From Lentisphaerota bacterium (GTDB lineage: Bacteria; Verrucomicrobiota; Kiritimatiellia; RFP12; JAAYLN01), in NCBI GenBank assembly GCA_012521875.1, contig JAAYLN010000062.1, positions 1 through 33,719 on the forward strand: a DNA stretch of 33,719 nt, given 5' to 3'. The notes below the pieces were generated by a model. It was not told where the DNA came from, made no database searches, and saw only the letters and a program-made list of their open reading frames with translations. Every line of letters begins with the position of its first letter. The first letter of the stretch is position 1. Positions 1 to 33,719 of this stretch are shown in pieces. Position numbers and translations under genes: made by a program.

Positions 1-1331
1 ATGCGGCCCTTGTAGATGCCGGGCGTGGCGTCCTTCGGCGCATGGAAGACGAAGACATACTGCTGGTTGCGTCCGGCCTCGGGGACATCGACCGGCTGGA
101 GCGTGTCGGCATCCAGCAGCGGCACGCTGCGGTCGAAAACCTGCACGGGCGCGGCGGGATCCGAGATGTCGGCATAGACCGTTCCCTCCGGGTAGGAGAG
201 CCGCATGTAGTTGCGGCAGCGGAGTTCGTCCACCTTGAACATGGCATCGTCGTTGACCAGCAGGTTGGGCGTGAGGATGCGCAGGCGCGGATCGCGGTGG
301 TAGGTCATCCACGCGCCGCCGGTCTGGTAAACGCGCTTCACGAGCTTGACGTCCACCGCGCTGCCGGGAATCCTCTTGTCGCCGCAGACGAGATCGGAGA
401 CGCGCACGGTCAGGCGCCGGAGGGGGCTGAAGGCCCAGACGAGCAGCGAGCCCGTCTCGTATTCGCCCCTGGCCGCCGCGATGCGCATCCGGCCGGAGAG
501 CTCGCCGTTCTCGGGATAATGATAGGGGAGGAACATCTCCTGGGACAGCGGATCAACGGTGAAGGCGACGGCAGGGCCGTTGGGCTTGTAGCTTTTGCCG
601 GCCGCCAGCGCGGCGGCGATGCGTGCCGCGTGCCGCGCGTCGCGCCTGACCTCGAAAATCTCGCGCTCGGTGGTGCCTTCACCGGCGGCGAGCAGCGCGT
701 CGGCACGCGCCGCGAGCGACTCCGCCCAGCCGCGGAGATGGCCGATGGGGGATTTGCCGGCCGCCTCGGCATCGGCCTTGGCCGCCGCCGCGTCGGCCTC
801 GAGTCGGTCGGCGGGGCGCAGGTAGTCCGAGGTCAGCGCGATGTCGTACATTCTGAAGCACTTCGTTCCGCCGTCAAAGCCGACGGTGGCGACTGTGCCG
901 AAGCCGGTCTGCGGCAGCCATTGGGTGTTGTTTTCAAACTGCAATTCGCCGTCCAGATAGAAGGCGTAGCGGCGTTGCTGGCGCGAGAAGTTGAAGGCGA
1001 CGTGGTGCCAGGCCTTCCGTTTTACCGGCTTGAGGGAGCGGAACTCCATGTCGCCGATCAGGTCGTCCGGCGCGGCGGGGATGGTCAGCGTCAGGTAGCC
1101 CTCCTTGTCCGCCTGCAGTCTGAAGAACGCGGTCGGCGAGCCGCGCGACGGCAGCCTGTCGAACCTCACATGGAAACCGCAGGAGGCCTCGCCGCTGTTC
1201 AGTGCGGCGAGTGCGGCGTCATCCAGTTTCTGTACCGCGTTTGTCGCCAGCGGCATGGGCAGCGCCGCCGGCGCCACTGCCGCCGCCAATGCCGCGCACA
1301 GGACGGCGGCTGCTCTTTTGTATCTCATCAT
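1..1331 (-). CDS. Secreted LamG-like domain protein, N-terminal part (runs off left edge)
   Basis: This reading frame is open from ATG 1331 (or ATG 1328) to the window edge, giving about 443 residues with no stop. The ORF track misses it because it has no stop in the window; the plus-strand 473-aa ORF over it is a shadow. The N-terminus MMRYKRAAAVLCAALAA is a typical signal peptide ending near an Ala-rich cleavage region. Residues about 30-160 look like a concanavalin/LamG fold (motifs such as WHHVAFNFS, AFYLDGELQF, FRMYDIAL). An Ala-rich helical stretch follows, then a beta-rich part ending APKDATPGIYKG, the kind of segment seen in large polysaccharide-associated secreted proteins. I infer an exported protein, possibly glycan-related. 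The enzymatic class cannot be told because the C-terminus is missing. GGAGAG lies 5 nt before ATG 1328 and overlaps the upstream mini-ORF stop. Confidence 0.8.
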   Translation of the reverse strand, partial: MMRYKRAAAVLCAALAAAVAPAALPMPLATNAVQKLDDAALAALNSGEASCGFHVRFDRLPSRGSPTAFFRLQADKEGYLTLTIPAAPDDLIGDMEFRSLKPVKRKAWHHVAFNFSRQQRRYAFYLDGELQFENNTQWLPQTGFGTVATVGFDGGTKCFRMYDIALTSDYLRPADRLEADAAAAKADAEAAGKSPIGHLRGWAESLAARADALLAAGEGTTEREIFEVRRDARHAARIAAALAAGKSYKPNGPAVAFTVDPLSQEMFLPYHYPENGELSGRMRIAAARGEYETGSLLVWAFSPLRRLTVRVSDLVCGDKRIPGSAVDVKLVKRVYQTGGAWMTYHRDPRLRILTPNLLVNDDAMFKVDELRCRNYMRLSYPEGTVYADISDPAAPVQVFDRSVPLLDADTLQPVDVPEAGRNQQYVFVFHAPKDATPGIYKGR

Positions 1332-1393
1332 CACTCTCCAGATGTGGCAAAGCCGCAAAGCGCCATCAGAAAACCAACGCACAGCTTTTTCAT
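1331..1393 (-). CDS. 20-codon leader-like ORF coupled to the secreted protein
   Basis: ATG 1393 opens a 20-residue frame beginning MKKLCVGFLMALCG and ending in TGA at 1333-1331. The stop shares its A with the ATG of the following gene (TGATG), the usual layout for translational coupling. GGGAGA stands 5 nt upstream, a reasonable Shine-Dalgarno. The peptide has a Lys-Lys start and a hydrophobic core with two Cys, so it looks like a truncated signal peptide. It could be a regulatory leader peptide, a tiny membrane peptide, or a remnant of an older N-terminus. It is too short for family recognition. Confidence 0.45.
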   Translation of the reverse strand: MKKLCVGFLMALCGFATSGE

Positions 1394-1625
1394 GCGAGTC
1401 TCCCTAAAGTTTAACCGTATACATGGTAGCATGGCCGAGAATTGCCGTCTATCGCTAAGCTAAGTAATCGGTTTTGTGTAAAGCGGAAAAGAAAGCGCGT
1501 CCGGGGCCGCGCAGTCAATGTTCTTATCTGATGCCACGGCGACGAACGGAGCGATTCGCGTTGATTCGTCCATTCGCGGTTACCAAATCTTGGCGAGCTT
1601 GACGTCTTGGCGGTTCAAAAACCGT
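1394..1625. repeat. Intergenic gap with two dispersed repeat modules
   Basis: No gene is supportable here. The stretch 1485-1518 (GAAAGCGCGTCCGGGGCCGC) matches 9956-9989 over about 34 bp with only a few differences. The stretch 1588-1616, read on the minus strand, contains AACCGCCAAGACGTCAAG. That is the same module as 10566-10583 (minus) and 29522-29539 (plus). Confidence 0.6.
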
Positions 1626-2996
1626 CTAGGCTTTAGCCACCACTTCCTCACCATCGGTCGGCAGGCGGTGGATGAGGCGCCAGGCCATGATGAAGGCGAC
1701 GACGCCGGCAATGACATCGCTCGCGAGGCGGGCCCAGAAGAGGGCGGCAAGGCTGCCCAGCACCATGGCCAGCAGCGAGAGCGGGATGTGCAGACCGGCA
1801 ATGCGCAGCGCCTTGAGCATGGCGTCGGTATTGGGACGGCCACAGCCGGTGAATGCGAAGCCGCAGAAGCGGAATATCTCCACCATGAAGAGACCGTAGG
1901 GGACGATGCGCAGGTAGAGGATCATGATCTCCTGCACGCTCTGCTCCGGCGTGAAATAGACGACAATGCGCGGCGCGAAGATGATGAAGACAACGCCCAT
2001 GGTGATCAGGAAGACCGCGGCGGTACCGATGGCGAAACGCAGGCATTGGCGCACGCGGCTGTACATCCTGGCGCCGTAGTTCTGGGCGATCATGGGCATG
2101 AGGGTCATGCCGACGGCCATTGGGAAGACAAAGGCCACGCTCTCCAGACGGCTGGCGGCGGATACGGCCGCGACGGCTGTGGTGCCGAAGGTGGCGGTGA
2201 TGCGCGTCGTGACGGCGTTGCCGACGGGGAAGAGCAGCATGCCGAGGGTGGCGGGGATGGCATAGCGGATGATCATCTGCCACGAGCGGAGAAGCACCGG
2301 CATGGGCATGCGGCGGAAGTGGAGCAGCCCGGCCCGGTTGAGAATGAAGAGGATGGTGACTGCGGCGACCATCTGCGATACCACTGTGGCGATGGCGGCA
2401 CCACGGATACCCATGCGGGGTATGGGGCCCAGACCGAAGATCAGGATCGGGTCGAGGACAACATTGATGAGCATGCCCAGGATGGTCATGCCGCTGGCGC
2501 TCTTCGGCTTGCCTGCGGCTATGAGCGCCTTGTTGCCCTCCATGCTCAGTCCGGCCGTGATGCAGCCGAAATACCACACGTCCATGTACTGGCGAACCTG
2601 TGCCAGCGTTTCGCCCTCGGCACCCAGGGCCGCAAAGAGCCAGTTGGCGCTGGCAATGCCGAGGACGGCCAGTATGAGGGCGACGATGCTCGTCAGCAGC
2701 ATACCGGCGCCCACCAGCCGGGCGGCGTGCCTGGGGTTGTCGCGGCCCAGCGCATGGGCCATGTTGGCCATGATGCCGCTGCCGATGCCGTTGAAGATGC
2801 AGCCGACGAGCATGACCACCGGAAAGGTGAAGCCCATGGCGGCCAGCGGCTCCTTGCCGCCGAGCCGGCCGACAAAAAAGGTGTCCGCGATGTTGTAGCC
2901 GGTCATGGCCAGCGTGCCGGGTAGCATCGCGATGGCGGTCTTCAGCATGGTCTTGCCGACGGAACCGCGGACGTATTCTGCTTTTGGGGAACTCAT
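1626..2996 (-). CDS. MATE-family multidrug/cation efflux protein
   Basis: A 456-residue polytopic inner-membrane protein, the usual size for MATE (MatE) transporters, which export cationic compounds in exchange for Na+ or H+. Typical segments are MLPGTLAMTGYNIADTFFVG near the N-terminus, the MGFTFPV helix, and GAAIATVVSQ mid-protein; the second half repeats the first. The ORF track extends the frame to 3473, but that would overlap feoB. ATG 2996 (MSSPKAEYVRG) lies only 2 nt after the feoB stop (TAAGCATG), so translation is probably coupled. No strong Shine-Dalgarno is visible. Its place as third gene of a feo operon suggests iron-dependent expression. The substrate is unknown. Confidence 0.9.
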   Translation of the reverse strand: MSSPKAEYVRGSVGKTMLKTAIAMLPGTLAMTGYNIADTFFVGRLGGKEPLAAMGFTFPVVMLVGCIFNGIGSGIMANMAHALGRDNPRHAARLVGAGMLLTSIVALILAVLGIASANWLFAALGAEGETLAQVRQYMDVWYFGCITAGLSMEGNKALIAAGKPKSASGMTILGMLINVVLDPILIFGLGPIPRMGIRGAAIATVVSQMVAAVTILFILNRAGLLHFRRMPMPVLLRSWQMIIRYAIPATLGMLLFPVGNAVTTRITATFGTTAVAAVSAASRLESVAFVFPMAVGMTLMPMIAQNYGARMYSRVRQCLRFAIGTAAVFLITMGVVFIIFAPRIVVYFTPEQSVQEIMILYLRIVPYGLFMVEIFRFCGFAFTGCGRPNTDAMLKALRIAGLHIPLSLLAMVLGSLAALFWARLASDVIAGVVAFIMAWRLIHRLPTDGEEVVAKA

Positions 2997-2998
2997 GC

Positions 2999-5308
2999 TT
3001 ATATCAGCGGTATTCGCCTGTAGCGTCCCATGAGGTGGAAGCCACCGGCCATTGCCAGCAGCAGGGCGCAGGGGGTGGCCATCCAGATCCACTGGTGGGC
3101 CACGGTGATCTGGTAGTAGAGGGTGGCCACGCACCAGCCGAGTACCGTCAGGTACACCATCAGCACCACACCGTAGAAGTGGCCCAGTTCGCGGAGGGCG
3201 GCGCCCATGGCGGCAATGCAGGGTACGTAGAGGAGCACGAAAAGCAGGTAGGCAAAGGCCTGGTGGCGCCCCTTGGAGAAGGCGCCGCGCATGGCGATAA
3301 ATAGCGACTCGTCGGCCTGGCAGGGCACTGCGGCGGCCGCGGATTCCGGCTCCGCCTTTTCGCAGCCGAAGAGCCGCTTCAGCGGGCATAGGATGGCACC
3401 GAGGTTCTCCGGTATCGTGCGCCACGCCGCGACGACTCCCCGCCCGACAACCAGCCACAGGTTCTGCCCGCAAGGCCGCTCCCCCGCCGGTATCTCCTCG
3501 CGCGAGGTGTTCTGGCCGTAGATGCTGTTGAGAGTGCCGATGACGGCCTCCTTGGCGAAGAGCCCCGAGAAGATGGCCACGGTGGCGGGCCAGTTGTCAC
3601 GCTCGATGCCCATGGGCCCGAAGACCGGGGTCATGGTTACGCCCACCGAGGTCAGCAGGGAGTTGCGCGTGTTCTCGTTGCCGAGCGTGCCGTCGCGCCC
3701 CAGGGTGTTGAGCAGCCCCAGCAGCAGCACCATCGGCACGATCACCTTGCCGGCGCGGAAGATGAACGAGCGCAGCCGGTCCCAGACGTTGAGCAGGATA
3801 TACTTCATGCGCGGCAGGTGGTAGGGCGGCAGCTCCATGATGAAGTGCGAGGGGGCTCCCGTGAAGAGCGTGTGCTTCAGCAGCAGGCCGGTCAGGATGC
3901 CCAGCACCATGCCCGTCACATAGATGCGGAAGACGAGGCGTCCGGGATTATCGGCGAAGAAGGCCGCGCCGAAGACCACATAGACCGGCAGTTTGGCACC
4001 GCACGACATGAAGGGGATCATGAAGATCGTCAGGAGGCGGTCGCGGCGGCTCTCGAGTGTGCGTGTGGCGAGGATTGCCGGCACGCTGCAGCCGAAGCCG
4101 ACCAGCAGCGGCACGAATGACTTGCCGGGCAGTCCCAGCCACTTCATGGCCCGGTCCATGACGAAGGCCGCGCGGGCCATGTAGCCCGAATCCTCCAGCA
4201 GGGCCAGGCAGAGGAACATGAAGAAGATCGGCGGCAGGAAGGTGGCCATCGTCTGCAAGCCGGCCCCGAGGCCGTTGGCGACCAGGGCGATGACCACGGG
4301 CGGCGCGTGCAGCCGTTCGAGGATCAGGCGCGGCACCTCGACAAAGAGCGTGCCGCCGAGCAGGTCGAAGGCGTCGATAAAGGCACCGCCTACCGTCTGC
4401 GTCAGCCAGAAGACAATGAACATCACCAGCAGGAAGAAGGGGATGCCGAGCCAGCGGTTGAGAATCCAGCGGTCAACCCGCTGGGTGGCATAGACGCGGG
4501 CGTCGTGCCTGGTGATCACGTCGCTGCAGAGGCCCTGGATGACGGCATAGCGGCCGTTGGCGAAGGCTTCGTCGGAGAACTCACCCGAAGCGGCCTTGAT
4601 GCGCTGCTCGGCCTCCGCCAGTTCGGCCTCGGTGACGGCGCTCTGCATCCGCGCCACAATGGCTGGGTCGGCCTCCAGCAGTTGGATGGCGAGCCAGCGG
4701 GCGGGCAGTTTCAGGCGGTCAGAGGCCGCCTCGCAGACCGGCGTCAGGCGCGCGATCTCCTGCTCGACCACGGGAGAGTAGGTGACCGCCAGCGTAGGCG
4801 GTGCGGGGTGGGCGAGCGCCTCCTGCAGTTTAAGCATCAGCGTCCGGCCGCCCGCGCGGTCGCGCAGGTCCCCCGCGAAGACGGGGGCGCCCAAGTGGCG
4901 TTCGAGGTGCTGGAGATCGATGGATATGCCACGGTCATCCGCGATGTCCATCATGGTCAGGACATGCAGCGTCGGCACCTTGAGCTCCGCCAGCAGCAGC
5001 GTCAGGTAGAGGTTGCGCTCGAGGTTGGAGCCATCTATGACGTTAATGAAGAGATCCGCGCCGCCGCTGACGATGAAGTCTACCGCCACGCGCTCGTCCT
5101 CGCTGGCGGCCATGAGGGAGTAGATGCCGGGCAGATCAACGACGGAGAGGCGCGTACCGTCGGGCAGCAGGCAGAATCCCTCCTTGCGCTCGACTGTCAC
5201 GCCCGGCCAGTTGCCAATGGTCTGGCGTGCCCCCGTCAGGGCATTGAAGACGGTCGTCTTGCCGGCGTTCGGATTTCCAACAAGGGCGACCGTGAAGCTG
5301 CGTTGCAT
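2999..5308 (-). CDS. feoB: Ferrous iron transport protein B (FeoB)
   Basis: A 769-residue Fe(II) transporter of the inner membrane. The N-terminal G domain has G1 GNPNAGKT (residues 11-18), the GNWPGVTVE switch region and G3 DLPG (58-61). The membrane domain follows with two Gate repeats and the conserved cysteines in GFGCSVPA and PFMSCGAKLP. Oddity: the G4 base-recognition motif, normally NxxD, reads TMMD (residues 118-121), and the G5 region (GDLRDRAGG) is also divergent. The gene starts 8 nt after the feoA stop, and the MATE gene follows after 2 nt, so the three genes look like one transcript. Length and architecture otherwise match the family. Confidence 0.97.
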   Translation of the reverse strand: MQRSFTVALVGNPNAGKTTVFNALTGARQTIGNWPGVTVERKEGFCLLPDGTRLSVVDLPGIYSLMAASEDERVAVDFIVSGGADLFINVIDGSNLERNLYLTLLLAELKVPTLHVLTMMDIADDRGISIDLQHLERHLGAPVFAGDLRDRAGGRTLMLKLQEALAHPAPPTLAVTYSPVVEQEIARLTPVCEAASDRLKLPARWLAIQLLEADPAIVARMQSAVTEAELAEAEQRIKAASGEFSDEAFANGRYAVIQGLCSDVITRHDARVYATQRVDRWILNRWLGIPFFLLVMFIVFWLTQTVGGAFIDAFDLLGGTLFVEVPRLILERLHAPPVVIALVANGLGAGLQTMATFLPPIFFMFLCLALLEDSGYMARAAFVMDRAMKWLGLPGKSFVPLLVGFGCSVPAILATRTLESRRDRLLTIFMIPFMSCGAKLPVYVVFGAAFFADNPGRLVFRIYVTGMVLGILTGLLLKHTLFTGAPSHFIMELPPYHLPRMKYILLNVWDRLRSFIFRAGKVIVPMVLLLGLLNTLGRDGTLGNENTRNSLLTSVGVTMTPVFGPMGIERDNWPATVAIFSGLFAKEAVIGTLNSIYGQNTSREEIPAGERPCGQNLWLVVGRGVVAAWRTIPENLGAILCPLKRLFGCEKAEPESAAAAVPCQADESLFIAMRGAFSKGRHQAFAYLLFVLLYVPCIAAMGAALRELGHFYGVVLMVYLTVLGWCVATLYYQITVAHQWIWMATPCALLLAMAGGFHLMGRYRRIPLI

Positions 5309-5316
5309 ACGGCGCT

Positions 5317-5544
5317 TTAGACGGCGTCCACCTGTACCACGGCCGCCTCGTCCTTGCGCAGCGAGACGTTGAACCCACGCACCTCAAGCTGAACCGGATC
5401 CCCGAGCGGCGCGGTATTGACCAGGCGGATCGTGGTGCCGCGCGTCAGTCCCAGCGCCAGGAGCTTTGCGCGGTAGGCGCGGTTGCCTGCGTCATAGCCC
5501 GTGATCCGGGCGCACATGCCTGGGGAAAGATTGCTGATGGTCAT
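5317..5544 (-). CDS. feoA: FeoA small SH3-like protein
   Basis: A 75-residue cytoplasmic protein with the FeoA fold: LSPGMCARITGYDAG at the start, LLALGLTRGTTIRL in the middle and a C-terminal LRKDEAAVVQV strand. It assists FeoB-mediated Fe(II) uptake. The ORF track starts at 5586, but ATG 5544 is preceded by AAGGA at 6-nt spacing and begins at the conserved domain edge, so I choose 5544. It is the first gene of feoA-feoB-MATE and has a clear promoter 43 nt upstream. Confidence 0.93.
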   Translation of the reverse strand: MTISNLSPGMCARITGYDAGNRAYRAKLLALGLTRGTTIRLVNTAPLGDPVQLEVRGFNVSLRKDEAAVVQVDAV

Positions 5545-5586
5545 CGTAAGTCCTTGCGATGCGACTGGTGTCCTGTTAACGCGCAT

Positions 5587-5615
5587 AGAATATTAGACTA
5601 GCCTAACTTTGTCAA
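5587..5615 (-). promoter_or_regulatory. feoA promoter with a DtxR/IdeR-like palindrome in its spacer
   Basis: On the minus strand a perfect -35 TTGACA (5615-5610) is followed by 17 nt and -10 TATTCT (5592-5587). The spacer carries the 14-bp palindrome TTAGGCTAGTCTAA (5606-5593), which closely resembles DtxR/IdeR/MntR-type half sites (TTAGGTTAG...CTAACCTAA). A metal-loaded repressor bound there would block RNA polymerase and shut off iron uptake when iron is plentiful. The -35 overlaps the stop codon of the upstream TIM-barrel gene. Promoter and palindrome are seen; the repressor identity is inferred. Confidence 0.78.
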
Positions 5616-6403
5616 TGCCCATCTGCATACTTCAGAACTATGTCGCGCGCGCGCAGCATATCGTCGCGCCCCTTGTAGTACTCGAGGATGAAGTAGGGCA
5701 CGTTGCAATAGGTCTTGAGCGCGCCGATATAGGCCTCGTAGTCCAGCTTGCCGGAACCGGCCGGGCCGTAGCCGGCCACGGTACCGTCGGGGTTGAAGTG
5801 CGAATCCTTGCCGTGGGCAATCACGATGTCGTCCGCCAGCATGCGCACGCAACGGACAAGCGGGGTGCGGTCGGGCGCGATATTGGCGGCGTCGAGGCAG
5901 ACGCGCAGGGCCGGCGAGCCCACCTTGTCCTTGATGCGCAGGAAGCCTTCGGCACTGCCGACGCTGCCGTTGCGGGTCATCTCGACCGCGACATCCACGC
6001 CGACCTGCTCCCCGGCGGCGCACATCTGGCGCAGAGCCCCGCACAGCCCGTTGAAGACGGCGGCGTCATCGGTGTCGGCGGCCTCGGGGTAGCCCGACGG
6101 GTGCCAGACCAGGATGGGGCGGGGGGTGTCGCCGCACAGGCCCTTGAAGGCCGCGGTGCGCCTTACCATGCGCACGGCCCGGTCGGCGTCGGCCTGCACC
6201 AGGCCGCGCGGGTTGACCAGATCGATGTGGAGGGTCATGGCCGCCAGCGCCAGCGGGCCGGGCTGCAACGCCTCCCGGACGGCGTCGTCCGACGGATCGG
6301 CGTCGTCATCCTGGCGGTTGGAGCCATAGAAGAGCTGGATGGCTTCAAAGCCCAGCTCGCGCATCTCGGCCGGGGGTGTCCCCGGCATCAGTCCCAGTTT
6401 CAT
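5612..6403 (-). CDS. Sugar phosphate isomerase/epimerase-like TIM-barrel protein
   Basis: This 263-residue protein has the features of the xylose isomerase-like TIM-barrel (AP endonuclease family 2) group. It starts MKLGLMPG and contains the strands ILVWHPSGYPE, VDVAVEMTRN, LRVCLDAANIAPD, DIVIAHGKDSHFN and YFILEYYKGRDD. The Glu, Asp, His and Glu residues at these strand ends are the usual metal ligands. Such proteins isomerise or epimerise sugars or inositol derivatives; the substrate cannot be read from the sequence. ATG 6403 has AGGAGA 5 nt upstream. It starts 18 nt after the exonuclease stop, so the two genes are probably cotranscribed. Confidence 0.85.
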   Translation of the reverse strand: MKLGLMPGTPPAEMRELGFEAIQLFYGSNRQDDDADPSDDAVREALQPGPLALAAMTLHIDLVNPRGLVQADADRAVRMVRRTAAFKGLCGDTPRPILVWHPSGYPEAADTDDAAVFNGLCGALRQMCAAGEQVGVDVAVEMTRNGSVGSAEGFLRIKDKVGSPALRVCLDAANIAPDRTPLVRCVRMLADDIVIAHGKDSHFNPDGTVAGYGPAGSGKLDYEAYIGALKTYCNVPYFILEYYKGRDDMLRARDIVLKYADGH

Positions 6404-6421
6404 GCATTTCTCCTGTGTAAC

Positions 6422-7240
6422 TCAGCTATCCATTGTGATGCGTGCCGATGGGGCGGGGGGATAGATGCCGTCGAGGGCGTTCTGGACGATCCGGCGGGTG
6501 TCCATCGGGAAGTCGCCGCGCAGGATCCACTTGAGATAGCCGGGATCCGTGGTGACCAGATCCTTGACCCGCTCGCCCTTCTTCTTGCCGAAGTTGATCG
6601 TCAGCTCCCCGTCAACCCAGCGCAGACGACCGCTACGGTCGGCATTGAAGGGATCGGTGGCGTTGAACTGGCGATCAAGCGTCTCCATGTCCCGCGGCAG
6701 ATCGTCGTAGCGGCGGAACTGGCCCTTGATAACGTCCAGTGTGGCTTGTGCATCGGCCTCGGCGCCGTGGGCGTCGGTATGCTCGCGTCCGCAGAAGAAG
6801 CTCAGGGCCGCCGCCAGATCGCGCGGTTCACGCTGGTGGTAGATGCGCTGCGCGTCCAGCACACGGCGGTCGTCCACCTTGAGATCCAGACCGGCCCGCA
6901 GAAACTCCTCGCCCAGCATCGGGATGTCGAAGCGGATCACATTGTAGCCGCCCAGGTCGCATCCTTTAATAAAGGCATCCACCTCGTGGGCGATCTGTGC
7001 GAAGGTGGGGCAATCCTTGACGATGTCGTCGGTGATGCCGTGTACCGCAGTGGTCTCCACGGGGATGGGGATGGTCGGGTTGACGAGCCAGTTGCGGCTG
7101 GTCTCGCTGCCGTCGGGGTCAATCCGGATGACCGCCAGCTCGATGATGCGGTCGGCACGCGGGCTGGTGCCGGTCGATTCGATGTCGAAAATGGCCAGCG
7201 GGCGGTCAAGTTTGATGGGAAAATGTGCTTTGGAACTCAT
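6422..7240 (-). CDS. DEDD 3'-5' exonuclease with ExoX-like C-terminus
   Basis: A 272-residue DnaQ-type exonuclease. The catalytic motifs are Exo I (FDIESTG), Exo II (GGYNVIRFDIPML) and Exo III (HGAEADAQATLD, with the His of the DEDDh subtype). The C-terminal part has FGKKKGERVKDL and YLKWILRGDFP, which resembles the C-terminal module attached to exodeoxyribonuclease X-like proteins. It likely acts on single-stranded DNA ends in repair or proofreading, or possibly on RNA. ATG 7240 (MSSKAHFPIKLDRP) is used. It is followed after 18 nt by the TIM-barrel gene on the same strand. Confidence 0.9.
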   Translation of the reverse strand: MSSKAHFPIKLDRPLAIFDIESTGTSPRADRIIELAVIRIDPDGSETSRNWLVNPTIPIPVETTAVHGITDDIVKDCPTFAQIAHEVDAFIKGCDLGGYNVIRFDIPMLGEEFLRAGLDLKVDDRRVLDAQRIYHQREPRDLAAALSFFCGREHTDAHGAEADAQATLDVIKGQFRRYDDLPRDMETLDRQFNATDPFNADRSGRLRWVDGELTINFGKKKGERVKDLVTTDPGYLKWILRGDFPMDTRRIVQNALDGIYPPAPSARITMDS

Positions 7241-7330
7241 GGGGTTGCATTATGCCATGAATTTGGTATTATTGACAATTCATTTTGGCCGCCGGAAGGT
7301 TTACAGGCGGCACATCACGAGAGAGTCCCT

Positions 7331-7486
7331 ATGAGCCAGCATCGCAGTCTAAGAGGATCAAGCAAGATCGTGGCCAAGCGCAACGTCTTGAAGCGTTTCG
7401 AGCGCATCAACCTGTTGAAGGATCGCGGCCAGTGGAAGGTCGGCGACCGCGGTTTCGGTCTGCGCAAGACCAAGCCCGCCGAGTAG
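7331..7486 (+). CDS. Chlamydia/Verrucomicrobia-type small basic protein
   Basis: A 51-residue, strongly basic protein beginning MSQHRSLRGSSKIVAKRNVL and ending LRKTKPAE. It is hidden in the track inside a 625-aa shadow ORF that ends at the same stop. The sequence fits the short basic protein family known from Chlamydiae and Verrucomicrobia (TIGR04137 from memory), whose function is uncertain but whose charge suggests nucleic-acid or ribosome binding. GAGAG lies 5 nt before the ATG. A TTGACA at 7272-7277 may be part of its promoter, but I see no convincing -10. The SH3b gene starts 17 nt downstream. This gene is the clearest taxonomic marker in the window. Confidence 0.88.
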   Translation: MSQHRSLRGSSKIVAKRNVLKRFERINLLKDRGQWKVGDRGFGLRKTKPAE

Positions 7487-7503
7487 TCGCCGGAGGGGTC
7501 GTC

Positions 7504-8541
7504 ATGGCCTCTGCCCGTCACATCGGAGTGCTGGTGCTTCTTGCGCTGGCCTCCCGTTACGCAACGGCGGCCCCCCGTAGCATTATTGTCACGGGTGACC
7601 GCGTCTGCCTGCGGGCACGCCCATCCCTTGAATCCGAAATCGTCGGTCAGGTGATGACCGGCGACCTGCTGACCACCCCCGATGACGAGACCACGGAAGA
7701 TTGGGTGCGGGTGGTAGCGCCACCGTCCGTCGACCTGTGGGTCTATAGCGAACTGATCCGGGACGGACGCATCACGGTGAACAAGGCCCAGGTGCGTGGC
7801 GGTCCGGGGCTCCAGTTCCAGCGTGTCGGCGAGCTGATACGCGACACACCGGTCGTTACCCGCGGCGCGCTGGGCGACTGGACGCGCATTGCGCCCACGT
7901 CCGAGTGTTATCTGTGGATCAGCCGCGAGTTCACAACCTCCGTACCGTCAGCCGCCGACGCACCGCCCCCCGACGCGCCGCCACCGGCGGTGGAGCCTGA
8001 GCCCATCACTGTTGCCGCCGTGCCGCCCCCTGCTCCCGCCCCTGTGGAAGAGGTGGTGACGCCATCCGTGCCGCCGGCGGTTCCCGTGGCGCTACCGGAT
8101 GAGCCCGCCCCGGCGCCTGCGCTGCCGGAGCCGCGTGTGGTGGTGCCACCCCCGCAAGCTCCGGCCACTCCCGTTCCCGTCGCGCCGCCGGCCCCTGCCG
8201 TGATTCCTCCTTCGGCCATCACCTTGCCGGGCCTGCCGCCGCAGCTCGCGGGCTACACCCCCGATGCGCGCCGCCCGCAGAACCGGCAGGTGCGTTTTTC
8301 AGGACGTCTGGAGCGAATCCCCTACGCTAAGGGTCCCGGCTATAGCGGCTACCAGCTTGTCGCCAACACCCCCCGCCACGTCTGCAGCGAGCCGGTCTGC
8401 CGCCTAATCGGGCTGGAGGGGCAGTTGAAAGCCCTCGTAGGATGTCAGGTGGAGGTACAGGGCGCCGTCTGGCATCTCGCCGGGGAGCCCGTGCCCGTGC
8501 TCGATGTGCGGCGGCTACTGACTCTCGAACCGCCACCCTAG
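7504..8541 (+). CDS. Secreted SH3b-domain protein with Pro-rich linker
   Basis: A 345-residue protein from ATG 7504, with GGAGG about 8 nt upstream. The signal peptide is MASARHIGVLVLLALASRYATA. Residues about 25-145 hold two bacterial SH3 (SH3b) repeats (VCLRARPSLESEIVGQV with DWVRVVAP, and AQVRGGPGLQFQRVGEL with DWTRIAPT), a domain linked to cell-wall or peptide binding. A long Pro/Ala/Val-rich linker follows (about 150-255). The C-terminal domain has a Cys pair (HVCSEPVCRL) and a beta-rich OB-like pattern. I infer a periplasmic or envelope protein. It lies 17 nt after the small basic protein and probably shares its transcript. The ORF track start at 7285 is upstream of the signal peptide and unlikely. 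Confidence 0.85.
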   Translation: MASARHIGVLVLLALASRYATAAPRSIIVTGDRVCLRARPSLESEIVGQVMTGDLLTTPDDETTEDWVRVVAPPSVDLWVYSELIRDGRITVNKAQVRGGPGLQFQRVGELIRDTPVVTRGALGDWTRIAPTSECYLWISREFTTSVPSAADAPPPDAPPPAVEPEPITVAAVPPPAPAPVEEVVTPSVPPAVPVALPDEPAPAPALPEPRVVVPPPQAPATPVPVAPPAPAVIPPSAITLPGLPPQLAGYTPDARRPQNRQVRFSGRLERIPYAKGPGYSGYQLVANTPRHVCSEPVCRLIGLEGQLKALVGCQVEVQGAVWHLAGEPVPVLDVRRLLTLEPPP

Positions 8542-8598
8542 TCCGGGGCTCCCTAAGGCACGCCGGAGCACACCGGCATAACCACCCCCACTTAAAAG

Positions 8599-8688
8599 CC
8601 CACTTAAACCCACTCTTAAACGGTACACTTCATCCATCCGCTTACTCTTTAGCTTTCGACAAAGTTTGCGACAAAGCTCGCGACAAAG
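8599..8688 (+). repeat. CACTTAAACCC module plus 12-bp GACAAAG array (copy A)
   Basis: The module CCCACTTAAACCCACTC...CGGTACACTTCATCCATCCGCTTACTC (8599-8647) runs into three GACAAAG units at 8658, 8670 and 8682, exactly 12 bp apart. The same order of parts recurs at 10289-10398, and the module alone at 10757-10825. It sits between the SH3b gene and panC, 35 nt before the panC ATG. Confidence 0.85.
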
Positions 8689-8723
8689 AGGGGTTCTACG
8701 TTCCTTTCCAACTGACAACTGCC

Positions 8724-9560
8724 ATGAAAATCATCACCACTCCCAGTGAAATGCAGGCCTGGTCGCGCGAGCGGCTAATTGCGGGCGAACGCATTGCCTG
8801 CGTGCCCACCATGGGCTACCTGCACGAGGGCCATCTCTCGCTTGTGCGCCGCGCCCGTACCGCGGCCGACCGTGTCGTGCTGACCCTCTTCGTGAATCCG
8901 ACCCAGTTCGGCCCCGGCGAGGATTACGCCATCTACCCGCGCGATCCCGGGCGCGACCGGGCACTCTGCGAGGCCGAGGGGGTTGACGTGATTTTCATGC
9001 CCACTGCGGCTGAGATGTACGCACCCGACGCCAGCACGGCGGTGGTCGAGGAGGCGCTCTCGCGACGCCTCTGCGGGGCGTCGCGCCCCGGGCACTTCCG
9101 CGGGGTCTGTACCGTGGTGTCCAAGCTCTTCAACTGCGTGCGTCCCGATGTGGCCGTCTTCGGCCAGAAGGACGCGCAGCAGGCGCTGGTCATCAAGCGC
9201 ATGGTGCGCGACCTCAACTTCCCGATCGAGATCATCGTCGCGCCGATCGTGCGCGAGCCCGACGGTCTGGCGCTGAGCTCGCGCAACGTGCGCCTCTCGG
9301 CGGAGGAGCGCAAGTCCGCGCTGGGCCTCTCCCGCGCGCTCGGCATGGCGCGCGAGGCTTTCGCCCGCGGCGAGCGCGATGCCGCCACCGTGCGCCGCCG
9401 CATCGAGGAGGAACTTGCCGCCAGCGGCCTGCGTACCGACTATGTCGAGATCGTGGATACCGGCACGATGGAGCCGGTGGCGCAACTGGCACCGGGCGTG
9501 CTCGTGGCGCTGGCGGCCTTCGCCGGCCAGACGCGGCTGATTGACAACTGCGAGTTGTAG
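8724..9560 (+). CDS. panC: Pantothenate synthetase (pantoate-beta-alanine ligase)
   Basis: A 278-residue cytoplasmic enzyme that joins pantoate and beta-alanine with ATP to make pantothenate for coenzyme A. The nucleotidyltransferase HxxH motif is in PTMGYLHEGHLSLV (His34, His37). Further hallmarks are FVNPTQFGPGEDYAIYPR, GASRPGHFRGVCTVV, VFGQKDAQQ and the KMSKS-like ALSSRNVRLS. Length equals the family norm. ATG 8724 (MKIITTPSEM) is chosen; the longer track ORF would read through the SH3b gene end and a repeat. The upstream region is repeat DNA with no clear Shine-Dalgarno. No other pantothenate gene is adjacent. Confidence 0.97.
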   Translation: MKIITTPSEMQAWSRERLIAGERIACVPTMGYLHEGHLSLVRRARTAADRVVLTLFVNPTQFGPGEDYAIYPRDPGRDRALCEAEGVDVIFMPTAAEMYAPDASTAVVEEALSRRLCGASRPGHFRGVCTVVSKLFNCVRPDVAVFGQKDAQQALVIKRMVRDLNFPIEIIVAPIVREPDGLALSSRNVRLSAEERKSALGLSRALGMAREAFARGERDAATVRRRIEEELAASGLRTDYVEIVDTGTMEPVAQLAPGVLVALAAFAGQTRLIDNCEL

Positions 9561-9572
9561 TTGGCGTTGGTT

Positions 9573-9597
9573 GATCATACGACTCAGTCGTATGATC
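9573..9597. promoter_or_regulatory. 25-bp palindrome after panC
   Basis: GATCATACGACT-C-AGTCGTATGATC is a perfect 12+12 inverted repeat around one central base, starting 13 nt after the panC stop. No T-run follows, so it is not a standard intrinsic terminator. The perfect dyad with a 1-nt centre fits a protein operator better than an RNA hairpin, although it could still end the panC transcript. No regulator gene is adjacent. Confidence 0.6.
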
Positions 9598-9730
9598 GAG
9601 GAGTGTAAAAGGAGAGGGGACGCGTGGATGCGGAGAGGGATGCGCGCTACCCGCCGTACCGTGATGCCATTGCGGTCGGGCTTGCGGGGCTGGCGGTACA
9701 GTTTCTGCGTGGGTGCCGCAGTCGCGTCGG

Positions 9731-9853
9731 AGTACCGGCTTCAGCCGGAAGCCAACAAGGGCCTTCAGGCCCGCGAAGCCCTTTTTCCTTTGGAAAAAGG
9801 GTCATGGGAACGGGGCTGAAGCCCCTGAACCACTTCCGCCTGAAGGCGGTACT
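9731..9853. repeat. Cluster of five perfect hairpins with TTCA/TGAA loops
   Basis: Five perfect hairpins follow one another: CCGGC-TTCA-GCCGG (9735-9748), GGGCC-TTCA-GGCCC (9759-9772), CCCTTTTTCC-TTT-GGAAAAAGGG (9779-9801), GGGGC-TGAA-GCCCC (9812-9825) and CCGCC-TGAA-GGCGG (9836-9849). The outer ends AGTACCGGCTTCAGCCGGAA and TTCCGCCTGAAGGCGGTACT are themselves inverted copies. The whole cluster is therefore also one large inverted repeat. Confidence 0.88.
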
Positions 9854-10072
9854 GTGGCCAGGAGGACAGGCGTTTTTGCAGCCGGCACGAGCTGCGATGA
9901 CTGTACATCCGTCCCGACCGTGCCGGCCGAATCGGCATATGCCGCCGCAAGCGGCGGGAAAGAAAGCGCGTCCGGGTCCGCGCACTCAAAACCGCTTGCG
10001 CACGTAGTGCGCTGCGCGGGGTGACCGAACAGACCGTTTCGCATCAGTACCGGGCGTCCGGGCGGGAGGGAG

Positions 10073-10121
10073 GGACGAGCGTCTGCTCGTCCTCGGAGTT
10101 GCGGGCAAGCAGACGCTTGCC
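10073..10121. repeat. Hairpin pair with complementary loops
   Basis: GGACGAGC-GTCT-GCTCGTCC (10073-10092) and GGCAAGC-AGAC-GCTTGCC (10104-10121) are perfect hairpins 11 nt apart. Their 10-bp cores (AGCGTCTGCT and AGCAGACGCT) are exact reverse complements, so this is an inverted pair like a BIME. Confidence 0.8.
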
Positions 10122-10208
10122 TCTCTCGGCGGCAGTTCCGGTAGTACCGGCAGTTCCGGGCTCGAGGACGAGGACGAAAATCCGCCCATCAGCTTTCCTG
10201 CTGCATTC

Positions 10209-10398
10209 GACAAAGCGTAGGGACGAAGTGAGGGGACGAAGCGTATCCGACAAAGCGTGGGGACAAAGTGCGTGGACAAAGTGTTGGAGCGGAGCACCCA
10301 CTTAAACCCTCTCTTAGTCTCACTCTTAATCGGTACGCTTAAACCACCCGCTTACTCTTCCGCCTTCGACAAAGTTATTGGCAAAGCTCGCGACAAAG
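10209..10398 (+). repeat. Composite repeat: 6-unit 13-bp array, CACTTAAACCC module, 12-bp array (copy B)
   Basis: Six GACAAAG/GACGAAG units start at 10209, 10222, 10235, 10249, 10262 and 10275 (spacing 13, 13, 14, 13, 13). Then comes GCGGAGCACCCACTTAAACC...CGCTTACTC (10289-10357), then units at 10368, 10380 and 10392 (spacing 12). The six-unit part matches the right arm of 19258-19330 in unit number, spacing and the GACGAAG variant at unit three. Confidence 0.88.
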
Positions 10399-10407
10399 TT
10401 ACTGAAA

Positions 10408-10486
10408 GCCCTGAAGGGGCGCGATATACCAGGCCCAGGGCAACGCCCTGGGGAATGAAGCTAAAAACGACTAGCCCTGAAGGGGC
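10408..10486. repeat. REP-like hairpins
   Basis: GCCCTGAAGGGGC occurs at 10408-10420 and again at 10474-10486, with a TGAA loop. Between them lies CCCAGGGC-AAC-GCCCTGGG (10434-10452), an 8-bp perfect stem. Related hairpins with TGAA and AAC loops recur at 22828-22906. Confidence 0.75.
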
Positions 10487-10537
10487 GGGACATAATTACC
10501 TCCCACACCCATGATGCTTATGATAACTATTCACGCC

Positions 10538-10556
10538 GTGAATGATTGTCATTCAC
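10538..10556. promoter_or_regulatory. Palindrome GTGAATGA-TTG-TCATTCAC
   Basis: A perfect 8+8 inverted repeat with a 3-nt centre. It shares the AATGA-N3-TCATT core with 23498-23510 in the divergent promoter region of the toxin-antitoxin and DUF58 operons. The core resembles Fur-type half sites, but no gene starts next to this copy. Confidence 0.5.
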
Positions 10557-10565
10557 ACTGCAAAA

Positions 10566-10825
10566 CTTGGCGCCTTGGCGGTTAGTTGCCTGTGTACGGC
10601 TCGCCGGCGGTTCCGTTCGCCATCCATGCGCTCTCCAATACACCGCGGAGACCGCGGGCTCCATGGCGCATCTGGAGCGAACTGGGAGCCGGAACTCTCG
10701 CTTGCTCATTCGCTTTCGACAAAGTGTGTAGACAAGGTGTGGAGACAAGGTGTAGTGCGGAGCACCCACTTAAACCCACTCTGAAACTCACTCTTAATCG
10801 GCACACTTAAACCACCCGCTTACTC
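10566..10825 (-). repeat. Dispersed intergenic repeat, minus-oriented copy, plus CACTTAAACCC module C
   Basis: Read on the minus strand, 10757-10566 gives a GACAAG array, GAAAGCGAATGAGCAAGCGA, GGAGCCCGCGGTCTCCGCGG, CCGGCGAGCCGTACACAGG and AACCGCCAAGGCGCCAAG. The same series occurs on the plus strand at 29177-29539. The plus-strand continuation 10757-10825 is a third copy of the CACTTAAACCC...CGCTTACTC module. Confidence 0.82.
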
Positions 10826-10992
10826 CATTTTCGCGTGCATACTCGCCCATTCGCGGCTCCCCTTTCGCGCTTTTCGCGTTTTTCGCGGTTAAAATAACAC
10901 CATCAATTCGCGTCCATTCGCGTCCATTGGCGGTTCCTGTTCTCCGCGCCTCTGTGCCTCCGTGCCTCTGTGAGAGACTACCATCTGCATTC

Positions 10993-11032
10993 GACGAAGG
11001 CGACAAAGTTACCGACAAAGCTCGCGACAAAG
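10993..11032 (+). repeat. Short GACAAAG array upstream of rnfA
   Basis: GACGAAG at 10993, then GACAAAG at 11002, 11014 and 11026 (the last two steps are 12 bp). It ends in GCTCGCGACAAAGT, the same end as the arrays at 8682, 10392 and the single unit at 23521. Confidence 0.75.
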
Positions 11033-11193
11033 TAGCCATCCCAACTTCCTACTGCCACTGCCTGCTGCTACTGCCGCCGCCCCGCTCCGGGGCTGCGGCC
11101 CCCCCTGTCCCCTGTCTCCTGTCTCCTGTCCCCCGCGCCCCCGCTCGCCGTGCACCGCCGTGCGCGCGGGGCAGCACAGGGCGCGCGCGGGGC

Positions 11194-11222
11194 TTGTATT
11201 AGCTGGCGGTTAGCCGTATAAT
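11194..11222 (+). promoter_or_regulatory. Probable rnf operon promoter
   Basis: TTGTAT (11194-11199), a 17-nt spacer and a perfect TATAAT (11217-11222) lie 38 nt before the rnfA ATG. The -35 is weak (3 of 6), the -10 is consensus, and the spacing is ideal. Confidence 0.55.
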
Positions 11223-11260
11223 CCGTGCTTCATGTTTTCATTGGCGCGTTCGGAACTAAC

Positions 11261-11839
11261 ATGACCTCATATATTCTGCTCGTGCTTGGCGCAGTCCTCG
11301 TCAACAACTTCGTCCTCAACCGGTTTCTGGGGATCTGCCCCTTCCTTGGCGTCTCCAAGAAGCTGGAGACCTCGCTCGGCATGTCCGGCGCGGTGATCTT
11401 CGTGATGACCTGCGCGGCGGCGGTGACGTGGTGCGTGGATCACTACCTGCTGAAACCCTACGGGCTCGACTATCTCCAGACCATCGCCTTCATCCTGGTG
11501 ATTGCCGCCTTCGTGCAGCTTGTCGAGATGCTGCTGAAGCGTTATGTGCCGCCGCTCTACTCGGCCCTCGGCATCTACCTGCCCCTGATCACGACCAACT
11601 GCGCGGTCTTGGGCGTGGCGGTCATGAACGTCCAGAACAAGAGCGGCTTTGTGGAGTCGACCGTCTTCGCCTGCGCGGCAGGGTGCGGTTTTGCCCTCGC
11701 GCTGACGATCTTTACCGGTCTGCGCGAGAAGATCGAGCGCGCCGATCCGCCGCGCGCCTTCCGCGGCGTGGCGATCGCGCTGGTGACAGCCGGCCTGCTG
11801 AGCCTGGCCTTCATGGGATTCAACGGACTGGTAAAGTGA
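11261..11839 (+). CDS. rnfA: Rnf/Rsx electron transport complex subunit A
   Basis: A 192-residue integral membrane protein of about six helices, the normal RnfA size. It forms the membrane core of the Rnf complex with RnfE. Recognisable segments are NNFVLNRFLGICPFLGVS, with the conserved Cys near the first helices, and LPLITTNCAVLGVA with its partner Cys. RnfA and RnfE are thought to bind an iron-sulfur centre across the membrane. ATG 11261 (MTSYILLVLGAVLVNNF) fits family starts; the track start at 11225 adds 12 unlikely residues. First gene of rnfABCDGE; rnfB follows after 16 nt. Confidence 0.96.
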   Translation: MTSYILLVLGAVLVNNFVLNRFLGICPFLGVSKKLETSLGMSGAVIFVMTCAAAVTWCVDHYLLKPYGLDYLQTIAFILVIAAFVQLVEMLLKRYVPPLYSALGIYLPLITTNCAVLGVAVMNVQNKSGFVESTVFACAAGCGFALALTIFTGLREKIERADPPRAFRGVAIALVTAGLLSLAFMGFNGLVK

Positions 11840-11855
11840 GCAGGGCACGCAAGCT

Positions 11856-12635
11856 ATGATTACCTCCATTCTTGTGGTTTCAGGCATCGGTCTGGTCTGC
11901 GGTGTGGCGCTGGCCCTGGGCGCGCGCTACCTGAGCGTCGAGGAGAACCCCCTAATCGGGACGGTGACGGAACTCCTGCTGGGTGCCAACTGCGGTGCCT
12001 GCGGCTATGCGGGCTGCGGCGGCTATGCCCAGGCCATCGTGGCCGGCGAGGCGCCCCCCAACCGCTGCCCCTCCTGCACGCCCGAGGCGCTGGCGCAGAT
12101 TTCCGCCGCGCTGGGCATCGCCCCCATCGAGGCCGCCGCGCGCGAGGTGGCACTGGTGCTCTGCCGCGGCGATGATGAGCAGGCGCAGAAGCGCTTCGTC
12201 TACGACGGCATCACCGCTTGCGCCGCCGCGGCGGCCGTGGGCGGTGGCGACAAGGCCTGCCGCTACGGCTGCCTAGGCTACGGCACCTGCCTGCGCGCCT
12301 GCCCCGCCGGTGCCATCGAGATGGTCAACGGCGTGGCGCGCGTACACCCGGAACTCTGCATCAGTTGCCGCAAATGCGTCGCCGCCTGTCCGCGCGGCAT
12401 CATCCGCATGGTGCCGGCGGCCAGCCACACCCACATCTTCTGCAGTTCCAGGGATCCCGGCGCCACGGTACGCAAGGTCTGCAAGGTCGGCTGCATCGGC
12501 TGCCGCATCTGTACCCGCCTCGCGGAGGGCGCGATCACGATGGACGGCACGCTCGCCGTCGTGGACTACAAGCAGCCCCTGGACAACGAGGAACTCCCCG
12601 CCAAGTGTCCCGGCAAGTGCATTCTCAAGGTCTAG
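11856..12635 (+). CDS. rnfB: Rnf/Rsx electron transport complex subunit B (ferredoxin-like)
   Basis: A 259-residue iron-sulfur subunit anchored by an N-terminal helix (residues 1-22). The Fe-S domain CGACGYAGC...C (Cys46, 49, 54, 71) is followed by ferredoxin-type motifs CRYGCLGYGTCLRACP (135-149) and CISCRKCVAACP (168-178). A further C-terminal motif, CKVGCIGCRIC, lacks its expected fourth Cys: Ala223 stands where CP is usual. The subunit takes electrons from ferredoxin and passes them to RnfC or the membrane part. The rnfC ATG comes 1 nt after its stop, suggesting coupling. Confidence 0.96.
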   Translation: MITSILVVSGIGLVCGVALALGARYLSVEENPLIGTVTELLLGANCGACGYAGCGGYAQAIVAGEAPPNRCPSCTPEALAQISAALGIAPIEAAAREVALVLCRGDDEQAQKRFVYDGITACAAAAAVGGGDKACRYGCLGYGTCLRACPAGAIEMVNGVARVHPELCISCRKCVAACPRGIIRMVPAASHTHIFCSSRDPGATVRKVCKVGCIGCRICTRLAEGAITMDGTLAVVDYKQPLDNEELPAKCPGKCILKV

Positions 12636-12636
12636 C

Positions 12637-13995
12637 ATGAAAGTCTCACCGGCACCATTTCTCTTCCGCGGCGGCATCCATCCGCCCGACTCCAAGACGG
12701 CGACCGCCGCGCTGCCCCTCAAGGATTTGCCGCTGCCCGCGCGGCTGGAGGTCTCGACCTCCCAGCATCTGGGCGCCCCCGCGGCACCCTGCGTGGCCGT
12801 CGGCGACCGCGTGACGGCGGGGCAGCTCATCGCCAAGGCCAGCGGTTTCATCTCGGCCAACGTGCATGCGCCCGCCGCCGGCACCATCGCCGCCATCCGG
12901 GAGGCGCCCACGCCGACCGGACGCACCGCCACCGCCATCATCATCGAGACGGATGCCGACGCACCCGCCGGCGAGCCGCCCTACAAGCCCATCCCCGACT
13001 GGCGCGAGCAGGCGCCGCGCAGCCTTCTGGACCGCGTCGCCGAAGCCGGCATCGTCGGCATGGGCGGCGCCGGCTTCCCGACCCACGTCAAGCTCTCGCC
13101 CCCCGGCGACAAGCCGATCGACACGCTGATCCTCAACGGGGCCGAGTGCGAACCCTTCCTGAACAGCGACAACCGCCTGCTCATCGAGCGCGCGGAACAG
13201 GTCTGGGAGGGCTGCCAGATCATCCGCCGCATCCTCGGTGCCGGCACCATCCGCGTGGCCATCGAGGACAACAAGCGCGAGGCCGCCAAGGCGCTCGCCG
13301 CCGCCATGGAGTCCGCCCCGGACGACGCCCATATCCACCTTCTCAAGACCCTCTACCCGCAGGGCAGCGAGAAGCAGCAGATCTACTCCGTCACCGGACG
13401 TACCGTGCCGATGGGCGGCCTGCCGATGGACGTGGGCTGCGTGGTCGAGAACGTCGCCACGGCCTACGCCGTCTGGGATGCCGTGGTCAACGGACGCCCG
13501 CTGACCGCGCGGGCCATCACGGTCACGGGCGATGCCGTCAACACGCCCACCAACTGGTTCGCCCCGGTCGGCACCTCCTTCGCCGATCTGGTGGCCGCCT
13601 CCGGCGGCGCGCGCGATAATCTCGCCAAGCTGATCGCCGGCGGCCCCATGATGGGCTTCGCGCTGCCCTCGCTGGAGGTGGCCATGAGCAAGACCTCCTC
13701 GGGTTTGCTGCTCTTTCCGCGGGAGTGCGTGCGTCCCTACCGCTCGATGGCCTGCATCAACTGCGGACGCTGCGTCGAGGCGTGTCCGCTGGGCCTCATG
13801 CCGAACGAGCTGAGTCAGGCGGCCGAGGCCGATGATATTGACGAGGCGGAGAACCGCCATGTGATGGATTGTTTCGAGTGCGGCGCGTGCGCCTACGTCT
13901 GCCCCGCGCGCCGTCCCCTGGTGCAGCACATGCGCCGCGCCAAGGCCGTAATCACCCAGCGCCGCCGCGCCGCCGCGCAGCAGAAAAAAACGTAA
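12637..13995 (+). CDS. rnfC: Rnf/Rsx electron transport complex subunit C
   Basis: A 452-residue peripheral subunit that carries the NAD(H)- and FMN-binding domain plus two [4Fe-4S] clusters. It begins with the family hallmark FRGGIHPPDSK, contains the Gly-rich GIVGMGGAGFPTHVKL and ILNGAECEPFL segments of the Complex I 51-kDa-like fold, and ends with CINCGRCVEACP and CFECGACAYVCP. It lacks the long Ala-rich C-terminal tail of enterobacterial RsxC. ATG 12637 (MKVSPAPFLFRGG) is chosen; the track ORF starts inside rnfB. Confidence 0.97.
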   Translation: MKVSPAPFLFRGGIHPPDSKTATAALPLKDLPLPARLEVSTSQHLGAPAAPCVAVGDRVTAGQLIAKASGFISANVHAPAAGTIAAIREAPTPTGRTATAIIIETDADAPAGEPPYKPIPDWREQAPRSLLDRVAEAGIVGMGGAGFPTHVKLSPPGDKPIDTLILNGAECEPFLNSDNRLLIERAEQVWEGCQIIRRILGAGTIRVAIEDNKREAAKALAAAMESAPDDAHIHLLKTLYPQGSEKQQIYSVTGRTVPMGGLPMDVGCVVENVATAYAVWDAVVNGRPLTARAITVTGDAVNTPTNWFAPVGTSFADLVAASGGARDNLAKLIAGGPMMGFALPSLEVAMSKTSSGLLLFPRECVRPYRSMACINCGRCVEACPLGLMPNELSQAAEADDIDEAENRHVMDCFECGACAYVCPARRPLVQHMRRAKAVITQRRRAAAQQKKT

Positions 13996-14007
13996 AGGGA
14001 GAGACCG

Positions 14008-15033
14008 TTGAATACCGAGCAGCAAAATACAGCGGCGGGCCCGGAACTGGTGGTCGGCGTCTCGCCGCATATCCATTCGGGCGCCAGCGTCGAGCGCATC
14101 ATGCTCGACGTGGTGATCGCCCTCCTGCCGGCGGTCGCGGCAGCCCTCTACTTCTTCGGCCTGAATGCCGCGCGGCTGATAGTCACCTGCGTGGCCACCT
14201 GCCTGGCCACCGAGTGGATCTGCCGCCGCCTGATGGGGCGCAACAACACCCTCGGTGACTTCAGCGCCCTCGTCACAGGGCTGCTGCTGGCCTTGAACCT
14301 GCCGCCGGGCCTGCCCACCTGGATGGCGATTGCCGGCGGTGTCTTCGCCATCGCCGTCGCCAAGCAGGTCTTCGGCGGACTGGGCTACAACCCCTTCAAC
14401 CCGGCGCTGGCCGCGCGCGCCTTCCTGCTGATCTCCTTCACCGGCCCGATGACCACCTGGAGCGCCTCGTGCATCGACGCCACCAGCACCGCGACGCCGC
14501 TCGGCATGGTCAAGGAGGCCTTCAAGGCCGGCGCGCCCGCGCCCTTCGCCATGGATGGCGGCCTGACGCTCGACTTCCTGCTCGGCAACATGAACGGCTG
14601 CATCGGCGAGACCTCGGCCATCGCGCTGCTGATCGGGGCGCTCTACCTGCTGTACCGGCGCGTCATCACGTGGCACATACCCGTCGCCTTTATCGGTACC
14701 GTCGCCATCTACGCCGCCATCCTGCACGCCGTCAACCCCGCCGCCTCGATGCCCGTCCACTTCCATCTGCTGACCGGCGGACTCATGCTTGGCGCCTGCT
14801 TCATGGCTACCGACATGGTCACCACGCCCACCACCGCGCGCGGACGCCTCATCTTCGGCGTCGGCTGCGGCCTGCTGACGATGGTGCTGCGCACGGTCAA
14901 GACCGGCGCCTACCCCGAGGGGGTCAGCTTCGCCATCCTGATCATGAACGCCTTTACCCCGCTGATCAACCGCGCCACCCGCCACCGCATCTTCGGCGCG
15001 GCCGAGGCGGCCAAACGGGAGGCCCGCAAATGA
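14008..15033 (+). CDS. rnfD: Rnf/Rsx electron transport complex subunit D
   Basis: A 341-residue polytopic membrane protein. The start is TTG 14008, supported by GGGAGAG 4 nt upstream and by the family-like N-terminus ending in SPHIHSG. The sequence contains GGLGYNPFNPALAARAF and the flavinylation motif DATSTAT, so Thr163 is the likely covalent FMN site. The C-terminal half has FHLLTGGLMLGACFMATDMVTTP, also typical. RnfD and NqrB are homologues that help move ions. Its stop overlaps the rnfG start by 4 nt (ATGA). Confidence 0.96.
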   Translation: MNTEQQNTAAGPELVVGVSPHIHSGASVERIMLDVVIALLPAVAAALYFFGLNAARLIVTCVATCLATEWICRRLMGRNNTLGDFSALVTGLLLALNLPPGLPTWMAIAGGVFAIAVAKQVFGGLGYNPFNPALAARAFLLISFTGPMTTWSASCIDATSTATPLGMVKEAFKAGAPAPFAMDGGLTLDFLLGNMNGCIGETSAIALLIGALYLLYRRVITWHIPVAFIGTVAIYAAILHAVNPAASMPVHFHLLTGGLMLGACFMATDMVTTPTTARGRLIFGVGCGLLTMVLRTVKTGAYPEGVSFAILIMNAFTPLINRATRHRIFGAAEAAKREARK

Positions 15034-15599
15034 AAGAATACCTGCGGCTCATCTTTGTCCTAACCATCACCTGCCTGGTCTGTACCGCCCTGCTGGCGAC
15101 CGTCTATCACCTCACCCTCGAACCCATCGCGGAGGCCCGTCTGCGCCAGGAGCAGAAGGCCATCAGCGAGGTTCTGCCGCCCGGATATGCCAGCGTCAAA
15201 CCCATCGCCGTGGGCGGCATCACCAACTACGTGGCCCTGGATGAGGCGGGACAGATGGTCGCCGCCGCGGTCAAGGGCCACTCGGAAAAGGGCTACGGCG
15301 GCGCCATCTCCCTGATCGCGGGCTTCGCGGCCGACGGACGCCTCTACAACTTCAAGGTGCTGCAGGCCTCGGAGACCCCCGGACTCGGCTCGCGCATCGA
15401 CTCGGACGAATTCAAGACCGGCATCCGCGGACGTCCCGCCGACACCCGCTGGGCAACCACAAAGGATGGCGGCGAAATCGACGCCGTCACTGCCGCCACC
15501 ATTTCATCGCGGGCCGCGCTGGAGGCCATCAGCGCCGCCTCGGCACAGTTCCAGGCTATCCGCGAGGCCGTGCAGAAGGGAGTGCAAGCCACACTATGA
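15030..15599 (+). CDS. rnfG: Rnf/Rsx electron transport complex subunit G (FMN-binding)
   Basis: A 189-residue protein with one N-terminal membrane helix (residues 5-27) and an outward-facing FMN-binding domain. The ASETPGLGSRI segment and the flavinylation motif DAVTAAT (151-157) identify Thr157 as the likely covalent FMN site. It overlaps rnfD and rnfE by 4 nt each (ATGA both times), typical of a tightly coupled operon. No flavin transferase (ApbE) gene is in the window, although one would be needed. Confidence 0.95.
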   Translation: MKEYLRLIFVLTITCLVCTALLATVYHLTLEPIAEARLRQEQKAISEVLPPGYASVKPIAVGGITNYVALDEAGQMVAAAVKGHSEKGYGGAISLIAGFAADGRLYNFKVLQASETPGLGSRIDSDEFKTGIRGRPADTRWATTKDGGEIDAVTAATISSRAALEAISAASAQFQAIREAVQKGVQATL

Positions 15600-16276
15600 A
15601 GAAGTTCTTTTCCAACCTGACCCGCGGCATCATCCGCGAGAACCCCACCTTCCGCCTGGTGCTGGGCATGTGCCCCACGCTGGCCACCACCACCAAGCTC
15701 GAGAACGCCATCGGCATGGGGCTCTCCACCACCTTCGTGCTCTGCTGCTCGAACATGGCCATCTCGGCTGTGCGGCGCGTCATTCCCGACGCCGTGCGCA
15801 TCCCCTGCTACGTCGTCATCTTCGCTGCCTTCGTCTCCACCGTGGAGATGCTGATGCAGGCCTACACCCCCATGCTCACGGAGCGGCTGGGCATCTTCAT
15901 TCCGCTGATCGTCGTCAACTGCATCATCCTCGGCCGTGCCGAGGCCTTCGCCAGCAAGAACGGCATCGTGGCGAGCGCCGCGGACGGCCTCGGCATGGGG
16001 CTCGGCTTCACCATGTCCCTCTCGCTGATCGCCTCGATCCGCGAGATTCTGGGCACGGGCATGCTGACCGTATGGGGCGACTTGAAGTTCACACTGCCCG
16101 TCCAGCCCAACATGCTGCTCTTCATCCTGCCCGCCGGCGGCTTCATCACCCTGGGCTGCCTGCTCGCCCTGATCAATCACATTCAGGCGCGCGCCGCCGT
16201 GCGTGCCGGCAAGGCCCTGCCACCCCCGCTGCAAATGAACTGCCGCACCTGCTCGCTTTGCAAGTTCGGTTCCTAA
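15596..16276 (+). CDS. rnfE: Rnf/Rsx electron transport complex subunit E
   Basis: A 226-residue polytopic membrane protein homologous to RnfA. The first part has NPTFRLVLGMCPTLATTT with its conserved Cys, and LIVVNCIILGRAEAFASKN carries the paired Cys. Its C-terminal tail ends in a Cys cluster, MNCRTCSLCKFGS, with three Cys spaced CxxCxxC. That tail is unlike the short tail of enterobacterial RsxE and could bind metal. It is the last rnf gene; the pseudokinase starts 19 nt after the stop. Confidence 0.96.
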   Translation: MKKFFSNLTRGIIRENPTFRLVLGMCPTLATTTKLENAIGMGLSTTFVLCCSNMAISAVRRVIPDAVRIPCYVVIFAAFVSTVEMLMQAYTPMLTERLGIFIPLIVVNCIILGRAEAFASKNGIVASAADGLGMGLGFTMSLSLIASIREILGTGMLTVWGDLKFTLPVQPNMLLFILPAGGFITLGCLLALINHIQARAAVRAGKALPPPLQMNCRTCSLCKFGS

Positions 16277-16295
16277 GACTCCCTGTCGGCACAAC

Positions 16296-18086
16296 ATGAA
16301 GCCACCCGAGATACCAGGTCTGCAATTCACCGCCTTGCTCGCCAAGGGCGAGATGTTCACGACGTGGAAGGCCACCAAGGAGTCGCTGCAGCGCGAGGTG
16401 GATGTACGGGTGCTGAACGAGGGTGTCCCGCCGGAGCAGGCGGAACACCAGCTCGCCATGGCGCGCACGCTTGCGCGGCTGACGCATCCCGGACTGGCGC
16501 AGATCCACGACGTGATCACCGAGGGCGACGCCACGCATGTCATCATGGAGCATGTCGAGGGTGCCAGCCTGGCGGAGATGGTGGCCGGTACCGGCCGGTT
16601 GAACTCCGCACAGGCGCTGCGGCTGGCGCTGCAGCTTGCCGAGGCGCTGGACTATGCCTGGACGCAGGCCCAGGTGGTCTTCCGCAGTCTCAAGCCCCAG
16701 AACCTGCGCGTCAATCGCCAGGGCACCCTCAAGATCTCCGAGTATAGCCTTGCGATACAGGTGAAGCCGGGCGAGAACCCGCTGGAGGCCGACCAAGGCC
16801 ATGTCATCGGCACGCCGCACTTCATTGCGCCCGAACAGGCCGCGCTCAGCCCGGCGATCGATTTCCGGGCCGACATGTACTCGCTCGGCACGGTGCTCTA
16901 TTTCATGCTGACCGGCACGTCGCCGTTCGAGGGACGCGATAACTACGAGATTCTCGAACAGCAGGTCGGCGGGCAGATTCCCCATCCGCGCGATATCGTC
17001 GGCAATCTCCCCATGCCGGTCTGCCAGTTCGTCACGCGCCTGATGATGAAGCTGCCGCAGGACCGCTACGCCCAGTGGTCCGATGCGATCCGCGACTTGC
17101 GGCAGTTGCTGGCCAACCGCCCTCTGGTGGGGCGGCTCCCCGATGGTGTCAGCACGATTGCCTCCTTTGCCGGCCGCGCTGCGGTACGTGGTGCTTCAAT
17201 CAAGCGCGGTAGCCTGACGACGACCGCCGGCACGGCGATGCGTGCGCCCCGGCGCGGCGGCGGTGCCCGCGTGTTGCTCTGGCTGCTGCTGATGGTCTGG
17301 TTCGCGTGGCTGGCCAACGAGCGCCTCGGCAACCCGCTGTCGCTGCCCCCCGCGCTGGTCGTTGATATCGGGCTGCCCGATCTTAACCTGTCGTGGTTGC
17401 GCAAGGCCGCGCCTGAAGACGGGCAGCCGCCCGCCACGCAGCCTTTGGCGTCCATGGAAACCGGGACGGCCGCAATGCCGTCGGGCGAGGAAACGGCAGG
17501 GGCTCTTCCTGCCGACACCGCCGCGTCCGCAGCGGATACTGCGGTAGGGACTGCGGCGGAGCCCGATCCAGGCAGTACGGCTCCGGTTGTGGCCGCTGCC
17601 GCCGCGCCCGGTCTGGCCGAGGCCGCCTCCCTGCTGGCCGCCGGCGACAAGGCGGGCGCGCTGGTCAAGCTCGAAGAACTGCTGGCGGCGTCCCCCGACG
17701 CCACCGGCATCGCGGCCATCCGTGACGCCCTCAAGACCCTGCCATCGCCGCAGCCCGCCGTCGAGGCCGGTCTGATGGCGCAGCGCGGACAGCAAATCGT
17801 GATCCGTTATCAGGGACGCGAGCGCAAGATCATGCCCCGTGCGATTGTGGATGGCAAGCTGCAGGCGGAGTTCATCGCCGGCGAGGGCATCAGCCGCCCC
17901 GTGGTCTTCCAGATCGACAAGCTCGACGCCGCCGAGCAGTTGCGCTGGCTCCCCGAGCCGCAGACGCCGGTCGATCACGCCATTGTATGCCTGCTGGCCC
18001 TGCAGGCGGGCGACAAGGAGCGCCTGCGCGCGCACAGCGCGCGGGCAGGCGCCCTTGCACCGCTATTCGCGGCCGTTAATCCTTGA
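16296..18086 (+). CDS. Membrane-anchored pseudokinase (STK fold, catalytic residues replaced)
   Basis: A 596-residue protein. Residues about 10-275 have a bacterial Ser/Thr kinase (PknB-like) fold: VIMEHVEGASLAEMV hinge, GTPHFIAPEQ activation-segment end, and DFRADMYSLGTVLYFMLTG. All three catalytic positions are altered. The VAIK Lys is Arg38 (VDVRVL), the HRD loop reads FRS (129-131, followed by LKPQN), and DFG reads EYS (149-151). A basic stretch precedes one transmembrane helix (about 326-340). Beyond it lie an Ala/Pro/Thr-rich linker and a C-terminal domain of about 150 residues with no clear family. I infer a scaffold or sensor, not an active kinase. It is 19 nt behind rnfE and probably cotranscribed. 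Confidence 0.88.
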   Translation: MKPPEIPGLQFTALLAKGEMFTTWKATKESLQREVDVRVLNEGVPPEQAEHQLAMARTLARLTHPGLAQIHDVITEGDATHVIMEHVEGASLAEMVAGTGRLNSAQALRLALQLAEALDYAWTQAQVVFRSLKPQNLRVNRQGTLKISEYSLAIQVKPGENPLEADQGHVIGTPHFIAPEQAALSPAIDFRADMYSLGTVLYFMLTGTSPFEGRDNYEILEQQVGGQIPHPRDIVGNLPMPVCQFVTRLMMKLPQDRYAQWSDAIRDLRQLLANRPLVGRLPDGVSTIASFAGRAAVRGASIKRGSLTTTAGTAMRAPRRGGGARVLLWLLLMVWFAWLANERLGNPLSLPPALVVDIGLPDLNLSWLRKAAPEDGQPPATQPLASMETGTAAMPSGEETAGALPADTAASAADTAVGTAAEPDPGSTAPVVAAAAAPGLAEAASLLAAGDKAGALVKLEELLAASPDATGIAAIRDALKTLPSPQPAVEAGLMAQRGQQIVIRYQGRERKIMPRAIVDGKLQAEFIAGEGISRPVVFQIDKLDAAEQLRWLPEPQTPVDHAIVCLLALQAGDKERLRAHSARAGALAPLFAAVNP

Positions 18087-19074
18087 GGATCTCGTCAATC
18101 CGGCTAAGCTCCCCATCCGTCAGCGGTGCTGCGGCGAGGCCGGCGACGTTCTCCTCGATCTGGGATACACGGCTGGCACCGATCAGCGCCGAGGTCACGC
18201 GCGCATCGCGCAGTACCCACATCAGCGCCATCTGGGCCAGACTCTGGCCGCGCGCCTTGGCCACCTCGTTCAATGCCCGCACGCGCGCCAGCTTCTCCGG
18301 CGTCAGCGTCTCGCGCTTCAGGAAGGTGTTAGGCTTGCCGGCCCGCGAGTCGGCGGGAATGTCATCCAGGTAGCGGCTGGTCAGCACCCCCTGCGCCAGG
18401 GGACAGAAGGCGATCATGCCGATGCCCTCCTCCTCCAGCACGTCCAGCAGTCCGCTGGTTTCGGGGGCGCGGTTGAGCATCGAGTAGCTCGGCTGGTGGA
18501 TCAGGCAGGGCGTGCCGAGGCCGCGCAGGATGCGCGCCGCCTCGCGCGTCTGCTCGGGCGTATAGGAGGAGATGCCCACGTAGAGCGCCTTGCCCTGGCG
18601 CACCATGGTGTCCAGCGCGCCCATGGTCTCCTCCATCGGCGTCTTGAGGTCGGGACGGTGCGAATAGAAGATGTCCACGTAGTCCAGCCCCATGCGCCGC
18701 AGGCTCTGGTCGAGGCTCGCCAGCAGATACTTGCGGCCGCCCCAGTCGCCGTAGGGCCCCGGCCACATGCAGTAGCCGGCCTTGGTCGAGATGACCAGCT
18801 CGTCGCGGTACGGCGCCAGATCCTTGCGCATGACCGCGCCGAAGGTCTCCTCGGCGGAGCCGACGGGCGGGCCGTAGTTGTTGGCGAGGTCGAAATGCGT
18901 GATCCCCAGATCGAAGGCGCGGCGCAGCATGGCGCGGCTGTTCTCGAAGATGTCGACCCCGCCGAAGTTGTGCCAGAGGCCCAGCGAGAGCTGCGGCAGT
19001 TGCAGGCCGCTCCGGCCGCAGCGGTTGTAGGCCATCGGGCCCTTGTAGCGTTCAGGGTTGGCTTGGTAGCTCAT
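18076..19074 (-). CDS. Aldo/keto reductase, YghZ/Gpr type
   Basis: A 332-residue NADPH-dependent aldo-keto reductase. It closely follows E. coli YghZ (L-glyceraldehyde 3-phosphate reductase) motifs: THFDLANNYGPPVGSAEE, STKAGYCMWPGPYGDWGGRK, DYVDIFYSHRPD, ALYVGISSYTPEQ and IHQPSYSMLNR. The catalytic tetrad is Asp62, Tyr67, Lys98 and His139. A role in detoxifying aldehydes such as methylglyoxal is known for relatives and likely here. Its 3' end overlaps the convergent pseudokinase gene by 11 nt. GGAGAG lies near ATG 19074. Confidence 0.93.
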   Translation of the reverse strand: MSYQANPERYKGPMAYNRCGRSGLQLPQLSLGLWHNFGGVDIFENSRAMLRRAFDLGITHFDLANNYGPPVGSAEETFGAVMRKDLAPYRDELVISTKAGYCMWPGPYGDWGGRKYLLASLDQSLRRMGLDYVDIFYSHRPDLKTPMEETMGALDTMVRQGKALYVGISSYTPEQTREAARILRGLGTPCLIHQPSYSMLNRAPETSGLLDVLEEEGIGMIAFCPLAQGVLTSRYLDDIPADSRAGKPNTFLKRETLTPEKLARVRALNEVAKARGQSLAQMALMWVLRDARVTSALIGASRVSQIEENVAGLAAAPLTDGELSRIDEILKD

Positions 19075-19095
19075 TGTCTCTCCACTTTTGAATTC

Positions 19096-19120
19096 TGCGA
19101 TTCAACACGGTTGAATCGCA
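19096..19120. repeat. Perfect hairpin repeat TGCGATTCAAC-ACG-GTTGAATCGCA
   Basis: An 11-bp perfect stem with a 3-nt loop, 21 nt upstream of the aldo-keto reductase start. A second copy, with one mismatch in the stem and a CAA loop, lies at 30106-30130. Both are preceded by TTCTG and followed by a C after the stem. Confidence 0.78.
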
Positions 19121-19157
19121 CTAGTAATCGGTTGGCGACAGGGGGGGCAACAATACA

Positions 19158-19330
19158 CTTTGTCTCACCACTTTGTCTCCACGCTTTGTCCCTTTACGCT
19201 TCGTCCCCGCACTTTGTCTCCACACTTTGTCGAAAATTTCGCGGCTGAAGCGATTCCGACAAAGCGTAGGGACAAAGTGATTGGACGAAGTGTAGCCGAC
19301 AAAGCGTAGGGATAAAGTGTAGGGACAAAG
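19158..19330. repeat. Mirror-symmetric 6+6 array of a 13-bp repeat
   Basis: Six CTTTGTC/CTTCGTC units start at 19158, 19171, 19184, 19199, 19212 and 19225. After a 26-nt centre, six GACAAAG-type units start at 19258, 19271, 19284, 19298, 19311 and 19324. Spacing from the centre outward is 13, 13, 15, 13, 13 on the left and 13, 13, 14, 13, 13 on the right. The third unit out from the centre is the CTTCGTC/GACGAAG variant on both sides. It fills most of the gap between the recR stop and the aldo-keto reductase start; nothing else is seen there. Confidence 0.9.
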
Positions 19331-19376
19331 AGAGCGAATTCTTCGAGAGCACCCCTGTCACTAGCCGATAATCGCA

Positions 19377-19976
19377 CTATGCCTCCTGGCGCCCGCCCAG
19401 GGCGCGCTTGAGGGTTAGCGGGTCGGAATAGCCCACGCCGCTGTCGACCGGCAGGCCGAAGGCCAGCCGCGTGACGCGGACCGGCCTTCCGCCGCGCAGC
19501 AGTTCCTGGACATAGGCCGCCGTGGCGTCGCCCTCGAGATCGGTGCTGACGGCCAGGATGATCTCGGTCACCGGTTCGCGCGCCACGCGCTCGGCCAGCG
19601 CCTGCAGGCGCAGGTCGGCGGGGCCCGTGGCGCGGGCGGCGGAGACCTTGCCGTGCAGCGCGTGGTAGCGCCCCGTGAAGACCCCGGCGCGCTCGATGGC
19701 CAGGATGTCGCCCGGCTCCTCCACCACGCAGATCGTGGCGGCATCGCGGCGGGGATCGGTGCAGAGCGGACAGGGGTTGGCGTCGCGCACGGTGAACCCG
19801 CCGCAGACATCGCAGCAGCAGACCGTCGCCCGGGCGTGCTCCAGCGCCGCCAGCAACTCCTGCAGCAGTCCCGTGGGACGGCGCACGAGCGCCAGCGCGG
19901 CGCGCTCGGCCGAGCGCCGGCCGAGCCCCGGCAGGCGCGACAGCACGCGGATCAGATTGTCAAGCGGTGGCTCCAT
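19377..19976 (-). CDS. recR: Recombination protein RecR
   Basis: A 199-residue recombination mediator that works with RecO and RecF to load RecA on gapped DNA. It has the N-terminal helix-hairpin-helix (LSRLPGLGRRSAERAAL), a four-Cys zinc finger (CDVCGGFTVRDANPCPLC) and a TOPRIM domain (ICVVEEPGDILAIERAGVFTGRYHALHG). The track start is GTG 19994, which overlaps the ybaB stop. ATG 19976 (MEPPLDNLIRVLSRLPGLG) matches usual RecR N-termini better, so I prefer it; the GTG remains possible. It is the last gene of dnaX-ybaB-recR. Confidence 0.95.
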   Translation of the reverse strand: MEPPLDNLIRVLSRLPGLGRRSAERAALALVRRPTGLLQELLAALEHARATVCCCDVCGGFTVRDANPCPLCTDPRRDAATICVVEEPGDILAIERAGVFTGRYHALHGKVSAARATGPADLRLQALAERVAREPVTEIILAVSTDLEGDATAAYVQELLRGGRPVRVTRLAFGLPVDSGVGYSDPLTLKRALGGRQEA

Positions 19977-19986
19977 GCGGTCAGCT

Positions 19987-20307
19987 TCAGCCACCCAGCA
20001 TCGAGGCGAGGTCGGAGCCCTGCATCATCTTGGCCATGTGCTCCTGCGTCCTCTGCTTGACCGACTTGATGGCGCCGTTGACCACGTTCGTCAGCATGGT
20101 CTCGAAGCGGTCGGGCTTGCCCGCGACAACTTCCGCCAGCGCCTCGGGCGCGACCTTGATGGACATCACGGTGAAGTCGCCGCGCACGACGGCGGTGATA
20201 CCGCCATTGGTATATTCGCAGGTGATCTTCTCGATCTCCGCCTGCATGCGCTTGGCCTCCTTGCGCATCTGCATTGCCTGCTTAACTTGTTCAAACATCT
20301 TGGCCAT
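19987..20307 (-). CDS. ybaB: YbaB/EbfC family nucleoid-associated protein
   Basis: A 106-residue small DNA-binding protein, the normal YbaB/EbfC size. Characteristic features are a helical N-terminus rich in Met, Lys and Gln (VKQAMQMRKEAKRMQAEI) and the core VRGDFTVMSIKVAPEAL. AGAGGAG stands 8 nt before ATG 20307. It lies between dnaX and recR, a gene order conserved in many bacteria, which supports a role linked to DNA transactions. Confidence 0.95.
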   Translation of the reverse strand: MAKMFEQVKQAMQMRKEAKRMQAEIEKITCEYTNGGITAVVRGDFTVMSIKVAPEALAEVVAGKPDRFETMLTNVVNGAIKSVKQRTQEHMAKMMQGSDLASMLGG

Positions 20308-20366
20308 GGGTTCTGCTCCTCTGCATTAGGGGGTTGAAGAAATGTGGAAACGGAGGTGACCCGCCC

Positions 20367-21974
20367 TCAGGATTGGCGCGGCTCCTCGACCTTGAGAATA
20401 TGTCCGTCAAAGAGACTCAGTGCGGCCTTGACGCCCTTGTCCTCCGCCGGATCGCGCGGCTGGGGCGGCGGATTGCCGGAGGCGGCGGTCGCCGGGGGGA
20501 CAAGGGCGGGGATGGCCACGGGCGGCACGGCGGCGGTCGCAGTTGCGGGTGCGGCGGCGGGGGTGGCGGGTGCCGCCGGCTTATCTGTCGTTGCGGCAGG
20601 GCGGGCGGCGGGTGCGGCAGGCTGTGCGGGCGGTGGCGTGGGTCGTGGCGCGGCTTCGGCCACCGAAGGGGTGGGGGCCGCGGGTGCCGGCGCTGGTGCC
20701 GGCGCGGGTGCCGGGGCCGCTGGGCGTGACGGTGCAGCCGCTGGTGCGGATGCCGGTTGTGGCGGTGCAGCCGCCGGGCGCGATGGCGCCGCCGCCGGTG
20801 AGGCTTGGGCTGTCTGCCCCGGGTCGCCACCCTCGGTCGCCTGCAATTCGGCCAGTTGCCGGATGAGCTGATCAATGGTGGCGGTGGTGGCGGCACGGCA
20901 GCAGCGCACCAGTGTCGTCTCCAGCAGCGTGCGCCGCGAGAGTGCCTGCCGGATGCGTCCCTCGAGCTCGGCGAGGTGCTCCGCCACGCGCAGGACGCGC
21001 GCCGCGTCGGCCAGTCCGGCCTGCTGCTCCAGCACCTCCAACTGTCCCGGCGTCACATCCAGCGCCGTCGTGTCGCCGCCGAGCTGCTGATAGACCAGCA
21101 GGTTGCGGAAATGGTTGAGCAGTTCCAGCACCAGCCGCCGCAGATCCTTTCCCCCGCGGTCAAGCTCGTCGATGATCCGCAGCCCCTCGGCCATGTCGCC
21201 CTTGAGGATAGCGGTAGCCAGCTTCTCGAGCTGCCCGCGCGAGACGAGGCCGAAGATCGCCAGCACATCCGCCTCCGTCACCGGCGAACCCTTGAAGGAG
21301 ATGATCTGGTCCAGCGCGGAGAGCGCGTCGCGCATGCCGCCCTCGGCACCGCGGGCGATGGCCAGCAGGGCATCATTTTCCGCCTCGACCTGCTCGCTGG
21401 CCGCTATGCGCTCCAGGGCGTTGACGATCAGCCCCGTCGGTATGCGGCGCAGGTCGAAGCGCTGGCAGCGCGAGATGATCGTGGCGGGCAGCTTGTCGAC
21501 CTCCGTCGTTGCCAGGATGAACTTGGCATGCGGCGGCGGCTCCTCGAGCGTCTTCAGCAGGGCGTTGAAGGCGCCTGTCGAGAGCATGTGAACCTCGTCG
21601 ATGATGTAGATCTTGAAGCGCGCCTGCGCCGGGGCGAACTGCACCGCCTCGCGCAGACTGCGGATGTCATCCACGCTGTTGTTCGAGGCACCGTCGATCT
21701 CGATCACGTCGAGGGAGTTGCCGCCCATGATCTCGAGGCAGAGGTTGCACGTGTCGCACGGCTGCGCCGTCGGCCCCTGCTCGCAGTTGAGCGCCTTGGC
21801 GAAGAGCCGCGAGAGGGTGGTCTTGCCGATGCCGCGCGGTCCTACAAAGAGATAGGCATGCGCCACGCGGTTGCTCTTGATCGCGTGCGCCAGGGTGCGG
21901 GTGACGTGTTCCTGCCCGATGACGTCGGCAAACTGCCTGGGACGCCACTTGCGTGCTAGTACTTCATAGGCCAT
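20367..21974 (-). CDS. dnaX: DNA polymerase III subunits gamma/tau
   Basis: A 535-residue clamp-loader ATPase. After MAYEVLARKWRP come Walker A GPRGIGKTT (45-53), the zinc site Cys64/73/76/79, Walker B with DEVH (126-129), sensor-1 region LATTEVDKLPATIISRCQRF, and the lid. Past about residue 375 the chain is almost entirely Ala/Pro-rich linker, ending GHILKVEEPRQS. I see no A-rich slippery heptamer of the kind that produces gamma by frameshifting in E. coli. ATG 21974 is chosen; the track adds 9 residues to 22001. It leads the operon dnaX-ybaB-recR, with 59 nt to ybaB. Confidence 0.95.
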   Translation of the reverse strand: MAYEVLARKWRPRQFADVIGQEHVTRTLAHAIKSNRVAHAYLFVGPRGIGKTTLSRLFAKALNCEQGPTAQPCDTCNLCLEIMGGNSLDVIEIDGASNNSVDDIRSLREAVQFAPAQARFKIYIIDEVHMLSTGAFNALLKTLEEPPPHAKFILATTEVDKLPATIISRCQRFDLRRIPTGLIVNALERIAASEQVEAENDALLAIARGAEGGMRDALSALDQIISFKGSPVTEADVLAIFGLVSRGQLEKLATAILKGDMAEGLRIIDELDRGGKDLRRLVLELLNHFRNLLVYQQLGGDTTALDVTPGQLEVLEQQAGLADAARVLRVAEHLAELEGRIRQALSRRTLLETTLVRCCRAATTATIDQLIRQLAELQATEGGDPGQTAQASPAAAPSRPAAAPPQPASAPAAAPSRPAAPAPAPAPAPAPAAPTPSVAEAAPRPTPPPAQPAAPAARPAATTDKPAAPATPAAAPATATAAVPPVAIPALVPPATAASGNPPPQPRDPAEDKGVKAALSLFDGHILKVEEPRQS

Positions 21975-22658
21975 AAGCCATCCCGCCGTATCCAAAATCA
22001 AACTTCATCATAGCCCTACCGTGGTGGCCGCCGCCCATGGCGGCCGGCCCGGAAAATCAATGCGGCTATTCTAGCCGATTTCTGTTCTAACTTCCATTGC
22101 ATTCTGATTTTAGACTGCCGCGCGGCTGCGCCGCGAGAAAACCATGGAGCAACTGCGACAAAATGTCCAAGTTATAGGCAAGATTTGTGATTTGGGATTT
22201 GTGATTGGGGCTGCGCGCGGAAGCATGCGTGGTGCGGTGGCGGAGACTGGTTTTTTGAATCAGGAACTCAGGAAAGCAGGAATTGTTTGTTGGGGGGAGC
22301 TGCGCGCTGAAGCATGAGCGATGCGTTGGCTGCGACGGGTTATTTTAGCTACGGATGTCCTGCTTCGCAGGCGCATATGTCGCGGATTTGCGCGGAAGGC
22401 TGCGGGGAAGTCTCTCACGGAGGCACGGAGGCGCGGAGGGGGCGCGGGTGATTTGAATTGGTTTAACCGCCAGATTGGCGCAGATGTCCGCAGATTTGAT
22501 CGGGGGCACAGGCGGGATGGTGATGGGGGGCGATGCCGTCGGCAATCAGCTTCGACGGGGGTCGACGGGGGTCGATTGGGGTCGGGTGTTTGGGGTGTTC
22601 TTGCAAAAGCGCGCCAGCACAGGTGGGGCGACGCCGTCCCGGCAGTGATGGAGCGTGG

Positions 22659-22725
22659 CAGTGTGGGGCAGGTATTCCTGCCTGCCCGCGGCTACGTGCG
22701 CAGACAGGAATGTCCGCGCCACATT
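22659..22725. repeat. Inverted REP-like pair
   Basis: The segment 22659-22690 (TGTGGGGCAGGTATTCCTGC...) and the reverse complement of 22696-22725 (TGTGGCGCGGACATTCCTGT...) align with matched ends and core. Each half contains its own hairpin, GGCAGG-TATT-CCTGCC and GACA-GGAA-TGTC. Confidence 0.7.
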
Positions 22726-22827
22726 GGGGCAGCATTCGGCGATAATCGGTGATCCTGTCGCCGCCTGTCGATACCTGTCGCTACCCGCCGGCAGTTCCGG
22801 TACTGCCGACAGGTATTGAACACACCA

Positions 22828-22906
22828 GCGCCAACGGCGCGCCCTATCCCAGCCTAGGGTGAAGCCCTAGGAAAGCACGGCAAAGGGAAACAAGGGCTGA
22901 AGGCCC
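22828..22906. repeat. REP-like hairpin trio
   Basis: Three perfect hairpins: GCGCC-AAC-GGCGC (22828-22840), CCTAGGG-TGAAG-CCCTAGG (22853-22871) and GGGC-TGAAG-GCCC (22894-22906). Their loops (AAC, TGAAG) match those at 10408-10486 while the stems differ. They lie just beyond the toxin stop codon and may also end that transcript. Confidence 0.75.
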
Positions 22907-22912
22907 GTCCTA

Positions 22913-23221
22913 TCATCCGGCAGACAAACCTTTTCTCAATGCAAGCCGGATACGGGCAGGATCCTGCCTAAGGTCGAGCACTCGCCAAACAATCACCGTG
23001 TCCTCTTCCAAGGCGTAGTAGATGGCGTAGGGAAAGCGCTTAGATAGCATGCGGTAGTAACCGTAGACCTTGGCGTGGATTCCAGCATACCGGGCTAAGG
23101 AATCGATGTCCGAAAAGAGAGAGTCAAAAAAATAAGCACCTATACCTTTGGCCTGTCCCTCATAGAACAGACGACCGGCGTGTAGATCAGCGACTGCCGA
23201 GGCGAGGACTTTGATCTTCAT
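22913..23221 (-). CDS. RelE/ParE-type toxin
   Basis: A 102-residue protein with the RelE/ParE fold. It shows the N-terminal helix run (ASAVADLHAGRLFYEGQAKGIG), the YRMLSKRFPYAIYYALEEDTVIVWRVLDLRQDP strand block, and a basic C-terminus. Family members cleave ribosome-bound mRNA or poison gyrase; the ParE subgroup is more likely from the pairing with this antitoxin class. The ATG overlaps the antitoxin stop by 4 nt (ATGA), so the two are translated together. Confidence 0.88.
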   Translation of the reverse strand: MKIKVLASAVADLHAGRLFYEGQAKGIGAYFFDSLFSDIDSLARYAGIHAKVYGYYRMLSKRFPYAIYYALEEDTVIVWRVLDLRQDPARIRLALRKGLSAG

Positions 23222-23436
23222 TCAAAGCGCTCTCTCAGCTCCCGTTTTGCTGTATCCCAGTCCATTATCGGCTCCTCACCGGCAGCGACACGCGCCTTGG
23301 TCTCGCGTAGGGCATCGGCGTGCCAGACCGGCGATTCCACATCCGTCTCGATCTTGGATAGATCCGCCCAGAGAGCTTCGAACAGTTGAAGCTTTTCCGA
23401 GTGTGACATCTGCTTAATCTGAACCGCAGTCACCAT
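23218..23436 (-). CDS. Addiction-module antitoxin (PF09720-like)
   Basis: A 72-residue antitoxin of the putative addiction module component type, which has the phrase EKLQLFEALWADL near the N-terminus and ends in an acidic, Trp-containing tail (MDWDTAKRELRERF). It precedes and overlaps the toxin gene, the standard order for this pair. Its promoter -10 ends only 6 nt before ATG 23436, so the mRNA is probably leaderless. Confidence 0.87.
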   Translation of the reverse strand: MVTAVQIKQMSHSEKLQLFEALWADLSKIETDVESPVWHADALRETKARVAAGEEPIMDWDTAKRELRERFE

Positions 23437-23442
23437 GATGAT

Positions 23443-23471
23443 ATTATACTCTATCCACTATGGTCGTTCAA
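23443..23471 (-). promoter_or_regulatory. Toxin-antitoxin promoter, leaderless layout
   Basis: On the minus strand TTGAAC (23471-23466), a 17-nt spacer and a perfect TATAAT (23448-23443). The expected start of transcription, 7 nt beyond the -10, falls on the antitoxin ATG at 23436. Confidence 0.65.
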
Positions 23472-23491
23472 TCGTTCTTTTCGCGTAACTA

Positions 23492-23513
23492 GTGAATAAT
23501 GAATATCATTCAC
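23492..23513. promoter_or_regulatory. Palindromic site between divergent operons
   Basis: GTGAATAATGAATATCATTCAC is an interrupted inverted repeat with the core AATGA-ATA-TCATT. It lies between the toxin-antitoxin promoter and the DUF58 promoter and matches the core of 10538-10556. It could be an operator; Fur-like similarity is weak evidence only. Confidence 0.45.
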
Positions 23514-23530
23514 CATAGCTCGCGACAAAG

Positions 23531-23559
23531 TTGCCCCTCCGGCGTAGTTAACGTATAAT
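23531..23559 (+). promoter_or_regulatory. Probable DUF58-vWA operon promoter
   Basis: TTGCCC (23531-23536, 4 of 6), a 17-nt spacer and a perfect TATAAT (23554-23559). The start codon at 23577 leaves a leader of only about 10 nt. One GACAAAG unit (23523-23529) sits just upstream. Confidence 0.6.
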
Positions 23560-23576
23560 CACGCGCTGGAAACCCA

Positions 23577-24455
23577 ATGGCCTCTGATCCCTCCATCCAT
23601 GACGGCCTGCTGCGGGGAAGCGCGCTGGGACTGCGCTACCGCCTGGCCCTGCCACGCGCCGCCCTGCGCGGACGCAATGGCGTGCGTCTCGGCGTGGGCG
23701 CGGGCTCCTCGCTCGATTTCCATGACTACCGCGACTACCACCCCGGCGACGACCTGCGGCACCTCGACTGGAATGTCTATGCCCGCAGCGACCGTGAGGT
23801 GATCAAGCTCTTCCGTGAAGAGGTGGCACCGCATCTCGACCTGGTGCTGGACCGCTCGCGCTCCATGGCGCTCGAAGGCACCCCCAAGGCGGGCGCCGCC
23901 GCGATTCTGGCCGCCGCCTGTGCCACGGCGGCGGAACAGGCCAACTGCACCCGTACCGTCTGGCTGGCGGGCGAGCGCATAGACGCCCTGCCCAATTCAA
24001 GCGACGACCCCGCCGTCTGGCAACGCTTCGAGTTCGAGGCCTGCACGGCACCCGGCGCCGCTTTGCTCCACCGCGCCCCCGCCTGGCGTCCGCACGGCGT
24101 AAGGGTGCTGATCAGCGACCTCATGTGGCCTGCCGATCCGGTGCCGCTGCTTAGCCGCCTGGCGGGCGATGCCGCCGCGCTCACGGTCATCCAGGTGCTG
24201 GCGGACGAGGAGGAGTCGCCCGCACCCCGCGGCGCCTGCCGCCTGGAAGACGTCGAGAGCGGCGACTATGCCGACCTGATGATCGACACGACAGCCTGCG
24301 CCGCCTATGCCGCCGCCCTGGCGCGCCACCGCGAAAGCTGGTCGACGGCCTGCCGCGCCTGCGGCGCCTCCTTCGTGGCGGTCACGGCGGAGCAGTTCGC
24401 CGGGGCCGGGCGTCTCACAGCCCTCGAGACCTGTGGTCTGCTGGAGGTGGTGTGA
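23577..24455 (+). CDS. DUF58 domain protein
   Basis: A 292-residue protein with the DUF58 signature FHDYRDYHPGDDLRHLDWNVYARSDR (about residues 48-73), followed by a vWA-like fold in which the MIDAS equivalent reads LDRSRSM. DUF58 proteins usually act with MoxR AAA+ ATPases and Bat-type vWA proteins, as chaperone-like systems in the envelope. Here two vWA genes follow directly, but no MoxR gene lies upstream. ATG 23577; the stop is separated from the next ATG by a single nucleotide (TGAGATG). Confidence 0.9.
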   Translation: MASDPSIHDGLLRGSALGLRYRLALPRAALRGRNGVRLGVGAGSSLDFHDYRDYHPGDDLRHLDWNVYARSDREVIKLFREEVAPHLDLVLDRSRSMALEGTPKAGAAAILAAACATAAEQANCTRTVWLAGERIDALPNSSDDPAVWQRFEFEACTAPGAALLHRAPAWRPHGVRVLISDLMWPADPVPLLSRLAGDAAALTVIQVLADEEESPAPRGACRLEDVESGDYADLMIDTTACAAYAAALARHRESWSTACRACGASFVAVTAEQFAGAGRLTALETCGLLEVV

Positions 24456-24456
24456 G

Positions 24457-26253
24457 ATGCTCTTCTCCTTTCCATACGCGCTGACAGGATTGGCGGTCGT
24501 GGCGGGCCTCGTGGCCGTCTATACCTTCCGTGCGCGGTTCCGGCGGCGACCGGTCTCCAGCCTGATGCTCTGGCGCCAGACGCAGCGTCCGCGCCTAGGC
24601 GGCGCGCACCGCGACCGGCTGCGCCTGCCGCCGCTCTTCTACCTCGAGCTGGCGGTACTCGCAGCCCTCATACTGGCGGCCCTCAGCCCCCACATCCGCC
24701 GCCCCAATCTTGGCACGCTGACGGTGGTCTTCGACACATCCGCCTCGATGTCGGCACGCGACGAGAACGGGCTTACCCCCCAGATCCGCGCCGCGCGGGC
24801 ACTCCAGGGCACCATCCGTCAAGCCGGCCATGCCCGTGTGCGGCTGCTGCTGGCACGCGCAACCGGCCCCGAGAGCGCCAGCCCAGCACCGCCGTCCCAG
24901 AGCGCCGCGCGCCTGCGCCAGATCCCGTGCCACGATCCCGGCGATTCGCTCTCCGCCAGCCTCGCGCGCGCCAACGAGTTGTCGGGCCCCGCCGACGAGA
25001 TCCTCGTGCTGACCGACCGCGCCCCCGATGCCGTCACGCATCTGCGTCCCGGTGTCCGCTGGCTCGCCTTCGGCAGGCCGCAGGTCAACCGGGCGCTGAC
25101 CACAGCGGAACGCACGTGGAGCGGGCAGGGGCGCGAGAGCCTGCTGATCGAGGCCGTTGACTACGGCGCCGTGAAGGAGGAGATTCCGCTGCGCGTGGCA
25201 CCGCTGGCCGCCGGCGGCGCGCCGCTCTTCGAGGGGCGTCTCGCGGTTGATGACCAGGGACGCGCGCGGCAGCGTCTCGACCTGCCGCCCGGCACGCCGG
25301 AACTGGTGGTGGAACTGCCGCCGGACGCCCTGGAACTCGACAACCGCGCCATCCTGCTGGCCGATCCGCCACGGCCGGTGGCCGTCGCGGTACAAGTCGA
25401 AAACGACGCCCAGCGGCGCGTCGTCGAGCGCGCGCTGGATGCCACGCAACGCGCCCGCCGCGACGCCCCCGCACCGCATCTGGTCATCACCGACCGCCCA
25501 TCCGCCGCAGGCAACACGCCAGGCGCGCCCTGGCACTGCATCCTGACGGCACCCCAGGCACCGCGCCTCGTGCGCGGCCCCTATCTGGCCGACCGCGCCC
25601 ATCCGCTGCTGGAGGGCGTCTCCTTCGAGGGACTCACCTGGAGCGCCGGCACCAACCAGTTGCCCGGACGCGTGCTGCTCTTCGCCGGCAACCTGCCGCT
25701 GATAAGCCTCGACTCGCCGCCGCGCGGCTCCCCCACCCTGCACATCGTCAGCGCCGGCGCCGGCGACGCCCTCTACCGCGCGCCCGCCTGGCCGGCGCTG
25801 GTCTGGAACCTGTTGCAGGCCTGTGCCGACGTGCAGCCCGGCCCGCCGCGCCGCAACCTGCGGGCGGGCGTCGCGGCACGCTTCGCGGCGGAACCGCAGC
25901 AATCCCTCGTACACATCGAGACGCCTAACGGCAAAGAGCAACTGCGCGCGCGCGGCGGCCATGCCGACTGGATGCCCATGGAGCCCGGCCTCTACCGGAT
26001 GCGGCTCGGCGACAACCGTACCGAGCCGTTTGCCGTCAACTTCCAGGCACCCGCCGAATCGGATCTGCGTTTGCGGCAGCAAGGGACGTGGGGCGAGATG
26101 GCCGACACGGAACATCTGCGCCGCACGCACCGTTCCGTCGCCTGGGTGGCCGGTCTGGCGGCCCTGCTGCTGGCAGGTCTGCATCACGTCATCCTGGGCG
26201 CGGCCTGGCGGCGCGGCGGCATGCTGAAGGATGAAGGGAGTCGCGTGGCATGA
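24457..26253 (+). CDS. BatA-like membrane vWA protein
   Basis: A 598-residue membrane protein. The N-terminus carries two helices (about residues 7-25 and 60-78) separated by a basic loop, as in the BatA/aerotolerance N-terminal domain. A vWA domain with MIDAS DTSAS (93-97) follows, then a beta-rich region with an LELDNRAILLADPP motif, and a C-terminal helix (SVAWVAGLAALLLAGLHH). It probably acts with the DUF58 protein at the membrane. ATG 24457 is chosen; the track ORF begins inside the DUF58 gene. It overlaps the next gene by 4 nt. Confidence 0.87.
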   Translation: MLFSFPYALTGLAVVAGLVAVYTFRARFRRRPVSSLMLWRQTQRPRLGGAHRDRLRLPPLFYLELAVLAALILAALSPHIRRPNLGTLTVVFDTSASMSARDENGLTPQIRAARALQGTIRQAGHARVRLLLARATGPESASPAPPSQSAARLRQIPCHDPGDSLSASLARANELSGPADEILVLTDRAPDAVTHLRPGVRWLAFGRPQVNRALTTAERTWSGQGRESLLIEAVDYGAVKEEIPLRVAPLAAGGAPLFEGRLAVDDQGRARQRLDLPPGTPELVVELPPDALELDNRAILLADPPRPVAVAVQVENDAQRRVVERALDATQRARRDAPAPHLVITDRPSAAGNTPGAPWHCILTAPQAPRLVRGPYLADRAHPLLEGVSFEGLTWSAGTNQLPGRVLLFAGNLPLISLDSPPRGSPTLHIVSAGAGDALYRAPAWPALVWNLLQACADVQPGPPRRNLRAGVAARFAAEPQQSLVHIETPNGKEQLRARGGHADWMPMEPGLYRMRLGDNRTEPFAVNFQAPAESDLRLRQQGTWGEMADTEHLRRTHRSVAWVAGLAALLLAGLHHVILGAAWRRGGMLKDEGSRVA

Positions 26254-29033
26254 TCGAACTGCACCAGCCGGCCCTGCTGCTCCTCTTCCTGCCCGCGCTG
26301 GGTGCGCTCCGGCTCTGGCGCCTGCCGGGGCGCTATCTCACGCCGTTGCGCCTGCTGGTCTATACGCTCGTGATCCTGGCCTTGTCCGGACCGCATCTCA
26401 TGCGGCAGCGCGGGGGCGGCACGCTGGTGGTCGTCGCCGACCGCAGCGCCTCGCTGCCCGCCGGCGCCACCACCCGCCAGGAGAGCCTGATCCGCGCCAT
26501 GCAGTCGCACCGGCGCGCCGACGACCGCATCGGCGTGGTCTCCTTCGCCACGCGCGCGGCCATCGAGCATCCGCCGCAATCGGCCGCCTTTGGCGGTTTC
26601 ACCGCCGAACACGATCCCGACGCCTCGAACCTCGCCGAGGCCATGCAGGCGGCGCTGGCGCTGATTCCCGCGCAGCAGCCCGGACGCATCCTGCTGCTGA
26701 CCGACGGACGCTACACCGGCACCGATCCGCGCGGGGTGGCGGGCGCGGCGGCGGCGCGCGACATCGCCATAGACTACCGTATGCTGGCGCGCGGTACAGC
26801 GGGCGACCTGGCCATCGAGCGCGTCGAGACCCCGCAGGAGCTGCGTCCTGGCGAGGCGCTGCTGGCGACGGCGTGGATCGACGCGCCGTCCGACCAGACC
26901 ATCACCTACAGCCTGCGCCGCGGCGCCGTGCTGGTGGCGCAGGGCCGCCGCGCCATCCCGCGCGGCCTTTCTCCGCTCGTCTTCCGCGACCTGCCCGGCG
27001 GCCAGACGGGTGCCGTGCATGGCTATCTCCTCACCGTTACCGGTACGGACGGCAACGATCCGGTGACTGAGAACAACAGCGCGCGGTTCCTGGTCAGCAC
27101 CGCCGGCGACAAGCCGCTGCTGTGCGTCCCCGCCTCGCCGGCCTCGCGCCTGCCGGCGCTCCTCGCCGCGGGCGGACGCGAGGTGAGCGTATGCACGGCG
27201 GAAGAACTGGACGGGCGAATCGAGGCGCTGGCAGGTTATTCCGGTCTGGTGATTGAGAACACGCGCGCCGACCAGATCGGCCCGATGGCCCTGCAGACGA
27301 TCGCGGCGTGGGTGCGGCATGCCGGGGCGGGGTTGCTGATGACCGGCGGACGCAACGCCTTCGGCGTCGGCGGCTACTACCGCTCGGCCATCGAGCAGGT
27401 GCTGCCCGTCTCGATGGAATTGCGCCGCGAGCACCGCAAGTTCTCCATGGCCATCGTGGTGGCACTGGACCGCTCCGGCAGCATGTCCATGCCGGTAGCG
27501 GGCGGACGCACCAAGATGGACATGGCCAATCTCGGCACGGCCGAAGTCCTGCACCTGCTGGGTGACCAGGACGAAATGGGCGTCATCGCCGTTGACAGCC
27601 AGGCGCATGTGGTGCTGCCGCGCATGCCCGCCAATGCGGCACGCGCGCAGGAGAGCCGCATCCTCGGCATCCAGTCGATGGGCGGCGGTATCTTCATCTA
27701 CGAGGCGCTCAAGGCCGCCGCCGCGCAGCTTGCCGGCACCAAGGCGGGCGTGCGGCACATTCTCCTCTTTGCCGACGCATCCGACTCCGAGCAGCCGGAC
27801 GCCTACCGCGTGCTGCTGGCCACCACGAGCGCGGCGGGCATCACCGTGAGCGTGGTGGGCCTCGGTAAGCGCAGCGACTGCGATGCGGCGCTGCTCGAGG
27901 AGATTGCCGCGCTGGGCGGCGGACGCTGCTTCTTCACCGACAACGCCCACGAGGTGCCGCGCCTCTTCGCCCAGGATACCTTCATGGCCGCGCGCAGCAC
28001 CTGGATCACCAATACCGTTACGCCGCAATTCACGGTCGCCCTCGCCGAGTTGTCCGACTCCCTGCCAGCCACCGCGCCGCCCATCGGCGGCTACAACCTC
28101 TGCTATCTCAAGCCCGGCGCGACAGCCGTGGCACTCTCGACCGACGAGCACACGGCACCGCTGGCGGCGCTGAACCGGCACGGCACAGGACGCGCCGCCG
28201 TCTTCACGGGCGAGGCCGACGGCGCGGAGGCGGGTCCCTTCGCGCAGTGGTCCGGCGCAGGCGAATTCTATGGCGCGCTGGCGCGCTACTGCGCGGGCCC
28301 GCTGCGCGATAGCGCCGATGGGCTGCTGGCGATGCAGCAACCGGTTCCCGGCGGCGTGCGGGTGACGGTACACGTGGATCCCGGCCGCCCGGCCCTGCGC
28401 GGGCTCGACGGCGTGGCCATCGATCTACTGCGCCACCGCGCGGGCGAGCCGCCGCAGGCCTCACGCATTCCCCTGCCCTGGCGCAGCGCCGACACGCTGG
28501 CCGCCGACCTGCCGCTCGAGGGCGGCGAGACGCTGCTGGCCACCGTGGTCTATCCCGACGGACGCACCACGGGCCTGCCGCCGGTGTGCCTCCCCTACTC
28601 GCCCGAGTTCGCCCCGGACACGCGCCAGGACGGCGCGGCCCTGCTGGCGGATTTGGCCGAGGCGACCGGCGGTGCGGCGCTGGTGGATGCCGCCGAGGTG
28701 TGGCAGCGTATGCCGCGCGGCCGGCGTCCCGTGCCGCTGGCACCCTATGCCTATCTGGCGGCGGCGCTGCTCTTCCTGGCGGAGATATTCGAGCGGCGCA
28801 CGGGAGTGCTTGATGCGCGCCGCCGCCCACGCGTGAAGGCGGCTGCGGCGGAGGCGGACGCGCCGCAGGAACCGCCGCGCGGACGCGAGGTCGGTGTGAC
28901 GGCGGCCGAGACGCCAACGGTACCGCTGCCAACCGCGAAGGGGAAGACGGAGGCGGCGGATGTACCGCCGCCGCCAGAGAGTCCGCTGGCGCGCGCCAAG
29001 CGCCGCGCGCAGGAGCGCACGCAGAGGCGGTAG
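26250..29033 (+). CDS. Large membrane protein with two vWA domains and a GATase1-like region
   Basis: A 927-residue protein. Two N-terminal helices are followed by vWA domain 1 (MIDAS DRSAS, 64-68) and a CARDB-like beta domain (about 190-280). Residues about 285-400 resemble the class I glutamine amidotransferase-like domain found in YfbK-type proteins (LLMTGGRNAFGVGGYYRS), without a visible catalytic triad. vWA domain 2 has MIDAS DRSGSM (from 407). A C-terminal helix (APYAYLAAALLFLAEIF) precedes a charged, Pro-rich tail. The 4-nt overlap (ATGA) with the BatA-like gene points to one complex. Its substrate is unknown. Confidence 0.87.
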   Translation: MIELHQPALLLLFLPALGALRLWRLPGRYLTPLRLLVYTLVILALSGPHLMRQRGGGTLVVVADRSASLPAGATTRQESLIRAMQSHRRADDRIGVVSFATRAAIEHPPQSAAFGGFTAEHDPDASNLAEAMQAALALIPAQQPGRILLLTDGRYTGTDPRGVAGAAAARDIAIDYRMLARGTAGDLAIERVETPQELRPGEALLATAWIDAPSDQTITYSLRRGAVLVAQGRRAIPRGLSPLVFRDLPGGQTGAVHGYLLTVTGTDGNDPVTENNSARFLVSTAGDKPLLCVPASPASRLPALLAAGGREVSVCTAEELDGRIEALAGYSGLVIENTRADQIGPMALQTIAAWVRHAGAGLLMTGGRNAFGVGGYYRSAIEQVLPVSMELRREHRKFSMAIVVALDRSGSMSMPVAGGRTKMDMANLGTAEVLHLLGDQDEMGVIAVDSQAHVVLPRMPANAARAQESRILGIQSMGGGIFIYEALKAAAAQLAGTKAGVRHILLFADASDSEQPDAYRVLLATTSAAGITVSVVGLGKRSDCDAALLEEIAALGGGRCFFTDNAHEVPRLFAQDTFMAARSTWITNTVTPQFTVALAELSDSLPATAPPIGGYNLCYLKPGATAVALSTDEHTAPLAALNRHGTGRAAVFTGEADGAEAGPFAQWSGAGEFYGALARYCAGPLRDSADGLLAMQQPVPGGVRVTVHVDPGRPALRGLDGVAIDLLRHRAGEPPQASRIPLPWRSADTLAADLPLEGGETLLATVVYPDGRTTGLPPVCLPYSPEFAPDTRQDGAALLADLAEATGGAALVDAAEVWQRMPRGRRPVPLAPYAYLAAALLFLAEIFERRTGVLDARRRPRVKAAAAEADAPQEPPRGREVGVTAAETPTVPLPTAKGKTEAADVPPPPESPLARAKRRAQERTQRR

Positions 29034-29176
29034 CAGGTGCCGCGCCCTGCGGGGCGGCGGCAGTAGCAGTAGGCAGTGGCAGGAACGATTATTGCGACCA
29101 CACAGTGGCTCGCAATTTAGAGGGTAAAAGCGCTGCGCTGCCCTTCCGCCGCCCGGTGGCAAAACATCTCACGCAC

Positions 29177-29539
29177 CTTGTCTCCACACCTTGTCCCCAC
29201 ACCTTGTCTCCTGCACCTTGTCTCCACACCTTGTCGAAAGCGAATGAGCAAGCGAATGTTCCGGCTTCCCGTTCGCTTCGGATGCGCTTTGGAGCCCGCG
29301 GTCTCCGCGGTATATTGATGCGGCGCATGAATAGCGAACGATACCGCCGTGGACGGCGGGCTCCAGCGTTCCGGCCTCTCCGTTCACATTCGCTGGCGCC
29401 TGTACCGAACCGCCCTGCCCGCCGCGCCGGTACAAGATCACGGCACAGCAACCGAAAGGTAGGGCGAGCCGTCCCTGTCTGCCGCTACGCGGCATGACCG
29501 GCGAGCCGCACACAGGTGATAAACCGTCAAGACGACAAG
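29177..29539 (+). repeat. Dispersed intergenic repeat, plus-oriented copy with internal insertion
   Basis: Five CTTGTC units start at 29177, 29190, 29203, 29217 and 29230 (steps 13, 13, 14, 13). Then come GAAAGCGAATGAGCAAGCGA, GGAGCCCGCGGTCTCCGCGG (about 29291-29310), and after about 170 nt of other sequence CCGGCGAGCCGCACACAGG and AACCGTCAAGACGACAAG. The same parts in the same order occur on the minus strand at 10757-10566 without the 170-nt insert. Confidence 0.85.
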
Positions 29540-29580
29540 AGCGCAAGGTTAAGTCAATCTTCCGACTAGCCATCACGGCC

Positions 29581-29762
29581 GGAGTACCGCCTTCATGGAA
29601 TGTTGATTTATTCCAAGCGCGGATTAATCAGGAAATCAAGGAAAGCAGGAAGGATGGAGGAATGCGCGGGTTTCACAACAAATTCCAGATTTCCTGTTTT
29701 CCTGATTCAAAAAAACAGCAGGGATCCGCAATAAGTCAACACTCCCTGAAGCCGGTACTCTG
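29581..29762. repeat. 180-bp imperfect palindrome, MITE-like
   Basis: The left end GAGTACCGCCTTCATGGAAT (from 29582) is the imperfect complement of the right end (29730-29760). Nested inside are GCGGAT/ATCCGC (29619-29624 and 29724-29729) and AATCAGGAAATCAAGGAAAG against TTCCTGTTTTCCTGATT (29626-29651 and 29691-29707). It has the form of a foldback element. No transposase is nearby. Confidence 0.78.
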
Positions 29763-30105
29763 ACGCGACTGCAACCCTCATGCCGGGACTGTACCGCCAT
29801 CTCCGCCAATATCAGTGGGTGCTCCGCACCTGCACATGAGCGGCTCTTGCAGTTGTGGGCTTGCAGTTTTCCCGCCGGCAGTACCGGCAGTTCCGGCAGT
29901 CCCGGCTTCATCGGTACTACCAGCCGGGTGCGCTCCACAATAGTGGATGCGCACCCAGAATTCAGAATTCAGAATGAAAAAGCGCCTCCTTTTGCTTCCC
30001 TCTTTGTGTCCATGCAATTGGGACACACATCCTGAATGGACGGCAAAACACTCAAATTGTTGCCTTGCAATATTCTGGATACCGGATTCTGGATTCTGGA
30101 TTCTG

Positions 30106-30130
30106 TGCGTTTCAACCAAGTTGAATCGCA
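30106..30130. repeat. Hairpin repeat, second copy
   Basis: TGCGTTTCAAC-CAA-GTTGAATCGCA, one mismatch in an 11-bp stem. It is the same family as 19096-19120, and downstream sequence differs after the stem. Confidence 0.75.
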
Positions 30131-30200
30131 CCCCTACCAGCCTTGCCGGGGTCTTAAGTCCATCGCCAGCCACTTGCAGCGCGCGAGCTCAACCGCGCCC

Positions 30201-30695
30201 CTACCTCTCCGAAGGCGACACGACAATTCCGCAAATCATCAGATATAGAGAGTAGAGCATCCCGGCAAAACCCACGACTATCAGCATGATGAACAGCGGC
30301 GTGGGGCGTTCGGTTTGCAGCAGCGCCGGATTGGCAAACAGTACGGCATATCCAATCAGGGCTGTCACGATGCGCGGAACGAATGAGTAGCCGTTGATAT
30401 TCAGAATCTTGACTACCGAGAGCCGCTTGCCGAACAGCTTCAGGAACTGCCGCATGAGCCAGCCGCCGACAGGCAGCATCACCACGCCAAGCGCGCAGAC
30501 GAACAGCACAATCTGTATGTCCCCGCCAAGTTTTTCGCGTAAGAGCGCGTAGTTCCGCGGCTTGAAGGCACGTACAACACTAAAATAGAGTGGTGCAATG
30601 ATTGACAGCACATAGATGCGGGTCGAGGACAACTGCCGCATTGTGCGCTTCGGACTAGTGAAGACACCAAGTATCGCCGTGAGCTGCTCTTTCAT
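30201..30695 (-). CDS. Yip1-like polytopic membrane protein
   Basis: A 164-residue membrane protein with about four or five hydrophobic helices. The N-terminus MKEQLTAILGVFTSPKRTM and the sequence around NINGYSFVPRIVTALIGY fit the Yip1 domain family (PF04893) of bacterial membrane proteins with no established role. ATG 30695 is preceded by GGGAAAGACC; the track ORF extends to 30854 through a repeat and is unlikely. It ends at the border of the 29034-30200 repeat region. Base composition is less G+C-rich than most neighbours. Confidence 0.7.
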   Translation of the reverse strand: MKEQLTAILGVFTSPKRTMRQLSSTRIYVLSIIAPLYFSVVRAFKPRNYALLREKLGGDIQIVLFVCALGVVMLPVGGWLMRQFLKLFGKRLSVVKILNINGYSFVPRIVTALIGYAVLFANPALLQTERPTPLFIMLIVVGFAGMLYSLYLMICGIVVSPSER

Positions 30696-30969
30696 GGTCT
30701 TTCCCGTGTGATTATAGCAAAAAGCCGGGTCTGGTTTCCCAACAGCGGTCCAATTCCGCTGAGGTGGAAAACCAGACCAGGCAAAAAAAAGTGACCGATC
30801 CCCTCTTACAGCTATGGCTTGGCGATGGACAGGCACCGCCAAGGTGGAATGCACGCGACAGAGTGCTCCACATTTTTTAAAGATGGGGATCGGTCATTTG
30901 GAAGAGTATCATAGGGCAGATAGAAAAGAAACCCCAAAATTTAAAAACCCCAAAATTCAAAAATCATGG
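30696..30969. repeat. Gap with inverted-repeat elements upstream of the epimerase gene
   Basis: No gene. An imperfect hairpin at 30728-30778 pairs GGTCTGGTTTCCCAACAGCGG with CCGCTGAGGTGGAAAACCAG and beyond. A second element runs from TGACCGATCCCC (30792-30803) to its perfect complement GGGGATCGGTCA (30885-30896) and contains a CTTGGCG/CGCCAAG stem (30818-30843). Near 30931-30962 the 16-bp unit ACCCCAAAATTTAAAA occurs twice in tandem with one change. Confidence 0.78.
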
Positions 30970-30975
30970 TATAAT
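30967..30975 (+). promoter_or_regulatory. Extended -10 promoter for the epimerase gene
   Basis: TGGTATAAT has both the TG extension and a perfect -10. No good -35 is seen at the right distance, which is usual for extended -10 promoters. The gene start is 57 nt downstream. Confidence 0.55.
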
Positions 30976-31032
30976 ATGCCCATGAACCGCCAGACACCAA
31001 GGATCTGGCGCGGCAAACGGAAAGGAAACGAC

Positions 31033-31968
31033 ATGCGGCGTAAAGTACTGGTATTCGGGGCCACGGGCGAGATTGGCGGACGCATCGCGCGTCTCTGCGC
31101 GGACGCCGGACACGAGGTCATCGGCGTGAGCCGCGGCACGAACACGCGTCCGATGGTGGATCTGACGGGCGTGGAGATGCTGCAGGGCAACAAGCACGAC
31201 TCCACCTTCCTCAAGGAGGTCTGCGCGCCGCGCAGGCCTGAGGTGGTAATCGACTCCGTGCCCTCGATCGACGCCGCCAACCAGCTTTGGAAGCACTTCC
31301 CGGGCGCCGGGAACTTCTTCTTCTGCGGCTCGACCGGGCGCTATGTGCCGCTGCAGTTCCTGCCGGCCGACGAGTCGCACCCGTGGCGGGAGGAGACCCC
31401 GGTCAATTTCTACCGCCAGTGCGAGATGGACATCCACTTCCTCGACCTCTGGGAGCGCGAGAAGTTTCCGGTGACCATCTTCTGCCCCACCAACATCATC
31501 GGCGAGCACCGCATACCGCTCGAGCTTTGGGGCGGACGCGACATCGGGTTCTTCAAGCGTCTCAAGGCGCACGAGCCGGTTCCCATTCCACCCTGCGGGA
31601 ATGTGCTGGTGCAGTCGGGCTACAACTGGGATCTGGCCAGCGCCTTTGCCCTGGCCGTCGATCATCCCGATGCTGTCCGCGGCGAGACCTTCATCATCTC
31701 CTGCAAGCACGCCATCACACTCGGACGCTACCTCGAGACGGCCAAGGCGTTTCTCAACAGCCGCTCGGAGATCGTGACGGTCACACCCGAAGAGCTGGTC
31801 GAGACCATTCCCGGCGTGAGGATACGCCACGGACTCGATTTCCTGCTTGAGCACATGTGCTTCGACATCGGCAAGGCCGAGCGCATGCTGGGCTATGCCC
31901 CCACCCATACCACGGAGCAGGGGCTGGAGAAGGCGCTGGCCTGGTGCGAGGCCGCCGGCCTGCTATAA
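31033..31968 (+). CDS. NAD-dependent epimerase/dehydratase-like protein (atypical SDR)
   Basis: A 311-residue Rossmann-fold protein with the dinucleotide-binding motif FGATGEIGG (8-16), the FFFCGSTGRYVPL strand, and PTNIIGEH in the substrate domain. This is the extended/atypical SDR group that includes sugar-nucleotide epimerases and CSP41-like RNA-binding proteins. The catalytic YxxxK is replaced by YRQCE (Tyr127, Glu131), so epimerase activity is doubtful. ATG 31033 has AAGGAAA at 5-nt spacing; upstream ATGs at 30976 and 30982 in the same frame are less likely. A hairpin terminator follows. Confidence 0.82.
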   Translation: MRRKVLVFGATGEIGGRIARLCADAGHEVIGVSRGTNTRPMVDLTGVEMLQGNKHDSTFLKEVCAPRRPEVVIDSVPSIDAANQLWKHFPGAGNFFFCGSTGRYVPLQFLPADESHPWREETPVNFYRQCEMDIHFLDLWEREKFPVTIFCPTNIIGEHRIPLELWGGRDIGFFKRLKAHEPVPIPPCGNVLVQSGYNWDLASAFALAVDHPDAVRGETFIISCKHAITLGRYLETAKAFLNSRSEIVTVTPEELVETIPGVRIRHGLDFLLEHMCFDIGKAERMLGYAPTHTTEQGLEKALAWCEAAGLL

Positions 31969-31971
31969 AAC

Positions 31972-32003
31972 CGAAACCCGCAGCGTTTCCACTGCGGGTT
32001 TCG
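31972..32003. terminator. Hairpin terminator between convergent genes
   Basis: CGAAACCCGCAG - CGTTTCCA - CTGCGGGTTTCG is a perfect 12-bp stem, 3 nt after the epimerase stop and 23 nt before the end of the convergent gene. Read on the minus strand it is followed by GTTTTAT, so it can act as an intrinsic terminator for that gene. For the plus strand the tail is only CTCTGTG. Confidence 0.82.
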
Positions 32004-32026
32004 CTCTGTGTCAATCGGTCGGCCGA

Positions 32027-33719
32027 CTACTCCGCATAACGCATTTGGACGCAAATCCGGTAGAAGCCGCGCGGGCCAATGTGCGGGATCGCGAGCAGCA
32101 TCCTGCCGTCCGGCACATTGCTGTCGGTTGCCATCCTGCGGGAGCCTTCGGTCCACTCACCACGGAGGTCGCTGGTGAAGAGAACCGAGTAGTAGAGGCC
32201 CTTCCTCGCCGCGACAAAGACAGCCGTGTCGTTGGTCGCCGCGACGGCGAGCGGGATGTCCCTGATGGCCTGGTTGACAGCCGCCCGGACAGCATCCGAG
32301 GTCGCCTCCGTCATCACGACCGCGACAAACCAGTTTCCGCCGCGCTGGATCACCACGCCCTCGAACATGTTCTTGTAGGCATCCTGATCGGCGACTGTAT
32401 CCGCGACGGCGGCCGGGATCGCGATGATGTTGTTGCCGCCTGCAGCCGCAAGCACAGCCTCGGATTCTTCCTTTGATATCGTGCCGAACGACTGCCCCGG
32501 TTCAAGCTTTAGTGGCACATTGAAGTAGGCCGTGGGAACCGAAACCGCGACGGGCGCTTCCGTCTGGACGAACGCCGCGTTCGACAGATGGTATGTCCCG
32601 GCGGGGATCGCCGATCCGGCGCTCGCCGTACCCGCATACCAGAGCGTGGGCCATTCCCGCTCGTCGGAAGGCGTCGGGACAGCGGACGGAACCGCCAGGA
32701 CCGTGTCGGCCGTGAACGTCTCGGTCACGCTGGCGACCACGAAGGTGTTGACGCCCTCGACCCATGTGCCCGGATCGCGGATGTCATCCGGCGTCATCGT
32801 CGGTGCGAAGATGCGCAGTTCAACCATCATCTCGGTGCCGACGTTGTCCTGGCTCAGGTTGAAGCCGCCACACTTGAACGTGCCCACGGTCTCGCGGATC
32901 TGCCGGTAGGTCCAATTGCTGAGCGTCGTCAGGTAGTTGAGCAGCGGCACCCTGACCCCGGCCGGGATCGCGTCCTTCGCGAAGAACCCGAGCCTGGCAT
33001 CCCCCGTCATGAAGAACGGGCTATCCTCGGGAATGGTGTAGTTGCCCGTGAGCCCCATCGAGTTGCGCGCGACGTCGCGGCTGAATGAGACCGTGTAGTC
33101 CACGTACCAGTCGTCCAGGGGCGTTGCGCCGCCCTGGGCCTCAAACTTGTAGTAGAACGTCGGCTTGAAATCGCAGACGTACTGCGGATGATCCACATCA
33201 TCCGTGAGTTCGACGACGAGGAAGGGATCTTCGGCCGCGATTTCAGCGTCAGACAGCTTGGTCACGGCGCACGGCATCCCGAAATAGGCCGTAGGAACCG
33301 AAACCGCGACTGGTCTTGTCGTCCGGACGAACTTCGCGTTCGAAAGATGGTACGCCCCGGCGGGGATCGCCGCTGAGGCGCTAGCTGTGCCCGCATACCA
33401 GAGCATGGGCCATTCCCGCTCGTCGGAAGGCGTCGGGACGGCAGCCGGGATCATCTGGATCTTGTCGGCAGTGAACGTCTCGGTCACGCTGGCGACCACG
33501 AACGTGTTGACGCCTTCGACCCATGTGCTCGAATCGCGGATCTCCTCCGGCGTCATCGTCGGCGCGAAGAGGCGAAGTTCGACCGTCATCTCGGTGCCGA
33601 CGTTGTCCGTGCTCAAATTGAAGGCACCGCATTTGAACGTGCCCACGTTCTCGCGGACCTGACGGTAGGTCCAGTTGCTGAGCGTCGTCAGGTAGTTGAG
33701 CAGCGGCACCTTGACCCCG
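32027..33719 (-). CDS. Repeat protein with 253-aa tandem units, C-terminal part (runs off right edge)
   Basis: The frame is open to the right edge; the track's start at 33709 is an internal GTG (Val) codon that matches a position inside the second repeat. At least 560 residues are visible. Two tandem copies start VPLLNYLTTLSNWTYRQ (about 33709 and 32950), exactly 759 nt apart. Copies are very similar over their first half (GTFKCG.FNLS.DNVGTEM, APTMTP, WVEGVNTFVVASVTETFTAD). The last copy is cut by a different C-terminal domain (about residues 400-560) ending GFYRICVQMRYAE. I infer an exported or surface protein; the N-terminus is not visible. The family is not recognised. Confidence 0.8.
   Translation of the reverse strand, partial: GVKVPLLNYLTTLSNWTYRQVRENVGTFKCGAFNLSTDNVGTEMTVELRLFAPTMTPEEIRDSSTWVEGVNTFVVASVTETFTADKIQMIPAAVPTPSDEREWPMLWYAGTASASAAIPAGAYHLSNAKFVRTTRPVAVSVPTAYFGMPCAVTKLSDAEIAAEDPFLVVELTDDVDHPQYVCDFKPTFYYKFEAQGGATPLDDWYVDYTVSFSRDVARNSMGLTGNYTIPEDSPFFMTGDARLGFFAKDAIPAGVRVPLLNYLTTLSNWTYRQIRETVGTFKCGGFNLSQDNVGTEMMVELRIFAPTMTPDDIRDPGTWVEGVNTFVVASVTETFTADTVLAVPSAVPTPSDEREWPTLWYAGTASAGSAIPAGTYHLSNAAFVQTEAPVAVSVPTAYFNVPLKLEPGQSFGTISKEESEAVLAAAGGNNIIAIPAAVADTVADQDAYKNMFEGVVIQRGGNWFVAVVMTEATSDAVRAAVNQAIRDIPLAVAATNDTAVFVAARKGLYYSVLFTSDLRGEWTEGSRRMATDSNVPDGRMLLAIPHIGPRGFYRICVQMRYAE

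Follow-up and report, generated by a model that had tools for sequence, protein, structure and literature searches.

Within the window, that is, the whole 33,719-nt stretch of DNA analysed here, the mirrored array of GACAAAG-type heptamers is the interior of a longer element at 19124-19370, which is very probably a non-autonomous MITE, probably of IS66 type, whose arms are foldback-like and repetitive inside. The element shows two terminal inverted repeats, a target duplication, a length of 247 bp, no transposase gene and 28 copies in the genome, and it has the foldback layout of inverted arms with internal tandem repeats (6+6 units) and variant units in register. An intergenic mobile element had been among the options named by the first-pass annotation, and it is this option that the terminal inverted repeats, the 8-9 bp duplications, the 28 dispersed copies and the empty site of a relative's element favour.

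Structure of the element and its insertion beside recR

Reading the core base by base confirmed six GACAAAG-type units on either side of a 26-nt centre (19232-19257), which includes GCGGCTGAAGCGATTCC. Counted from the centre, the left arm (19158-19231, minus strand) has steps of 13, 13, 15, 13 and 13 with GACGAAG as unit 3, and the right arm (19258-19330, plus strand) has steps of 13, 13, 14, 13 and 13 with GACGAAG as unit 3 and GATAAAG as unit 5. The first-pass description of six 13-bp-spaced units per side around a 26-nt centre, with GACGAAG third from the centre in both arms, is therefore accurate; its odd-sized step also falls at the matching place in the two arms, between the third and fourth unit from the centre and directly after GACGAAG, but on the left it measures 15 and not 14. 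Both arms derive from a single phased heptamer array, one being an inverted and by now diverged copy of the other, and together they form a foldback-type palindrome.

When the mirror copies were aligned, similarity extended past the arms as far as GTAATCGGYTRGYGACAGGGG and its complement and then ended. In the window the array-bearing element is bounded by terminal inverted repeats of the form GTAATCGG...CCGATA, the left one being GTAATCGGTTGGCGACAGGGG (19124-19144, plus strand) and the right one CCCCTGTCACTAGCCGATA (19352-19370, minus strand), which stops two bases short of the CCGATTAC usually seen; at 247 bp, there is no room for a transposase gene. An identical 9-mer, ATCGCACTA, adjoins both ends as a target duplication (left copy, 19115-19123; right copy, 19371-19379). 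The gene immediately upstream in transcription order is recR (19377-19994, minus strand; TIGR00615, 4e-55), and the next gene downstream encodes an aldo-keto reductase of the L-glyceraldehyde 3-phosphate reductase type (18076-19074, minus strand; NF007388, 9.1e-143). Since the last three bases of the right duplication are the recR stop codon (minus strand), the element inserted flush against recR and left the gene unbroken. The closest recR among named genomes, at 81% identity, belongs to 'Kiritimatiellae bacterium STD1_141', and we accordingly regard the host as an uncultured bacterium of Kiritimatiellae type; the nearest relative has a different gene after recR, synteny not being conserved, so the search for an empty site at this locus was uninformative.

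Dispersed copies in the draft genome

A three-unit pattern gave 376 matches (187 + 189) in the 3.96-Mb draft genome and none with the reversed-pattern control, and a pattern of the centre plus the first unit recovered 28 mirror copies; here too the control gave none, nor did any of 20 relatives. The array thus extends beyond this contig, the 28 mirror copies being dispersed in the draft genome, and neither the number of units nor their spacing varies freely: among copies whose arms could be read, most have six units per arm in one step order, the exceptions being copies in which units were mutated, lost or gained, some of them with one arm down to 2-3 units. Across the 28 copies the arms are collinear and the ends conserved, and the earlier judgement that this is a defined element rather than a random simple repeat was right. 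The terminal repeat itself occurs in about 175 genome copies at no more than 3 mismatches (control, 1), and both ends are present in the window copy and 12 other mirror copies. Next to the 9-bp duplication in the window, duplications of 8-9 bp flank three further elements of the same genome (L048/L241, CAAAAATCA; L185, TCCTTTCGT; L189, GAAATGTG). Clean duplications were seen in only some copies with both ends and several had none, which we attribute to age or recombination.

Relatives with the same ends, and the probable mover

Ends of the GTAATCGG type were also found in the sister species (G001) and in genera of other families, where the interiors between them, several of them likewise inverted, are unrelated to the GACAAAG array. 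In the sister species one such element (L173) is flanked by the duplication GTCACCCGG, and in genus g23 perfect 9-bp duplications were present at four of the seven independent insertions examined (L193, GTTGCGGTT; L195, ATTCTTCCG; L204, GGACTCTAT; L213, GCCGCGCAT). Genome G188 (L268) carries the uninterrupted orthologue of the L213 site, to which the joined flanks plus one 9-mer align without gaps at 88% identity over 211 bp, a result that concerns the L213 element with its other cargo and not an array copy. Because this unoccupied orthologous site is known for a relative's element, it is strongly supported that GTAATCGG-ended elements transpose and duplicate 8-9 bp of target. As same-ended elements of other species hold quite different interiors, the arms appear to be cargo that movement does not require. 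Searches of viral contigs, plasmids and phages gave no match.

The probable mover is an IS66-family transposase, which an autonomous element with matching ends would supply. The draft genome yielded neither an IS66 gene (PF03050) nor an IS256-type, mutator-related gene (PF00872). In genome G283, a PF03050 match (4.8e-7) covers the last 97 transposase residues and stops some 130 bp inward of a GTAATCGGTTAGTGACCGGGG end; the IS66 link depends on this one contig end, and IS66 is the only kind of transposase found with GTAATCGG-type ends, the complete IS66 genes of G010 and G192 being without them. Ends of IS66 elements begin GTAAGCG and their duplications are 8 bp (PMC11946415), and GTAAGCG... 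ends are likewise given in PMC12888890, whereas the ends of the present family have GTAA followed by TCGG (GTAATCG) and its duplications mostly measure 9 bp, two or three being of 8 bp. As 9-bp duplications prevail and the link depends on one contig, the IS66 step is probable rather than proven.

Contig ends of G191 and G194 resemble one another over about 54 bp of such an end, inside which the contigs break off. Multicopy insertion sequences often break short-read assemblies in this way. Many contigs of G191 (L224, L227, L230, L232 and L234) stop some 126 bp inward of a GTAATCGG end, just after a common ATGAAAACAAAG start; this resembles the left end of an autonomous insertion sequence that is present in many copies but absent from the bin. 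A 2.5-kb end-to-end interval (L182:9751-12267) was considered as an autonomous element and rejected, as it holds a 590-aa ORF, by eye similar to formate-tetrahydrofolate ligase, between two separate elements.

Modular arrays and mosaic repeats

The arrays are modular: they are found also without GTAATCGG ends and recombine with other modules. The copy at 10209-10281 (plus strand) stands alone as one arm of the 14-step type and lacks GTAATCGG ends; the first-pass annotation gave it steps of 13, 13, 14, 13 and 13 and GACGAAG at unit 3, both of which stand, except that unit 2 is GACGAAG as well. Solitary arrays such as this one run on into a CTTAAAC/CTTAATC module with 12-13 bp phasing (here 10300-10360, plus strand), a junction that recurs at many loci, and the window contains three GACAAAG triples at 12-bp steps, all on the plus strand (10368-10398; 8658-8688, preceded by a CTTAAAC module; and 11002-11032). 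Among the GTAATCGG-ended elements of this genome there are at least two mirrored designs, one being the GACAAAG 6+6 array and the other a GTAAGCG/GTTTAAG versus CTTAAAC/CTTAATC hairpin of about 5+5 units, one every 12-13 bp, which is often followed by a GACAAAG triple at 12-bp steps (L076, L077, L185, L189). In 10 of the 28 mirror copies a CTTAAAC module stands in place of one outer half, with the switch at the array edge, and a second type of inverted end, AGTCTGAGACACC ... GGCGTCTCTGACC, flanks many solitary arrays and triples. The arrays probably act as homology tracts for recombination, by which elements would swap halves, and such half-swapping would have produced both the solitary arrays (e.g., 10209-10281) and the mosaics of array, CTTAAAC module and triple.

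Several further repeats were observed. Mirrored 12-bp GACAAAG triples (2+3 or 3+3) lie within TGAGAAAC...GTTTCTCA-type inverted ends in G011 and G003 (L279-L284) and are a second element family with the same heptamer. Expanded arrays have 15 units in L050 (10084-10279), 9 in L042 (8321-8437) and 8 in L049 (12510-12607), and their new units are near-identical, which points to recent slippage or unequal exchange. Other degenerate short-period repeats (e.g., AATCTGCGCAAATCTGCGG, TTCGCGCCTTCGCGTGAG, CCTGAACCCTGAACCCT, CTGCCTACTGCCACTGCC and CTTGGCGTCCTTGGCGTC) crowd positions 10000-11200 of the window and most of the sampled intergenic regions (L031-L050). As the 12-bp triple is a multiple of the codon length, read-through ORFs end in ...FDKV(C/T)DKARDK... 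(window 8600-8700 and 10257-10514), and any such peptides annotated in these genomes probably derive from the repeat.

Protein binding, RNA folding and other readings

From its sequence pattern, it is possible that the array is bound by a protein, an option that the first-pass annotation had named and for which a host regulator, a nucleoid protein or a second transposition factor would be candidates, each compatible with the MITE explanation. The stronger claim, that the phased heptamer arrays function as protein-binding sites, stay under selection in their copies and are merely spread by the transposon ends, we regard as a doubtful but serious alternative. Across 28 copies, heptamer columns varied about threefold less than linkers (3.8% versus 11.4%), and changes confined to a single copy followed the same direction (1.5% versus 2.9%, p = 0.006); however, the array copies are related to each other, the transversion singletons alone gave no significant difference, and exchange of units alters linkers while sparing the common heptamer, so that lower variation could arise without selection. 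GACGAAG comes right before the long step in 77 of 108 cases, compared with 14 of 336 ordinary steps, and the same hinge of GACGAAG plus long step is seen, with a base period of 12 bp, in two other genera, those of G011 (which is of another family) and G003. In Galileo, repetitive arms are known to hold multiple transposase sites (PMC3688188), but no protein candidate was found for the present arrays, and in other species the same ends move without this array. A broader version would make the GACAAAG array with its GACGAAG hinge an independent cis-acting module, read by a dedicated conserved protein, captured by more than one mobile-element family (GTAATCGG ends here, TGAGACACC/TGAGAAAC-type inverted ends elsewhere) in several genera of the order and kept for a selected function in its copies; this we consider unlikely.

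The first-pass annotation had also raised a very long hairpin RNA, which as the element's function (protecting or ending the dnaX-ybaB-recR message, or being cut as double-stranded RNA) appears improbable. The folding potential is real, with a minimum free energy of -133.8 kcal/mol and z scores of -12.7 (plus strand) and -11.1 (minus strand), and the element adjoins the recR stop codon in the direction of recR; but such folding is general to any inverted repeat, and compensatory change between the arms did not appear, with none of 50 pairs changed on both sides in 20 copies and a covariation score not above that of shuffles, so the fold needs nothing beyond inverted duplication. In addition, an Rfam scan of the window returned no match, no terminator-like site was found, and copies with one arm shortened to 2-3 units persist. 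That the array is an immobile minisatellite, arisen in place via slippage and inversion, is hardly credible: some arrays show satellite-like expansion (L042, 9 units; L049, 8; L050, 15), but 28 dispersed copies share a centre, step order and ends, and several carry target duplications. Two other candidates, an iteron-type replication origin and a CRISPR, were ruled out, the former by the 28 dispersed copies and the latter by the 12-14 bp units with near-constant linkers.

Comparison with known systems

A MITE being the preferred reading, its kind is known, and what looks new is the arm design and the modularity. A description of this family was not found in the literature, where coverage of subscription papers was thin, and for the motif and host group BrickBuilt alone proved relevant. 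The first-pass statement that no named family has this design holds for bacteria in the literature covered; the same general design is seen in eukaryotic foldback transposons, those of flies being the best-known case. The element brings a foldback-like architecture, with inverted arms of phased short direct repeats, to bacteria in less than 250 bp, and it belongs to a short-ended family with interchangeable interior modules. What was a puzzling intergenic pattern in a little-studied group can now be described as a defined family of mobile elements, and whether the arms are binding arrays for the transposase or a host protein, or neutral cargo, becomes a testable question.

The window element resembles IS66 insertion sequences and IS-derived MITEs in its GTAA-starting inverted repeats, its 8-9 bp duplication and the IS66 transposase in one relative's end, and differs from IS66 in having no transposase, GTAATCGG instead of GTAAGCG, often 9-bp duplications and an interior of phased arrays. 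REP/BIME sequences are intergenic palindromes with many hairpin-forming copies per genome and are linked to RAYT (Y1) proteins; compared with these, the window element is much longer and has terminal repeats and target duplications. With the eukaryotic foldback transposons Galileo and Tetris (PMC3688188, PMC4079207) it shares inverted arms that are tandemly repetitive inside and vary in unit number, ends common to other non-autonomous elements, and repeats that seed satellite-like expansions, whereas its arms are far shorter (73-74 bp), its heptamers are spaced at 13-bp steps and have a fixed hinge, its host is bacterial and its transposase class is different; we keep it out of the Galileo and Tetris families because their transposases are of other kinds. 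The nearest bacterial case is BrickBuilt of Porphyromonas gingivalis (PMC4596501), likewise an intergenic MITE with a minisatellite (19 copies in one genome), which, unlike the window element, consists of a single direct array in which 23-nt units follow one another with no spacers, and has neither mirrored phased arms nor a hinge.
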